Part shown: in pieces, positions 1 through 64,000 of the stretch | Position numbering within the stretch: the stretch's first letter is position 1 | Layout of the letters: each line of letters opens with the position of its first letter | Source: Alphaproteobacteria bacterium | GTDB taxonomy: Bacteria; Pseudomonadota; Alphaproteobacteria; Sphingomonadales; Sphingomonadaceae | Direction: 5' to 3' | Assembly (NCBI GenBank): GCA_005883305.1 | Contig: VBAC01000001.1 | Span: 930,001-994,000 of the forward strand | Length of the DNA: 64,000 nt | Notes under the pieces: model-generated | The model's input: the letters and a program-made list of their open reading frames with translations, nothing else | Database searches by the model: none | Told to the model about the DNA's origin: nothing | Made by a program: the position numbers and the translations under genes

Positions 1-579
1 AAGGAGGAGGATTTCCTCCTTTCCGACGCCAACCGCACCGTCTTCGAGCACCTGACCCGCTGGTCGCTGTGGCCGGTCATGGCCACCCTGGTGACGGGCC
101 CGCGAAAGTCCGGCCGAAGCCTGCTTGGCCGGATCTTTGTCCGCAAGACCGGAGGGCGCCTGTTCGACGATGCCGAGGATCATGAGGAGGAAGCGCTCTT
201 CCACGCCTGGAATGAGGCCCAGGAGCTGCGCAGGCCGCTGCTGATCCTCGCCGACTGCCCTCCGCCGCAATGGAAGATCCAGCTCCCGGACCTTCGATCG
301 CGCCTCGCGGCGACTCCGCAGGTCGAGATCGCGCCGCCGGACGACGCTCTGATCGGGCAGCTGATCGTCAAGCTTCTGGGCGATCGCGGAATCGCCGCGC
401 CGCAGGAGGTTGCGGACTTTCTCGTGCCCAGGATCGAACGTTCCTACATTTCTGTTATGAGGGTCGTGGATATTCTCGATCGCGTCATGCTCTCGCACCA
501 TCGTAGGATGACCGTCCCGCTCGCCAAGCGCGCGCTCGACGAGGCGGGGGTGATCGGACGCGCACGAAGGACCGGTTGA
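1..579 (+). CDS. hdaA: HdaA/DnaA-like replication regulator (5' truncated by window)
   Basis: The frame is open from base 1, so the first residues lie outside the window; 192 residues are visible. It resembles the DnaA AAA+ domain without the DNA-binding domain, as in HdaA/Hda proteins, which work with the sliding clamp to convert DnaA-ATP to DnaA-ADP after initiation. A typical start [11 protein letters not shown] and [11 protein letters not shown] leads into a P-loop-like GPRKSGRS in which the usual lysine is arginine. A sensor-2-like helix with [16 protein letters not shown] lies near the C-terminus. Its TGA overlaps the ATG of ppk1, so the two are probably co-transcribed. The HdaA assignment is by family pattern; DnaA-inactivating activity is inferred. 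Confidence 0.8.
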
Positions 580-2753
580 TGAATGCGATTGCCGCCGTTG
601 CCGCCAACGACGCCGAGCTTCCGACGCAGGGAGATTCGGGGGCATCGCCCTATTTCAACCGCGAGCTTTCCTGGCTGGCGTTCAACCGGCGCGTTCTCGA
701 GGAGGCGTGCAACGAAGCCCATCCGCTGCTCGAGCGGCTGCGGTTCCTGTCCATCTCCGGAAGCAATATCGACGAGTTCTTCATGGTCCGAGTGGCGGGG
801 CTCAAGGGCCAGCAGCTCGCCGGTGTCGAGGAATTGTCGGACGACGGGCTGACTCCGTCGCAGCAGCTCGCTGCGATCGCCGAGGAAGCGAACGCGCTGA
901 CGGCGGCGCAGCAGGAGGTCTGGACCCAGTTGCGGGCCGCTCTGCGCGCAGCCGGCCTCGCGGTGATCGGGTCCGAGGAGATCAGCCCGGACGAGGACCA
1001 ATGGCTCGACCGCCATTTCGAGGACCATATCTTCCCGGTCCTGACTCCGCAGGCGATCGATCCGGCGCATCCCTTCCCGTTCATCCCCAATCGCGGCTTC
1101 TCGCTGATCTTCGACCTCAAGCGAATCTCCGACGGCGAGCCGATCCGCGAGCTCTTGATGGTGCCGCAGACGCTGCCCCGCTTCATCCGCCTGCCGGGCG
1201 AGCAGGCCCGCTACGTGACGATCGAGACCGTGATCCGGCGCCAGATCGACGTCATCTTCCCCGGCTACGTCCTGCTCGGCGGCGGCGCCTTCCGGATCAT
1301 CCGCGACAGCGATATCGAGATCGAGGAGGAGGCCGAGGATCTGGTGCGCTTCTACCGCACCGCCTTGAAGCGGCGCCGCCGCGGCCGGGTGATCCGCCTC
1401 AAGCTCGAGGAAGAGATTTCCGACACGCTGGAAGCTTTGGTCCGCGAGGGCCTCGATGCGAGCGAGGCCCTGGTCTACGAATCGACCGGCTTCCTCGGCA
1501 TCGCCGACCTCGCGGCTTTGGTCGAGGAGGACCGGCCCGACCTCAAGTTCCCGCCCTTCACGCCGCGCTTTCCCGAGCGGATCCGCGAATATGGCGGGGA
1601 TTGCTTCGCCGCGATCCGGGCCAAGGACATCGTCGTCCACCACCCCTACGAGAGCTTCGACGTCGTCCTCGCCTTCCTGCGCCAGGCGGCGGCTGATCCC
1701 GATGTCGTGGCGATCAAGCAGACGCTCTACCGGGCGGGCAAGCAGAGCGCGGTGATCAACGCGCTGATCGCCGCCGCCGAAGCCGGAAAGTCGGTCACGG
1801 CGGTGGTCGAGCTCAAGGCCCGGTTCGACGAGGAGCAGAACCTGATGTGGGCGAGCGCTCTGGAGCGCGCCGGAGTCCAGGTCGTCTACGGCTTCATCGA
1901 GTGGAAGACTCACGCCAAGATGTCGATGGTCGTTCGGCGCGAGGAGGGGAGCTACCGCACCTATATCCACCTCGGCACCGGCAATTATCATCCGGTGACC
2001 GCGCGGGTTTACACCGACTTGAGCTTCTTCACCGCCGATCCGCGAGTCGGCCACGACGTCAGCCACATCTTCAACTACATCACCGGCTATATCGAGCCCC
2101 GCGACCTGAAGCTGATCGCCATGTCGCCGCACAACATGCGCGACGATCTGTGCGACCATATCGACCGCGAGATCGCCAATGCCCGGGCCGGGCGCGAGGC
2201 GGGTATCTGGGCCAAGCTCAACTCGCTGGTCGATCCCGCGATCATCGACAAACTCTACGAGGCGAGCGCCGCCGGGGTTGATGTCGATCTCGTCATCCGC
2301 GGCATTTGCTGCCTCCGCCCAGGCGTTCCGGGGCTAAGCGAGAATATCAGCGTCAAATCGATCGTCGGCCGCTTCCTCGAACACAGCCGAATCTGGTGCT
2401 TCGGCAATGGCGACGCGCTGCCCAATGACGGCGCGAAGGTCTACATCAGCTCGGCCGACTGGATGCCGCGCAACTTCGACCGTCGGGTCGAATATGCGCT
2501 GCCGATCCTCAACGACACGGTCCACGCCCAGATCGTCGACCAGGTGATGGTCGCCAACATCATCGACACCGAGCAGAGCTGGCGGCTCAACCCCGACGGA
2601 AGCTCGACCCGGATCGCTCCGGCGCCCGGCGAGAAACCGTTCAACCTCCACCATTATTTCATGACCAACCCCTCGCTCTCCGGTCGCGGCGCGGCGCTTC
2701 AGTCGGGCGAGGCGAGGCCGCGCAAGCTGACCATCCCCCGCGAGCAGCCTTAG
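579..2753 (+). CDS. ppk1: Polyphosphate kinase 1
   Basis: Reversible transfer of the ATP gamma-phosphate to a growing polyphosphate chain. The 724-residue protein has the full PPK1 layout: an N-terminal helical domain ([15 protein letters not shown]-type start), a head domain, and two phospholipase-D-like catalytic domains. His445 in WKTHAKMSM matches the phospho-histidine E. coli His435, and His602 in FLEHSRIW matches E. coli His592. The ATG at 579 shares bases with the hdaA stop; a TTG three bases upstream is also in frame but less likely. ppx follows after 9 bases, giving a make-and-break polyphosphate pair in one unit. Confidence 0.95.
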
Positions 2754-2762
2754 GCAGCGCGC

Positions 2763-4217
2763 ATGTTCGCGGAGCAACCGGTCGCGATCGTCGACATCGG
2801 ATCGAACTCGGTGCGCCTGGTCGTCTATTCGGGGGCCAAGCGCATTCCTTCGATCATCTTCAACGAGAAGGTCTTGGCCGGCCTCGGCCGCGACGTCGGG
2901 GAAATCGCCGCGCCCGCCGCTGAGCGCGCGCTCGCGGCGCTCGATCGGTTCCAGTCGCTGGTCGGGCGAATGGGGGTCGTGCGCACCCGCACCGTCGCGA
3001 CCGCGGCCGTGCGCGAGGCCTCGAACGGTGACGAATTTCTCGGCCGGGTGCGCGCGCTCGGCTTCGATCCGATCATCCTGTCGGGTGAAGAGGAAGGGCG
3101 GCAGGCCGGGCAGGGGGTGCTCTCGGGAATCCCCGACGCCGACGGGATCGTCGGCGATCTCGGCGGCGGCAGCCTCGAGCTGGCCGAGGTCGCGGACGGC
3201 AAGGTCGGGCGAAGCGCCTCGCTCCCGCTCGGCGTGCTTCGGCTCGACGCTTTCGCAGCCAAGGGCGAAGCGAGCTTTGCCAAAAAAATCGCCAAGGCGG
3301 TTGCGGGCGCGGGCTTCGCCGGTGCGGCGGCCGGGCGCCCCTTCTATCTGGTCGGCGGGAGCTGGCGAACGCTCGCCCGGCTGGAGATGGCGCTGACCCG
3401 CCATCCGCTGCCGATCACGCATGAGCACCAAATACCGATCGACCGGCCGGCCGACCTCCTCTCCGCTCTGGCGCGGATCGACAAAGCGAGCGTTCGCGAC
3501 ATCCCGTCGATCTCGCTGTCCCGTTTCCCGACTCTGCCCAACGCGGCCCGGCTGCTTCAGGCGCTCGTGGGCGCGCTCGCTCCGGGCACCCTGATCGTCT
3601 CCAGCTTCGGCATTCGCGAGGGACTCCTCTACGACGCGCTCGATCCGAAGCAGCGCAGGCTCGACCCGCTGATCGAGGCGGCGCGGGAGGCCGGGGTCGG
3701 CCTGGGGCGTTTCGAGCAGCATGGCGAGCTGCTCGACTCGTGGATCGCGCCGGTGTTCGACGACAAGCCGAAGATGGCGCGCCTGAGGCTCGCCGCCTGC
3801 CTGCTCGCCGACATCGGCTGGGCCGCCCACCCGGATTTCCGCGCCGAACGCGGCGTCGACATGGCGCTGCACGGCAATTGGGTGGCGATCGACGCGCCGG
3901 GGCGGGTGATGCTCGCCCAGGCCCTGTTCTGCAACTTCGGCGGCGCGCGCGATTTGCCCTATCCGGCGATCGCCGCGCTGTGCAGCCCGGAGAAGCTTCG
4001 CCGCGCGGCCCATTGGGGGCTGGCGATGCGGCTCGCGCAAAGGCTCAGCGGCGGCGTCGCGGCCTGCCTCGAGCGAAGCCGGCTGTCGCGCGAGGGCGAT
4101 GTGCTGCGCCTGTCCGTGAAGAAGCGCGACTCGGCCCTGCTCGGGGAAGCGGTCGAGCGTCGCTTCAAAGTCCTCGCCGCGGAAATGGAGCTCCGCGCTG
4201 AGATGGCGGTGGGGTAG
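2763..4217 (+). CDS. ppx: Exopolyphosphatase / Ppx-GppA phosphatase
   Basis: A 484-residue Ppx/GppA-family protein of the ASKHA (actin/Hsp70-like) fold. It should remove terminal phosphates from polyphosphate, and some members also cut pppGpp. The N-terminal phosphate loop reads VDIGSNSVRLVVY and the second loop GDLGGGSLELAEV. A C-terminal HD-like helical region follows, so this is the long form. It starts 9 bases after ppk1, so kinase and phosphatase are probably one operon. Sequence alone cannot separate Ppx from GppA; the ppk1 linkage favours Ppx. A repeat pair follows the stop and may end the transcript. Confidence 0.93.
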   Translation: MFAEQPVAIVDIGSNSVRLVVYSGAKRIPSIIFNEKVLAGLGRDVGEIAAPAAERALAALDRFQSLVGRMGVVRTRTVATAAVREASNGDEFLGRVRALGFDPIILSGEEEGRQAGQGVLSGIPDADGIVGDLGGGSLELAEVADGKVGRSASLPLGVLRLDAFAAKGEASFAKKIAKAVAGAGFAGAAAGRPFYLVGGSWRTLARLEMALTRHPLPITHEHQIPIDRPADLLSALARIDKASVRDIPSISLSRFPTLPNAARLLQALVGALAPGTLIVSSFGIREGLLYDALDPKQRRLDPLIEAAREAGVGLGRFEQHGELLDSWIAPVFDDKPKMARLRLAACLLADIGWAAHPDFRAERGVDMALHGNWVAIDAPGRVMLAQALFCNFGGARDLPYPAIAALCSPEKLRRAAHWGLAMRLAQRLSGGVAACLERSRLSREGDVLRLSVKKRDSALLGEAVERRFKVLAAEMELRAEMAVG

Positions 4218-4239
4218 GGTTTGAGAGGGAGTCCTCCAC

Positions 4240-4341
4240 CCGTTCGTGTCGAGCGAAGTCGAGACACCCTATCGAGCGAAGCGAGATGAAGAGCCTCGGC
4301 TTCGCTCGGCTGGGTCCCTCGACTTCGCTCGGGACGAACGG
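4240..4341. repeat. Paired inverted repeat, family B (tcgagcgaagtcgag type)
   Basis: Two outward-facing arms, CCGTTCGTGTCGAGCGAAG on the left and the complement of CCGTTCGTCCCGAGCGAAG on the right, flank a spacer with further TTCGCTCG palindromes. Related copies lie at 13011-13099, 28028-28181 and 38829-38984. It sits between ppx and eda and can fold as a long hairpin. Confidence 0.8.
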
Positions 4342-4380
4342 AAGTGGATTCACCGGTCCAAGATGCTACGCAGCTGAGCA

Positions 4381-5004
4381 ATGACCGCCATCCGCTCCCT
4401 GCTCGCCGCCGCGCCCGTCATTCCCGTGATCCGCATCGCCGATGCAGACGACGCGGTGCCGATGGCCCGGGCATTGTTCGCCGGAGGCATCCACATTGCC
4501 GAGATCACGCTGCGCACGCCCCCCGCGCTCGACGCGATCCGGCACATGGCGGCGGAGGTGCCAGAGATCGCCACCGGCGCGGGCACGATCCTCAATCCGA
4601 GCGATCTCGACGCCGCGGCCGACGCCGGCGCGAGCTTCTTCATCTCTCCGGGATTTTCCCCGGCGCTGCTCGACGCGGCGGCGGAGCGCGGCATCGCCTA
4701 TCTCCCCGGCGTAGCCACTTCCGGGGAGATCATGCAGAGCCTGGAACGGGGCTTCGACTGCCTTAAATTCTTCCCCGGGGCGCCGCTGGGGACGGCGACG
4801 ATCAAGGCCCTCGCCGGGCCGTTCCCGCAGGTTTCCCTCTGCGTCACGGGCGGGATCACGCCCGACAACGCGTCCGACTTCCTGGCCTTGCCGAACGTGC
4901 TGAGCGTCGGGGCGAGCTGGATCGTCACCGACGCGCTGCTGGAAGCCAAGGATTGGTCCGGGATCGAGGCCAATGCCCGCGTCGCGGCGGGGCTCGGCCG
5001 CTAG
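4381..5004 (+). CDS. eda: 2-dehydro-3-deoxy-phosphogluconate (KDPG) aldolase
   Basis: Class I aldolase of the Entner-Doudoroff pathway: KDPG to pyruvate plus glyceraldehyde 3-phosphate, in the cytoplasm. The protein has 207 residues, usual for the family. Lys129 in FDCLKFFPG is the Schiff-base lysine, and the substrate-binding stretches AEITLRTP, GAGTILNP, SPGFSP and CVTGGI are all present. It stands alone: edd and zwf are not adjacent. Its stop overlaps the stop of rnd on the other strand by 4 bases, leaving no room for a conventional terminator between them. Confidence 0.95.
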   Translation: MTAIRSLLAAAPVIPVIRIADADDAVPMARALFAGGIHIAEITLRTPPALDAIRHMAAEVPEIATGAGTILNPSDLDAAADAGASFFISPGFSPALLDAAAERGIAYLPGVATSGEIMQSLERGFDCLKFFPGAPLGTATIKALAGPFPQVSLCVTGGITPDNASDFLALPNVLSVGASWIVTDALLEAKDWSGIEANARVAAGLGR

Positions 5005-6182
5005 GCTTCGAGTTCCTGCTCGGTCCGGGTCATCACCAGCTTGCCGCCCCGGATGGCGAAGGCGAGCCGGCCCTCGACCAGGTCGAGAGCGTCTCGGCCG
5101 AATTCCTCGAAGCGCCAGCCTTCGAGTATCTGCAGCCCCTCGCGGCGGCCCGCGGCGAGCATCTCCAACTCCTCAGAGCGGCAGACGAGTCGCGGGGCGA
5201 CATTGCTTTCCCGCGCGCGGATCTTGAGCAGCAGCTTGAGCAGGTCGGCGACCAGAGCGCCCTCGCGGCCGAGGCCCGGCCCGCGCTCCTCGCGCGGCGG
5301 AAGCTCCGACGCGGGAAGCGCGTCGGCATTGGCCAGCGCTTCCATCATCCGGGCGCCTATGTCGTTCGCCCGCCACGCCGCCGAAAGGCCGCGCACGTTG
5401 CCCAGCGCCTCCTGGCTCGCGGGCGGGTGCATGGCGATGTCGGCGAGAGTCTCGTCCTTCATGATCCGCCCACGCGGCAAATTCTTGCCCCGCGCCTCGA
5501 TCTCGCGCCAGGCGGCGAGCGCCTTCAGTCGGCCGAGCGCATCGGCCCGGCGGGTCTGGATCTTCACCCTTTTCCAGGCGAGAGCGGGATCGTTGATGTA
5601 ATTGGCGGGATCGGCAATCCGCTCCATCTCCTGGTCGAGCCAGGCGCCGCGCCCGGTCTTCCGCAGCCGCTCGAGCATCCTGGGGAAGAGATCGGCGAGA
5701 TGGGTGACGTCGCCGATCGCATAGTCGATCTGGCGCTTGTCGAGCGGGCGGCGGGCCCAATCGGTGAAGCGCGCGCCCTTGTCGATGCCGTGGCCGAGCA
5801 GGCTCTCGACGAGGTTCGAATAGCCGACCTGTTCGCCGAGGCCGAGCGCCATCGCCGCGACCTGCGTGTCGAACAAGGGATGGGGCGTGCCGCCGGTGAG
5901 GTTGAAGATGATCTCGATATCCTGCCCGCCGGCGTGGAAGATCTTGAGCACATGCTCGTTGTTGACCATCAGGTTGAGCAGCGGGGTGAGATCGATGCCG
6001 TCGGCCATCGGATCGATCGCCGCCGCTTCCTCGCTATTGGCGACCTGGATCAGGCAAAGCTCCGGCCAATAGGTGTTCTCGCGCATGAACTCGGTGTCGA
6101 CCGCGACGAATTCGGAGCGGGCGAGCCGTTCGCACAGTTTTTCGAGGGACTCGGACTCGGTGATGAGCGGGTGGATGTGCAT
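5001..6182 (-). CDS. rnd: Ribonuclease D
   Basis: A 393-residue 3'-5' exoribonuclease of the DEDD family, which trims tRNA and other small RNA precursors. The first exonuclease motif reads VAVDTEFMREN, the second FHAGGQDIE, and the DYAIGDVTHLADLF stretch carries the third. An HRDC-like helical domain follows (about residues 205-290). The ATG at 6182 was chosen because MHIHPLITESESL starts the conserved domain and GAGGG lies 7-10 bases upstream; longer in-frame starts run into the structured leader shared with aspS. rnd and aspS diverge. Confidence 0.94.
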   Translation of the reverse strand: MHIHPLITESESLEKLCERLARSEFVAVDTEFMRENTYWPELCLIQVANSEEAAAIDPMADGIDLTPLLNLMVNNEHVLKIFHAGGQDIEIIFNLTGGTPHPLFDTQVAAMALGLGEQVGYSNLVESLLGHGIDKGARFTDWARRPLDKRQIDYAIGDVTHLADLFPRMLERLRKTGRGAWLDQEMERIADPANYINDPALAWKRVKIQTRRADALGRLKALAAWREIEARGKNLPRGRIMKDETLADIAMHPPASQEALGNVRGLSAAWRANDIGARMMEALANADALPASELPPREERGPGLGREGALVADLLKLLLKIRARESNVAPRLVCRSEELEMLAAGRREGLQILEGWRFEEFGRDALDLVEGRLAFAIRGGKLVMTRTEQELEA

Positions 6183-6206
6183 GTGGCGGCCCTCATAGAG
6201 CGATTT

Positions 6207-6323
6207 CGAGCCGGGTGGAAACACCCGGCGGCTCGGAAATCGCGTCACCAGGGATTCGCAAGGGCAACGCTTGGCGTTGCCTTGCGGGCGGCTCCGCGCT
6301 TGACAAAGCGCCTTCGGTGACGC
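6207..6323 (+). promoter_or_regulatory. Structured leader candidate upstream of aspS (hairpin plus three-way junction)
   Basis: Between divergent rnd and aspS. A hairpin CCGGGTG-GAAA-CACCCGG at 6211-6228 is closed further out by CGAG/CTCG. It is followed by P1 GCGTCACC (6242-6249) pairing with GGTGACGC (6316-6323). P1 encloses P2, 13 pairs with one bulged G and loop TTG (6257-6286), and P3 GCGCTT-GACA-AAGCGC (6296-6311). The GNRA loop exists only in the plus-strand RNA, which favours the aspS side. Base pairing is read directly; function is unknown. Confidence 0.55.
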
Positions 6324-6377
6324 GAAGCGCGCACCACATCCTTTTCCCCACTTAATGCCCCAAGAAAGCGATCCATC

Positions 6378-8195
6378 ATGCACGCCTACCGGACACACAC
6401 TTGCGGCCAGCTCCGCGAAACCGAGGTGGGCGAGACGGTCAGGCTGTCGGGCTGGGTGCATCGCAAGCGCGACCACGGAAATCTCCTCTTCGTCGACCTG
6501 CGCGACCATTATGGGATCACGCAAATCGTCACCGACGTCGAGGACGCCGCGTTCAAGACGCTCGAGGGCCTACGCATCGAATCGGTGGTGACCGTCACCG
6601 GCAAAGTCGTCCGCCGCGCGGCCGAGGCGGTGAACCCGAACCTCCCAACCGGGCAGATCGAGATCCACGCGGACGAGGTCGCGGTTCAGTCCGCCGCGCA
6701 GGAGCTGCCGCTGCCCGTGTTCGGCGATCAGGAATATCCGGAGGAGATTCGCCTCCGTTACCGCTATCTCGACCTTCGCCGGGAGCGGCTGCACGCCAAT
6801 ATCGTTCTGCGCAGCCAGGTGATCGCCTCGATCCGCCGGCGGATGATCGAGCAGGGCTTCACCGAGTTCCAGACGCCGATCCTCACCGCCTCCAGCCCCG
6901 AGGGCGCTCGCGACTATCTCGTTCCGAGCCGGGTCCATCCGGGAAAGTTCTACGCGCTCCCCCAGGCGCCGCAGATGTTCAAGCAGCTGATCATGGTCGC
7001 CGGCTTCGACCGCTATTTCCAGATCGCCCCCTGCTTCCGCGACGAGGACGCCCGCGCCGACCGCAGCCCGGGCGAATTCTACCAGCTCGATTTCGAGATG
7101 AGCTACGTGACGCAAGACGATGTGTTCGAGGCGATCGAGCCGGTGCTCGCCGGGGTGTTCGAGGAGTTCGCGGACGGCAAGAGCGTGACCCCCGCCGGCG
7201 AGTTCCCGCGCATTCCCTATCGCGAGGCGATGCTCAAATACGGCTCGGACAAGCCGGACCTGCGCAACCCGATCCTTATCTCCGACGTCTCGACGCATTT
7301 CGCGGGCTCGGGCTTCGGCCTGTTCGCCCGCATCGTGGAAGGCGGCGGAGTCGTTCGGGCCATTCCGGCGCCGGGCACGGCGGAAAAGAGTCGCAAGTTC
7401 TTCGACGACATGAACGACTGGGCGCGAAGCGAAGGCCATGCGGGCCTAGGCTACATCACCCAGAAGGGCGGGGAGCCTGGCGGCCCGATCGCCAAGAACC
7501 ATGGCGAGGAAGCGACCCGCAAGCTGATCGCCGAGCTCGGCCTCGGACCCGACGACGGCATTTTCTTCGCGGCGGGCAAGGCCGACCAGGCGGCGAAGCT
7601 CGCCGGCGCGGCGCGCACCCGGGTCGGTGAGGAGCTTGGGCTGATCGAGGAGAATGCGTTCAAATTCTGCTGGATCGTCGATTTCCCGATGTACGAATAT
7701 GACGAGGAGGCGAAGAAGATCGACTTCAGCCACAATCCCTTCTCGATGCCGCAGGGCGGGCTGGAGGCGCTGGAGAGCAAGGATCCCTTGGAAATCCTCG
7801 CCTTCCAGTACGACATCGTCTGCAATGGCGTGGAGCTCTCCTCGGGGGCGATCCGCAACCACCGGCCGGACATCATGTACAAGGCATTCGGACTGGCCGG
7901 CTATTCGCAGGAAGACGTCGACACCAATTTCTCGGGCATGATCAACGCCTTCAAGTTCGGCGCTCCGCCGCACGGAGGCTCGGCGCCGGGAATCGACCGG
8001 ATCGTAATGCTGATCGCGGGCGAGCCCAACATCCGCGAGGTCGTGCTGTTCCCCATGAACCAGAAGGCCGAGGACCTGATGATGAACGCGCCGGGCGAGG
8101 TGACTCCCAAGCAGCTGCGCGAGCTCCACATCCGCCTTGTGCCCCCTTCCGGGACAGCCGCGAAGGATCCGGCCAAGGTCGTGGCGCCCGAATAA
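6378..8195 (+). CDS. aspS: Aspartyl-tRNA synthetase
   Basis: Class II synthetase of 605 residues, the bacterial long form with a GAD insertion domain. An N-terminal OB-fold anticodon-binding domain ([15 protein letters not shown] onward) is followed by the catalytic core with motif 2 [19 protein letters not shown] and motif 3 [13 protein letters not shown]. Without an accompanying gatCAB it is unclear whether the enzyme is discriminating or also charges tRNA-Asn. About 180 bases of leader upstream contain an unusual predicted RNA fold. The PPK2 kinase gene follows after 21 bases. Confidence 0.97.
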
Positions 8196-8216
8196 GCGCG
8201 CTGCTACTCTCGTCCG

Positions 8217-8996
8217 ATGGCGATCGACCTGTCGGACTATGAGAAGGGCGCCCCGTTCGAGGGCGATTACGAAGAGGCGCTCGAAGACCTGCAGGAGCGG
8301 ATCTCGCGCCTGCTCGTGTCTCTCCACGTGCACGGCCGAAAGGCGGTGCTGGTCTGCGAGGGCTGGGACGCGGCCGGGAAGGGCGGGGCGATCCAGCGGC
8401 TGACGGCGGCGTGCGATCCGCGCACCTACAAGGTCTGGCCCATCTCCGCGCCCAACGACGAGGAGCGATGCCACCATTACCTATGGCGCTTCTGGCGGCG
8501 CATGCCGAGAGCGGGGGAGATGGCGATCTTCGACCGCTCTTGGTACGGGCGCGTGCTGGTCGAGCGGGTCGAGGGCTTCGCCAGCGACGGGGAATGGCGG
8601 CGCGCCTATGACGAGATCAACGAGCTCGAGCACCAGTTGACCGACGACGGCACGACCGTCGTCAAGCTGTTCTTCCACGTGACGCAAGAGGAGCAGGACG
8701 AGCGCTTCCGCAAGCGGCTCGATCACCCGTGGAAGAGGTGGAAGGTCACCGCCGAGGATTTGCGCAACCGCGAGAAGCGGGCCGACTATCTCGCCGCTTT
8801 GGGCGACATGTTCGCCCAGACCGACACCCGCTGGGCGCCGTGGAAGGCGATCGACGGTAACGGCAAGAAATCGGCCAGGATCGCCGCTCTGGCCCATGTC
8901 GCGGACACTTTGGCGGCCGCTCTGCCCGCCGATCCCCCTCGCTCCAGTCCCGAAATGGAACAGATGAGACAAATGCTCGGCAAGGCGAAGGGCTGA
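8217..8996 (+). CDS. Polyphosphate kinase 2 family protein
   Basis: 259 residues, a one-domain PPK2 P-loop kinase, which usually uses polyphosphate to phosphorylate nucleotides (ADP/GDP or AMP, depending on class). Walker A is GWDAAGKGG (residues 49-57) and Walker B with the catalytic aspartate is FDRSWYGR (105-112); a lid-type RFRKRLDHPWKRWK segment follows. Length and single domain suggest class I or III; substrate cannot be decided here. It sits 21 bases after aspS and 5.5 kb from ppk1-ppx, so this locus has both polyphosphate kinase families. Confidence 0.9.
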   Translation: MAIDLSDYEKGAPFEGDYEEALEDLQERISRLLVSLHVHGRKAVLVCEGWDAAGKGGAIQRLTAACDPRTYKVWPISAPNDEERCHHYLWRFWRRMPRAGEMAIFDRSWYGRVLVERVEGFASDGEWRRAYDEINELEHQLTDDGTTVVKLFFHVTQEEQDERFRKRLDHPWKRWKVTAEDLRNREKRADYLAALGDMFAQTDTRWAPWKAIDGNGKKSARIAALAHVADTLAAALPADPPRSSPEMEQMRQMLGKAKG

Positions 8997-9054
8997 AGGC
9001 TCATCTTGAGCGCCGGATTGGGGTAAGAGGCGTCACTGAACAAGGAGGCACGAG

Positions 9055-9561
9055 ATGCTTCGGCAGGCGCTCTCGATCGGACTGGCGGCATGCGGACTTT
9101 CCGCCTGCGCCTGGGGCTATGACGGCTATTACGAGCCAGGCTATTCCTATCCCAACGGCTACGTTTACCCGAACGGCTACAATTACGGCTCTGGCCCGAT
9201 TTACTATCAGGGCACGCAGTGGAACCACCCGCCGGCGCCGCAGGCGCCGCGCCAGCCCTATACGGGCGAGCTGAGCGGCCCCGGAGTGCCGGTGCTCGAC
9301 GACTGGCTGAGGGAGACGACCGAGGGCCGGGCGATCGTGACCCTGGGCTTCCACGACGCCTTCAACGGAGTGATCAGCGAGAATGTCGCGCAGCGGGCCA
9401 ACATCTGGTTCCGCCATTATGCCGACCAGAATCGCGACATGACGATCACCGACGAGGAGATAAGGGCGGCCCTGGTCTCGGGCGCCGGGCGCTACCTTCC
9501 GGCGCCGACCGGCGAGCCCGTTCCCGCCCCGGCTCCGCCTCCGGTCACGACGGGTAGGTGA
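9055..9561 (+). CDS. Putative lipoprotein with Tyr/Gly-rich segment and EF-hand
   Basis: 168 residues, no family name recognised. A short signal peptide ends in a lipobox LSAC with Cys18 as the likely lipidated residue. Residues 20-50 are tyrosine/glycine/proline rich, with YPNGY repeated. Residues 124-135, DQNRDMTITDEE, fit the calcium-binding EF-hand loop (acidic or polar at 1, 3, 5, Ile at 8, Glu at 12). The C-terminus is proline-rich. Seven bases upstream of the ATG is AGGAGG. Its 3' end overlaps the 3' end of greB on the other strand by 17 bases. A surface calcium-binding role is inference. Confidence 0.7.
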   Translation: MLRQALSIGLAACGLSACAWGYDGYYEPGYSYPNGYVYPNGYNYGSGPIYYQGTQWNHPPAPQAPRQPYTGELSGPGVPVLDDWLRETTEGRAIVTLGFHDAFNGVISENVAQRANIWFRHYADQNRDMTITDEEIRAALVSGAGRYLPAPTGEPVPAPAPPPVTTGR

Positions 9562-10027
9562 TCGTCAGCACCTCATAGTCGTGCGGACCGCCGGGAAGGA
9601 CGGCCCGGCGGATCTCGCCGACCGCCGCTCCGCGCACCGCCCGGGCGAGCGGCGAATGGAAGCTGATTCGTCCGGCCGAAGCGTCGGCCTCGTCCTCCCC
9701 CACCAGAGTCACGATCCGCTCGTTGTCATCCTCGTCGGCCAGCGTAACGGTGGCGCCGAACCAGGCCCGGCTCTTGTCGGGCTGGCGCGCGGGATCGGTG
9801 ACCTTGGCGTCCTTCATCCGGCGGGCGAGGAAGTTGATCCTCCGGTCGACCTCGCGAAGGCGCTTGCGGCCATATTGATAGTCGGCATTCTCGGATCGGT
9901 CGCCGTTCGCCGCCGCCCAGGAGATCGTCTCCAGCAGCTTCGGCCGCTCCACGCCGTAGAGCGAATCATATTCCTCGCGCAGCCGGCGATAGCCGTCCGG
10001 AGTGATGTAGTTCGGCCGTTCCGCCAT
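9545..10027 (-). CDS. greB: Transcription elongation factor GreB
   Basis: 160 residues of the GreA/GreB family, which enters the RNA polymerase secondary channel and stimulates cleavage of backtracked RNA. The N-terminal coiled coil (ITPDGYRRLREEYDSL, then GDRSENADYQYGRKRLREVD) carries the acidic tip residues, and the C-terminal FKBP-like domain follows (VTLADEDDNERIVTLVGEDEAD). The YQYGKKRLREVDRR-type pattern favours GreB over GreA. The ATG shares one base with the stop of slt, so the pair is translationally coupled. Confidence 0.92.
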   Translation of the reverse strand: MAERPNYITPDGYRRLREEYDSLYGVERPKLLETISWAAANGDRSENADYQYGRKRLREVDRRINFLARRMKDAKVTDPARQPDKSRAWFGATVTLADEDDNERIVTLVGEDEADASAGRISFHSPLARAVRGAAVGEIRRAVLPGGPHDYEVLTITYPS

Positions 10028-12021
10028 CAGCCGCGGGGGCTTTGTCCAAGATAATAGGTCAGCCGGTTGCGGACGGGCGCGCTTCCGCGATTGGGGTTCA
10101 TGACATCGTAGACGACCGTGTTCTCGAGCACGCGCTGGACGTAGTTGCGAGTCTCCGAGAAGGGGATCTCCTCGATCCAGCGGACCACGTCCGCACCCGG
10201 CGAGCGCGGATCGCCGTTCGCCGCCAGCCAGCGCCGCACATTGCCGCTGCCGGCATTGTAGGCCGCCGCGACGAGCACCGCGTTGCCGCCCCATTCGTCC
10301 ATCAGCTGCGAAACGTAATGGCTGCCGAGCAGGACGTTGTAGCCGGGATCCTCGGTCAGCCGCCCGAGCTCGTAGGGGACGCCGACCCGGCCTGCCGTCT
10401 GCCGCGCCGTCCCGGGCATCAGCTGCATCAGCCCGCGGGCGCCGGCGTTTGAGACGGCGGTGCGCTCGAACGAGCTTTCCTGGCGAATGATTCCGTGGGC
10501 GAGCGCCCAGTGGCGGGCGTAAGCGGGCGGGATCGTCACTTCGGGAAAGGCGGAGCGGGCGTAGAAGGTCTCGCCGCCGGTGCGCGCCTCTCGCGCCGCC
10601 CAGACGCCGACGTCGAGCCGGCCGATCGAGCGGCCGAACTCGCCGGCGAGCGCGCGCTCGCGGTCGTCCTGCAATTGCTCGGCGAGGGCGCGGACGAACA
10701 AAGTCTGGTCGCTGCGCCGGCCGACCGAGCCGAGATAGCGGACCGCCTGGGCTAGCGGGCGGGCGGCGAAGGCCGCGCGGTCGGCGGGGTCCACGGGGAG
10801 GGGCACCGGCGGCGGAGTCACCTGCCGGCCGAGCCGCTCCAGCGCGAGCTGGCCGTAGAACTGGTCCGGGCTGGCCGCCGCCTGCTCGAGCCAAGCGCTC
10901 GCCTGGGTCGGGTTGCCGGCGGCGTTGGCCGCGCGCGCGGCCCAGTAAAAGCCCTTGGCCCGGGTCTGCGGCGAGCGCGCAGCCCGGGCGTAGAGCTCGA
11001 ACAGGCGCGCCGCGTCGGCGGGCCGGCCGAGGTGGAACATGGCCGCCATGCCGCCGAGCCAGGTCAGGCTCGTATAATCGTCGCGCTCGCCGTAGGGCTG
11101 ATCGCTGACGTCCGTTCCCGCCGGGTAGATGTCGTCGACCTTGGAAGCGATGCCGTAGACCTGCGTCCACTGGTTGTCGTTGGCCGCGCCGCGGGCCAGG
11201 GTCAGCGCCGTATCGAGATAGCGCGCCGGGCTTGCGAGCGGCCGATCGAGCCGCGCGCGCGAGGCGAGCAGGCTTCGCGCCGCCGCCGGCTGGTTGGTCG
11301 CGCGCAGCCAGACCGCCTGATCGAGCAGCAGCCCGCCGTCGCGGCGCGAGGCCGAGTCGAGCGCCGCGGCCTGGGAGGCGGCATCGGGCGCTCGGGTCTG
11401 CAGGGCGAGGCGCGCCTGAAAGAGCGGCCGCCTGACGGGGGAAGCCCAGGCCAAGGCCCTCGCCGCGCTCTGGCTGTCGCCATTGCCGAGCAGGACGTCC
11501 ATCCGCTGATCGTGGTCGCTCGCGGTGAAGCTGCTGCCGAAGGCGCCGAGCAGGCGCTGCTCGAGCTCGACCGGCATGACGCCGGAGGTCCAGGCGCGGC
11601 GCGCCGCGGCCCGCGCCTCGTCGGCCCGGCCGCCGGCCTGCAGCGCGAAGGCCATCTGGGCGTGGCCGGCCGCGGTCAGAGGCGGAAAGACGGTGAAGAA
11701 GCGAAGCGCCTCGCTCGGCGACACCGCTTCGGTCGCGGAGCGCTGCTCGGCGGCGCGGCGCATCGCGGCCTCGCCCGGCCAGCCGCGGTGCGAGAGCAGG
11801 AAGCTGGAATAGGATGAGAAGGGCAGGCTGTCCGTCTGCCGGAGCGCGCTCCAGCGCTCGATGTCGGCCGCAATCCCGCTCGAATAGCTCGGCGTGGCGG
11901 ACTGGTAGGCCTGATAGGCCTGGGTCGTGCTGGACTGCCTGGCGCCGGTCTCCACCGTCTGCGCCATCACCGCCGCCGCGGACACCCCCAGAAGGAGCAA
12001 CAGGCCCGCTCTCTTTTGCAC
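10027..12021 (-). CDS. slt: Soluble lytic murein transglycosylase
   Basis: 664 residues with a signal peptide (about 1-20, ending VMAQ). A long alpha-helical superhelix (U/L domain) follows, then a C-terminal lysozyme-like SLT domain. The catalytic glutamate lies in IIRQESSFERTAVSNAG, followed by the family signature GLMQLMPGTARQ and NVLLGSHYVSQLM. It cleaves peptidoglycan glycan strands with 1,6-anhydro ring formation in the periplasm. It is first in a slt-greB unit; dapA diverges from it across 104 bases that hold both promoters. Confidence 0.93.
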   Translation of the reverse strand: MQKRAGLLLLLGVSAAAVMAQTVETGARQSSTTQAYQAYQSATPSYSSGIAADIERWSALRQTDSLPFSSYSSFLLSHRGWPGEAAMRRAAEQRSATEAVSPSEALRFFTVFPPLTAAGHAQMAFALQAGGRADEARAAARRAWTSGVMPVELEQRLLGAFGSSFTASDHDQRMDVLLGNGDSQSAARALAWASPVRRPLFQARLALQTRAPDAASQAAALDSASRRDGGLLLDQAVWLRATNQPAAARSLLASRARLDRPLASPARYLDTALTLARGAANDNQWTQVYGIASKVDDIYPAGTDVSDQPYGERDDYTSLTWLGGMAAMFHLGRPADAARLFELYARAARSPQTRAKGFYWAARAANAAGNPTQASAWLEQAAASPDQFYGQLALERLGRQVTPPPVPLPVDPADRAAFAARPLAQAVRYLGSVGRRSDQTLFVRALAEQLQDDRERALAGEFGRSIGRLDVGVWAAREARTGGETFYARSAFPEVTIPPAYARHWALAHGIIRQESSFERTAVSNAGARGLMQLMPGTARQTAGRVGVPYELGRLTEDPGYNVLLGSHYVSQLMDEWGGNAVLVAAAYNAGSGNVRRWLAANGDPRSPGADVVRWIEEIPFSETRNYVQRVLENTVVYDVMNPNRGSAPVRNRLTYYLGQSPRG

Positions 12022-12125
12022 GCTGGACAGAATAAGCCCCCCCTCCTTATCAGCACCTGAACGTCCCCGCGACGTCCGCCCGCCTTATCTAAGGCAGCGC
12101 CCGCGCCGGGGAGAAGGAGCTAAGC

Positions 12126-13001
12126 ATGTTCAGGGGCTCGATTCCGGCTCTAGTGACTCTCTTTCGCGACGAAGCGTTGGACGAGGCGGCCTATCGCGGC
12201 TTCTGCGAGTGGCAAATCGCCGAAGGAAGTCATGCGCTTGTGCCCTGCGGCACGACCGGCGAATCGGCGACCCTAAGCCCGGCCGAGCATCGCCGGGCGA
12301 TCGAGATCGCCGTCGAGGCGGGCGCGGGCAGGGTGAAGATCCTCGCCGGCTGCGGCTCCAACGACACCGCCCACGCCATCGCCCTGAGCCGCGCGGCAAA
12401 GGACGCGGGGGCCGACGCCGTCCTCCACGTGCCACCCTATTACAACCGACCCAACCAGGACGGCATTTACGCCCATTTCGCGGCGATCGCCGAGGCGGTC
12501 GACTTGCCCATCATGCTCTACAACGTGCCGGCGCGCACGGTCACCGACATCGCCGTCGAGACGATGGGGCGCCTCGCGCAGATCCCGAACGTGATCGGCG
12601 TCAAGGACGCGACCGGAAACCTCGCCCGGGTCTCCGCCCAGCGTGCCGCCTGCGGCGCGGACTTCGTCCAGATCTCCGGCAATGACGACATGGCGCTCGG
12701 CTTCAACGCGATGGGCGGCGTCGGCTGCATCTCGGTCACCGCCAACGTCGCGCCGCGTCTGTGCGCCGACTTCCAGAATGCCATGCTTTCAGGCGATTGG
12801 GGGGCGGCCCTCACACTTCAGGACAAGCTCTACCCCCTCCACGCCGCCCTCTTCACCGACGCCTCGCCCGGCCCTGCCAAATATGCGCTGGGCCGGGTGC
12901 GGCCCGAATTCGCCTCACCGCTTCGCCTGCCGATGACCCCGCCGAGCGACGCCAGCAAGCGCGCAGTGGACGCGGCGCTCGATCATGCGGGTTTGATCTG
13001 A
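12126..13001 (+). CDS. dapA: 4-hydroxy-tetrahydrodipicolinate synthase
   Basis: 291 residues, the first committed step of lysine and meso-diaminopimelate synthesis: pyruvate plus aspartate semialdehyde. It is a TIM barrel with the GTTGES substrate loop (PCGTTGESATL), the tyrosine in LYNVPART, and the Schiff-base lysine in GVKDATGN. GAAGGAGCTAAGC gives a Shine-Dalgarno 8 bases before the ATG. It stands between divergent slt and smpB, with a family B repeat after its stop. Confidence 0.96.
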   Translation: MFRGSIPALVTLFRDEALDEAAYRGFCEWQIAEGSHALVPCGTTGESATLSPAEHRRAIEIAVEAGAGRVKILAGCGSNDTAHAIALSRAAKDAGADAVLHVPPYYNRPNQDGIYAHFAAIAEAVDLPIMLYNVPARTVTDIAVETMGRLAQIPNVIGVKDATGNLARVSAQRAACGADFVQISGNDDMALGFNAMGGVGCISVTANVAPRLCADFQNAMLSGDWGAALTLQDKLYPLHAALFTDASPGPAKYALGRVRPEFASPLRLPMTPPSDASKRAVDAALDHAGLI

Positions 13002-13010
13002 TTCCTCAAC

Positions 13011-13099
13011 CCGCTCGTCCTGAGCCTGTCGAAGGACGTTCCTTCTTCTGCATCGTTCAAAAAGAAAGAGAGGGGCTTCGACAAGCTCAGCCCGAACGG
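13011..13099. repeat. Paired inverted repeat, family B
   Basis: CGCTCGTCCTGAGCCTGTCG on the left faces CGACAAGCTCAGCCCGAACGG on the right, with a short A-rich spacer. It lies between dapA and smpB and is the same family as 4240-4341 and 38829-38984, in the TGAGCCTGTCGAA variant. Confidence 0.75.
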
Positions 13100-13115
13100 A
13101 TAGAGCGCTCGCACC

Positions 13116-13598
13116 ATGCCCCGCCCCAAGCCCGAGGAATTCGACAAGAAGAAAGTGGTCGCCGAGAACCGGCGGGCGCGGTTCGATTATGCGATCGAGG
13201 ACAAATATGAGGCGGGGATCGCGCTGACCGGGACCGAGGTGAAGTCGCTTCGCTTCGGCGAGGGATCGATCGCCGAGAGCTACGCCGAGGTGAAGGAGGA
13301 GGAGGTCTGGCTGGTCAACGCCAACATCCCCGAGTTCAGCCACGGCAACCGCCACAATCACGAGCCGAAGCGTCCGCGCAAGCTGCTGCTCAACCACCGT
13401 CAGATCGCCAAGCTCCACGGCGCGGTGGCCCGGCAGGGGATGACGCTCGTCCCGCTTTCCATCTACTTCAACAGCCGCGGCAGGGCGAAGGTCGAGCTGG
13501 CGCTGGCCAAGGGCCGCAAGAGCCACGATAAGCGGGAATATGAGAAGGAAAAGGACTGGAAGCGGGAGCAGGGCCGGCTGATGAGGCAGCATGGCTGA
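13116..13598 (+). CDS. smpB: SsrA-binding protein SmpB
   Basis: 160 residues; the partner of tmRNA in ribosome rescue (trans-translation). The conserved start [22 protein letters not shown], the GTEVKSLR turn, and the basic C-terminal tail [20 protein letters not shown] are present, the last inserting into the mRNA channel. The next gene starts 8 bases before its stop, so the two are co-translated. The tmRNA gene itself is not in this window. Confidence 0.97.
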
Positions 13599-14163
13599 TT
13601 CCCCGGGCAAGTCCTGGCTCGACCGCTGGGTCGCAAACAACATGCCGAGCCGCGAGCAGATGGCCGAGAGCCGCTGGATCAGGCTGTTCGGCCTGCGCAT
13701 GCTCAACAGCGAATATTGGCGCTTCACCCGCCGCTCGGTGCCGCGCGGGGTGGCGATGGGGCTGTTCGTCGGAATCTTCTTCCTGATCCCGGGGGTGCAG
13801 ATCGTCGGCGCGATCCTGTTCTGTCTACCCGTGCGTGGAAACATCCCGATCGCCGCGGGCATGACCTTCCTCACCAACCCGCTGACCACGCCGTTCCTGA
13901 TCATCGCCTCGATCCCGGTCGGCAATCTGTTCGGCTTCCACGCCGACGCGGCGGCGGTCAGTGGTATGTACGACCGCTCGGCGCCGATCGGCGAGTGGCT
14001 CGCCTGGCTGGCGTCGGACGCGGCCCCGGCTTTGGTCAGCGGCCTGTTCATCATCGCCGTGGCGAGCGCCGCGGCAGGTTATATCGTCGCGATCCTGTTC
14101 TGGCGCTGGTGGACGGCGCGCAAATGGCGCCGCCGCGCCGCCCGGCTCGCCCGCGCCGATTGA
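13591..14163 (+). CDS. DUF2062 membrane protein
   Basis: 190 residues, no known function. The sequence after residue 40 carries the DUF2062 pattern: a basic [13 protein letters not shown] stretch, a hydrophobic hairpin [20 protein letters not shown], then [19 protein letters not shown] and another membrane segment. A final segment at about 150-172 is followed by a highly basic tail. It overlaps smpB by 8 bases, so it is expressed with the ribosome-rescue factor; whether that is functional linkage is unknown. Confidence 0.8.
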
Positions 14164-14219
14164 TCGCTCCTTCGACGCTGCTATACCGCGGCCACACACC
14201 TCAAGCTGTCGGGAAAACC

Positions 14220-16271
14220 ATGCGCAAGCTCATCATCGCCCTCGCCGCCACCACCGCAATCGCAACCGCCGCCGTCGCGGCTTATGGCGCCGCCCAGCCG
14301 CACGCGGGCCATGCCGCCGCGCCCGCCGCCCGGCCGGAGCTCGGCACGTTCGGGTTCGACGCCACCGGCATGGACCGCAACGTCGCGCCCGGGCAGAGCT
14401 TCTACAATTACGCCAACGGCACCTGGGACAGGACCACGGAAATCCCCGCCGACCAGGCCAATTACGGCATGTTCACGCGGCTCGCCGACCTTTCCGAGGC
14501 CCGCACCCGCACGATCCTTGAGGAAGCCGCGCAAACGCCCGGCAGCCGGATGGGCGATCTCTACGCGGCGTTCATGGACGAGGCGGCGATCGAGCGCGCG
14601 GGGATCGCCCCGATCCAGCCGGTGCTGGCCCGGATCAAGGGCATTTCCGACCGCGGCCAGTGGGCGGCCGAGCTCGGCCGGATCGCCCATTACGGCATTC
14701 GCGGGCCGATCGGCGGATTCATCCGCAGCGATGAGCGCCACCCGGACGTGATGATCGTCCATCTGGGGCAAGGCGGCCTCGGCCTTCCCGACCGCGATTA
14801 TTATCTGAGTCAGGACGCGGGCCTCGCCGCCAAGCGCGCCGCCTACCAGGCTTATCTCACGCAACTCCTCACGCTCGCCGGCGAGCCCAATGCCGAGGCG
14901 CGCGCCGCGGCGGTCGTCGGCTTCGAGCGCAGCCTCGCCGAGGTCCAGTGGACCCGCATCCAGAATCGCGACGAGAACGCCACCTACAATCGCTGGGCGA
15001 CGGCCGATTTCGCCCGCAACGCGCCGGGCCTCGATTGGGGCGCCTATTTCCGAGAGGCGGGTTTCGCCGGGCAGGAGACGTTGCTCGTCGCCCAGCCGAA
15101 CACCTTCACCGCTTCGGCGCGGATCGTCGGCGAGGCGCCGCAGGCGGTGCTCAACGACTATCTGCTGCTGCGCGTGCTCGACCGGATGTCGCCCTATCTT
15201 TCGAGCAATTTCGTCGACGCCAATTTCGCCTTCCGCGGAACCACTTTGAACGGCACGCCGCAGATCCAGGACCGCTGGAAACGCGGCGTGGCCCTGGTCA
15301 CCGGAGCGCTTCCGGACGACGTCAGCCAGGTCTACGTCCAGCGCTACTTCCCGCCCGAGGCGAAGCGCGCCGCGGACGCGCTGGTCCACAACATCATCGA
15401 GGCGATGGACCGGCGGCTCCAGACTTTGGCCTGGATGGCGCCGGCCACGCGCGAGCGCGCCAGGGCCAAGCTCAGGGCCTTCACGCCGAAGATCGGCTAT
15501 CCCGATTTCTGGCACGATTATTCGAGCATCCGGGTCAGCCGCACCAACCTGGTCCAGAGCCTGATGAACGCGTCCGAATGGGATTATGCGTTCGAGCTCT
15601 CCCGCCTCGGCCGCCCGGTCGACCGGCGCGAGTGGGGAATGACCCCGATGACGGTCAACGCCTATGCCAACCCGGTGTGGAACGAGATCGTCTTTCCCGC
15701 CGCGATCCTCCAGCCGCCCTTCTTCGATCCGCACGCCGATCCGGCGGTCAATTACGGCGGCATCGGAGCGGTGATCGGCCACGAGCTCAGCCACCATTTC
15801 GACGACCAGGGCAGCCAGTATGACGAGCATGGCGCGCTCACCGAATGGTGGACCCCGCAGGACCGCGAGCGGTTCAACGCGCTGACCGCGCGGCTCACGG
15901 CCCAGTATGACGCCTATGAGCCGCTGCCGGGCCACCATGTCCAGGGCGCGCTCACGCTCGGCGAGAATATCGCCGATCTTGCCGGCCTCACCGTCGCCTA
16001 CGACGCCTATCACCATTCCCTCGGCGGCCGGCCCGCGCCGGTGATCGACGGGATGACCGGCGACCAGCGCTTCTACCTCGGCTGGGCGCAGGTCTGGAGG
16101 CGCAAATATCGCGAGGCGAACCTGCTCCAGCGCCTCCTGACCGATCCGCATTCGCCCTCCGAGCAACGCGTTGCGGTCGTCCGCAACCTCGATCCCTGGT
16201 ACGGAGCGTTCAACCCGGCGCCGGGAAGCCCGCTCTACCTCGCGCCCGAGCAGCGCATCCGCATCTGGTAG
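14220..16271 (+). CDS. M13 family zinc metallopeptidase (neprilysin/PepO-like)
   Basis: 683 residues with a signal peptide (MRKLIIALAATTAIATAAVA). The mature protein has the M13 N-terminal domain (NVAPGQSFYNYANGTWDR) and the C-terminal catalytic domain: HELSH at 521-525 and ENIADLAG from Glu582, supplying the third zinc ligand. NAYANPVWNEIVFPAAILQPPFF is typical of the family. It would cut small peptides in the periplasm. The start was placed at the ATG preceding the signal peptide; upstream in-frame codons overlap the DUF2062 gene. cckA begins 2 bases after the stop. Confidence 0.92.
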   Translation: MRKLIIALAATTAIATAAVAAYGAAQPHAGHAAAPAARPELGTFGFDATGMDRNVAPGQSFYNYANGTWDRTTEIPADQANYGMFTRLADLSEARTRTILEEAAQTPGSRMGDLYAAFMDEAAIERAGIAPIQPVLARIKGISDRGQWAAELGRIAHYGIRGPIGGFIRSDERHPDVMIVHLGQGGLGLPDRDYYLSQDAGLAAKRAAYQAYLTQLLTLAGEPNAEARAAAVVGFERSLAEVQWTRIQNRDENATYNRWATADFARNAPGLDWGAYFREAGFAGQETLLVAQPNTFTASARIVGEAPQAVLNDYLLLRVLDRMSPYLSSNFVDANFAFRGTTLNGTPQIQDRWKRGVALVTGALPDDVSQVYVQRYFPPEAKRAADALVHNIIEAMDRRLQTLAWMAPATRERARAKLRAFTPKIGYPDFWHDYSSIRVSRTNLVQSLMNASEWDYAFELSRLGRPVDRREWGMTPMTVNAYANPVWNEIVFPAAILQPPFFDPHADPAVNYGGIGAVIGHELSHHFDDQGSQYDEHGALTEWWTPQDRERFNALTARLTAQYDAYEPLPGHHVQGALTLGENIADLAGLTVAYDAYHHSLGGRPAPVIDGMTGDQRFYLGWAQVWRRKYREANLLQRLLTDPHSPSEQRVAVVRNLDPWYGAFNPAPGSPLYLAPEQRIRIW

Positions 16272-16273
16272 GG

Positions 16274-18649
16274 ATGGCGAGCGCGGCCTCTTTCCCCGAA
16301 GGCGGCCGCGCGGCACGCCGGATCGATGGCGCTGCGATCCTGTTCGCTCTGGCCGCGCTCGGCTCGGCGGCCTTGCTGCTGTGGGCGGTCAGGAGCCCGG
16401 TTTTCGCCGGCGCCTTCCTCGCCGGTCTGATCGGGGCGGGCGGCCTGTTGCTGCTGCTTCGTCCGCAGGCAGCGGCGGCGGCCGATACGGAGCGCGATTC
16501 GGCGCCGGACATCGGGCTGCTGCGCGACGCGCTCGACGGCGCGGGAGGCGCCGCCGCCCTGACAGATCCCGAGGGCAATCTGGTCTGCGCCAACCAAGTC
16601 TGGAGCGAGTGGTTCGGCTCGGCGAGCCTGCCCAAGGCGCTCGCCCGAGCCGCTCCGACGGCGCGGCGGGACGGCGCTGCGGCGATCACCCCGATCGCCA
16701 TCGACGGCCGCGCTTATGAAGGCGAGGTCAGGCTCGCCGGCTCGGGCGAGGACCGGCTGCTCTGGCGCCTCGGGCGCGCCGAGCAGGACGATCTGGCGCA
16801 GATCGCGGGGCGGATGATCGGCGGCGAGGTCGGCCGGCGGATGGGCGAGGCCGGCCTCATGGTCGCGGTGGTCGACTCGGCGGGAACGATCCGCGCCGCC
16901 AACGGCGCCTTTGCCGTCCGCGCCGCGCGTCCGGGAGAGGACGGCGAGATCGCCGGCTCGGCGTTCGTCGACCATCTGGCGGCGTCCGCCGGCGGCCAGT
17001 TCCACTTCGCCGCGGAAGGCCAGGCGGCGACTCCGCTACGGATCGTCCAGGTGCCGGGCGGGGAGGAGGAGGCGTCGTTGTCCTTCTTCCTGCTGCTCGA
17101 CGACATTCCGGGCCCTCGCGGCGACGACGAGAACGCGCACGTTCACGCCTTGCTTGACAGTCTGCCGCTCGGCCTCGCTTTGGCCGACACGGACGGCCGC
17201 TTTCTGTTCCTCAACAAGGTGTTCCGAAAGTCGGTCGGCCTCGGCGCGAGCGAGCGGCCGTCCTGGCCCGGCGACCTCGTCGTCGAGGACGACAAGGCGG
17301 CGGTTTCGGACGCGGTCCACCGCTTCGGCCGCGGCCGGGCGATGTCGGGCGACCTCGCCGTGCGGCTCAAGAGCAATCCGGAGGAGCCGGTGGCGCTGAC
17401 CGTCGCCGGGGCGCGCGGGCTCGGCAACGCCGCGGTGCTGCTCAGCCTCAAGGACAATAGCGAGGAGGCGCGGCTCAAGCGCGAGATCGCCCAGGCGACC
17501 AAGATGCAGGCGGTCGGCCAGCTCGCCGGCGGAGTCGCTCACGATTTCAACAACATCCTGACGGCGATCCTCGGCACCTGCGACCTGATGATGATGCGCC
17601 ACACGCCGGGCGATTCGGATTATGACGACATCCAGCAGATCCGCTCCAATTCGAACCGCGCCGCAAACCTGACCCGTCAGTTGCTTGCCTTCTCGCGCCA
17701 GCAGACGCTGAGGCCCCAGGTTCTCCAGCTCCCCGACGTGGTCGCCGAGGTCTCGCACCTGCTCGACCGGCTGCTCGGCGAGCAGGTGAAGCTCGAAGTG
17801 ACCCACGGCCGCGGGCTCGGCGCGGTTCGGGCCGATCCCGGGCAGATGGAGCAGGTGATCGTCAACCTCGCGGTCAACGCCCGCGACGCGATGCTCGCCA
17901 AGGACCCGGCGGGCGGGGGCAGGCTGACCCTTCAGACCTTCGCCGTCTCCGCCGACGACGTTCGGCGGATGGGCAGCGACGTGCTTCCGATCGGCGACTA
18001 TACGGCGATGAAGGTCACCGACACCGGCACCGGCATTCCGCAGCATCTGCTGAGCAAGGTGTTCGAGCCCTTCTTCACCACCAAGGAGGTGGGGAAGGGG
18101 ACCGGGCTCGGCCTCTCCACCGTCTACGGCATCGTCAAGCAGTCCGGCGGCTTCATCTTCGCCGAATCGCAGATGCGCAAGGGAACCAGCTTCACCATCT
18201 ACCTTCCGGTCCATCGCACCCGGCCGAGCGAGGCGCCGGCCAGGGCGACCCGCAAGGTCAAGGAGAAGGCAAGCGAGCTATGGGGGACGGGGACCGTCCT
18301 GCTCGTCGAGGACGAGGCGATGGTCCGAACCGTCGCCGAGCGTGCGCTGACCCGCCAGGGCTACACCGTGCTCGTCGCCGAGAATGGCGAGGAGGCGCTC
18401 GAAATCCTCGGCCGCGAGGGCAAGATCGACCTGATGATCTCGGACGTCGTCATGCCGACGATGGACGGGCCGACCACAGTTCGGGCGGCACGCGCCACCC
18501 ATCCCAACCTGCCGATCCTGTTCATCTCCGGCTATGCCGAGGAGCAGCTGCGCAAGTCCATCGACATCCCCAACGTCTCCTTCCTCGCCAAGCCCTTTTC
18601 CGTCCAGCAACTCGCCGAGACGGTGCGCGACGTCCTCGCGCCTCAATAA
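16274..18649 (+). CDS. cckA: Hybrid sensor histidine kinase, CckA type
   Basis: 791 residues. Two transmembrane helices (about 18-37 and 43-62) are followed by PAS-like sensor domains (about 80-390). A HisKA domain has the phospho-histidine His423 in GGVAHDFNNIL. The HATPase domain has VNLAVNARDAM, DTGTGIP and GTGLGLSTVYG, and a C-terminal receiver has Asp724 in MISDVVMPTMDG. This is the CckA layout; in alphaproteobacteria CckA phosphorylates ChpT, which feeds CtrA and CpdR and controls cell-cycle or motility genes. ctrA and chpT are not here. It starts 2 bases after the M13 peptidase gene, so transcription may be shared. Confidence 0.88.
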   Translation: MASAASFPEGGRAARRIDGAAILFALAALGSAALLLWAVRSPVFAGAFLAGLIGAGGLLLLLRPQAAAAADTERDSAPDIGLLRDALDGAGGAAALTDPEGNLVCANQVWSEWFGSASLPKALARAAPTARRDGAAAITPIAIDGRAYEGEVRLAGSGEDRLLWRLGRAEQDDLAQIAGRMIGGEVGRRMGEAGLMVAVVDSAGTIRAANGAFAVRAARPGEDGEIAGSAFVDHLAASAGGQFHFAAEGQAATPLRIVQVPGGEEEASLSFFLLLDDIPGPRGDDENAHVHALLDSLPLGLALADTDGRFLFLNKVFRKSVGLGASERPSWPGDLVVEDDKAAVSDAVHRFGRGRAMSGDLAVRLKSNPEEPVALTVAGARGLGNAAVLLSLKDNSEEARLKREIAQATKMQAVGQLAGGVAHDFNNILTAILGTCDLMMMRHTPGDSDYDDIQQIRSNSNRAANLTRQLLAFSRQQTLRPQVLQLPDVVAEVSHLLDRLLGEQVKLEVTHGRGLGAVRADPGQMEQVIVNLAVNARDAMLAKDPAGGGRLTLQTFAVSADDVRRMGSDVLPIGDYTAMKVTDTGTGIPQHLLSKVFEPFFTTKEVGKGTGLGLSTVYGIVKQSGGFIFAESQMRKGTSFTIYLPVHRTRPSEAPARATRKVKEKASELWGTGTVLLVEDEAMVRTVAERALTRQGYTVLVAENGEEALEILGREGKIDLMISDVVMPTMDGPTTVRAARATHPNLPILFISGYAEEQLRKSIDIPNVSFLAKPFSVQQLAETVRDVLAPQ

Positions 18650-18687
18650 GTCTTTTCCTTTGCGTAACAGACGCTAAGGCAGTCGCG

Positions 18688-19047
18688 ATGCCGGGGACCA
18701 TGAGATCCATCCTGATCGTCGAGGACGAGCCGCTGATCGCGATGATGCTCGAGGATTTCCTTGCCGAGCTCGGCCACACTGTGGTGGCCTGCTGCGAGAC
18801 GGTCGCGGCGGCTATGGGCCATGTCGAGAGCGGCGGCTTCGAGGTCGCGATCCTCGATGTCAGCCTCGCCGACGGCAAGGTGTGGCCGGTCGCCGACCGC
18901 CTCGCCGCCGCGGGCACGCCCTTCATTTTCGCCACCGGCGGCCACGTCGATCCGCCGCCGCCCGAACATGCCGGCGCTCCGGTGCTCGCCAAGCCCTATA
19001 CGATCGACGCGATCGAGCCGGCGCTGGACCAGGCCTGCGGCGATTAG
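18688..19047 (+). CDS. Single-domain response regulator
   Basis: 119 residues, one receiver domain and no output domain. Acidic pocket residues lie in LIVEDEP, the phospho-acceptor Asp57 in AILDVSLADG, and the conserved lysine in VLAKPYTID. It follows cckA by 38 bases in the same direction, so it may be a phosphate sink or relay for that kinase, but such proteins are common in sphingomonads and the partner is unproved. Start: ATG with AAGG 9 bases upstream; a second ATG 12 bases later is possible. Confidence 0.85.
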   Translation: MPGTMRSILIVEDEPLIAMMLEDFLAELGHTVVACCETVAAAMGHVESGGFEVAILDVSLADGKVWPVADRLAAAGTPFIFATGGHVDPPPPEHAGAPVLAKPYTIDAIEPALDQACGD

Positions 19048-19063
19048 GCTGTTTCGGTGGGCC

Positions 19064-19167
19064 TAACCCTCCCCCTGAGGGGGAGGGCGGGGTGGGCGTT
19101 TACGGAGCTCGCGGCCCGTCGCCGACGCCCGAACCCCTCACCCCAACCCTCTCCCCATGGGAGAGGA
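19064..19167. repeat. Paired-hairpin repeat, family A
   Basis: A C-rich/G-rich hairpin (CCCTCCCCCTGAGGGGGAGGG) followed by GGGTGGGCGTTTACGGAG, a spacer, and the inverted arm CCCCTCACCCCAACCCTCTC with its own hairpin. Similar copies lie at 25713-25815 and 34249-34355. It lies between two convergent genes and may terminate transcription in both directions. Confidence 0.75.
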
Positions 19168-19225
19168 AGTTTCTAGTACCCCGCCGAATTTCAATGCAGC
19201 CAAAGGGCCATTCGCCCGCCGCGGT

Positions 19226-20251
19226 TCAGAACATTTCGCGGATGCCGCTGATGCCGTCGGCGATGATCGATCCGGCGCCTTCGCCGCCGCCGACGAGCCT
19301 GCCCACCCCGGCCGCGATGCCCACGGCGTCGCCGAGGCTGACGCCGCTGACCAGGCTCGCGCCCCCGACCGCCGAGGCCGTCTCGGCCGCGACCCGGCTG
19401 AAGGGGAGGGTCTGGATCCAGACCCTGCCCGGGCCGCGCAAGGCGGTGAGGAAGCCGCCTTCGTCGCCGAGCAGGCCAGTCTTGATCGAGCGCCACATGC
19501 TGTCCTGCATGATGTCCATCTCGACCTGAGGCTCGTGCGCCGCGACGCAGCCGCCGTCGACATGAATGACCTCGCCGGCCTTGAGCTCGCGCTCGATGAT
19601 CGAGCCGCCGACGTGGAGGAAGGCCCAGCCCGTGCCGGTCAGCTTCTGCATGACGAAGCCTTCGTCGCCGAAGACGGCCGAGCGAAGGCGGCGCTGCATG
19701 GCGATCGAGATGCCGACTCCGCGGGCGGCGGCGAGAAAGGCGTGGCGCTGGCAGATCAGGCTTCCGCCCATCGCCTCGAGCTTCACCGGAATGATCTGGC
19801 CCGGCGTGCGGCCGCCGACCGCAAGCCTCGCCTTGCCCTGCGAGCCGGCGTGCTTGAACTCGGCGAGGAACATATTTTCGCCCGCCATGGCGTTCTTCGC
19901 GGCGCTGGCCAGCTTGGCTCCAAGCCCGGCGTCGGGCCTGCTGCCGTCGCCGAGGATCATGTCGAAGACGATCGCGCTGTCCTTCCAGATCAGCGCACCC
20001 GGCTCTGCGACCACCGATTCGCCCGGGTCGAGCGCGATCTCGGCATATTGCATGTCGCCTTCGCTGATCGCGAAGTCGATGTCGTTGACGATCTCGGGCT
20101 GCGCCTGGTGGGCGGCATAATATTGGGCGCTGACCGCGCTCAGCGTGTAATCGTCCGGGCGGGTGTCCGGGAGCGGCGAGCGCTTGCGGCCGAAGCCCGA
20201 TTGCGGCGCCGCGCCATAGCCGCCGCTATTCGATCCCCAATTCGAGTCCAC
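19226..20251 (-). CDS. AIM24 / TIGR00266 family protein
   Basis: 341 residues. From about residue 60 it matches the AIM24 (DUF124) fold, with MQYAEIALDPGESVVAEPGALIW, a central AKNAMAGENMFLAEF, and a glycine-rich end. The family is conserved but its biochemical role is unknown; it may bind or sort proteins at membranes. The GTG at 20251 was chosen because GGGAGGG lies 6-12 bases upstream and no ATG precedes the domain; the first 60 residues (SNSGGYGAAPQSGFGRK) are low complexity. Upstream extension would run into the recA promoter. Confidence 0.78.
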   Translation of the reverse strand: MDSNWGSNSGGYGAAPQSGFGRKRSPLPDTRPDDYTLSAVSAQYYAAHQAQPEIVNDIDFAISEGDMQYAEIALDPGESVVAEPGALIWKDSAIVFDMILGDGSRPDAGLGAKLASAAKNAMAGENMFLAEFKHAGSQGKARLAVGGRTPGQIIPVKLEAMGGSLICQRHAFLAAARGVGISIAMQRRLRSAVFGDEGFVMQKLTGTGWAFLHVGGSIIERELKAGEVIHVDGGCVAAHEPQVEMDIMQDSMWRSIKTGLLGDEGGFLTALRGPGRVWIQTLPFSRVAAETASAVGGASLVSGVSLGDAVGIAAGVGRLVGGGEGAGSIIADGISGIREMF

Positions 20252-20351
20252 TCGCAGGCCCTCCCGCCGAAGCCGGCATTGTGCCGGATCATGCCTAAGG
20301 ACAGGTAAAGCCTGAATTTCGCCCGCCCGGCGAGCGGGTTTGCCCGTAAAA

Positions 20352-20377
20352 GTTTCCCTCTTGTTCTGTGGGAACAA
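20352..20377 (+). promoter_or_regulatory. LexA operator of recA
   Basis: GTTT-N7-GTTC at 20352-20366 fits the alphaproteobacterial direct-repeat LexA box GTTC-N7-GTTC with one mismatch. A perfect inverted repeat TTGTTC-N5-GAACAA at 20361-20377 overlaps it. It is 59 bases upstream of the recA ATG, in the right place for SOS repression. Confidence 0.7.
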
Positions 20378-20436
20378 AGAGGATACATACTCCTGCATTG
20401 ATCGACGCCCATCGAGGCAATACGGGAGAGCCAGCC

Positions 20437-21507
<1,071 letters not shown>

Positions 21508-21510
21508 AAC

Positions 21511-21982
21511 GGTTCTTTCCTCCCTGTCGCCGAAGGCGATGGGGAGGGGACCACCCGCAGTGGTGGAGGGGCCAATGCGGCAGACGAGCAAAGCGAGGGT
21601 CCGGAAAGCGCGAGCGCTTCGGCGGGCGATGACGCCGCCGGAGGCGAAGCTCTGGACGTTGCTTCGCACCCGCCCTGACGACCTCAAGTTCCGCCACCAG
21701 CATCCGGTGGGCCGGTACGTTTTCGATTTCTATTGTGCCTCCGCCAAACTCGGCATCGAGATTGACGGTATCGCGCACGAGCGACAATCCCGCCCGAGAC
21801 GGCAGGCGGGACCGGTGGTTGCGGAGCAAGGGCTATCGCGTCCTCAGAATTCCCGCGACAGAACTCAAGGCGAACCCGAAAGGCGTTCTCCGGCACATTC
21901 TCCGCGCCTGCGCCGAGTAGCCCCTCCAATGCTGCGCCTGGTCCCTCTCCCCATCCGCTTCGCGGACAGGGAGGAAAAAAGC
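21511..21982. mobile_element. DUF559 gene flanked by ~62 bp inverted repeats (candidate mobile unit)
   Basis: The left repeat (21511-21573) and right repeat (21919-21982) are inverted copies, aligning over about 62 bp with roughly 80-85% identity by eye and two single-base gaps. Each contains an inner hairpin: CCTCCCTGTCGCC-GAA-GGCGATGGGGAGG on the left and the TCCGCTTCGCGGA variant on the right. The repeats border the DUF559 reading frame almost exactly: the left ends 2 bases before the ATG and the right begins at its stop codon. Confidence 0.55.
21575..21920 (+). pseudogene. DUF559 (Vsr/MutH-like) endonuclease, frameshifted
   Basis: The first half reads MRQTSKARVRKARALRRAMT, then a typical DUF559 PEAKLWTLLRTRP, HPVGRYVFDFYCASAKLGIEIDG. 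At about 21779-21785 one extra base shifts the frame; the C-terminal half continues in the next frame as DNPARDGRRDRWLRSKGYRVLRIP to ANPKGVLRHILRACAE. Joined, this gives about 114 residues with the whole domain, including the D..E.D/H nuclease-like core. DUF559 proteins are predicted endonucleases. The break could be a real inactivation or a sequencing error. It lies between inverted repeats downstream of recA. Confidence 0.75.
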
Positions 21983-21985
21983 CGC

Positions 21986-23242
21986 TTAGGCTTCGCCCGC
22001 GACGCTGGTGGCGATCAGGGCGGCTTCCGCTTCGTCCGGCGCTGGGCGCTCTTTCGGATTGGCCCAGATCGCGACCGGCAAGGCGAGCGCTCCGCCGAGG
22101 ACGAAGCCGGTGACCAGCGGAATGGTGGTGCCGTCGAACATCTGGCCGATGACCAAGCCGATCAAAGCGCCGCCGATCGTGGTGATCAGCCCCTGCAGCG
22201 CTGAGGCGGTGCCCGCGATATGGCCGAGCGGGCTCATCGCCATCGCGCTGGCATTGGCGCCGACCAGGCCGAAGCAGGCCATAGTCAGCGCCTGGAGCGC
22301 GATGAAGCTCCACAGGGTCTCGCCCCAGAGCAAGGCGACGGCCAGATGAAAGGCGGAGATCGCCGTCAGCGCCGTCAGCGCGCGGAGCAGCAATTTCCTC
22401 GGCCCCACGCGCATCACCAGGCGCATGTTGGTGTAGGAGCTGATGGCCATCGGCCCGGCGATGGCTGCGAAGACGAGGCCCATCAGCTCGGGCCGGCGAA
22501 AGACGTCGAACACGATCTGCTGGACCGAGCCGATGAAGGCGAAAAGGCCGCCGAAGGCCAAGGTGGCGGCGATCGTGTTGCCGATCGATTCGCGCCGCCG
22601 GAGGGTCTCGCCCATGCCTTGGGCGATGTTGCGAAAGGATAGCCGGCGGCGGTCCTCCACCGCCAGGGTCTCGGGCAGGCGCAAGGCGCTCCACAGCGCC
22701 AGCCACAGGCCGTAGGCCGCGAGCAGGGCGAAGATGTAGCGCCAGCTCGCCACCGCGATCACCGCCTGGCCGAGGCTCGGCGCGAGCACCGGAACGATCA
22801 TGAAGATGATCATCGCGGTCGACATGATCCGCGCCATCGCCGCGCCGTGATAGCGGTCGCGGATCACCGCGACGACGAGCACGCGAAGCCCGCCCGAGGC
22901 GATCCCCTGGGTGAATCGGGCGGCGAGCAGCAGCTCCATGCTCCCGGCAAGCCCCGAAAGCGCGCCGAAGCCGGCATAAGCGAACAGGCACCCGACCAGC
23001 AGCCGCTTGCGCCCGAAGCGGTCTGCGAGCGGCCCGAAGGCGACCTGGCTGAGGCCGTAGCCGAGCAGGAAGAAGGTGATGACCAGCTGCCGGTCGTTGT
23101 CGCGCGCCACGCCGAGCGCCTCGCCGATCGCCGGAAGCGCGGGCAGCATGGCGTCGATCGCCATCGCGTTCGACGCCATCAGGGCCGCCATCAGCAGCAC
23201 GAATTCCTTGCGGCCCGGCATCCGGGCCTCAGCGCCAGCCAT
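21986..23242 (-). CDS. Bcr/CflA-type MFS drug-efflux transporter
   Basis: 418 residues with about 12 hydrophobic helices. The major facilitator signature is PLADRFGRKRLLVGC between helices 2 and 3, with an early DAMLPALPAIGEAL stretch that is typical of the Bcr/CflA drug:proton antiporter subfamily. Substrate unknown. The ATG at 23242 begins the protein shortly before the first helix (KEFVLLMAALMASNAMAIDAML). Its 3' end abuts the right inverted repeat of the DUF559 unit, which may terminate it. Confidence 0.85.
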   Translation of the reverse strand: MAGAEARMPGRKEFVLLMAALMASNAMAIDAMLPALPAIGEALGVARDNDRQLVITFFLLGYGLSQVAFGPLADRFGRKRLLVGCLFAYAGFGALSGLAGSMELLLAARFTQGIASGGLRVLVVAVIRDRYHGAAMARIMSTAMIIFMIVPVLAPSLGQAVIAVASWRYIFALLAAYGLWLALWSALRLPETLAVEDRRRLSFRNIAQGMGETLRRRESIGNTIAATLAFGGLFAFIGSVQQIVFDVFRRPELMGLVFAAIAGPMAISSYTNMRLVMRVGPRKLLLRALTALTAISAFHLAVALLWGETLWSFIALQALTMACFGLVGANASAMAMSPLGHIAGTASALQGLITTIGGALIGLVIGQMFDGTTIPLVTGFVLGGALALPVAIWANPKERPAPDEAEAALIATSVAGEA

Positions 23243-23350
23243 GGCGAGGGTCCTGTTCAGGGAAGGCGGCCTGTAACGCCCGCCGCCGTGCGTGCAAGCT
23301 CGATATTCGCTTTGGCGCGAGCCTCGGTTCGGCGGCGTCGTCGCAATTAT

Positions 23351-23485
23351 TTCACGCGAAGACACGAAGGCGCGAAGAGGCTGAGCGGGTCGCCGCTGCC
23401 AGCAATTGCTTCGGCTTCGGCGTGCACCCAAATTGGGCCTTCGGCCCCTTTTTGCCTTCTTTGCGTCTTTGCGTCTTCGCGTGAA
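23351..23485. repeat. Long inverted repeat, family E
   Basis: TTCACGCGAAGACACGAAGG at the left faces CTTTGCGTCTTCGCGTGAA at the right, an imperfect 28 bp arm with a 79-base spacer that itself carries a GGGCCTTCGGCCCC hairpin. It lies between the divergent MFS and GST genes. Nothing else is recognised in this gap. Confidence 0.75.
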
Positions 23486-23525
23486 ACCGATTTTTCTTCC
23501 TAAACCCTTGGTCTAGGAACGGCAG

Positions 23526-24149
23526 ATGATCGTCGTCCACCATCTCGAAAATTCGCGCTCGCAGCGCATCCTGTGGCTGCTCGAGGAGCTTGGGCTTCCC
23601 TACGAGGTCAAGCGCTACGAGCGCGATCCAAAGACCATGCTCGCTCCGCCCGAGCTCGCCCGAGCGCACCCGCTCGGCAAGGCGCCGGTGATCGAGGATG
23701 AGGGGCGGGCGATCGCCGAGAGCGGGGCGATCGTCGACTATCTGGTGGAGAAGGCGGAAGGGCGGCTCGGCCCGCCGGCCAATCGCGATTCGGTGCTTCG
23801 CTATCGCCAGTTCGTCCATTATGCCGAAGGCTCGATGATGCCGCCTCTGTTCGGGCTGCTCATCGTCGGCCGGCTCGGCCTTCTCGGCCGCCCGGCCCGC
23901 GAGCCGATCCAGAAGATGCTTGGGCGCCATTTCGACTGGCTCGAAAGCGAGCTCGAAAGCCGCGACTGGTTCGCCGGCGACGAATTCACCGCGGCCGACG
24001 TGATGATGAGCTTCCCGCTGGAGGTCGCCCGCACCCGCGCCGGCCTCGGCGCGGAGCACCCCAACCTGGCCGACTGGCTCGAGCGAATCCACGCACGCCC
24101 GGCCTATGCCGCGGCGCTGAAGGCGGGCGGGCCTTACGCTTATGCGTGA
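23526..24149 (+). CDS. Glutathione S-transferase
   Basis: 207 residues. An N-terminal thioredoxin-like domain (HHLENSRSQRILWLLEELGLPYE, HPLGKAPVIED, ESGAIVDYLVE) binds glutathione, followed by a helical C-terminal domain with the WFAGDEFTAADVMMSFP N-capping motif. The catalytic residue is probably Ser10 or Ser12 near SRSQRI. Substrate unknown. ATG start; a repeat of family C follows the stop. Confidence 0.9.
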   Translation: MIVVHHLENSRSQRILWLLEELGLPYEVKRYERDPKTMLAPPELARAHPLGKAPVIEDEGRAIAESGAIVDYLVEKAEGRLGPPANRDSVLRYRQFVHYAEGSMMPPLFGLLIVGRLGLLGRPAREPIQKMLGRHFDWLESELESRDWFAGDEFTAADVMMSFPLEVARTRAGLGAEHPNLADWLERIHARPAYAAALKAGGPYAYA

Positions 24150-24178
24150 GGATTAGACTCGAAGCCGGTCAGCCTGCT

Positions 24179-24285
24179 CGTTCCCCGGCGAAGGCCGGGG
24201 CCCAGGAGCCGAAGGCTTCGCAAGGCTTTCGCGTCCGAAACCCGGCGAGCGCCGGGCCTGGACCCCGGCCTTCGCCGGGGAGCAG
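24179..24285. repeat. Paired-hairpin repeat, family C
   Basis: GTTCCCCGGCGAAGGCCGGGG then CCCAGGAGCCGAAGGCTTC, an inner CCCGGCGAGCGCCGGG hairpin, then CCTGGACCCCGGCCTTCGCC. It sits between convergent GST and DctA genes. The copy at 31119-31225 has nearly the same sequence. Confidence 0.8.
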
Positions 24286-24309
24286 CAGGTGACCCGGTGA
24301 GAATCCCCT

Positions 24310-25620
24310 CTAGCTCTCCGCCGCCGGCGGCGTCGCCCTGTGCGACGGCGCGTGCGGGGGCTCGATGTCGGCGGGCTCGGGCGGGTCGAGGCCGCCCTCC
24401 CAGCGCGCGACCACCGCGCTCGCCACCGCATTGCCGACGACGTTGGTCGCCGATCGGCCCATGTCGAGGAAATGGTCGATGGCGAGGATCAGCAGGATCC
24501 CGGCCTCGGGGATGTTGAACTGCGAGAGCGTGGCGGTGATCACCACCAGGCTGGCGCGCGGCACTCCGGCAATGCCCTTCGAGGTAACCATCAAGGTCAG
24601 CAGCATGGCGATCTCCTGACCCCAGGTCAGGTCGATGCCATAGGCCTGCGCGATGAAGATCGACGCGAAGGTCATGTACATCATCGAGCCGTCGAGATTG
24701 AACGAATAGCCCAGCGGAAGGACGAAGCTGGCGATCCGCGGCGGCACGCCGAACCGGTCGAGCGCCTCAAGCGTGCGCGGAAATGCGGCCTCCGAGGAGG
24801 CGGTCGAGAAAGCGAGCACGATCGGATCGCGGATGTAGCGAACGAGCAGCCGCGTTCGCGCACCGACGATGACGAAGCAGATGCCGATCAGCAGGATCCA
24901 CAGGATCAGCAGGCCGAAATAGAAGCTGCCCATGAAATAGCCGTAGGTGCCGAGGATCGCCGGCCCCCGCTCGGCGATCGTCGCGGAGACCGCGGCGAAC
25001 ACCGCGACCGGGGCGAAGCGCATCACATAATCGGTGACCTGGAGCATCACCTTGACCAGGCCTTCCATCGCCCGGACCAGCGGCCGCGCCGGCTCGCCGA
25101 CCGCGGTGATCGCGACTCCGAGGAAGATCGAGAAGACGACGATCTGCAGGATGCTGTTCTCGGCCAGCGCGTCGATCATCGATTCGGGGAAGATGTGGGC
25201 GATGAACTGGGCGAAATCGAACGCCGAGCGGTCGACCCCGCTCGACGCGGTCTCCGGCGGCAGCGGCAGGCCGAGGGCCGCGCCAGGCTGAAGCAGGTTG
25301 ACGAGGATCAGGCCGAGCGTGAGCGAGACCAGGCTCGCGCAGAGGAACCAGCCGATCGCCTTGGCGCCGACTCTGCCGAGCGCCGCCGTGTCGCCCATAT
25401 GGGCGATGCCGACGATCAGCGTCGAAAGCACCAGCGGGGCGATGATCATCTTGATCAAGTGGAGGAAGATCGTCGTCAGGATCGAGACGTAATGGGCGTA
25501 AGCGGCGAGCTTGGCCTGACCTTCGGGCGTCGAGTCGCCGATCGCCGCGTTGAGCGCCCAGCCGACGACGATTCCGAGCAGAAGCCCGCCCAGGATCCAG
25601 TAGGTCAGCTTCTTGGCCAT
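24310..25620 (-). CDS. Dicarboxylate/amino acid:cation symporter (DctA/GltP family)
   Basis: 436 residues, secondary transporter for C4-dicarboxylates or glutamate/aspartate. Family features: HLIKMIIAPLVLSTLIVGIAHM, the serine-rich AFSTASSEAAFPRTLEALDRFG hairpin, SFNLDGSMMYMTFASIFIAQ, and the late DHFLDMGRSATNVVGNA motif. Substrate is not decided by these. Start: ATG followed by the first helix (LTYWILGGLLLGIVVGW). A family A repeat lies upstream. Confidence 0.9.
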   Translation of the reverse strand: MAKKLTYWILGGLLLGIVVGWALNAAIGDSTPEGQAKLAAYAHYVSILTTIFLHLIKMIIAPLVLSTLIVGIAHMGDTAALGRVGAKAIGWFLCASLVSLTLGLILVNLLQPGAALGLPLPPETASSGVDRSAFDFAQFIAHIFPESMIDALAENSILQIVVFSIFLGVAITAVGEPARPLVRAMEGLVKVMLQVTDYVMRFAPVAVFAAVSATIAERGPAILGTYGYFMGSFYFGLLILWILLIGICFVIVGARTRLLVRYIRDPIVLAFSTASSEAAFPRTLEALDRFGVPPRIASFVLPLGYSFNLDGSMMYMTFASIFIAQAYGIDLTWGQEIAMLLTLMVTSKGIAGVPRASLVVITATLSQFNIPEAGILLILAIDHFLDMGRSATNVVGNAVASAVVARWEGGLDPPEPADIEPPHAPSHRATPPAAES

Positions 25621-25712
25621 TCGCTCGCTCCCCTGTGACGGCCTCGACGAGGAAGCCGATTGTCGCGCGCCGGTCAAGCGGCGGGGATATCCGGACGCAC
25701 GTTGCTTGCCTT

Positions 25713-25815
25713 TCCCCTCCCCCTGAAGGGGGAGGGTAGGGTGGGGGTTTACGGAGTCGGTGGTTAACCGCTTACGCTGCAACCCCTCACCCCAACCCTC
25801 TCCCTATGGGAGAGG
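25713..25815. repeat. Paired-hairpin repeat, family A
   Basis: CCCCTCCCCCTGAAGGGGGAG, GGTGGGGGTTTACGGAGT, spacer, then CAACCCCTCACCCCAACCCT. Matches the 19064-19167 copy closely except in the spacer. It lies between the dctA-like gene and the EF-G-like gene, both transcribed leftward, so it probably marks the end of the latter transcript. Confidence 0.8.
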
Positions 25816-25824
25816 CAGCAGTAG

Positions 25825-27849
25825 CTAGGCCGGTTCCAGCTCCTTCTGAACGACCTTGTCGGCGAGCGTTCCGTTGAGCTCCGCGAGATGGTCGAACTCC
25901 GCCTCGTAGGTGGCGAGGCCCTGGCTCAGCGAGCGCAATTCGGCGTCGAAGCCCTGCATCTCGGCCTCCGGGACCAACGCCTCGATCCGGTCCCAGCGCG
26001 ACCAGCCCTCGCGCGGCGCCATGCCGAGCATCTGGCCGCGCCGGCTGGCCACCGCCGAGGTCGCCTTGGAGGCGGCGTTGCTCGGCACGGTGATCGTCAC
26101 CTTCTGCACCGGCTCGAGCAGATGCGGCGCGGCGGCGGCGAGCGCTTCGGCCATGCCGATCCGCCCCGCGGTCCGGAACGCGATCTCGGAGCTGTCGACC
26201 GTATGGTAGGATCCGTCGATCAGCAGCACGGCGACGTCGACCACCGGGAAGCCCAATGGCCCCTTGACCATCGCGTCCCTGACGCCGGCCTCGACCGCCG
26301 GGATCCACTGCTTGGGGATGACCCCGCCGGTGATCTTGTCCTCGAACTTGAAGCCTCCGCCGCGTGCCAGCGGCTTGACCTCGATCACGCAGTCGCCGAA
26401 CTGCCCGTGGCCGCCCGATTGCTTCTTGTGCCGGCCGCGCTGGGTGACGGTCTTGCGGATCGATTCCTTGTAGCCGACCGAAGGCTGGCGCGAATCGACC
26501 GGAACGCCGTAGCGCCGCTTGAGCCGCTCCAGGGTCACCTTCAGATGCTCGTCGTTGACTCCCCGAAGCCGGGTCTCGTGCATCGTCTCGTCCTGCTCCC
26601 AGATCAGCGCCCGGTCCTCCTCGGTCAGCTTGTGCAGCGCGGTCGACAGGCGCACGTCGTCCTTGCGGTCGCGGGTGGCGATGGCCAGCGCGTAGTTGCG
26701 CACCGGCTGGGCGATCTCGGGCGTCGGCGGCGCCTTGCCCGAGGCCAGCCATTCGCCGGCGCCGACGCCCTCGAGCTTGGCGATCGCGACCACGTCGCCG
26801 GCACTGGCCTCGGCGAGCTTGGCCGTCTTCTCGCCCTGGACTCCGAACAAGGTGCCGATGCGCACCGCTTCGCCCGCGCTCGACTTCAGCTCCTGGCCTT
26901 CCTTCAGGCTGCCGCCGAAGATCCGGGCGAAGGAGACCCGGCCCATCGCGCCGCCATGGCTGACCTTGAACACGAAGGCGCAGGCCCCGCTCGCGCCGAG
27001 CCTTGCCGCCGCCACGTCGGGGGCGGGGGCCTCGTGGCGGAGCGCCTTCATCAGCCGGCGAATGCCCTGAGTGCCGGTGGCCGAACCGAACAGGACGGGG
27101 ACGATCTGCCCCGCGCCGGTCTCCTTGGCGAGATCGGTGAACACCGTTTCGCGGTCCGGCACCTCGTCCATCAGCAATTGCTCGAGCAGGGCATCGTCAT
27201 GGTCGGCCAGCTTCTCGAGCATCTGGTTGCGCTCGATCGCCTCGCGGTCGGCGAGGTCGGCGGGGATTTCGCGCTGCTCCGATTCCTGGCCCTTGCGGTA
27301 ATAATAGGCCCGCTCGAGCGCGATATCGACGAAGCCGGTCACCGCCTCGCCCTCGCGTATGGGGATCCAGCGCGCCACCAAGGGCGATTTCGACATCGGC
27401 TGGAGCGATTCCAGCAGCGCCTGGATCGATCCGCGCGCCTGGTCGATCTTGTTGACGAAGATCATGTGCGGGATTCCGAGCTCCTCCAGCCGGCGCAGCG
27501 TCGGCTCGGCGAGCAGGGCGCGGTCGGGATCGGGATCGACCACGACCAGAGCGAGGTCGGCGGCCGCCATGCCGAGCGCGCCGTCGGCGGCGAAGCCGAC
27601 CGACCCCGGCGCATCGATCAAAGCGTAGCGGTCGCCCATATAGTCGAAGTTCATCAAATTGAGCTCGGTCGATCCGCCGCGCGCGCGCGCCTCGGGACTG
27701 GCGTCGCCGACGCTCGATTTGTCGGCGACCGATCCCTGCCGGGCGGCCGCTCCGGAGGCAAAAAGAAGGGCCTCGGCGAGGCTGGTTTTCCCAGCGCCGC
27801 CAGGCCCGACGAGCGCGATGGTTCTGGTGCCTGCAGCTCTTCCGGGCAT
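25825..27849 (-). CDS. Elongation factor G-like GTPase
   Basis: 674 residues, related to EF-G but not the housekeeping factor. P-loop GPGGAGKT is residues 15-22, the switch II motif reads DAPGS (79-83) where EF-G has DTPGH, and the guanine motif is NKID (133-136). The switch I RGITI signature is replaced by RGGSTEL. Domains IV and V are recognisable (HKKQSGGHGQFGDCVIEV, TVPSNAASKATSAVASRRGQML). EF-G paralogues of this kind (PRK12740/FusA2-like) have no settled role; some bind ribosomes with little GTPase activity. The ATG at 27849 is preceded by GGAG. Confidence 0.85.
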   Translation of the reverse strand: MPGRAAGTRTIALVGPGGAGKTSLAEALLFASGAAARQGSVADKSSVGDASPEARARGGSTELNLMNFDYMGDRYALIDAPGSVGFAADGALGMAAADLALVVVDPDPDRALLAEPTLRRLEELGIPHMIFVNKIDQARGSIQALLESLQPMSKSPLVARWIPIREGEAVTGFVDIALERAYYYRKGQESEQREIPADLADREAIERNQMLEKLADHDDALLEQLLMDEVPDRETVFTDLAKETGAGQIVPVLFGSATGTQGIRRLMKALRHEAPAPDVAAARLGASGACAFVFKVSHGGAMGRVSFARIFGGSLKEGQELKSSAGEAVRIGTLFGVQGEKTAKLAEASAGDVVAIAKLEGVGAGEWLASGKAPPTPEIAQPVRNYALAIATRDRKDDVRLSTALHKLTEEDRALIWEQDETMHETRLRGVNDEHLKVTLERLKRRYGVPVDSRQPSVGYKESIRKTVTQRGRHKKQSGGHGQFGDCVIEVKPLARGGGFKFEDKITGGVIPKQWIPAVEAGVRDAMVKGPLGFPVVDVAVLLIDGSYHTVDSSEIAFRTAGRIGMAEALAAAAPHLLEPVQKVTITVPSNAASKATSAVASRRGQMLGMAPREGWSRWDRIEALVPEAEMQGFDAELRSLSQGLATYEAEFDHLAELNGTLADKVVQKELEPA

Positions 27850-28027
27850 GAGCGTCTCCTTGCGTCGAGGCGACGTCCGTCCGCGGAAAAGACGCGGGCG
27901 ACGCGCCTTATGGGGGAAGCCGCCAGCCTTCACCCGTTTGTGCCCGAGCGCAAGGGGGGTTTGGCCTGGCCAGACGGAAAAACGGGCTGGGCCCGGCGAG
28001 GACAAGCACAAGCCTCCACATCCAAAA

Positions 28028-28181
28028 CCGTTCGTCCCGAGCGAAGCCGAGGGACCCTGCCGAGCGAAGCCCAGGCTCTGTTTCTCGGCTGCCCTCGAAT
28101 GGGTGTCTCGACTTCGGCCTCCAGCCGAAGTTTACCCTGAGCGCCTTCCTTGCAGGCAGTCGAAGGGCTCGACACGAACGG
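28028..28181. repeat. Paired inverted repeat, family B
   Basis: CCGTTCGTCCCGAGCGAAGC at the left and TCGAAGGGCTCGACACGAACGG at the right, with inner TCTCGACTTCGG arms. The whole 27850-28417 gap holds only this repeat, the 28305-28355 palindrome and the presumed alaS promoter. Confidence 0.7.
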
Positions 28182-28304
28182 AGGAATGTTCGTCTGGACC
28201 GGGGTTGCGAGCCCACAGCGTTCGTTCTATGTTCCCTTCATGGAATGTCTCCGTCCGCGCACGATCGGCTCACTGGATCGATGCGCCGGCTGGCTCGAGA
28301 AGTT

Positions 28305-28355
28305 ACAGAAGTGACGAGATTCGCCGAGCGAGCGGGTCAACATCGTCACTTCTGT
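28305..28355. promoter_or_regulatory. 13 bp perfect inverted repeat upstream of alaS
   Basis: ACAGAAGTGACGA (28305-28317) and its exact complement TCGTCACTTCTGT (28343-28355) are separated by 25 bases, ending 62 bases before the alaS ATG. It could form a stem-loop in a leader RNA or be a binding site for a dimeric regulator. It is not part of the repeat families seen elsewhere here. Confidence 0.55.
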
Positions 28356-28417
28356 GGGACGTGCTCACCTCCCAGCCCTTGCTTGCCGCAGCGCAGCATG
28401 TCGCCTAGATCGCGCTC

Positions 28418-31099
28418 ATGACCTCGACCAACGACATCCGGCGCGCCTTCCTCGATTATTTCGGCCGCGAGGGGCACCAGGTCGTGCCCTCGGCGCCGCT
28501 CGTCCCGCAGAACGATCCGACGTTGATGTTCGTCAACGCCGGCATGGTGCCGTTCAAGAACGTGTTCACCGGGCTCGAGACCCGGCCATATTCGACCGCC
28601 GCTTCCAGCCAAAAGTGCGTACGCGCCGGCGGCAAGCACAACGATCTCGACAATGTCGGCTACACCGCGCGGCACCTGACCTTCTTCGAGATGCTCGGCA
28701 ATTTCTCGTTCGGCGATTATTTCAAGGAGCGGGCGATCGACCTCGCCTGGACCCTTCTCACCAAAGAGTTCGGCCTGTCGCCCGACCGGCTGACGGCGAC
28801 CGTCTATCACACCGACGACGAGGCCTGGGACCTGTGGAAGAAGATCGCCGGCCTGCCCGACGAGCGGATCATCCGGATCCCGACCAAGGACAATTTCTGG
28901 GCGATGGGCGACAATGGCCCGTGCGGGCCCTGCTCGGAGATCTTCTTCGATCACGGCCCCGCGATCCCCGGCGGTCCGCCCGGCAGCCCGAACGAGGGTG
29001 GCGACCGCTTCGTCGAGGTCTGGAACCTCGTCTTCATGCAGTACGAGCAGGAAGCGAACGAGATCGTCCGCGACCTGCCGAGGCCCTCGATCGACACCGG
29101 CATGGGCCTGGAGCGAATCTCGACCGTGCTCCAGGGCGTTCACAGCGTGTTCGAAACCAATACGTTTCGCGAGCTGATCGGCGCCTCAGCCGAGTTGACG
29201 AAGACGGACGCGGGGCAAGCCAGCCACAAGGTGATCGCCGATCACCTGCGCTCGTCCTGCTTCCTGGTCGGCGACGGCGTCCTTCCGGCGAACGAGGGGC
29301 GGGGCTATGTGCTTCGGCGAATCATGCGCCGGGCGATGCGCCACGCCCATTTGCTCGGCGCCGCCGAGCCCCTGATGCACCGGCTCGTGCCGAGCCTCGT
29401 CGCGGAGATGGGCGCCGCATATCCCGATCTGGTGCGCGCCCAGCCGCTGATCGAGGAGACCCTGAAGCTCGAGGAAACGCGCTTCCGCCAGACCCTCGCC
29501 AACGGCCTGAGACTGCTCGACGAGGCGACCGCGGCGATGAAGCCGGGCGAGACCCTGCCGGGCGCGACCGCGTTCAAGCTCTACGACACGTACGGCTTCC
29601 CCTACGACCTTACCGAGGACGCGCTCCGCGCGCAGGGCTTCGGAGTCGACCGCGCGGGCTTCGACAGCGCGATGGCCGAGCAGAAGGCCGCCGCCCGCGC
29701 GGCCTGGAAGGGCTCGGGGGCGAAGGCGAGCGAGGACATCTGGTTCGACATCGCCGAGGAGAAGGGCGCGACCGAGTTCACCGGCTATCTCGGCCATGAC
29801 GGCGAGGGCGAGGTCGTGGCGATCGTCAAGGACGGCGCTCGCGTCGAGCGCGCCGGCGCCGGCGACAGGGTGACGATCCTGACCAACCAGACGCCCTTCT
29901 ACGGCGAGAGCGGCGGGCAGATCGGCGACACGGGAAAGATCATATCCGATAAGGGCCTGGACGCCGATGTTGAGGAAACGTCCAAGCCGCTGGGCAAGCT
30001 CCACGCACATCAAGCGGCGGTCAAGGCGGGCGAGGTTTCGGTCGGCGACGCGGTCCAGCTCCACGTCGATGCCGAGCGGCGCTCGAAGATCCGCGCCAAT
30101 CACAGCGCCACCCATTTGCTCCACGCCGCGCTTCGCCGCCGCCTGGGCGATCACGTGACCCAGAAGGGCAGCCTCGTCGCCCCCGACTATTTCCGCTTCG
30201 ACTTCTCGCACAACAAGCCGATGACCCGCGAGGAGATCGAAACCGTCGAGGCCGACGTCAATCGCCACATTCGCGAGAACCGGCCGGTCGGCACGCGCCT
30301 GATGAGCATGGATGACGCGATCTCGTCCGGCGCAATGGCCCTGTTCGGGGAGAAATATGGCGACGAGGTCCGCGTCCTCTCGATGGGGGACGAGGAGGAG
30401 CGCGCATATTCCGTCGAGCTTTGCGGCGGCACCCACGTCAATGCGCTCGGCGACATCCAGCTGCTCAAGATCACCTCAGAAAGCGCGGTCGCCTCGGGGG
30501 TGCGCCGGATCGAGGCGCTGACCGGCGAGGCGGCGCGGGCCTGGCTCACCGCGCGCGAGGACAAGCTCAAGGAGGCCGCCGCCTCGCTCAAGGCCTCGCC
30601 CGAGGAGGTTCCCGCGCGAGTGGCCGCACTGGTCGAGGAGCGCCGCCGGCTCGAGCGCGAGCTGGCGGAGGCGAAAAAAACGATCGCCCTCTCTGCGCAA
30701 GATCTCACCACGGGCTCGCCCGAAATCGGCACAGCCAAGCTTGCTACGGGACCCGAAAAGGTCGGTGATGTCTTCTTCACGCCGCTGCTGCTCAATGACT
30801 TTGATCCCAAGGAGCTGCGCAGCCTTGTCGATGAAAAAAAACGCTCGATGGGTACTGGGGTGGCCGCGATCATTTCCGTGCTCGGCGGACGTGCAACCGT
30901 AGCGGTTGGGGTTACCGACGACCTTACTGACCGCTTCAATGCGGTCGATCTCGTCCGCAGGGCGGTGGAAGCGGTCGGCGGCCAGGGCGGCGGCGGGCGT
31001 CCGGACATGGCCCAGGGCGGCGGGCCGGACGGCGGCAAGGCGGCGGAGGCATTGGAGGCGGTCAAGGCAGCGTTGGCGGACCAGCCGGCCGAAGCCTAG
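28418..31099 (+). CDS. alaS: Alanyl-tRNA synthetase
   Basis: 893 residues. The class II catalytic domain starts [21 protein letters not shown], with motif 2 [15 protein letters not shown] and motif 3 [13 protein letters not shown]. The editing domain has the zinc-binding [13 protein letters not shown] and [11 protein letters not shown] motifs, and the C-terminal domain ends with the [16 protein letters not shown] loop. It charges tRNA-Ala and clears mischarged serine or glycine. The stretch at 30670-30850 is locally A-rich, with runs of seven and eight A, unlike the rest of the gene. An unusual inverted repeat precedes it. Confidence 0.97.
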
Positions 31100-31118
31100 G
31101 CTCGAGCCCGCCCAAATC

Positions 31119-31225
31119 GTTCCCCGGCGAAGGCCGGGGCCCAGGAGCCGAAGGCTTCCCCAGACCTGTCGCGCCCGAAACCCGGCGGGTGCCGGGCCTG
31201 GACCCCGGCCTTCGCCGGGGAACAG
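31119..31225. repeat. Paired-hairpin repeat, family C
   Basis: Same arms as 24179-24285, with GTTCCCCGGCGAAGGCCGGGG and CCTGGACCCCGGCCTTCGCC outermost and CCCGGCGGGTGCCGGG inside. It lies between convergent alaS and the Kef-type gene. Confidence 0.8.
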
Positions 31226-31231
31226 CCTTCC

Positions 31232-33013
31232 CTAGCGCATCAACGCGTCCCTGAGTCGCTTCCCCCGCTGGACCGGCTCCTGCTCCATCTCGCCCATCTG
31301 CATGATCTGCTGCCTGAGCTCAGCGCGCTTCTCGTGGATCGAGGCGATCACCGGGCCCATCGCCAGGCCCAGATCGACCAAAGCCGCCTCGGACAGCTGG
31401 AGCGAGGATTCGAGCGTCTCGGGAACCGCGTCGGTGGCTCCGGCGCGATAGAGCTCGGCGGCGTGGCTTGCGTCCCGGGCGCGGGCGACGATGGTGAGGT
31501 CTGGGCACCACGCCCGCACCCGCTTCACCATCCGGACCGCCTGCACCGGATCGTCCATCGTCAGGATGAGCGCGCTGGCGTGCCCGAGGTTGAGCTTGTC
31601 GAGCAGCTCGGGCCGCGCGGCGTCGCCGAAGATCAGCCTGAAGCCCTCGGCCCGGCCGGCCTTGATCGCGTCGATGTTCGAATCAACCGCGACATAGGGC
31701 TTGCCGTGGGCGGCGAGCATCTCTGCCACCAGCCTCCCGACCCGACCGAAGCCGACGATCACCGCCCGCGGATCCTCCCGCGTCGGCACCGTCACGGGAT
31801 CCTCGGCGGTGCCGCGCTCGATCCGCTGGGCCGCGTCGCGCCCGACGCGCGCCAGCAGCGGCGTCAGCGTCAGGCCCATCGCGGTCACCACCTGCCAGAA
31901 GGAGGCGGTGTCGCGGGCGATCACCCCGGCGGCCGCGGCGGCGGCCAGCACGATCAAGGTCGTCTCGGACGGCGAGGCCATCAAGAGGCCTGTCTCCGCC
32001 GCCACCGCCCTGCGCGCGCCGTCGAGCCGAAGGAACGTCGCCGTTACCAAAGTCTTGAGCAGCATCACGCCGACCAGCGCGAACAGCAAGGCCTGCCAGT
32101 TGCCGGCGATGAAGGCGAGATCGACGCTCATCCCGACGGTGATCAGGAACACGCCAAGGCCGAGGCCGCGGAACGGGGCCATCATCACCTCGACCTCGCC
32201 ATGATATTCGGTCTCGGCGATCAGAACGCCGGCGACGAGCGCGCCGACGATCGGCGAGAGGCCGGCGGCGGCGGTGGCGAGGCTGGCGACGATCACCACC
32301 AGCAGGCTGACCGAGAGGAACAGCTCCGGACTCTTGGTGCGCGCCGCCTGGGCGAACAGGCTCGGGAGGACGAAGCGCCCGAGCACCAGCATCACCGCGA
32401 CCACCGCGCCGCCGACCAGCAAGGTGTTGAGCAGCCCCGAAAAGCCCTCGGCGCCTGCATGGGGCGCGAGCGCTCCGAGCGCGAAGACGATCGGAACCAG
32501 CGCCAGGTCCTCGAACAGAAGCATGGCGAAGGCTGCGCGGCCGACCGGGCTCGCGGTTCCGACCAGCGGAAGCACGACCGCGGTCGATGAAAGGGCCAGT
32601 GCGAGGCCGAGCGCCACGGCGGCCGCCCAGCCGCTGCCGGCGGCGAAGTAAATCGCCGCGCCGATGAACAGAGCGGAGACCGTCAGCTCCAGCCCGCCGA
32701 CCCCGAAGACCAGTCGCCGCATGCCCCACAGGCGCCGGAACGACAGTTCGAGACCGATCGAGAAGAGGAGGAGGGTGATGCCGAGCTCGGCGAACGGCTC
32801 GATCGCGTGCGCGTCGGTGATCGTCACGTAATTCAGCCATGGATAGAAGCCGGTCATCGCGCCCAGGCCGAACGGGCCGACCAGAATGCCGATCAGGATG
32901 AAGCCGATGACCGGGCTGATCCGCACCCGAGCGAAGGCGGGGATAACGATCCCCGCTGCGCCGAGGATGACGAGCGCGTCGGAAAGTCCGGAAGTGCTGA
33001 ATTCGGAAGCCAT
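31232..33013 (-). CDS. Monovalent cation:proton antiporter-2 (Kef/YbaL type)
   Basis: 593 residues. About 12 membrane helices of the CPA2 fold (PVIGFILIGILVGPFGLG; LLLFSIGLELSFRRLW; the LSSTAVVLPL unwound helix; LLFEDLALVP) are followed by a C-terminal RCK/TrkA-N domain (VIVGFGRVGRLVAEML, then FGDAARPELL) that binds NAD or nucleotide. It exchanges K+ or Na+ for protons. A gene for an ancillary KefF/G flavoprotein is not adjacent. Start ATG at 33013; the FAD monooxygenase diverges 38 bases away, so the two promoters must overlap. Confidence 0.88.
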   Translation of the reverse strand: MASEFSTSGLSDALVILGAAGIVIPAFARVRISPVIGFILIGILVGPFGLGAMTGFYPWLNYVTITDAHAIEPFAELGITLLLFSIGLELSFRRLWGMRRLVFGVGGLELTVSALFIGAAIYFAAGSGWAAAVALGLALALSSTAVVLPLVGTASPVGRAAFAMLLFEDLALVPIVFALGALAPHAGAEGFSGLLNTLLVGGAVVAVMLVLGRFVLPSLFAQAARTKSPELFLSVSLLVVIVASLATAAAGLSPIVGALVAGVLIAETEYHGEVEVMMAPFRGLGLGVFLITVGMSVDLAFIAGNWQALLFALVGVMLLKTLVTATFLRLDGARRAVAAETGLLMASPSETTLIVLAAAAAAGVIARDTASFWQVVTAMGLTLTPLLARVGRDAAQRIERGTAEDPVTVPTREDPRAVIVGFGRVGRLVAEMLAAHGKPYVAVDSNIDAIKAGRAEGFRLIFGDAARPELLDKLNLGHASALILTMDDPVQAVRMVKRVRAWCPDLTIVARARDASHAAELYRAGATDAVPETLESSLQLSEAALVDLGLAMGPVIASIHEKRAELRQQIMQMGEMEQEPVQRGKRLRDALMR

Positions 33014-33051
33014 CTTGCCTTTATGCAGGAACGGGCGCGATTGTCAGCCTC

Positions 33052-34260
33052 ATGGACCACGAAACGGACCTGTTGATCGTCGGCGGCGGACCCGCGGGCA
33101 TGATGGCCGGCTTGCTCTTCGCCCGCGCGGGCTGCCGGGTCCGCGTGCTTGAGAAGCACGCCGACTTCTTCCGCGATTTCCGCGGCGACACCGTCCACCC
33201 TTCGACGATGGAGATCCTCGACCAGCTCGGGATGCTCCAGCGGTTCCTGAAGCGGCCTCACAACCGGGTGGCGACCGCCCAGCTCGCCATCGCCGGGCAG
33301 GAGTGGACAATCGGCGACCTCAGCCATCTCGACACCCCGGCCCCGTTCATCGCCATGATGCCGCAGTGGGAGTTCCTCGATTTCCTGCGCGAGGAAGCCA
33401 AGACCTTTCCGGAATTCGCGCTGGAAATGACCGCGCCGGTGAGCGGCTTCGTCGAAGAGGAGGGGAGGGTGGCGGGAGTCCGTCTCGAGGACGGCCGCGA
33501 GCTGCGCGGGCGACTAACCATCGCCGCCGACGGCCGCGCCTCGATCGCCCGCAATATGCTCCCGCTCGAGGACCTCGGCGCGCCGATGGACGTCTTCTGG
33601 TTCCGTATCCCCAAGACGCGGAGCGAGGAGGGTGCGCTGCGCGGCAATGTCCAGCGCGGGCGGCTGCTGGTGATGATCGACCGCGGCGACTATTGGCAAT
33701 GCGCCTTCCTGATCCCCAAGGGCGCGGCCGAGGCCTACAAAGCGCGCGGCATCGGCGCCGTGCGCGAGGAGGTCGCGGCGGTCGCGCCGCCGGGCCTCGA
33801 CCTGGGCGAGCTCGACGAGATGAGCGACCTCCATTTGCTGACGGTGAAGCTCGATCGGCTCACCTGCTGGCACAGGGCCGGGCTCCTGGCGATCGGCGAC
33901 GCGGCCCACGCCATGTCGCCGATCGGCGGAATCGGCATCAACCTCGCCATTCAGGACGCGGTGGCGGCCGCCAACGCGCTGGCGTGGCCGCTCGCCCGGG
34001 GCGACGACGTCGATCCGCTGCTCGGCCGGGTCGAGGCGCGGCGGCTGTTCCCGACCCGAATGGTCCAGGCCGCGCAGAAGATCGCACAGGACCGGATCAT
34101 CGGCCGATTGCTTCAGCCAGGCGCCCCGATCGCCAGGGCGCCCTTGCTCGTGCGCCTGCTCGACCGCTTCCCGTTGCTCAGGCGCATCCCGGGGCGACTG
34201 ATCGGCTTGGGCATAAGGCGCGAGCGGGTAAGGTCCCCTCTTAAAAGCCGCTCCCCTTGA
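33052..34260 (+). CDS. FAD-dependent monooxygenase (PHBH/UbiH-like fold)
   Basis: 402 residues. Dinucleotide-binding GGGPAG near the start (LLIVGGGPAGMMAGLLFARAG), the DG motif in IAADGRASIARN, and the flavin GD motif in LLAIGDAAHAMSPIGGIG. This is the group A hydroxylase plan; substrate unknown. The last 11 or so residues (VRSPLKSRSP) are read from the edge of a family A repeat, whose hairpin supplies the TGA stop, so the native C-terminus may once have ended elsewhere. It diverges from the cation antiporter. Confidence 0.85.
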   Translation: MDHETDLLIVGGGPAGMMAGLLFARAGCRVRVLEKHADFFRDFRGDTVHPSTMEILDQLGMLQRFLKRPHNRVATAQLAIAGQEWTIGDLSHLDTPAPFIAMMPQWEFLDFLREEAKTFPEFALEMTAPVSGFVEEEGRVAGVRLEDGRELRGRLTIAADGRASIARNMLPLEDLGAPMDVFWFRIPKTRSEEGALRGNVQRGRLLVMIDRGDYWQCAFLIPKGAAEAYKARGIGAVREEVAAVAPPGLDLGELDEMSDLHLLTVKLDRLTCWHRAGLLAIGDAAHAMSPIGGIGINLAIQDAVAAANALAWPLARGDDVDPLLGRVEARRLFPTRMVQAAQKIAQDRIIGRLLQPGAPIARAPLLVRLLDRFPLLRRIPGRLIGLGIRRERVRSPLKSRSP

Positions 34261-34355
34261 TGGGGAGGGGTTGGGGTGGGGTGGCGTCTCCGGAAGCGCG
34301 TGGCCTATGATGAAGTCCACCCCCACCCCAAGCCGCTCCCCATCGAGGGAGGGGG
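34249..34355. repeat. Paired-hairpin repeat, family A (variant)
   Basis: CTCCCCTTGATGGGGAGGGG then TTGGGGTGGGGTGGCG, a spacer, and CCACCCCCACCCCAAGCCG followed by CTCCCCATCGAGGGAGG. It overlaps the last codons of the FAD monooxygenase gene and ends 8 bases before the icd stop on the other strand. Confidence 0.75.
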
Positions 34356-34363
34356 TAGCAAGG

Positions 34364-35593
34364 TCAGGCCGGCTCGGCTTCCTTCGCCATCGCCGCCTCC
34401 AGATTGACCCGGATCGCCTCGAAGAACTGTTCGGTGGTCATCCAGGCCTGGTCGGGGCCGATCAGGATGGCCAAGTCCTTGGTCATCTTGCCGCTCTCGA
34501 CCGTCTCGACGCAGACCCGCTCGAGCGTCTCGGCGAAGCGGGTCACCTCGGGCGTATCGTCGAACTTGCCGCGATATTTGAGGCCGCCCGTCCAGGCGAA
34601 GATCGAGGCGATCGGGTTGGTCGAGGTGGCCTTGCCCTGCTGGTGCATCCGGTAGTGCCGGGTGACGGTGCCGTGCGCCGCCTCGGCCTCGACCGTCTTG
34701 CCGTCGGGAGTCATCAGGATCGAGGTCATCAGGCCGAGCGAGCCGAAGCCCTGGGCGACCTGGTCCGACTGGACGTCGCCGTCGTAATTCTTGCAGGCCC
34801 AGACGAACTTGCCGCTCCACTTGAGCGCGCTGGCGACCATGTCGTCGATCAGGCGATGCTCGTAGGTGATTCCAGCATCGGCGAACTTCCCCTTGAATTC
34901 GCTGTCGTAAATCTCCTGGAACAGATCCTTGAAGCGGCCGTCATAGGCCTTGAGGATCGTGTTCTTGGTGGAGAGATAGACGGGCCAGCCGCGGTTGAGG
35001 CCGTAGTTGAAGCAGGCATGGGCGAAATCGCGGATCGATTCGTCGAGATTGTACATCCCCATGGCCACGCCGCCGCCGGGAAAATCGAACACTTCATGCT
35101 CGATCGTCTCGCCATTCTCGCCCTGCCACTTGATCGTCAGCTTGCCGGCGCCGGGGACGACGAAGTCGGTCGCCTTATACTGGTCGCCGAAGGCGTGGCG
35201 GCCGACGACGATCGGATCGGTCCAGCCGGGGATCAGCCGCGGCACATTCTCGATCACGATCGGCTCGCGGAAGACGACTCCGCCCAGGATGTTGCGGATC
35301 GTGCCGTTGGGCGACTTCCACATCTTCTTGAGGCCGAACTCCTCGACGCGGGCCTCGTCCGGGGTGATGGTCGCGCATTTGACCCCGACGCCGTGCTGCT
35401 TGATCGCGTTGGCCGCATCGACGGTGATCCGGTCCTCGGTCTCGTCGCGCTTCTCGATGCCGAGGTCGTAATAGAGCAGGTCGACGTCGAGATAGGGCAG
35501 GATCAGCCGCTCGCGGATCCATTGCCAGATGATCCGGGTCATCTCGTCGCCGTCGAGCTCGACGACGGGGTTCTTCACCTTGATTTTCGCCAT
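34364..35593 (-). CDS. icd: NADP-dependent isocitrate dehydrogenase
   Basis: 409 residues, the homodimeric eukaryote-like class of IDH used by most alphaproteobacteria, not the E. coli type. TCA-cycle oxidation of isocitrate to 2-oxoglutarate with NADPH. Signatures: [14 protein letters not shown] at the N-terminus, [12 protein letters not shown] (substrate loop), [30 protein letters not shown] and AHGTVTRHY for NADP binding. ATG start at 35593. It diverges from psd over 145 bases; a CCGGGCG/CGCCCGG hairpin is in that gap. Confidence 0.97.
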
Positions 35594-35738
35594 GAGGCTG
35601 AGCGCTTTCCTTTGGATTGGATTTGGCTGGGGCCTGTAAGCGGTGGGGGGACGGTGTCAACCGACCGTCTAGGCCGGGCGCTCCCCGGCGCCCGGGCTTG
35701 CCATTGTCTCGCCTCGCCGCAGCCCGTAAAGGCGGGCC

Positions 35739-36476
35739 ATGAGTTCGCTTGAGAAGCCGGAAATCGGCACGACCACCGTCAAATGGCGCTGGCCCTCGGT
35801 CCATCCGGAAGGGCGCAAGTTCACGGTCATCGCCGGAGCCATCACGCTCGTCTTCTGGCTCGTGCTGGGCTGGGACGTCGTCGGCTGGCTCGCCCTCGGC
35901 CTGACGGTCTGGACCGCCGCCTTCTTCCGCGATCCGGTGCGGACGACGCCGTCGGGGGAGGGGCTGATCATCGCGCCCGCCGACGGGCTGGTGACGATGA
36001 TCACCAACGTGCCGCCGCCCAGGGAGCTGATCGGCGAGGAGGGGCTCGCCGACGATCCGGTGGTGCGCGTCTCCATTTTCATGAGCGTGTTCGACGTCCA
36101 CATCAATCGCACGCCCATCGCCGGCACGATCCTCAAGGTGGTCTACATCGCCGGCAAGTTCCTAAACGCCGATCTCGACAAAGCGAGCGAGGACAATGAG
36201 CGTCAGCACATCCTGGTCGAGGGGCCGGACGGGACCAGGGTCGCCTTCACCCAGATCGCCGGCCTGGTCGCTCGGCGCATCGTGCCCTGGATCAAGGTCG
36301 GCGACCGCGTCGCCACCGGCCAGCGCGTCGGCCTGATCCGCTTCGGCAGCCGGGTCGACGTCTATCTGCCCGCCGGCACCTCCTCGCAGGTCCTGCTCGG
36401 CCAGCGGACCATCGCCGGGGAGACGATCGTCGGACGGGTCGGGGTCTCCGAGCTGATCGAGGGCGTGGCCCAATGA
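35739..36476 (+). CDS. psd: Phosphatidylserine decarboxylase
   Basis: 245 residues, the short proteobacterial class. Makes phosphatidylethanolamine. A membrane anchor ([18 protein letters not shown]) precedes the catalytic part with [23 protein letters not shown] and the self-cleavage site RFGS, in which Ser204 becomes the pyruvoyl group; E. coli has LGST there. The phosphatidylserine synthase gene pssA follows after 10 bases, so psd-pssA is a two-gene phospholipid operon. Confidence 0.94.
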
Positions 36477-36486
36477 GCGCGCGAAA

Positions 36487-37356
36487 GTGAAGGACGATCG
36501 ACGAGCCGAGCCCCGGCGGGGCATTCCGCTGCGGGCCGTCGTCCCCAACGCCGTCACCGCGCTCGCCCTTTGCTCGGGCCTCTCCGCGATTCGGTTCGCC
36601 ATCGAAGGCAGCTGGTGGCAGGCAGTCTCCTTCATCGGAGTCGCCGCGGTGCTCGACGGAATGGACGGGCGCATCGCCCGCTCGCTTCGCGCGCAAACCA
36701 AGTTCGGCGCCGAGCTCGATTCGCTGTCGGACGTGGTCGCCTTCGGAGCCGCCCCGGCGATCACCGTCTATCTTTGGGCGCTGCAGAACTGGCCTTGGCC
36801 GCGGCCAGGCTGGCTGTTTGCCCTGGCCTATGCCGTGTGCATGGCGCTGCGCCTCGCCCGCTTCAATGCGCGGATCGACTCCGAGGACCAGCCGCACAAG
36901 TCCGCCGGCTTCCTCACGGGCGTTCCCGCCCCGGCGGGCGCCGCCGTCATTTTGCTGCCGATCCTGCTCTGGCTGGCGAGCGACGGCGAATGGGCCTGGC
37001 TCAAGGACTATCGGCTCGTCGCGCCGTGGACCGCGTTCGCGGCCTTCATGGTCATCTCCAGCGTTGCGACCTTCTCGCTCGGCTCGTTCAGGCTGCGCCG
37101 CAACGTGCGGCTAGAGGCGATCGGCCTCATCGCTCTGATCGGCGCGGCACTGTTCACCGTGCCTTGGCAGACGCTGGCCGTGCTGGTGTTGATCTATTTG
37201 CTGCTGATTCCGGTCAGCATGGCGCGGTATGCGCGAGTCAAACGGCAGCGCGCGCTCGCGGCGCGCGAGGCCGAGCCGATCCAGCCGCCCTTGCCCTTGG
37301 CGGGGGAGCGCCCCGCAACGCGGCGACGATCGCGTCCCAATGCGCCTTCACAGTGA
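36487..37356 (+). CDS. pssA: CDP-diacylglycerol--serine O-phosphatidyltransferase
   Basis: 289 residues of the CDP-alcohol phosphotransferase family. The signature DG-x2-AR-x8-G-x3-D-x3-D is met exactly by DGRIARSLRAQ then GAELDSLSD. About eight hydrophobic segments follow. GTG start: the ATG at 36473 lies in another frame and stops after five codons. It makes phosphatidylserine, the substrate of the upstream psd product. The last 40 residues are basic and low in complexity, and overlap an antisense small gene. Confidence 0.92.
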   Translation: MKDDRRAEPRRGIPLRAVVPNAVTALALCSGLSAIRFAIEGSWWQAVSFIGVAAVLDGMDGRIARSLRAQTKFGAELDSLSDVVAFGAAPAITVYLWALQNWPWPRPGWLFALAYAVCMALRLARFNARIDSEDQPHKSAGFLTGVPAPAGAAVILLPILLWLASDGEWAWLKDYRLVAPWTAFAAFMVISSVATFSLGSFRLRRNVRLEAIGLIALIGAALFTVPWQTLAVLVLIYLLLIPVSMARYARVKRQRALAAREAEPIQPPLPLAGERPATRRRSRPNAPSQ

Positions 37357-37423
37357 TTTCGAGAACAAGGCCCAGCGCGATGAGCAGGCCGATGAAAAAG
37401 GTGATGGAGAGCATTTGAGCCAC
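37238..37423 (-). CDS. Small single-helix membrane protein with SOS and DnaA box upstream
   Basis: 61 residues. The first 35 form a strong membrane helix (ITFFIGLLIALGLVLEITV) followed by KAHWDAIVAALRG; the rest is a basic Pro/Arg/Ala tail antisense to the end of pssA, so the real protein may end earlier in spirit. The GTG at 37423 was chosen because AAGGGG lies 8 bases upstream; an ATG three codons later lacks that spacing. Upstream are a perfect DnaA box (37439-37447) and a perfect LexA box (37489-37503). No homologue is recognised from sequence alone; a SidA-like division regulator is a hypothesis. Confidence 0.5.
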   Translation of the reverse strand: MAQMLSITFFIGLLIALGLVLEITVKAHWDAIVAALRGAPPPRARAAGSARPRAPRARAAV

Positions 37424-37438
37424 AGCTTATCCCCTTAC

Positions 37439-37447
37439 TTATCCACA
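37439..37447 (+). promoter_or_regulatory. DnaA box
   Basis: TTATCCACA, identical to the strongest E. coli DnaA site. It is 15 bases upstream of the GTG of the small membrane gene; a weaker relative (CTTATCCCC) lies at 37426-37434. A 9-base AT-rich match by chance is unlikely here, but a single box is not proof of binding. Confidence 0.5.
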
Positions 37448-37488
37448 TAACGGACGAGGACGGTGTTTGTTCCCCGCGCAGTCGTATT

Positions 37489-37503
37489 GTTCTCTATTTG
37501 TTC
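37489..37503 (+). promoter_or_regulatory. LexA (SOS) box, GTTC-N7-GTTC
   Basis: GTTCTCTATTTGTTC is a perfect direct-repeat alphaproteobacterial LexA site. It lies between the divergent small membrane gene (65 bases away) and the small secreted gene (92 bases away). Proximity favours the former; either or both may be SOS-controlled. Confidence 0.75.
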
Positions 37504-37595
37504 TATTGTCAACGTGCGAATGCAAACGCGAGAGGCGCCGCCGTGGCTTCTTCGGCGGGCCGGTTCGTGATAGGATCTGGGGCGAGGAGGTCACC

Positions 37596-37880
37596 ATGCG
37601 CAGGACCGCCGTATACGCCTTTGCCCTGACCGCCTTTGCCAGCGGTATCGCGGCCAAAGCCCAGTCGGAAACCGCGGCCAGCCCGTCCGGGATTTCACCG
37701 AGCAACAATGGCACCGGGCCGGACCGCCGCAACAAGATGGTGTGCAGAAGCCAGGGCGATTCGTCGTCCAGGCTCCGCCGCCAGCGAGTTTGCACCACGC
37801 AGGCCGAGTGGGACGAGCAGCGCCGGACCGAGCGGCAGAATGTCGAGCGCGCGCAGACCAACAGGATCTGGCCGGGATAG
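37596..37880 (+). CDS. Small secreted protein with paired-Cys RVC motif
   Basis: 94 residues. Signal peptide MRRTAVYAFALTAFASGIAAKAQ; the mature part has a pattern VCRSQGDSSSRLRRQRVCTTQAEW, two cysteines 15 residues apart, then a basic-acidic helix (DEQRRTERQNVER). A second protein in this window (54625-54876) has the same VC-x14-VC-x2-A-x-W arrangement. GAGGAGG is 6-12 bases before the ATG. No function known; a disulphide-bonded secreted protein is inferred. Confidence 0.65.
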   Translation: MRRTAVYAFALTAFASGIAAKAQSETAASPSGISPSNNGTGPDRRNKMVCRSQGDSSSRLRRQRVCTTQAEWDEQRRTERQNVERAQTNRIWPG

Positions 37881-38029
37881 CTCGTCCGCCGGCATGGCCG
37901 CTGCGGCTTGATTTGTGACGCCGGCAACGCTAGTTGCGCGCCCATTCCACATGCGTGGCCATCATACCGGTGCTGGGGCTTGCTCCAGTTTCTCGGTCGC
38001 GCAGAGGTATAACCGGAAGGAGAAACGAC

Positions 38030-38788
38030 ATGGCGTCCACCGACGTCACCATGCAGCAATTGCTCGAGGCCGGAGCGCATTTCGGCCACCAGACCCACCG
38101 CTGGAACCCCAAGATGAAGCCGTACATCTTCGGCGAGCGCAACGGGGTGCACATCATCGACCTGTCGCAGACCGTGCCGCTCTTCGCGCGCGCGCTCGAC
38201 TTCGTCCGCCAGACCGCGGCGGCCGGCGGCAAGGTGCTGTTCGTCGGCACCAAGCGCCAGGCGCAGGATCCGATCGCCGAGGCTGCGCGCCGCTCGGGCC
38301 AGCATTTCGTCAACCACCGCTGGCTGGGCGGAATGCTCACCAACTGGAAGACCATCTCCAACTCGATCAGGCGCTTCAAGAGCCTCGAGGAGCAGCTCGC
38401 CGGCGACACCGCGGGCCTGACCAAGAAGGAGGTCCTCCAGCTGACCCGCGAGCGCGACAAGCTCGAGCTTTCGCTCGGCGGCATCCGCGACATGGGCGGA
38501 ATCCCGGACGTGATGTTCGTGATCGACGCCAACAAGGAAGAGCTGGCGATCAAGGAAGCGAACGTGCTCGGAATCCCGGTCGTCGCGATCCTCGATTCGA
38601 ACGTCAGCCCGCAGGGCATCGCCTTCCCGGTTCCGGGCAATGACGACGCCAGCCGCGCCATCCGCCTCTACACCGATGCGATCGCCGATGCGGTGCTCGC
38701 CGGCAAGCAGGGCGGCGCCCAGGCCCGCGGAGTCGACATCGGCGCGCAGGACGAGCCCCCGGCCGAGGCCGCGCTAGCCGAGGCTTAA
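38030..38788 (+). CDS. rpsB: Small ribosomal subunit protein uS2
   Basis: 252 residues. Starts at ATG with GGAAGGAG 6 bases upstream; longer reading to 37934 has no support. The S2 pattern is complete ([38 protein letters not shown], then [15 protein letters not shown]). The C-terminal tail is acidic. It is followed by tsf, the usual rpsB-tsf pair, separated by a 226 base gap with a large palindrome. Confidence 0.98.
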
Positions 38789-38828
38789 TAAGTCCGGGCC
38801 GGCATCCCATATCGGATGCGACCCATTC

Positions 38829-38984
38829 CCGTTCGGGCTGAGCCTGTGCTTCGATACGGCATTTCGACTTCGCTCAATGCCTACTCAGCATGAGCGGTTT
38901 GGATTGAATAGCGAACCGCTCATCCTGAGTAGCGGCTGAGCTTGTCGAAGCCGCGTATCGAAGGACAGGCTCAGGGCGAACGGC
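38829..38984. repeat. 156 bp near-palindrome between rpsB and tsf (family B)
   Basis: Outer arms CCGTTCGGGCTGAGCCTG and CAGGCTCAGGGCGAACGG are an almost exact inverse pair. Inside, TTCGATACGGC and GCCGCGTATCGAA, TTCGACTTCGCTCAATGCC, TACTCAGCATGAGCGG and its inverse CCGCTCATCCTGAGTA follow in nested order. It could fold into one long arm. It lies between co-transcribed ribosomal genes, where a strong hairpin could attenuate or process the RNA. Confidence 0.8.
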
Positions 38985-39015
38985 GTTTTGGATAACCACC
39001 AAAAGGATACGAGAC

Positions 39016-39981
39016 ATGGCTGAGATCACGGCCGCGACTGTTAAGGAACTGCGTGAGCGCACCGGCGCCGGCATGATGGATTGCAAGAAGGCGCTCGGCG
39101 AGACGAACGGCGACATGGAAGCCGCCATCGACTGGCTGCGCACCAAGGGCCTCGCCGCCGCCGCCAAGAAGGCCGGCCGCCAGGCCGCCGAAGGCCTCGT
39201 CGGAGTCACCGTCGACGGCAGCAAGGGCGCGATCATCGAGGTCAACAGCGAGACCGACTTCGTCGCCAAGAACGAGCAGTTCCAGGATTTCGTGCGCACC
39301 GTCGCCGCGATCACGCTCGGCACGGGCAGCGACATCGAGGGGCTGAAGGACTCCTGCTGGCCGGGCGGCGGCACCGTCGAGGAGAAGCTGACCAACAACA
39401 TCGCGACGATCGGCGAGAACCAGTCGATCCGCCGCGCGGCTTTGCTCGAGGTAGAGCAGGGCGTGATCGTCTCCTACGTGCACAACGCGGTCGCTCCGGG
39501 CCTCGGCAAGATCGGCGTGCTGGTCGCGCTCGAGAGCGGCGCCGACAAGGGCGCGCTGGAGGCGCTCGGCAAGCATCTCGCCATGCACATCGCCGCGGCC
39601 AGCCCGTTGGCGATGACCGGCGACGCGCTCGATCCCGCTATGGTCGAGCGCGAGCGCGGCATCGCCCGTGAAAAGGCGGCCGAGAGCGGCAAGCCGGCCG
39701 AGATCGTCGAGAAGATGGTCGAAGGCGCGATGGCCAAGTTCCGCAAGGAGAACGCTTTGCTCTCGCAGCTCTTCGTCATGGACAACAAGACGAAGGTCGA
39801 GGACGTGATCGCCGCTTCGGCCAAGGAAGCCGGCGCTCCGGTCGCGCTCAAGGCCTATGTCCGCTTCCAGCTCGGCGAGGGCATCGAGAAGAAGGTCGAC
39901 GACTTCGCGGCCGAAGTCGCAGCGGCCTCGGGCGTAAAAAAAAACGTAGAGACGACGGACAAGGTTGAGCCCGTCGCCTGA
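39016..39981 (+). CDS. tsf: Translation elongation factor EF-Ts
   Basis: 321 residues; nucleotide exchange factor for EF-Tu. The UBA-like N-terminal domain ([21 protein letters not shown]) and [10 protein letters not shown] are conserved. The tail [15 protein letters not shown] is about 12 residues longer than usual: it follows a run of nine A at 39936-39944, and losing one A would end the protein at VKKT. ATG with AAGGAT upstream. pyrH follows. Confidence 0.96.
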
Positions 39982-40062
39982 ACGCCTTGGCAGGGTGGCG
40001 CGCGCCGATTAAGGTGCGCGCCGCCTGCCTGTCCGCTTGTTCAAACGACCCAAGGGAGCCTT

Positions 40063-40779
40063 ATGCCGCGCCCACGCTTCAACCGCATCCTCCTGAAGCT
40101 TTCCGGCGAAGTGCTGATGGGGGAGGGGCAGTTCGGCATCGATCCCGACACGGTCGCCCGGCTCGCAGGTGAGATCAAGGCCGCGGTCGACGACGGCCAC
40201 GCGCTTTGCCTGGTCGTCGGCGGCGGCAACATCTTCCGCGGCCTCGCGGGCGCGGCCGCCGGCTTCGACCGGGCGAGCGCCGACTATATGGGCATGCTGG
40301 CGACGGTGATGAACGCGCTCGCCATGCAGAACGCGCTCGAGAAGATCGGCGTCGACACGCGGGTCCAGTCCGCCATTCCGATGGCCACGGTCTCCGAGCC
40401 CTATATCCGCCGCCGGGCGGTCCGGCACATGGAGAAGGGCCGGGTGGTGATCTTCGCCGCCGGCACCGGTAACCCGTTCTTCACCACCGACACTGCAGCG
40501 GCGCTGCGCGCCGCCGAGATGGGCTGCGACGCTTTGTTCAAGGGCACCAGCGTCGACGGCGTCTACGATGCCGACCCGAAGCAGAAGACCGATGCAAAAC
40601 GTTACGAAACAGTCACTTTCGATCGGGTCCTTTCGGACAATCTGAAGGTGATGGACGCCACCGCCGTCGCGCTTTGCCGCGACAACAACATTCCCATCGT
40701 CGTCTTCAACGTCCGCGAGCGGGGCAATCTTGCCCGCGTGCTCGGCGGCGACGGCACGGCGACGACCGTCCAGAACTGA
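40063..40779 (+). CDS. pyrH: UMP kinase
   Basis: 238 residues of the amino acid kinase family; UMP to UDP using ATP, regulated by GTP and UTP. Start [10 protein letters not shown] (phosphate loop), [28 protein letters not shown] and the [14 protein letters not shown] substrate segment are all present. It lies between tsf and frr as in most proteobacteria. Confidence 0.97.
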
Positions 40780-40789
40780 GGAGAGAAAC

Positions 40790-41343
40790 ATGCCCGCCTA
40801 TGACAAGGCCGATATCCAGCGCCGCATGCACGGCGCGGTCGAGGCGCTGAGGCACGATCTCAGCGGCCTGCGCACGGGCCGCGCCTCCACCGCCCTGCTC
40901 GATCCGGTCACGGTCGAGGTCTACGGCGCCAACATGCCGCTAAACCAGGTGGCCACCGTCTCAGCACCGGAGCCGCGGCTGCTGTCGGTGCAGGTGTGGG
41001 ACAAATCGAACGTCGGGCCGGTCGAAAAGGCGATCCGCAATGCGGGGCTCGGAATCAATCCGATCACCGACGGCACCCACATCCGCCTGCCGATCCCCGA
41101 TCTGACCGAAGAGCGGCGCAAGGAGCTCGCCAAGCTCGCCCATCAATATGCGGAGAAGGCCAGGGTCGCGGTCCGCAACGTCCGCCGCGACGGCATGGAC
41201 GCGCTCAAGACCGACGAGAAGAAGAAGGAAATCAGCGAGGACGAGCATAAGCGCCTCGACACCGAGGTGCAGAAGCTGACCGACGATACGATCAAGGAGA
41301 TCGACGACGTGCTCGGCGCCAAGGACCGGGAGATCCTCCAGAA

Positions 41344-41347
<4 letters not shown>
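40790..41347 (+). CDS. frr: Ribosome recycling factor
   Basis: 185 residues. With EF-G it splits post-termination ribosomes. [20 protein letters not shown], the proline-loop [12 protein letters not shown], and helical C-terminal [16 protein letters not shown] are standard. ATG at 40790 with GGAGAG 7 bases upstream; uppS begins in the last four bases (GTGA overlap). Confidence 0.97.
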
Positions 41348-42050
<703 letters not shown>

Positions 42051-42054
<4 letters not shown>

Positions 42055-42869
42055 GCGAAGCTGGTCAATCGGATCTGCCGACGCGCTTCGCCGCCGGCGT
42101 GGTGATGATCGCGGTCGCCCTGGGGGCGGCGACGCTCGGCGGCTGGTGGCTGCGCGCGCTGGTGGCCGCGGCGGCGGCCGTCATGCTGGTCGAGTGGGCC
42201 GACATGCAGCGCGTGGCGCGCAGGTGGGCCTATGTTTCGGCCGCGCTGGCGGCCGTAGCCCTGCTCGCCTTGAGCGAATATCTCTATCCCGCGGCCGAAG
42301 CCCTGGTCGAGGTCGAGACTCCCGATCTGGCGCCCAACTGGCTGGCGTTCGGCGCATTGGCCGGTCTCGGCGTGCTGATCGCCGCTGCGAGCCGGCGAGC
42401 GAAGATGGGCTGGGGCTTCGCCTATGTCACGATCCCGAGCTTCGGCCTGCTTTGCCTCTCATGGATCTGGGAGGTGCTCGTCCTGTGGGTTTTCGCAGTC
42501 ACCTGGGCGGTCGACATCTTCGCCTATTTCGCGGGCCGCGGCATCGGCGGCCCGAAGCTCGCGCCGCGGATCAGCCCGAACAAGACCTGGGCAGGGCTGA
42601 TCGGAGGCATGGCGGGCGCCGCTTTGGCCGGCTGGCTGATCGCTTATTGGTTCGAGCTGGAGCCCTTTTTCCGCTGGGCCGGCGCGCCGATGGGCCTCGC
42701 CGCCCAGATCGGGGACCTCTACGAAAGCTGGGAGAAGCGCCGCGCCGGGATCAAGGATTCGGGCGGCCTGCTCCCCGGACATGGCGGGGTGCTCGACCGG
42801 CTCGATGGGCTGCTCGCCGTGGCTCTCCTCACAACCGTCATGCTGATGGCGGGGTTCTGGACCGGGTGA
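42051..42869 (+). CDS. cdsA: Phosphatidate cytidylyltransferase
   Basis: 272 residues, multi-pass membrane enzyme giving CDP-diacylglycerol, the precursor of all phospholipids made by pssA and psd. The signature RRAGIKDSGGLLPGHGGVLDRLDG at the C-terminal end has the metal-binding residues. ATG overlaps the uppS stop (ATGA). An N-terminal set of small helices is alanine-rich. Confidence 0.95.
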
Positions 42870-44029
42870 GCGCGCGCACCATCACCATCTTGGGAGCGAC
42901 CGGGTCGGTCGGCCGCTCGACGCTCGATCTCGTCGCCCGCAACCGCGAGCGCTACGAGGTGCGCGCCCTCACCGCCCACACCGACGTTTCCGGCCTTGCC
43001 CAGCTGGCACGCGATTTCGGCGCCCGACAGGCCGTGATCGGCGACGAAAGGCTGCTGGGGGCGCTGAGGGACGCACTTGCCGGATCGGACGTCGAGGCGG
43101 CGGCAGGCGAGGGGGCAATCGCCGACGCCGCGGCCTCCGGCGCCGAATGGACGATGGCCGCGATCGTCGGCACCGCAGGCCTGACGCCGGTGATGCGCGC
43201 CCTCGAAGGCGGCGGAACGGTCGCCCTCGCCAACAAGGAGGCGCTGGTCACCGCCGGCGCGCTGATGACCGAGGCCGCGCGGGCGAGCGGCGCGACCCTG
43301 TTGCCTGTCGATTCCGAGCATAATGCGGTGTTCCAATGCTTCGACCGCGCCCATCCGCAATCCGTTCGGCGGATCATCCTCACCGCGAGCGGCGGACCGT
43401 TCCGCACCTGGCCGATCGAGCGCATGCGCGCCGCGACCCCGACGGAAGCGGTGGCCCATCCGAACTGGTCGATGGGCGCCAAGATCTCGGTCGATTGCGC
43501 GACCTTGATGAACAAGGGGCTCGAGCTGATCGAGGCCTTTCACATGTTCCCCGTCGGCGCCGACGCGCTCGACGTCGTCGTCCACCCCCAGTCGGTGATC
43601 CACAGCCTCGTCGAATATGTCGACGGCTCGGTCCTCGCGCAGCTTGGCGCGCCCGACATGCGCGTGCCGATCGCCCACACGCTCGCCTGGCCGGAACGGA
43701 TGGAGACGCCCTGCGAGCGGCTCGATCTCGTCGCCGTCGGCAGGCTCGATTTCGAGGCGCCCGACCTCGAGCGCTTCCCCGCTCTGGCTCTCGCGCGCAG
43801 TGCTTTGTCGCACGGTGGCCCCAAGCCGGCGATTCTCAACGCCGCCAACGAGGTGGCGGTCGCTTCTTTCCTTGAAAGGCGGATCGGTTTCCTCGATATC
43901 GCCGCTCTGGTCGGCGACGTGCTGGCCTGCTTTGACCCTCCCGCCCCCAGGTCGATCGACGAGGTGCTGGAGATCGACCGCGAAGCCCGGCGCGTGGCCG
44001 CCGAGGCGACAGGAAAGACCCGCATTTGA
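42866..44029 (+). CDS. dxr: 1-deoxy-D-xylulose-5-phosphate reductoisomerase
   Basis: 387 residues. Second step of the MEP isoprenoid pathway. NADPH site ILGATGSVGRSTLDLV, catalytic-domain NKEALVTAG, PVDSEHNAVFQ, ASGGPF and the NWSMGAKISVDCATLMNKGLELIEA helix. GTG start overlapping the cdsA stop. Isoprenoid units made here feed uppS in the same operon. Confidence 0.96.
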   Translation: MSARTITILGATGSVGRSTLDLVARNRERYEVRALTAHTDVSGLAQLARDFGARQAVIGDERLLGALRDALAGSDVEAAAGEGAIADAAASGAEWTMAAIVGTAGLTPVMRALEGGGTVALANKEALVTAGALMTEAARASGATLLPVDSEHNAVFQCFDRAHPQSVRRIILTASGGPFRTWPIERMRAATPTEAVAHPNWSMGAKISVDCATLMNKGLELIEAFHMFPVGADALDVVVHPQSVIHSLVEYVDGSVLAQLGAPDMRVPIAHTLAWPERMETPCERLDLVAVGRLDFEAPDLERFPALALARSALSHGGPKPAILNAANEVAVASFLERRIGFLDIAALVGDVLACFDPPAPRSIDEVLEIDREARRVAAEATGKTRI

Positions 44030-45159
44030 ACAGTCCCGGCCTCGCCTTCACCATCCTGGCGTTCCTGCTTGCCATCGGCCCACTCATCATCGTCCACGAG
44101 CTCGGCCATTATCTGACCGGGCGGCTGTTCGGGGTGAAGGCCGACACCTTCTCGATCGGCTTCGGCCGCGAGGTCGCGGGGTGGACCGACAAGCGGGGCA
44201 CGCGCTGGAAGGTCGGCTGGCTCCCGCTCGGCGGCTACGTCAAGTTCAAGGGCGACATGAACCCGGCCTCTACGCCAAGCGACGAATGGCTTTCCATGCC
44301 GGCGGCGGAGAGGGCCGAGACGTTCCAGGCCCAGAAGCTGTGGCGGCGCTTCCTGATCGTCGCCGCCGGCCCGGTGACCAATTTCCTGTTCGCGATCGTC
44401 GCCTTCATGATCATCTTCGCGGCGGTCGGCTATCCGACGACCCCTGCCGGCGTCGGCGCGGTCTCGCCTGGAAGCGCGGCGGAGGCCGCGGGCTTCAGGC
44501 CGGGGGACCAGATCGTCGGCGTCGACGGCAACCGCATCGAAACCTTCGCCGACCTTCAGTCCTATGTCATGCTCCGTCCTGAGGAGGAGATGGCCTTCGA
44601 CGTCCGGCGCGAGGGCCGCACCATCGTCCTTCACGCGACGACGCGGGCAGAGATGCGCGAGGACGAGTTCCACAATCGCGCCCGTGCCGGCCTGCTCGGC
44701 GTCAGCCCCAATGGCGCTCTCGAATTCGCTCCGCTGCCCCTCAGCCAGCTGCCGGGCACGGCGATCAAAACGACCGCCGGAATCGTCGAATCGATGATGG
44801 TCGCGCTGGGCCAGGTCGCGTCCGGACGGCGCTCGCTCCAGGAGCTCGGCGGGCCGCTCAAGATCGCGGAAGTGTCTGGCCAGCAGGCGAGTCTCGGCTG
44901 GCTGCCCTTCTTCTGGCTGATGAGCGTCGTCTCAATTAATCTGGGATTCATCAACCTCTTGCCAATCCCGCTGCTCGACGGGGGGCACCTGTTGTTCTAC
45001 GCGATCGAGGGAGTGAGGCGCAAACCGCTCAGGCCGGAAGCCCAGGAATGGGCGTTCAGGACGGGGCTCGCAGTGCTGCTGGCGCTGATGGCCTTCGTCA
45101 CCTTCAACGACTTGGCCTCTTTCGGCCTTTTTAGTGGGCTTGGCCGCTTGATCGGCTAA
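44026..45159 (+). CDS. rseP: Site-2 protease RseP
   Basis: 377 residues, membrane zinc protease that cuts transmembrane anti-sigma factors. HELGH is residues 24-28, the LDG zinc motif has Asp318 in LLPIPLLDGGHL, and a PDZ domain lies between (SPGSAAEAAGFRPGDQIVGVDG). TTG start overlapping the dxr stop. E. coli has two PDZ domains; only one is evident here. Which sigma factor it governs is not shown. Confidence 0.93.
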   Translation: MNSPGLAFTILAFLLAIGPLIIVHELGHYLTGRLFGVKADTFSIGFGREVAGWTDKRGTRWKVGWLPLGGYVKFKGDMNPASTPSDEWLSMPAAERAETFQAQKLWRRFLIVAAGPVTNFLFAIVAFMIIFAAVGYPTTPAGVGAVSPGSAAEAAGFRPGDQIVGVDGNRIETFADLQSYVMLRPEEEMAFDVRREGRTIVLHATTRAEMREDEFHNRARAGLLGVSPNGALEFAPLPLSQLPGTAIKTTAGIVESMMVALGQVASGRRSLQELGGPLKIAEVSGQQASLGWLPFFWLMSVVSINLGFINLLPIPLLDGGHLLFYAIEGVRRKPLRPEAQEWAFRTGLAVLLALMAFVTFNDLASFGLFSGLGRLIG

Positions 45160-45239
45160 GCATGTTCGGGCAGGGCGAGCGATTACAGGGAGTGAGGCCG
45201 GACGCTGCATCCGGCCGTTCAATCAAAAGGCGGGGACGC

Positions 45240-47960
45240 GTGAGGGCGAAAGAAGTTTTTCCGAAAGGCCGTAGACTGTGCACCGCGCTGATGATCGGAA
45301 CGGTCGTCGGCGGGTTTGGCGCACCGGCCATGGCTCAGTCCATCCCTGCCGGAGCCCCGGCGCAGAATGCCCCGGCTCAGGCCCCCGCGGGGCAAGCCGC
45401 TCCCGAAGCTCCTCCGGCTCTGCCCGGGACGACGGTGGCGCCCGAGCCGACGCGCAACGTCGCCTCGGTCACCGTGCAGGGCAATCAGCGGCTCGAGGCC
45501 GAAACCGTTCTTTCCTACACCTCGCTGCGGATCGGCCAGCCTTACGATCAGGAGCGTCTCGATCAGGCGCTTCGCGATCTCTACGCGACGGAATTGTTCG
45601 CCGACGTCGTCATCGCCGGCGCCGACACCGGCAACCTCATCATCCAGGTGCGTGAGAACCCGGTCATCAACCGGATCGTCCTCGAGGGCAACCACCGCAT
45701 CAAGGACGACAAGATCACGCCGGAAATCCGGTTGGCTCCGCGCCAGATCTTCACCCGCAGCCGTGCCCGCGCCGACGTCGCGCGGATCATCGAGCTCTAC
45801 CGCCGCCAGGGCCGCTACGCCGCCAGCGTCGAGCCGCAGATCGTCCAGCTCGACCAGAACCGCGTCGACGTGGTGTTCGAGATCAACGAAGGGCCGCGCT
45901 CGCGAGTCCGCCGGATCAACATCATCGGCAACGAGGAGTTCGGCGACCACCGCCTGATCCAGGAAATGGCGACGCGCGAGCATGTCTGGTACAACATCTT
46001 CAGCTCGCGCGACACCTACGATCCCGATCGGCTCGCCTACGACCAGCAGAAGCTTCGGCAATTCTACCTGACTCAGGGCTATGCCGATTTCCGCGTCGTC
46101 TCCGCGGTCGCCGAGCTGACTCCGGACCGCCGCGACTTCATCATCACCTACGTGGTCGAGGAGGGGGACCGCTACAAGTTCGGCGACCTCTCCGTCGAGA
46201 GCGACATCCGCGATTTCAGCGCCGACCGGCTCCGCGCGCGGCTGCCGATGCACACCGGCGACTGGTACAACGCCCAGCTGGTCGAGGACACCCTCACCCA
46301 GCTCAACGAGCTGGCCGGCGTGTTCGGCTACGCCTTTTCGGACGTGCGCCCGCAATACACCCGAAGCCGCGAAAACCTCACCATGGGGATCGCCTTCCAC
46401 GTCGCCGAAACTCCCCGCGTCTACGTCGAGCGGGTCGACATCAGCGGCAATTCGACCACCCAGGACAAGGTGATCCGGCGCGAGTTCCGCCTCGCGGAGG
46501 GCGATCCCTTCAACAACGTCCGCGTCCGCCGCTCGCGCGACCGGATCCAGTCGCTCGGCTATTTCCAGGACAATCTCGAGATCACCCAGGAGCAGGGCTC
46601 GGCGCCCGACCGCGTGGTGCTCGGCGTGGCGGTGGAGGAGCGTGCGACGGGCCAGCTCCAGCTTTCGGCGGGCTTTTCGAGCATCGAGCGATTCCTCGTC
46701 AACATGTCGATCCAGCAGCGCAACTTCCGCGGCCACGGCCAGGAGCTGCGCGCGGCGGTCAATTATTCGAGCTACTCCAAGTCGATCGAGCTCGGCTTCA
46801 CCGAGCCCTATCTGTTCGACCGCAACATCGCGATCGGGTTCGACGTCTACCGGCGCGACCTCAACAGCTTCAACTTCCTCGGCAACGACCGCACCACCAC
46901 CTACCAGCAGATCACCACCGGCGGCCAGGTCCGCTCCGGCCTGGCGCTGACCGAGACTCTGCAGCTCGCCTTGCGCTACAGCCTCAATTACGACGAGATC
47001 AGCCTCAACCAGGACATCTATTTCACCGATCCCGACGGCGCCGGCCCGCTTCCCGCGGTCTGCAACCCGCTGGTCGCCGGCCGCTATCTTTGCGACACGA
47101 TCGGCGACCGGCTGACCTCCTCGGCCGGCTATTCGGTGGTCTGGGACACGCTCAACAACCGGCTCCATCCCAATCACGGCACGCGCATCGTGTTCAACCA
47201 GGATTTCGCCGGCATCGGCGGCGACGTCCACTATCTGCGCACCCGCCTGCTCGCCGCGAAATATTGGAACGTCTTCGGCAACTTCATCTTCTCGCTGTCC
47301 GGCGAGGCGGGCTACATCCACAGCTTCGACGAGGGCACGCCGACCGACGATCCGGTCCGGCTGACCGACCGCTTCTTCCTCGGCAGCCCGCAGATCCGCG
47401 GCTTCGACATTCGCGGCGTCGGCCCGCGAATCCAGCGCACGCCCTATCTCTACGATCTCGACGCATCGGGCGTGGCGACCAACGTCAGGCTCAGCGAGGA
47501 TCCCAATTCGATCGTCGACGACGCGCTCGGCGGGCGCGCTTATTATCTCGCCCGCGCGGAGCTCGAGATTCCGCTGGGCGCGAGCATGCGCGAGCTCGGC
47601 CTTCGCCCGTCGGTGTTCGTCGATATCGGCGCGGTGTGGGGCGTTCGCCAGCCGGATCTGATCAACATCGATCCGAACAACCCGCTCGCCTTCAACGCCT
47701 GCACCGGCACCGGCGGCGCGATCACGCTTCGGCGGGGCGCGTGCGACACCGCGAGCGGCGAATCGCTGACCCGCTCCGCCACTCAGCCGTTCCGCGAGGT
47801 CTTCCTGGGAGATTCGCCGAGCCCGCGCCTCTCGGTCGGCTTCGGCGCAAACTGGAACTCGCCCTTCGGCCCGTTCCGGATCGATATCGCCCATGCTCTG
47901 CTTCACGAGCCCGGCGACGACACCAAGCTCTTCACCTTCAACGTAGGGACTGCATTCTAA
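45240..47960 (+). CDS. bamA: Outer membrane protein assembly factor BamA
   Basis: 906 residues from the GTG at 45240. Five POTRA domains ([78 protein letters not shown]) and a C-terminal beta-barrel with the lid motif [13 protein letters not shown]. It inserts outer membrane proteins. The GTG was preferred over the ATG at 45162: AAGGCGGGG lies just upstream and the signal peptide [22 protein letters not shown] then has a normal length; the ATG would add 26 residues. Confidence 0.93.
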
Positions 47961-48589
47961 TGAACAAACTCCTCCTCGCGCCGGTCGTTGCCGGCCTAGC
48001 CTTGACCGCTGCGGTCGCCGCCCAGGCGCAGCAGCTTCCCGCGGCCGTGGTCGCGGTGGTCAACCGCAACCAGGTCGCCCAGACCTGCACGCCCTGCGCG
48101 GCCGCGACCGGCCAGCTTCAGGCCCAGGGCCAGGCGTTCCAGTCGCGCCAGGCGCAGCTCGCGGGGCCCCTCCAGGCCGAGCAGCAGGCGATCCAGACGG
48201 CGATCAACGCGCTGCCCGCGAACGGCCAGCCCGACGCCGCGCTGACCGCCCGCATCCGCGCCTTCGAAACCAACCGCGACGCGGCTTCCGCCGAGCTCGG
48301 CCGCACGCAGCAGACGCTGCAGCGCAACGAGAATTACGTCGTTCAGCAGATCCTGCAGCGGATGCAGCCGATGATCCAGCAGGTCGCGCAGCAGCGCGGC
48401 GCGACCGTCGTGCTCGACACGACCGACGTGCTCACCTCGTCGCCGCAGGTCGATCTGACCCCGGCCGTGCTGGCGCTGATGAACGCCAACGCCACGCCGT
48501 TCAACGTCACCGCGCCGGCCCCGGCCGCGGCGCCCGCCGCCGCGACGCCCGCGCCGGCCCAGCAGCGCCCGCGCCCGCCGGGCCGCTAA
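47960..48589 (+). CDS. skp: OmpH/Skp-family periplasmic chaperone
   Basis: 209 residues, signal peptide [24 protein letters not shown]. OmpH-type mature sequence: [14 protein letters not shown], a long Gln/Ala-rich coiled coil, and [18 protein letters not shown]. The C-terminal tail is Ala/Pro rich, beyond normal Skp. Holds outer membrane proteins for BamA. TAATG coupling to bamA and to fabZ. A CTPC pair (residues 39-42) is unusual for Skp. Confidence 0.85.
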
Positions 48590-49074
48590 TGGCGAAAGAG
48601 TCCAGCGCCGCTGTCCCTGCCTCCGTCGGCCCGCTCGACGTCAGGCAGGTGATGGCGGCGCTGCCGCATCGCTTCCCGATGCTTCTGGTCGACCGGGTCG
48701 AAGAGCTCGTCCCGGACCGGCGAATCGTCGCCGTTAAGGCGGTGACGATCAACGAGCATTTCTTCGCCGGCCATTTTCCGGACCGGCCGATCATGCCCGG
48801 CGTTCTGATCGTCGAGGCTTTGGCTCAGGCCGCCGGCGTGCTCGCGGTCGAATCGCTCGGCCTGTCGGGCTCCGGCAAGCTGGTCTATTTCATGGCCATC
48901 GACGGCGCGAAGTTCCGTGCACCCGTCGAGCCCGGCGTTCTGCTTCGTCTCGAGGTCGAGTTCGTTCAGAAGCGCGCCACGGTCTGCAAGTTCGCGGGCA
49001 AGGCCTATGTCGGCGACAAGCTCGCCGCCCAGGCGGATTTCACGGCGATGATCGCGGATCCGCCAGCTTCCTGA
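48589..49074 (+). CDS. fabZ: 3-hydroxyacyl-ACP dehydratase FabZ
   Basis: 161 residues; fatty-acid elongation step removing water from 3-hydroxyacyl-ACP. Hot-dog fold, catalytic His62 in [20 protein letters not shown] and Glu76. It closes the operon. In most Gram-negatives lpxD precedes fabZ and lpxA, lpxB follow; none is here. Its end overlaps btuD on the other strand by 35 bases. Confidence 0.96.
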
Positions 49075-49729
49075 CCTCGCTCCAGCGGCCGCCGCGCCGC
49101 TCGATGCCGAAAATCTCCGGCACCTTCTCCATCCCCTCGGCCGCGATCCGCCCCTTATTCATCACCACCACCCGGTCGGCATAATGTTCGGCCGCGTCGA
49201 GATCGTGGACCGCGATCAGCGCCGCACGTCCACCCTGCGCCACTTCCGCGCGCACCAGCTCCATCAGCCGGATCTGCCACAGCGGATCGAGATTGGCGGT
49301 CGGCTCGTCGAGCAGCAGCAGCTTCGGCCGGGGCGCGAGCGCCCGGGCGATCAGCACGCGGCTGCGCTCGCCGGTCGAGAGCGTGTCGATTCGCCGGTCG
49401 AGCAGCGGATCGAGCTCGAGCGCCGGAAACGCCGCCTGGCCGCCGCCGAGCGCGATCAGATCGCGCGCCGGTAAAGGCCAGGGGACGTCCCGCGACGCCG
49501 GCAGATAGGTGAGGTGCGCCGGCCTCAGCGAAGGGGGGAGGGTGCGCGGATCGATCCCCTCCATGTCGACCTCGCCCGCCGCGGCGCCGATCCCGGCCAG
49601 CGCATGGAGCAGGCTGGTCTTGCCGCTGCCGTTGGGGCCGATCAGGCAGACGAGCTCGCCCGCGCGGATTTGGACGGAGGCGTCCTCGAGACGTCCCGGA
49701 AGCGAAAGGCCCGAAGCTTCAAGGATCAT
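49040..49729 (-). CDS. btuD: ABC transporter ATP-binding protein, cobalamin uptake
   Basis: 229 residues. Walker A GPNGSGKT, signature LSTGERSRV (LSxGE type), Walker [14 protein letters not shown] and the His switch VHDLDAAEH. FecE/BtuD family. The ATG overlaps the permease stop. Position behind a cobalamin riboswitch, with btuB, btuF and btuC upstream, supports B12 import. Confidence 0.85.
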
Positions 49730-50685
49730 GCCCTCAGCCTCCAGCGCATGCGCGCGACCAGCCAGAGGAAGAAGGGCGCGCCGATCAGCGCCGTCACGAC
49801 TCCGATCGGAAGCGTTCGGCCGAGCGGCGCCATGCGCACGGCGAGGTCCGCGGCGGTGAGCAGCAGGGCGCCGATCAGCGCCGCCGGCAGGATCGCACTG
49901 CCGGGATGGCCGCGAGTGAGGCGGCGGGCGAAGATCGGCGCGACCAGGCCGACGAAGCCGATCGCCCCGCAAATCGCGACGCAGGCGCCGACGCCGAGGG
50001 CGGTGAGGCACACGATTTGGAGCCGCAGGCGGGCGACGTCATGGCCCAGCGACTGCGCCACCTCCTCGCCCAGCGCGAGCCGGTCGAGCGCCGGGCCGAG
50101 CCGAATCAGCAGGGCGATCGTCAGCAAGGCGGGCAAGGCGGCGAAGGCGGCCTGGTCGAGGCTTCGGTCGATCAGCGAGCCCATCAGCCAGTCATAGGCG
50201 TCGTAGAAGGCGAAGGGGGAAGGGGCCAGCGCCAGGGCCAGGGTGGTCAGCGCCCCGGCCAGAGCGCTGATCGCCAGCCCGGAGAGGAGCAGGGTGGCGG
50301 TCTCGGCCCGCGGCCCCGCCAGCGCGAGCAACAAGGCGAGCGCGCCCGCCGCTCCAGCCACCGACCCGATCGACAGCGCGACCGGCGCCGCGAAGCCGAA
50401 CAGATAGGCGGTGACGACCGCGCCGAGCGCCGCGCCGCTGGTCGTCCCGGTGAGATCGGGGGAGGCGAGGGGGTTGGCGAACAGGGCCTGGATCGCCGCG
50501 CCCGACGCCCCCAGGGTCGCGCCGTAAGCGAGCGCGAGCAAGGCGCGAGGCAGCCGCAGCTCCGTAAGCACCGCGGTCCCGAGCGCTCGGTCAAGGCCGA
50601 GCAGCGGCGCAAGCGGCCACAACACCGAGGCGGCGAACGCGGCGGCCAGCGCGACGAGCAGGAGGGCGGCGACGGGGCGGGTCAC
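49726..50685 (-). CDS. btuC: FecCD-type ABC permease, cobalamin uptake
   Basis: 319 residues with about ten membrane helices. Family marks: LRLPRALLALAYGATLGASGAAIQALFANPLASPDLTG near the N-terminus and GFVGLVAPIFARRLTRGHPGSAILPAALIGA as the coupling region. Highly alanine and leucine rich. Overlaps btuF and btuD start and stop codons by four bases each, so all are translated together. Confidence 0.85.
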   Translation of the reverse strand: MTRPVAALLLVALAAAFAASVLWPLAPLLGLDRALGTAVLTELRLPRALLALAYGATLGASGAAIQALFANPLASPDLTGTTSGAALGAVVTAYLFGFAAPVALSIGSVAGAAGALALLLALAGPRAETATLLLSGLAISALAGALTTLALALAPSPFAFYDAYDWLMGSLIDRSLDQAAFAALPALLTIALLIRLGPALDRLALGEEVAQSLGHDVARLRLQIVCLTALGVGACVAICGAIGFVGLVAPIFARRLTRGHPGSAILPAALIGALLLTAADLAVRMAPLGRTLPIGVVTALIGAPFFLWLVARMRWRLRA

Positions 50686-51473
50686 CGGGCCGCCTCGCCG
50701 CGCAGCCGCGCGATTTCGCCCATCAGCAAGGGTCCCATGCAGGTCCAGAGCCTCCCGTCGGTCGCGATCGTGCGCGCCCGGCCCGAGAGCCGGGCGGCCG
50801 GGTGCGAGAGCCAGCGCTGCTGGTTCGAATATTGCCCTGCGCGATAGTCGCTCCGAAGCAGGACTGTCGGCGGCGCGACGATCAAAGTCTCCAGCGACAC
50901 CCGGTCCCCCTGCATCGGCCGCTGCCTAAGCCCGGCGAGCCGCATCCATTGCGCCTCGAGGCCCGACGCCGCAACCGTGCGGCCGCCGCCGCCGAGCCAG
51001 ATCGTGTCGCGCGCGGCGGGCGGAGCGCTCCGGATCAGCGCGGCCATTCGGCGCAGCAGCCGGACGCCCTGCTCCTCGCGCCCGAGCGCCCTGGCCAACC
51101 GCCTCACGCTCTCCGCCACGTCGCCGAGGCTTTGCGCGAAGGGGAGGTCGAGCGTGCGCATGCCGAGCCGCTCGGCGATCCGCACCCGGTCGCGCCCGCC
51201 GCCGCCCATCGTCACGACCAGATCGGGCCGGAGCGGCACGACGGAGAGCAGGCTGCCGTCGTTGCGGGCATAGCGGCCCGCCACGCGCCACAAGGGCGTC
51301 TCCCGCTCCTGCTGCGCGAGGTGCGTGACCGAGACGATTTGCTCCGGCGCCGCGAGCAGCATAACCAACTCGTCCGTGCACAGGTTGAGCGACGCCACCC
51401 TTCGCGGAGCCGCTTCGGCCTGCGGCGCCGCGAGGGCGAGGCTAATCGCCGAAAGCGACGCGAAGACCCGCAT
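50682..51473 (-). CDS. btuF: Periplasmic cobalamin-binding protein
   Basis: 263 residues, signal peptide MRVFASLSAISLALAAPQAEA. Class III binding protein: RVASLNLCTDELVMLLAAPEQIVSVTH at the start, DLVVTMGGGGRDRV in the middle. The ATG at 51473 lies 32 bases inside the end of btuB, so the genes overlap. Ligand is inferred from the riboswitch. Confidence 0.8.
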   Translation of the reverse strand: MRVFASLSAISLALAAPQAEAAPRRVASLNLCTDELVMLLAAPEQIVSVTHLAQQERETPLWRVAGRYARNDGSLLSVVPLRPDLVVTMGGGGRDRVRIAERLGMRTLDLPFAQSLGDVAESVRRLARALGREEQGVRLLRRMAALIRSAPPAARDTIWLGGGGRTVAASGLEAQWMRLAGLRQRPMQGDRVSLETLIVAPPTVLLRSDYRAGQYSNQQRWLSHPAARLSGRARTIATDGRLWTCMGPLLMGEIARLRGEAAR

Positions 51474-53301
51474 ACACCGTCCGTCCCGCGGTGTTGTAGC
51501 CGACCACGTCCTGATAATCGGCGTCGAAGGCGTTTTCCGCCCGTGCATAAGCTTCCACGCCGCCCATCAGGCGATAGGCGATGTTCATGCTGGCCAGTGC
51601 ATAATCATGCAGCCTGACCGTCGCGGCGGGAAACAGGTCGAAATCGCTATCCGTGCGTGCGCCGACATAGGCGAGGCTCGCGCCCCAGCGGAATCGCCCG
51701 ACGGTCCCGTAGCCGGACAAATTGGCGCTGCTTCGGGGCCGGCGCACCTCGCGCACCAGCATCGTGCCCGCTACCCGCTGCTCGTCGGCGTCCAGCCAGG
51801 CATAATTGGCCGTGAGGTTGAGCCAGCCGGCGTGGCGGTAGCCGGCCGAGAGCTCGACGCCTTCGCGGCGGCTGACACCGTCGGCATTCGCGGTGCTCGA
51901 CGAGAAGGTGGCCGGGTCGAACACGTCGACGATCTCGTCGTGCAACCGGGCGGAGAAATAGGTCGCGCCGAGTGAGAAATGCGCGTCGCTCCAGCTCATG
52001 CCCGCCTCCCAGCCGCGCGACCGTTCGGGCTGGAGGCCGGGATTGCCGGCGAAGGAGCCGGGGAAGAAGCCGTAGAGGTCGTAGAAGGTCGGCTGGGCGA
52101 TTCCTTCACCATAAGCGGCGTGGAATCCAAAGCCTTCCATCGGGCGCACCAGAACGGAGGCGCGGAAGGTGGTGGCGTCGGCGAAGGCGCTGAAGGCGTC
52201 ATGGCGCGCGGCGAGGTCGGTGACGATCCAATCGGCCCATTGCGCGCGCCACTCGCCGGCGAAGGCGGTCAGGCGGCGGCTGCGGGCTTGGTCGGTGCCG
52301 CCGAAATAGCCGGTGTCGCGCCCGCGGAAGCCCTCGTCCTCATGCTCGATCGCGGCGGTCAGGCGGTGGCCGCCGATCCGGCGGGACAGCTGGGCGCCCA
52401 GCGTCAGCCGGTCGCCGAAGGTGCTGTTGATCGCAGCGCCCGCGAGCAGGTTGCGGTTCGCGCTGTCGAGATAGGAAGCCTGGCCTTCCGCGCTCCAGCC
52501 GCCCCATTCGCCCAAGGCCCAGCCGCGCACCGCCGCGATCCGGTTCTTCGTCTCGTCGAGCGTGTCGGCGCGGGTGAAGAAGAGCGGATCGAAGCCGTCA
52601 TATTCGCTGTCGCCGGCGATATAATGGCCGACGAGGCCGAGGCGGATGCTGCTCGAGGGCCGCGCTTCGACCTTGAGGCTGGCCGACAGGTTGTCGAACC
52701 CGTCCCGCTCCCCCCCGGAGCCGAACGAATCGATACCGTCGCTGCGAAGCCATCCCGCCGACGCCATGACGCCAATATCTCCCGCCGTGAGCGCATAGCG
52801 GCCGGCGAGGCGGCTGCTGTCGAGGCTGCCATATTCGGCCGTGCCCTCGAAGCCCGCGGCAGCGAAGGCATCCACACTCTCCGCCGCGACCACGCCGCCG
52901 AGCGCCTCGCTGCCCCACAGGGCCGATTGCGGCCCGCGCACGATTTCGATCCGCGACAGCGAGTCCGAGGTCAGCAGCTCGAAGCGCGCCTCGTTGCCGG
53001 CGGCGGGATCGTTGAAGCGGATGCCGTCGAGGAAGACCAAAGTGTGGTTGGCCTCGGCGCCGCGTATGCGGACCTGGGTCTGGGTGCCGCGCGGGCCGGT
53101 GCTGGCCACCGCGAGGCCCGGCGTAAGGCGCAGCAGGTCGGGGACGGCGGGTAGCGAGAGATCGTCCAGCGCCTCCTCGTCGAGCACGGTCGTCGAAGCG
53201 GCGGCCTGGTCCTGCGCCAGCGGCTCGCGCGAAGCCGTGACGACGATCGGCGCCTCGGCCGGCTGCAGCGCCAATGTTGAGATGAAATACAAGATATTCA
53301 T
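51442..53301 (-). CDS. btuB: TonB-dependent outer membrane cobalamin receptor
   Basis: 619 residues. Short N-terminus, a TonB-box-like APIVVTA at 17-23, plug domain with LRLTPGLAVASTGPRGTQTQVRIRGAEANHTLVFLDG, then a beta-barrel ending in the aromatic/hydrophobic VYAGLRVAFGD. AGGAGGAT is placed 4-11 bases before the ATG. A cobalamin riboswitch immediately upstream makes BtuB the best name. Confidence 0.85.
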   Translation of the reverse strand: MNILYFISTLALQPAEAPIVVTASREPLAQDQAAASTTVLDEEALDDLSLPAVPDLLRLTPGLAVASTGPRGTQTQVRIRGAEANHTLVFLDGIRFNDPAAGNEARFELLTSDSLSRIEIVRGPQSALWGSEALGGVVAAESVDAFAAAGFEGTAEYGSLDSSRLAGRYALTAGDIGVMASAGWLRSDGIDSFGSGGERDGFDNLSASLKVEARPSSSIRLGLVGHYIAGDSEYDGFDPLFFTRADTLDETKNRIAAVRGWALGEWGGWSAEGQASYLDSANRNLLAGAAINSTFGDRLTLGAQLSRRIGGHRLTAAIEHEDEGFRGRDTGYFGGTDQARSRRLTAFAGEWRAQWADWIVTDLAARHDAFSAFADATTFRASVLVRPMEGFGFHAAYGEGIAQPTFYDLYGFFPGSFAGNPGLQPERSRGWEAGMSWSDAHFSLGATYFSARLHDEIVDVFDPATFSSSTANADGVSRREGVELSAGYRHAGWLNLTANYAWLDADEQRVAGTMLVREVRRPRSSANLSGYGTVGRFRWGASLAYVGARTDSDFDLFPAATVRLHDYALASMNIAYRLMGGVEAYARAENAFDADYQDVVGYNTAGRTVYAGLRVAFGD

Positions 53302-53399
53302 TCTATCCTCCTGAAACGACACGTTTATGTCGCCTCGGAGGAGCCGCTCGCGCGGCGCCACGCATCCCTGGCTGATCCCGGCCGGATGCGGACGACGGC

Positions 53400-53549
53400 G
53401 GAGGCAGGTCTCCTGGCTCACGGCTCGATCGCTTCGGCATCCTTTGCGGATGGCAAGCTCGCCGCTTACAGTTGCGGGCACAGCGCCGGATTTTCACCGG
53501 CTTCCCATTTTCACCGCCGTGCCAGGGCCCATGAAAGTACGACTTTCAT
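53400..53549 (-). promoter_or_regulatory. Cobalamin riboswitch upstream of btuB
   Basis: Read on the minus strand: ATGAAAGTCGTACTTTCAT hairpin, then GCCGGTGAAAATCCGGCGC, the B12 box GCTGTGCCCGCAACTGTAAG, and the closing AGCCAGGAGACCTGCC, all canonical for the cobalamin aptamer. It ends about 100 bases before the btuB ATG, whose Shine-Dalgarno may be masked by the expression platform. High B12 should shut the operon off. Confidence 0.92.
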
Positions 53550-53695
53550 GGGGATCTTGACGGGCGGCACCTTCGCTCGGAACGGGTTATTGCGCCGCAG
53601 CATGGCTTGTCAATCGCGGCCTCAGCCTGTAGAGCGCGCTCTGCATTTCCGCCAGGCTGGTCGGAACCAGCCAAAACCCACGGAAGATCAAAGAC

Positions 53696-53926
53696 ATGAA
53701 GACCGACACCCACCCCGATTACCACATGATCAAGGTGCAGATGACCGACGGCACCGTGTACGAAACCCGCTCCACCTGGGGCAAGGAAGGCGACACGCTG
53801 CAGCTCGACATCGATCCGACGGTCCATCCGGCCTGGACCGGCGGCAGCGGCAAGATGCTCGACACCGGCGGTCAGGTGGCGCGCTTCAACAAGCGCTTCG
53901 GCGGTCTCTCCCTCGGCAAGAAATAG
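53696..53926 (+). CDS. rpmE: Large ribosomal subunit protein bL31
   Basis: 76 residues, the cysteine-free (C-) form with no zinc ribbon: [37 protein letters not shown], and [11 protein letters not shown]. It diverges from the cobalamin operon, whose riboswitch ends about 150 bases upstream. Confidence 0.96.
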
Positions 53927-53933
53927 CCAGTTG

Positions 53934-54458
53934 ATGGGGGCCGCGCCGGTCCTCGAAACCGAACGCCTCGTCCTGCGCCCGTTCGGCGCGGGCGACGTCG
54001 ACGCGCAAGCGACGATGATGAGCGATCCGGCCGTCATGCGCCATATCGGCGGCAAGGGGCTGTCGCGCGAGGAGGCGTGGCGCAAATTGCTGTGCGGTGC
54101 CGGTTGCTGGAGCGTCTTCGGCTGGGGCTATTGGGCGATCGCGCGGCGCAGCGACGGGGTCATGATCGGCCAGCTCGGCTTCGCCGACTTCAAGCGCGAC
54201 ATCACTCCCAATGTCGAGAACGTGCCGGAAATGGGTTGGCTGTTCGCCGCCGAGGCCAGCGGACGGGGCTATGCCACCGAGGCGGGCCTGGCCGCGCTCG
54301 ACTGGATCGAGGCCGCGCACGACCGGCCCGAAGTGGTAGCGATCATCGACGAGGGCAATGCGCCGTCGATCCGGGTCGCCGAGAAGCTCGGCTTCGACGA
54401 AAGAGGCCCCGCCACCTATCGCGACGAGCCCATCCTCCTGTTCCGGCGGCGGCCTTAG
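53934..54458 (+). CDS. GNAT family N-acetyltransferase (RimJ/RimL-like)
   Basis: 174 residues. Start ETERLVLRPFGAGDVDA, then motif A with EMGWLFAAEASGRGYATEAGLAALDWI (the acetyl-CoA phosphate loop) and NAPSIRVAEKLGFDE. Often acetylates protein N-termini or antibiotics; substrate unknown. ATG at 53934; a TTG just before is less likely. It follows rpmE by 7 bases. Confidence 0.85.
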   Translation: MGAAPVLETERLVLRPFGAGDVDAQATMMSDPAVMRHIGGKGLSREEAWRKLLCGAGCWSVFGWGYWAIARRSDGVMIGQLGFADFKRDITPNVENVPEMGWLFAAEASGRGYATEAGLAALDWIEAAHDRPEVVAIIDEGNAPSIRVAEKLGFDERGPATYRDEPILLFRRRP

Positions 54459-54478
54459 GGTCGACATTCAATTTTCAT

Positions 54479-54564
54479 CGTCATTCCCGCGAAAGCGGGA
54501 ATCCAGCTTCTTCAACCGCTTACGAAGAGAAACGAGCTGGACCCCCGCTTTCGCGGGGGTGACG
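54479..54564. repeat. Paired-hairpin repeat, family D (related to C)
   Basis: CGTCATTCCCGCGAAAGCGGGAATCCAGC then a spacer, then GCTGGACCCCCGCTTTCGCGGGGGTGACG. Same plan as family C (CGAAAGCG hairpins with CCAGC arms) but different bases. It lies between convergent genes. Confidence 0.8.
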
Positions 54565-54624
54565 GCAATGGAAACATCCTAAGCCAAACAAGCGGCTGGC
54601 TAGATGTCGATCCGGCCTCAGCGC

Positions 54625-54876
54625 TCAGCCTTCATTGTCGTAATCGCGCCACTGGCGGGCGGTCAGGCAGACGCGCCGGTACTGGTGCGTGCTGCTGGTG
54701 GTGATCCGGCGGCAGATCCGGCGCTCGCCGTTGGCATCGGTGCCCTCGCCGGTGTCGGCATTCTGCGGCGCCTCGCGATTCTCGGAGGAAAGCCCCGCGC
54801 CGCTCCCGGCCTGCCCCTGGTCGGCCTGGAAAGCAGAAAAAGAAAGAAAAGCAACGCTGACCAGCACCAAGCTCAT
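54625..54876 (-). CDS. Small secreted protein with paired-Cys RVC motif (paralogue)
   Basis: 83 residues. Signal peptide MSLVLVSVAFLSFSAFQA; Gly/Glu/Asn-rich middle; C-terminal ICRRITTSSTHQYRRVCLTARQW, two cysteines 14 apart. Same arrangement as the 94-residue protein at 37596-37880 (there 15 apart). No function known; seems to be a recurrent small family of this lineage. CTTATG-like start with AGGA 8 bases upstream. Confidence 0.65.
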   Translation of the reverse strand: MSLVLVSVAFLSFSAFQADQGQAGSGAGLSSENREAPQNADTGEGTDANGERRICRRITTSSTHQYRRVCLTARQWRDYDNEG

Positions 54877-54965
54877 AAGAAATCCTCCGCCCGCATTCAG
54901 ATCGAATGGCGCGCATAAAGGAACCGTGTCTGTCTTGCAAGGCGCTGATCGCAAACAATTTTGTA

Positions 54966-56057
54966 TCAGGCGCGGGGCGGGCTCGGACGGGAGGAAACCT
55001 GTCTTTTGCCGTCGATGACGATCGGTGAGGCGAGCCCCGGAGGCCCGTCGCCACCGATCCGCATCCCTCGGGCGATGACCTGCGGATCGGCAAAAACCTG
55101 GGCGAGATCGTTGATCGGCCCCGCCGGGATGCCGGCGGCGGCGAGGGCCGTGAGCAATTCGTCGCGCCGGCGAGACGAGATGGCGTTGGTGAGCACGGCG
55201 TCGAGGGCCGCCCGGTTCCGGACGCGGTCGGCATTGGTGGCGAAGCGGGCATCTTCCGCGACGCCGAGGAGGGCGCAGAGACGCCGGAACTGGCCGTCAT
55301 TGCCGACCGCGACGACCAGCTCGCCATCCGCGGCCGTGAAGGTCTGGTAGGGCGCGATATTGGGATGGGCGTTGCCGTGACGTCGCGGCGGCTCGCCGGT
55401 GACGAAATAGTTCATCGCCTGATTGGCGAGCACCGCCACCTGCGTGTCCAGCAGCGCGATGTCGATATGGCAGCCCGAGCCGGTCGCATCGCGCCCGCGA
55501 AGCGCGGCCAGGATAGCGGTCGTCGCGTACATGCCGGCGAAGAGGTCGGCATAGGCGACCCCGGTCTTCTGCGGCTTACCGTCCGGCTCGCCGGTCAGAT
55601 CCATGATCCCGCCCATCGCCTGGACGACGAAATCGTATCCCGCACGGGCGGCATAGGGCCCGTCCTGGCCGAAGCCGGTGATCGAGCAATAGACGAGGCA
55701 CGGATTGACCGCCTTCAGGCTCTCGAAATCGAGCCCGAAGCGCGCCAGCCCACCGACCTTGAAATTCTCGATCAAAACGTCCGCCTCGCGGGCCAGCGCG
55801 CGGACCTGCTCTTGCCCCGCCTGCGTCTCCAGATCCACGGCGACCGACGATTTGCCGCGGTTGCAGGCGTGGAAATAGGCGGCGCTGCCGTCGGCGGCGA
55901 AGGGCGGGCCCCAATGGCGGGTATCGTCGCCGCAGCCGGGCCGCTCGACCTTGACCACCTCGGCGCCGAGATCGGCCAGCAGCTGCCCGGCCCACGGCCC
56001 GGCGAGGATTCGTGCCAGCTCTAAGACCTTCAGGCCCTGAAGCGGCTGGTCCGTCAA
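54966..56057 (-). CDS. CaiB/BaiF-family CoA-transferase (probably glutarate)
   Basis: 363 residues. Family III CoA-transferase: [30 protein letters not shown] at the start, [11 protein letters not shown] and the catalytic-Asp region [18 protein letters not shown]. Its ATG overlaps the gcdH stop, so the pair is co-translated. CaiB-family enzymes next to glutaryl-CoA dehydrogenase often activate glutarate with succinyl-CoA, as in SUGCT; that reaction is inferred here. Confidence 0.85.
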
Positions 56058-57244
56058 AAGGCGGCGATTCCCGTAATCGCGCGGCCCAGGATCAGCGCGT
56101 GGACGTCGTGCGTGCCCTCATAGGTATTGACCGTTTCGAGGTTCGCCGCATGGCGCATGACCTGGAATTCGGCGCTGATTCCGTTGCCGCCGTGCATGTC
56201 ACGCGCGATTCGGGCGATCTCCAGCGCCTTGCCGCAATTGTTGCGCTTGATCATGCTGATCGTCTCGGGGATCAGCTCCCCCGCGTCGAGCCGCCGGCCG
56301 ACGCGCAGCGCCGCTTGCAGGCCGAGGCCGATCTCGGTGACCATGTTCGCGAGCTTCAGCTGGACGAGCTGGGTGGCGGCCAGCGGACGGCCGAACTGCT
56401 TGCGCTCCAGAGTGTAGCCGCGCGCGGCGTGGAAGCAGGCCTCGGCGGCGCCCATCGAGCCCCAGGCGATGCCGTAGCGGGCGCGATTGAGGCAGCCGAA
56501 CGGGCCGGCCAGGCCGGAGACATTCGGCAGCAGATTCTCTTGCGGAACCTCGACCTCGTCCATCACGATTTCGCCGGTGATCGAGGCGCGAAGCGAGAGC
56601 TTCTCCCTGATCTTGGGCGCTGAGAGGCCCTTCATGCCCTTCTCGAGCACGAAGCCCTTGATCCGACCCTCATGCTCGTCCGACTTGGCCCAGACCACGA
56701 AGACGTCGGCGATCGGGGAATTGGTGATCCACATCTTGGCCCCTGAGAGGACGTAGCCGCCGTCCACCTTCTTTGCCCGGGTACGCATGCTGCCGGGGTC
56801 GGAGCCCGCATCGGGCTCGGTCAGGCCGAAGCAGCCGATCCATTCGCCCGACGCCAGCTTCGGCAGGTATTTCCGCCGTTGCTCTTCGCTCCCATAAGCA
56901 TTGATCGGGTGCATGACGAGGCTCGACTGGACCGACATGGCCGAGCGGAACCCGCTGTCGACCCGCTCGACCGCCCGGGCGATCAGGCCGTAGCTGACGT
57001 AATTGAGTCCGGCGCCGCCATATTCGTGGTCGATCGTGGCGCCGAGCATTCCGAGCTCGCCGAGCTCGTTCATGATCTCCCGGTCGAAGCGCTCCTCCAG
57101 ATAAGCGCTGGTGACCCGCGGCTGAAGCTTCTCCTGCGCATAGCCCTCGGCCGTGTCGCGGACCATCCGCTCCTCGTCGGAAAGCTGCGCGTCGAGCGCG
57201 AACGGGTCCGCCCAGTCGAAGGGCAGGGGTCTCGGATCGGCCAT
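56054..57244 (-). CDS. gcdH: Glutaryl-CoA dehydrogenase
   Basis: 396 residues, acyl-CoA dehydrogenase fold; oxidises and decarboxylates glutaryl-CoA to crotonyl-CoA in lysine and tryptophan breakdown. [37 protein letters not shown] and the catalytic Glu376 in [11 protein letters not shown] are as in GcdH. The adjacent CoA-transferase supports the call. ATG at 57244 with AGGG upstream. Confidence 0.93.
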
Positions 57245-57299
57245 CTTTTCCCTCGCTTGCGCCCGCCCGGTAGCGGTTCGCGCCGCGGCGGGAAACAGC

Positions 57300-58829
57300 T
57301 TATTCCGTGCCGTGCGGCGCCGGGGCGGGCGTGGGGCCGGGCGGCGCCTCCCCATCCGGCTTGCCCTCGATCATTCCGCGAGGCCGTCCTCCGGCCGCCT
57401 GCTGCATCAGCTCGTTCGCCGCCGCGGCAAGGCTTCGGTCGTGCGGATTGGCGACGAGCGGCGCGAGCAGGCGCAGGGCTTCGTCATAATCGCCCCTCTC
57501 GATCAGCACCCGCGCCGCGTTGAGGGATATGGAAGCGACCTGGGGCGCCAACTGGCCTGCCCTGACCAGCAGGTCGCGAGTCTCCTCGGAAGCGGAGGCA
57601 AGATCTCCGTGGAGGCTTTCGACGTAGCGAATCAGCGCCTGAAAGTGGGTCGGGTCCGCCGCGCGGGCGCGTCCGAACCATAAGGTCGCCGAAGCCGAGG
57701 CGCTTTCCGGCGCGCCGTCCGCCTTGGCCAGGGCCAAATAGCGCATGCCCTTCAGATACATGAGGTCGGCATCGTTCGGCGCGCTCGCCAGCAGCCGGTC
57801 GAGCAGCCGGTCCGCGCTCGCGCCGTCGCCGTAGAGCAATTCCGCATGGGCGAGCACGCGCATCGCCAGCGGATCCTCGGGATAGCGCCTCGCGGCGGCG
57901 CGGATGCGCTGGAGATAGGGCTGGCGTCTGTCCTCGGCGATTCCCACCCGCAGCGCAGCCTCGTAGAGAATCATATCGCCGGTCGAGGTGGGCATTGTCG
58001 TCACGACGATCGGCGGGGGGGCGGCGGCGCTCGCCCGCTGCGCCTGGCGGTAGGCGATCTGGCCGCCCTGGATGTAGCGCCTGAGTTCGCGTGTCAGAGC
58101 GTCGGGAGTCATGCCCGTCGCGGCGAGCAGCGCGTCCGTGCCGCTGGGGCTCCTCCGGAAGGCCCGGAGGAACTGGGACAGCGCCCGCTGCCGCTCCGGC
58201 GTGCTGTAGAAATAGTGAACGAGCAGCCAGCTCTGCGCGTAATAGGCCGCCCCGGCCTCGGCGTTGAGGCCGTCGGTTCCGCCGTTGAGCACCCGCTCCA
58301 TCGGCAGCCAGGCGCCGTCGAGGATCGACGAGGCCCGGCCGCGCGAATAATTGCCGATGTCGATGTGATCGCCGCTGAAGCGCACCGTCGAGAAATATTC
58401 GGCGAAGCCCTCCACGTACCACGTCGGGTAGGTGTTGGGCATGTGCTGCCACATGAAATGATGGGTATATTCGTGGAACAGGATCTCCGTCCCGCGGCTC
58501 TCCGCGCGGGCGTCGACGATCGCGGCGATGCCGTCGTCCGAAGCCATGTAATAGCCGGCCGTGCTCATGGGGACTTCCCGCACCATGCGCAGATCCGCGA
58601 TCCCGTCGACGAAATAGACGTGGAGCTTGGGCGCCGGCCGGTCGCTCGAAGCCAGCCTGCGAAGCAGCCGGTCGAAATCCTCGAGCAGCAGGCTTCGTTC
58701 GCGAAGCTGGGATTCGGACATGTTGCCGTAGAGGACGAAGCTCGGGCTCTCGGCGCGCCGCCATTCAGCCCGAGCGGGAGCCAGGGCGAGCAGCCAGCCT
58801 ATGATTACGAACGCGATCCCCCGCCACAT
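57300..58829 (-). CDS. Exported HExxH metallopeptidase-like protein with TPR tail
   Basis: 509 residues; family not recognised beyond zincin plus TPR. Signal peptide [21 protein letters not shown]. The motif HEYTH at 119-123 and EGFAEYF from Glu140 fit a gluzincin zinc site. Residues 280-470 are helix repeats of the TPR kind ([62 protein letters not shown]). The C-terminus is Pro-rich. Substrate unknown. Not in an obvious operon. Confidence 0.75.
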
Positions 58830-58898
58830 CCACTGTCCCCCCCGTGTCCTGGCGGCGACCAGCCTAGACGTTCGGCCCCCCGCGGCAACCCCGTAGGA

Positions 58899-59849
58899 TT
58901 ACGTGGATCGGCGGCGCCCGACGGTGACGAACAGGCCCCCTTCGCCGCCAAGGCTGCGCATCCAGCCCACCTGCGCGGCCCAGGCCTCGAGCGGCCAGCA
59001 ATCGGCGGAGGGCTCGAACAGGTTGTCGGGCTCGTCGCCGGCGATCGTGCTGGGATAGGTGCGCAGCCACTCGACCCCGTCTTCGGCGAACCAGCGGCGG
59101 ACCTCGCCGACGCTGTGGCGATGCTCCTCGGGATGGCGATACTGGTCGCGAAGCCACGCCTCGCGGCGGGCCGGCTCGGCCTTGCGGTCGCGCAGGACGG
59201 GGTCGAAGGGAATCCAGCGAAGGCCGGTAAGGCGGGCGACGCCGCGCCGCAGCCTGAGGGGAATCCGCGCAATGCGGTTGTAGAGGCCGAGTACGATCAT
59301 TCCGCCGGGGCGCGCAGCGCGGACGATGCGGGAGAAGGCCGCGCGGGGGTCGGGCGTGTGATGGAGCACTCCGGAGGAGTAGACGAGGTCGAACGCTCCA
59401 GCCTTGAGCGGCAGGGCGTTGAGGTTCGCCTCGACGAAGGTCACCTGGTCGATTCCGTAGCGTCGCGCCGCATCGGCGCCGAGCTTCAACGCCTCGCGCG
59501 ACAGATCGAGGGCGACGATCACGCGGTCGGCGCGGGCGAGAAACAGGCTCGTCTGACCGGTGCCGCAGCCGATCTCGGCGATCCGCGCATCGCCGGGGAG
59601 GGATCGGTCGAGCAATTGCGCGAAGGCGCTGCGCCCCGCCCTGGCGCGCAGCCAGGTGAGGCTGTCGCCGGGCGGGTAGCCGGGGAAGGGCGCCGCATTG
59701 TAGAAATTGCGAACCGTCTCGGTGCGGGCGTCGGCGTCGAGGCGAAGGCAGGAAATGCCGTCCGGCGCCGGCCATTGCCTGCCGCAGCCTTCGCAGCACA
59801 GCGCGGCGTCGAGCGAGGCCTGGCAGAGCGGGCAGGCGAGAAGCGTCAC
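58899..59849 (-). CDS. Class I SAM-dependent methyltransferase with Trm112-like zinc knuckle
   Basis: 316 residues. Cysteines 6, 9, 19 and 22 (CPLCQ and CEGCG) form a likely zinc site, like Trm112 and many natural-product methyltransferases. SAM motif I EIGCGTG is at 92-98, motif IV is VYSSGVLHHTPDP. Substrate unknown. It lies 66 bases after the DUF5989 gene in the same direction, so may belong to that operon. Confidence 0.82.
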   Translation of the reverse strand: MTLLACPLCQASLDAALCCEGCGRQWPAPDGISCLRLDADARTETVRNFYNAAPFPGYPPGDSLTWLRARAGRSAFAQLLDRSLPGDARIAEIGCGTGQTSLFLARADRVIVALDLSREALKLGADAARRYGIDQVTFVEANLNALPLKAGAFDLVYSSGVLHHTPDPRAAFSRIVRAARPGGMIVLGLYNRIARIPLRLRRGVARLTGLRWIPFDPVLRDRKAEPARREAWLRDQYRHPEEHRHSVGEVRRWFAEDGVEWLRTYPSTIAGDEPDNLFEPSADCWPLEAWAAQVGWMRSLGGEGGLFVTVGRRRST

Positions 59850-59915
59850 GATGCTGGACCCCGTTGCCGCATCGTCAGCGCGGAAAACCGGTTCCCACTT
59901 TTCCGCACGATGCTC

Positions 59916-60128
59916 CTAGAAGATCGAATAGATGAACGGCGCCAACGCCTCGATGCCCGCCGCGAGGATCAGGAGGAAGCCGGTGACGCACAGGAAGATC
60001 GCCAGCGGCATGATCATCCTCTTCTCCGATCCGCCGCGCCACAGGCCCCGCGCGAGGTGGGCGGTCGAGCCGAAGGCGCTGGCGAGAACGGCAAGCTGGC
60101 GCCGGAAGCGTCCGCGCTGGGGGATCAT
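59916..60128 (-). CDS. DUF5989 small membrane protein
   Basis: 70 residues. The C-terminal half IFLCVTGFLLILAAGIEALAPFIYSIF is the DUF5989 type, a single helix with an APFIY ending, usually next to a carbamoyltransferase and SxtJ. The N-terminal half is basic. ATG at 60128 overlaps the carbamoyltransferase stop by four bases. No SxtJ gene is visible here. Confidence 0.75.
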   Translation of the reverse strand: MIPQRGRFRRQLAVLASAFGSTAHLARGLWRGGSEKRMIMPLAIFLCVTGFLLILAAGIEALAPFIYSIF

Positions 60129-61891
60129 GCAAATTCCTCCTCGCGCCGCGCTTCGGCGCGCACGCGTTTCCTGATCAGAGTCCGGCCGGCGACGAGCAGG
60201 TCCATTCCGCTTCGGTGGAAGGTCGAATAGCCCTCGGCCGCCGAACAGGCGATCGGATCGCCGGCGATGTTGAGCGAGGTGTTGAGCAGGACCGGAACGC
60301 CGCTCCGCTCGCCATAGGCCTCGAGCAAGGTGTAGAGCCGCGGCGCGAAGTCGCGGCTCAACGTCTGCACCCGCGCGGTGCCGTCGACATGGGTGACGGC
60401 CGCGAGCCTCTCCCGCCATTCCGGGCGCACGGGGAAGACTCCGGACATGAAGCGCGCCAGCCGCGCCCCACCGGGCGGCAGCTCGAAGTAAAGGTCGGCG
60501 ATCTCCTCCGGCACGACGGGGGCGAAGGGGCGGAACTCCTCGCGATATTTGATGTCGCGGTTGAGCCGGTCGCGCATCGCGGCGTCGTTCGGCGCGGCGA
60601 GCAGGCTTCGGTGCCCGAGCGCTCGCGGCCCGAACTCGCAGCGGCCGTCCATCCAGCCGACGATCCTGCCCGCCGCGAGCGCGTCGGCGCAGCGTGCGAT
60701 CAACTGGTCGTCGTCCAGCGCCTCGACCGCGAGCCCGTCTTCCTCGGCGATCCGCGCCAGCGCCGCCCCATCGACGGCAGGGCCCAGGAAGCCATGATCG
60801 GGCAGCGTCCGGTCGGGATTTCCGAAGTGGATCCGGTCGGCATAAAGCGCCGCACCGAGCGCGCAGCCCGAGTCGCCGGGGGAGGTCGGCACGAACAGGC
60901 GTTCGAAGCCCGATTCGCGCAGGATCCGGGCATTGGCGACTCCGTTCAGCGCCACTCCGCCGCCGAAGCAGAGATCGGCGAGGCCGGTCCGCCGGCGCAG
61001 ATCGCGGGCGATGTCCACCAGGATATCCTCGAGCACCAGCTGAACGCTCGCCGCGCAGTCCGCATAATGGCGCCCGGCCGCGCTGGAGAGATCGATCGGG
61101 TCGCAGGCGCGCCGCGCGGGGCCGAACATCTCGACGAAGCGGCGGGAGAAGGAGCTTTCGACGCTGCCCTGAAAATCGAAATAGTCGAGGTCGAGGCGGA
61201 ACGCGCCGTCGGCGGTGCGCGGCACGAGCTTGCGGACCTCGTCGGCCATATTCGGGCGGCCGTAGGCGGCGAGGCCCATCACCTTATACTCGCCCTCGTT
61301 GACCGCGAAGCCGAGCCAGGCCGTGAAGGTCGAGTAGAGCATTCCGAGCGAGTGGGGGAAGCGGATCTCCCTCTCGAGCCTGATCGCCGTGCCCCCGGGC
61401 CCACGCGATCCGCGCCCCGCCGTCAGGGTCGCCCATTCGCCGACGCCGTCGGCGGTGAGGATCGCCGCCTCGCCGGTCGGGGCGGTGAGGAAGGCGGCCG
61501 CGGCGTGCGCCTGGTGGTGCTCGGTGAACAGGATCTTCGAGCCGGGCACGCCGAGCCTCGAGGAGATGATTCCGCGCACCCACGCTTTCTCGCCGAGCAT
61601 GTTCTTCATCGCATGGGGGAAGGCGCGGTAGGAGCGGGGGAAGCCCCGCAGCAAAGTGGTGAGCACGCGGTCGAACTTCAGCATCGGCCGCTCGTAGAAG
61701 ACCACCGCGTCGAGATCGCCGGGCTCCAGTCCCGTCTCGTCGAGGCAATATTCGATCGCCGCGAGCGGGAAGGCGGCGTCGTTCTTGCGCCGCGACAGCC
61801 GCTCCTCCTGAACCGCGGCGACCGGCAAGCCGTCGACCAGCAAGGCGGCGGCCGCGTCGTGATAGTGGCAGGAGAGACCGAGGATCTTCAT
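60125..61891 (-). CDS. Carbamoyltransferase (NodU/CmcH/TobZ family)
   Basis: 588 residues. Transfers carbamoyl from carbamoyl phosphate, via carbamoyl-adenylate, to an acceptor hydroxyl. The YrdC/Kae1-like N-terminal part has LGLSCHYHDAAAALLVDG, HHQAHAAAAFL (metal-binding histidines) and GEYKVMGLAAYGR; the C-terminal domain has EFGPRALGHRSLLA and VLLNTSLN. The acceptor is unknown; neighbours suggest a glycan or secondary metabolite. ATG at 61891 shares one base with the di-iron gene stop. Confidence 0.92.
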   Translation of the reverse strand: MKILGLSCHYHDAAAALLVDGLPVAAVQEERLSRRKNDAAFPLAAIEYCLDETGLEPGDLDAVVFYERPMLKFDRVLTTLLRGFPRSYRAFPHAMKNMLGEKAWVRGIISSRLGVPGSKILFTEHHQAHAAAAFLTAPTGEAAILTADGVGEWATLTAGRGSRGPGGTAIRLEREIRFPHSLGMLYSTFTAWLGFAVNEGEYKVMGLAAYGRPNMADEVRKLVPRTADGAFRLDLDYFDFQGSVESSFSRRFVEMFGPARRACDPIDLSSAAGRHYADCAASVQLVLEDILVDIARDLRRRTGLADLCFGGGVALNGVANARILRESGFERLFVPTSPGDSGCALGAALYADRIHFGNPDRTLPDHGFLGPAVDGAALARIAEEDGLAVEALDDDQLIARCADALAAGRIVGWMDGRCEFGPRALGHRSLLAAPNDAAMRDRLNRDIKYREEFRPFAPVVPEEIADLYFELPPGGARLARFMSGVFPVRPEWRERLAAVTHVDGTARVQTLSRDFAPRLYTLLEAYGERSGVPVLLNTSLNIAGDPIACSAAEGYSTFHRSGMDLLVAGRTLIRKRVRAEARREEEFA

Positions 61892-62619
61892 CAAAACTGC
61901 CCGCGCAGATCGTGGCCTGCATCGCCGGGAAGCTCGACCCAGCCTTGCGGCTCGCGCCTGGCCGCGCGCTTGGAGATCCAGGCGAAGGGGGGCAGCAGGA
62001 TGAAATATTGAAGCGTCAGGATCACTCCGCCGATCAGCCCGGCGAGCGCCACGGCGAAGCGCAGATAGGCCTGCCACACCCGCTTGAGCCGCGCCTTCCA
62101 GATCAGGCCCTTCGCCTTGGTGGGAGAGACGCGCTCGAGCTCGCGTTTCGTGTAGTTCATGTGGAACACCTCATCGCGCAGGATCCGGTCGAACACGGCG
62201 CGGGTCGCCTCGTCGGCGCCGACCGCGTCTCGGTAGACGGCGAAATCGCGCGCCGCATTGGCTTCGGACAGATGGAGGAAGGCCAGCAGCGGCGCGTCGC
62301 CGCCGGGGCCGATCTCGACGTCGTCGAGCCCCCGCTCGCCGGGCGCGAGCCAGTCGCGCTGGATCGTGTCGCCGGCGGTCCCCGGATGGACGCGCAGCAG
62401 CTCGATCGCCCGGTTGAAGAACATCTCCGCATGGCGCCGCTCGTCGCCCGCGTGACGCAGGTACAGCTTCCTGAGGCGCGGATCGGGGGTCAGCTCGGCA
62501 GCGCGGACGAGATCGCGTCCGCCATCAGCCTCGACCTCGGAGAAGCGCATCAGCCTCAGGCCGCGGCGCGCTTCATCCCCCCAGACCCATCGCTGCACCG
62601 GCTTGAGCAACGCGCGCAT
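61891..62619 (-). CDS. Ferritin-like di-iron protein with C-terminal membrane anchor
   Basis: 242 residues. A four-helix di-iron set can be read directly: Glu30, Glu60-x2-His63 (DERRHAEM), Glu119 (SEANAARD), Glu150-x2-His153 (DEVFHMNY). A membrane helix at about 188-213 (FAVALAGLIGGVILTLQYFILLPPF) follows. Such proteins bind two irons and reduce or use oxygen, like rubrerythrin or other di-iron oxidases; exact reaction unknown. First gene of a unit with the carbamoyltransferase and DUF5989. ATG, with AGGAG 7 bases upstream. Confidence 0.82.
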   Translation of the reverse strand: MRALLKPVQRWVWGDEARRGLRLMRFSEVEADGGRDLVRAAELTPDPRLRKLYLRHAGDERRHAEMFFNRAIELLRVHPGTAGDTIQRDWLAPGERGLDDVEIGPGGDAPLLAFLHLSEANAARDFAVYRDAVGADEATRAVFDRILRDEVFHMNYTKRELERVSPTKAKGLIWKARLKRVWQAYLRFAVALAGLIGGVILTLQYFILLPPFAWISKRAARREPQGWVELPGDAGHDLRGQF

Positions 62620-62667
62620 CGACGATACTCCTTGGAATTGCTTATCATAGCGTTGGGAAGCCTGCCA

Positions 62668-63885
62668 ATGCCGGGCGGAGTCACGAGCCGAAGCGCCTCC
62701 GCCGCCCGCGCCGCGAACCTGTTCCTGGCGCTCGCCGGCCTCTTGCTGATCGCGCTCGCAGCCGCTGCGGGGCCTGCCTGGGCCGAGCGCCACTTCATGC
62801 CCACCTTCGCTTGGTCGCGCGGCTTTCAGATCGGCCTCGTCCAGGCGCTGCGTGCGCTGGTGGCGCTGATCGGACTCGCCGTCCTGCTTTTCGTCAGGCC
62901 CCGAATCCTGCGTCCGATCGCCGAAGGGCGGGGGAGGGAAATGGCCGTCTCGGCCCTCTCGGTGACACTGGCCGTGGCTGCGGCCTTCGGGGTCACCGAG
63001 GCGGTGCTGCACACGCGGACGTGGCGCTCGACTCAGGAGCATTGGGGAACGAAGGAGCCGTTGCGCCGGCCGGACTCGCGGCTCGGCTGGACGTTCGTCC
63101 CGAACCATCGCGGACCGGCCGAGATCGACGGCCGCCCTGTCGACTATGCGATCGACCGTTTCGGCTACCGCGCGCGCGATCCCGCCGCTGCGCCGGATCC
63201 CGCTCGGCCGACCATCCTGCTCGCCGGCGAATCCTTCCTGCTCGGCTACGGTCTCCAATGGCCCGAGACGATCCATGCCCGGCTCGAAGCGGCCACCGGG
63301 CTCCAGGTCGCCAATCTCTCGGTCAACGCCTACGCTTCGGACCAGATGTTCCTCAGGCTGCGCGCCGAGCTGCCGCGCTTCCGCCGGCCGGTTGCCGTGA
63401 TCATCCCGTTCGTGCCGATGCTGTTCGACCGCAATTTGGACCGGGATCGCCCGCATCTCGACTCGCGCCTCGCCTGGCATCCCGCAGAGCCGCCCTCGCT
63501 TCGCCTCGTCGAGCTGGCGCGGCGCCTGCTCCGCTACCGAAGCGCGCAAGGCATCGAAGAGGGCGTGGCGATGACCCGGGCCGTCCTTCAAACGTCGATC
63601 CGACTCGTCGAGGCGCGCGGCGCCCGCGCACTCATCCTTGTGCCCGAATATGCGCCCGAGGAGTCCGCCGAGCGCGCAATCCGCCGCCGAGTGCTCGACG
63701 ACGCGCATATCCCCTATTTGCTGGTCCGCCTCGATCCCGCCTGGCGCTTGCGGGCCGACCGACACCCCAATAAGCGCGGGGCACAGGCGCTCGCGGCGGC
63801 GATCGCCCGGGCGCTGGCGGATGGGGTGGGATTCGAACCCACGGTGGGCGTGAACCCACGGCGGTTTTCAAGACCGCTGCCTTAA
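62668..63885 (+). CDS. SGNH/GDSL-like protein with N-terminal membrane helices
   Basis: 405 residues as read. N-terminal helices (NLFLALAGLLLIALAAAAG, QALRALVALIGLAVLLFV, VSALSVTLAVAAAFG), then an SGNH-like domain with LLAGESFLLGYGL (nucleophile serine in GESF) and a late DRHPNKRGAQALAAAI, the Asp-x-His pair. The final 24 or so residues are read antisense through the tRNA-Ser gene (GVGFEPTVGVNPRRF) and are probably not a natural end. It may add or remove acyl groups on a polymer; acceptor unknown. Divergent from the di-iron gene. Confidence 0.7.
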   Translation: MPGGVTSRSASAARAANLFLALAGLLLIALAAAAGPAWAERHFMPTFAWSRGFQIGLVQALRALVALIGLAVLLFVRPRILRPIAEGRGREMAVSALSVTLAVAAAFGVTEAVLHTRTWRSTQEHWGTKEPLRRPDSRLGWTFVPNHRGPAEIDGRPVDYAIDRFGYRARDPAAAPDPARPTILLAGESFLLGYGLQWPETIHARLEAATGLQVANLSVNAYASDQMFLRLRAELPRFRRPVAVIIPFVPMLFDRNLDRDRPHLDSRLAWHPAEPPSLRLVELARRLLRYRSAQGIEEGVAMTRAVLQTSIRLVEARGARALILVPEYAPEESAERAIRRRVLDDAHIPYLLVRLDPAWRLRADRHPNKRGAQALAAAIARALADGVGFEPTVGVNPRRFSRPLP

Positions 63886-63904
63886 ACCACTCGGCCACCC
63901 ATCC
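63815..63904 (-). tRNA. tRNA-Ser (anticodon UGA)
   Basis: On the minus strand: acceptor GGATGGG pairs with CCCATCC, the anticodon arm reads GCGGTC-TTGAAAA-CCGC with TGA at the loop centre, a long variable arm CGTGGGTTCACGCCCACG is present, T-loop GGTTCGAATCC follows, and CCA is encoded after the discriminator G. 90 bases including CCA. Confidence 0.95.
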
Positions 63905-63937
63905 TTGCCCCGCGCTTAAGCGGCGGCGGCGCGCACC

Positions 63938-64000
63938 TCAAGTGCCGCGGGCCGCGCTCAGCACGCGGCTGCGCTCCTCGGGGGTAAGATCGAGCCAGGC
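63938..64000 (-). CDS. 3' end of an unidentified leftward gene (truncated by window)
   Basis: The last 20 codons, AWLDLTPEERSRVLSAARGT then TGA, read in one frame to the window edge. GC-biased third positions and a plausible helix favour a real gene, but too little is visible to name it. It is upstream of tRNA-Ser on the same strand. Confidence 0.4.
   Translation of the reverse strand, partial: AWLDLTPEERSRVLSAARGT

Follow-up and report, generated by a model that had tools for sequence, protein, structure and literature searches.

A conserved one-helix membrane protein gene behind a LexA box in sphingomonads, a candidate SidA-like inhibitor of division

SOS-induced small membrane inhibitors are a known kind of protein, and a member in the sphingomonads, a large group studied for biodegradation, would be a new one, none having come up for that group in searches of open-licence PMC. 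In Caulobacter crescentus, the SOS response induces SidA, a 29-residue inhibitor located in the inner membrane and interacting with FtsW, while DidA, also of Caulobacter, acts on FtsN and is induced by DriD, not LexA (both from passages of PMC4211646). In other phyla, too, the late steps of division are the target of small SOS membrane inhibitors (PMC13396833 and PMC6851548). The helix of Bacillus YneA binds FtsW TM7; from YneA and from low-confidence models of SidA, SosA (Staphylococcus), and ChiZ (Mycobacterium), a 2026 paper (PMC13396833) proposes that helices of this kind contact FtsW TM7, and it also reports that the YneA helix alone localises and does not block division.

The sphingomonad gene described here resembles SidA in encoding a tiny, one-helix alphaproteobacterial membrane protein behind a GTTC-N7-GTTC LexA box, and in one genome (G006) its product has just 28 residues. 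It differs in that 79 of 81 members are 60–87 aa long, with a tail behind the helix (overall range 28–100 aa), and in being convergent with pssA; the likeness is one of size, topology, and control. DidA shares with it the character of a small, damage-linked membrane protein, but is DriD-induced, where the sphingomonad gene has a LexA box. YneA, SosA, and ChiZ are likewise DNA-damage-induced small membrane proteins; YneA and SosA, however, have an extracellular C-terminal part (portions of PMC13396833; PMC6851548) and ChiZ a YneA-like layout (portions of PMC13396833), whereas in the sphingomonad protein the tail would lie inside, and searches for a domain gave none. Searches of open-licence PMC gave, among the matches listed, no title or abstract about this gene, and no paper there joining a DnaA box, a LexA box, and a division inhibitor.

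The gene lies in a 64,000-nt stretch of an alphaproteobacterial assembly (GCA_005883305.1, contig VBAC01000001.1; hereafter the window; Table 1). An initial annotation of this stretch had described a 61-codon leftward frame, with a GTG start at good Shine-Dalgarno spacing, behind exact TTATCCACA and GTTC-N7-GTTC sites. The frame and start are as it described them, with AGGGGA 7–12 nt before the GTG, and both sites were found to be exact at the positions given. Positions −11 to −8, in the Shine-Dalgarno-like run, are strongly conserved among 24 leaders of the genus. The convergent neighbor is taken, from its sequence, to be pssA, and the divergent neighbor on the opposite flank is presumably rpsB. 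A leader mini-frame (GTG GAT …) was considered and dropped for want of a conserved stop. A small plus-strand frame (37596–37880) with a signal-peptide-like start (MRRTAVYAFALTAFASGIAAKAQS) also lies between the tiny gene and rpsB; no match was listed for it at E < 0.01 in 16 other loci.

Table 1. Features of the tiny-gene locus (window coordinates).
Feature	Position	Strand	Remarks
Tiny membrane-protein gene	37238..37423	minus	GTG start at the 37423 end, 61 aa
Codons 2–27, single membrane helix	37343..37420	minus	AlphaFold2 helix and hydropathy
Codons 29–37, short helix behind the membrane segment	37313..37339	minus	AlphaFold2; A35 and L36 conserved
Portion overlapping the pssA 3′ end in antisense	37238..37356	minus	Arg/Pro-rich tail, RAAV end, stop
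AAGGGGA, Shine-Dalgarno-like	37430..37436	minus	7–13 nt ahead of the GTG
DnaA-box-like element, TGTGGATAA (TTATCCACA on plus)	37439..37447	minus	spans −24 to −16
LexA box, GAACAAATAGAGAAC in gene direction	37489..37503	minus	exact GTTC-N7-GTTC
TTGACA, −35-like hexamer	37507..37512	minus	directly upstream of LexA box
pssA-like gene, convergent neighbor	36487..37356	plus	name presumed
rpsB, divergent neighbor, opposite flank	38030..38788	plus	name presumed

By themselves, the motifs in the window say little. GTTC-N7-GTTC occurs there four times against 1.18 expected, and 3 of 100 shuffles reach four; in the window's genome as a whole (G000) it is in excess, found 59 times compared with 31 for the reversed pattern. 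TTATCCACA has its sole exact copy in the window in front of the tiny gene, and genome-wide (G000) it shows no excess (10 copies vs. 11 of the reversed pattern). Since neither motif is much beyond chance in the window alone, the case is built on comparison with related genomes.

Relatives of the gene were found at 82 loci in 22 genera, all of one family in GTDB; the genus of the window is that of Allosphingosinicella vermicomposti. Of these loci, 23 belong to the genus and 58 to 21 other genera, 81 in all; the remaining one, coding for the 28-aa version in G006, was missed by every profile and added afterwards. A search with the single sequence matched 16 of 60 relatives, all in the window's genus. 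A 15-row profile matched 23 of the 26 genus genomes, one of these matches (G021) lying away from pssA and being removed; in the family, it matched 53 of 298 genomes at E ≤ 0.01, seven of these partial and set aside. With a 24-row profile, 27 of 196 genomes of the order matched, every one within the family; in the class as a whole, the same profile (A2) had matches in 3 of 385 genomes; two of these belong to the family, and the third match is weak, with an internal stop, leaving no convincing relative outside the family among those 385. The 245 family genomes with no profile match were left out of the inspection of pssA flanks. From these distributions, the gene may often be lost, or may evolve too fast for profiles to see. 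Nine unfetched family matches to the 15-row profile were also left out (the second matches of G316 and G122, and those of G103, G211, G220, G227, G232, G275, and G300); all are partial, and several of them contain stops or lie within very long frames. So were the matches away from pssA (L013, L016/L184, L182, L183, L185–L188, G015:C7, and G016:C1:10303). Three of the latter (L184, L185, and L187) encode relatives of the tiny protein with a similar end (PERILSVRTCAPADLPYVARRM in two of them) and have no upstream LexA box, and could possibly be a second, non-SOS branch; L183 and L013 are further relatives in such positions.

The annotation's expectation that the first 38 codons would be conserved beside pssA across sphingomonads is borne out by the profile matches and by pssA itself, which lies downstream in convergent orientation at 81 of the 82 loci (L005, the exception, is truncated where its contig stops). 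A divergent rpsB was seen upstream at 73 of the 82; the stretch fetched for the other nine did not show it. At one locus (L180, in G002) psd stands between the tiny gene and pssA, and the tiny gene is convergent with psd. In the genus, the gene was not found in G004, G017, or G021; pssA has no match in the first two of these and a weak one in G021.

The N-terminal codons evolve as protein. In pairs from the same genus differing at 5–30% of sites, pS exceeds pN over codons 2–22 in 25 of 25 cases (mean pS 0.39, pN 0.14) and over codons 2–38 in 22 of 22, although the pairs are not independent, since genera are shared among them. By this sequence evidence the 61-codon frame is a real gene. A chance frame with chance motifs would agree with the near-chance level of the single motifs in the window, but the retention in 22 genera and the coding selection refute it, leaving it a probability close to nil.

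In the window, codons 23 to 61 are antisense to the 3′ end of pssA, an overlap of 119 nt with the stop included. In the 15 loci examined for this, the two genes always overlap, by 32–170 nt and in an identical relative frame; at L006 the overlap starts a few codons earlier in the tiny gene than in the window. Because it is antisense to pssA, the tail of the tiny protein, with its RAA(A/V) end, must be partly dictated by that gene. The RAAA end had been considered as independent evidence in the form of a C-terminal degron; this was dropped, RAAA being the antisense of a conserved KVRRQRA in pssA.

This arrangement allows for a reading in which the transcript, not the protein, is what matters, with SOS-induced antisense transcription into the pssA 3′ end lowering phospholipid synthesis. 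The overlap in 15 of 15 loci and the nearly universal convergence would suit it. It would not account for protein-level selection on codons 2–22, which in the window lie outside the overlap (25 of 25 pairs, with the overlap measured in 15 loci), nor for a hydrophobic helix in 82 of 82 proteins, and in G006 the coding frames end at about the same place; altogether it seems very improbable that the transcript is the functional product.

A perfect GAAC-N7-GAAC occurs no more than 200 nt upstream of the gene at 79 of 81 loci, with all 22 genera represented, the loci having been picked by protein and not by LexA box. The annotation's own check, conservation of the box in relatives, is passed: it is present in all 58 loci of other genera and in 21 of 23 of the genus (22 of 24 counting G006). 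The background for this motif, taken from both strands of the same loci with the 300 nt upstream of the tiny gene excluded, is four copies in 232,232 nt. The box has been kept despite a variable distance from the start codon, from −40 (L280) to −192 (L275). Low base conservation around it comes from an ungapped, start-anchored table and was not used as evidence. GTTCN7GTTC is the stated LexA consensus for Caulobacter (in part of PMC12700426). With the box in 79 of 81 loci and four copies in 232 kb elsewhere, the upstream sequences make SOS control of the tiny gene very likely. In several genera there are loci with two such boxes upstream, e.g., L023, L024, L026, and L029 (g95), L041, and L251 and L257 (g106).

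The two exceptions, G002 and G010, have lost the LexA box, which counts against strict SOS control in those genomes. Joint loss of the box and of lexA itself was considered and rejected: lexA (TIGR00498) was found in 25 of the 26 genus genomes, 23 of them over the cut-off, and both G002 and G010 retain it.

In 59 of the 79 loci with a box, TTGA[CT] or TTGTC lies within 14 nt upstream of it. Since a TTGAC-type hexamer stands just upstream, the LexA box would fill the spacer between −35 and −10. A strict promoter scan found no promoter in the window, and the −10 (CAATAC) is weak. Twenty-one of the 59 genomic GTTC-N7-GTTC sites of G000 were viewed. The site is doubled before lexA, whose LexA domains were confirmed by Pfam, and single before a uvrA-like and an imuA-like frame (the latter had no Pfam match). 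Most of the 21 lie within or close to frames that have no known part in the SOS response, many of them inside long frames. Elsewhere in the window, another exact GTTC-N7-GTTC (GTTCGTTCTATGTTC) is found at 28220–28234, between genes we take from their sequences to be EF-G-like and alaS (start at 28418).

All 82 proteins have one hydrophobic window (hydropathy > 1.6), none has K or R before it, and the net charge after it averages +6, with a minimum of 0. By the positive-inside rule the positively charged side of a membrane protein is inside, so the tail is predicted to be inside and the N-terminus outside. AlphaFold2, given the 15-row alignment, predicts helices at residues 2–27 and 29–37 (mean pLDDT 80, pTM 0.46), with ten-residue blocks at pLDDT 93–98 in the first helix and low confidence in the tail (block pLDDT 47–57, residues 41–61). 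F9 and F10 are invariant in the same genus alignment. No family match to the tiny protein was found in Pfam, NCBIfam, or PHROGs. The 28-residue G006 product retains the GTG start, the ribosome site, and the LexA box, and there the frames of the tiny gene and of pssA stop close together.

The reading preferred here is of a sphingomonad inner-membrane protein with one helix, repressed by LexA and serving as a SidA-like SOS inhibitor of division. By analogy with SidA we put its chances at about even, and the division role, drawn from size, topology, and control, is a matter of similar balance. Under this proposal LexA, bound between the −35 and −10 of the promoter, would keep the tiny gene silent; RecA would trigger LexA cleavage and the tiny protein would be made; its helix would insert beside the septal wall synthase (FtsW/FtsI/FtsN) and stop septal wall synthesis, as SidA does through FtsW (PMC4211646); and division would be held until repair is done. 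The steps we infer are that damaged cells induce the gene, that the protein inserts with an internal tail, that it targets FtsW, and that division is arrested. A helix-only product such as that of G006 need not be an inhibitor, because the YneA helix alone localises without blocking division (sections of PMC13396833). If the proposal is correct, it names an SOS division brake of the sphingomonads and provides an alphaproteobacterial case beyond Caulobacter of SOS inhibitors acting in the membrane on FtsW, with the natural 28-residue variant as a minimal test object.

In the window's genus the leader has one more feature, the DnaA-box-like element of Table 1. Of 24 genus loci, 18 carry TGTGGA[T/C]AA at −24 or −25: fourteen have the exact TGTGGATAA at −24, one has TGTGGACAA at that same position, and three have TGTGGACAA at −25; the other six lack the element. 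In other genera it occurs in 2 of 58 loci, at −67 and −60, and the rest of the genus loci, 71,066 nt, contains no further copy. Its distance from the start codon is fixed, while the LexA box of the same loci ranges from −80 to −97; it is kept in G002 and G010 despite their loss of the box (at L180, in G002, as TGTGGACAA). It lies inside the expected transcript, downstream of the expected transcription start. The initial annotation had seen in the two sites a joint LexA/DnaA promoter. In that form the proposal lacks support: TTATCCACA is nearly confined to the genus, keeps a fixed distance to the start, and persists in the two genomes without a LexA box. Judged by its position, an element tied to the start codon could be a roadblock for a DNA-binding protein, or could act at the RNA level.

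In folds of single sequences, TGTGGAYAA is mostly paired in 14 of 18 leaders. No consensus fold was obtained from 24 start-anchored leaders, although these were ungapped and a shifted structure could be missed, and Rfam gave no match in 951 bases.

The folds bear on a different reading of the protein, as an SOS-induced membrane toxin whose helix would lower the membrane potential and slow the cell, leading to dormancy rather than division arrest. TisB of E. coli, a very short SOS-induced membrane protein, is the model for this. A one-helix protein of 28–100 aa behind a LexA box is compatible with such a toxin, and an element paired in most single-sequence folds makes control through the leader possible. 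The sphingomonad gene showed neither a consensus leader fold (24 leaders) nor an Rfam match, and 79 of 81 members are longer, at 60–87 aa, with a tail following the helix. We regard a toxin of this kind as unlikely.

If the element is read as a DnaA box, the gene may be compared with that for Sda of Bacillus subtilis, a small checkpoint protein that DnaA is reported to control; Sda, however, is a soluble kinase inhibitor of sporulation, and unrelated. G000 has ten copies of TTATCCACA. One copy precedes dnaB by 61 nt, another a DHH-family (RecJ-like) gene by 71 nt, and a third dciA by 64 nt, this last lying within the opening codons of the longest mutY frame; a fourth falls where sspB begins, some 40 nt ahead of the likely ATG (these four copies are at C1 1661234, 2071942, 2085128, and 2150189, in that order). 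A further copy is 251 nt before mraZ and another is near an mraZ paralogue, which has MraZ likeness only, with no Pfam match; three others are tied to no replication gene. In the genus, 14 of 26 genomes have TTATCCACA before dnaB. The annotation's DnaA reading is plausible, the same 9-mer preceding dnaB, dciA, and mraZ; DnaA as the reader of the genus element is a tentative assignment, to which we give somewhat less than an even chance.

About as much can be said for the alternative that TGTGGATAA is a translation or RNA element, or the site of some other regulator (e.g., MraZ), and not a DnaA box, which falls just short of an even chance. The element keeps to −24/−25 relative to the start codon, whereas the LexA box varies in position; together with the ribosome site it forms two 12-nt repeats (TGTGGATAAnnn-AGGGGATAAnnn); its frequent pairing in single-sequence folds makes an RNA role possible; and TTATCCACA is not in genomic excess. 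MraZ binds its own promoter via TGGG-type repeats, and the mraZ upstream region of the genus is also filled with TTATCCAC and CCCC repeats. Against these points, the copies before dnaB, dciA, the DHH-family gene, and mraZ in G000 form a replication set, as would suit DnaA; TGTGGACAA, the variant that recurs, is also a known DnaA-box form; and the absence of a consensus fold of the leaders speaks against an RNA element. On the DnaA reading, TGTGGATAA would have been added in Allosphingosinicella in the leader, just before the ribosome site, and might, as a low-confidence guess, damp expression during normal replication.

The mraZ gene heads the division and cell-wall cluster, and its upstream region in the genus carries a similar pair of sites. 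TTATCCACA was found at −243 to −275 upstream of mraZ in 25 of 26 genus loci fetched, the 26th (L234) being the paralogue. Each of the 25 has GAAC-N7-GAA[C/A/T] in the next 60 nt, often as GAACAAACCACGAAT, the last base of which departs from the LexA box. There is no copy of TTATCCACA in 50,241 nt downstream of the mraZ starts, a control that is mostly coding DNA and covers the 9-mer alone, the looser GAAC-N7-GAA[C/A/T] motif being without a control.

These pairs allow a broader, and doubtful, reading for Allosphingosinicella, in which the division brake and the division cluster would share a two-input logic, with LexA-type and DnaA-type sites paired at the tiny gene and about 250 nt before mraZ, forming one circuit that reads damage and initiation and sets division. 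The DnaA site in the leader would then be a roadblock tied to the supply of DnaA, and the inhibitor a new, family-wide checkpoint protein of sphingomonads, reducible to a 28-residue helix. Should the division-inhibitor proposal hold, the DnaA-like and LexA-type sites at the tiny gene and at mraZ would make a link between initiation, damage, and division directly testable.

The mraZ site pair is at 1521–1544 of L189 (G000:C1:244620–244643), and likewise present in L209–L233. Many of the mraZ loci also have further TGTTATCCAC and GGCATGAAATCCCC repeats, closer to mraZ.
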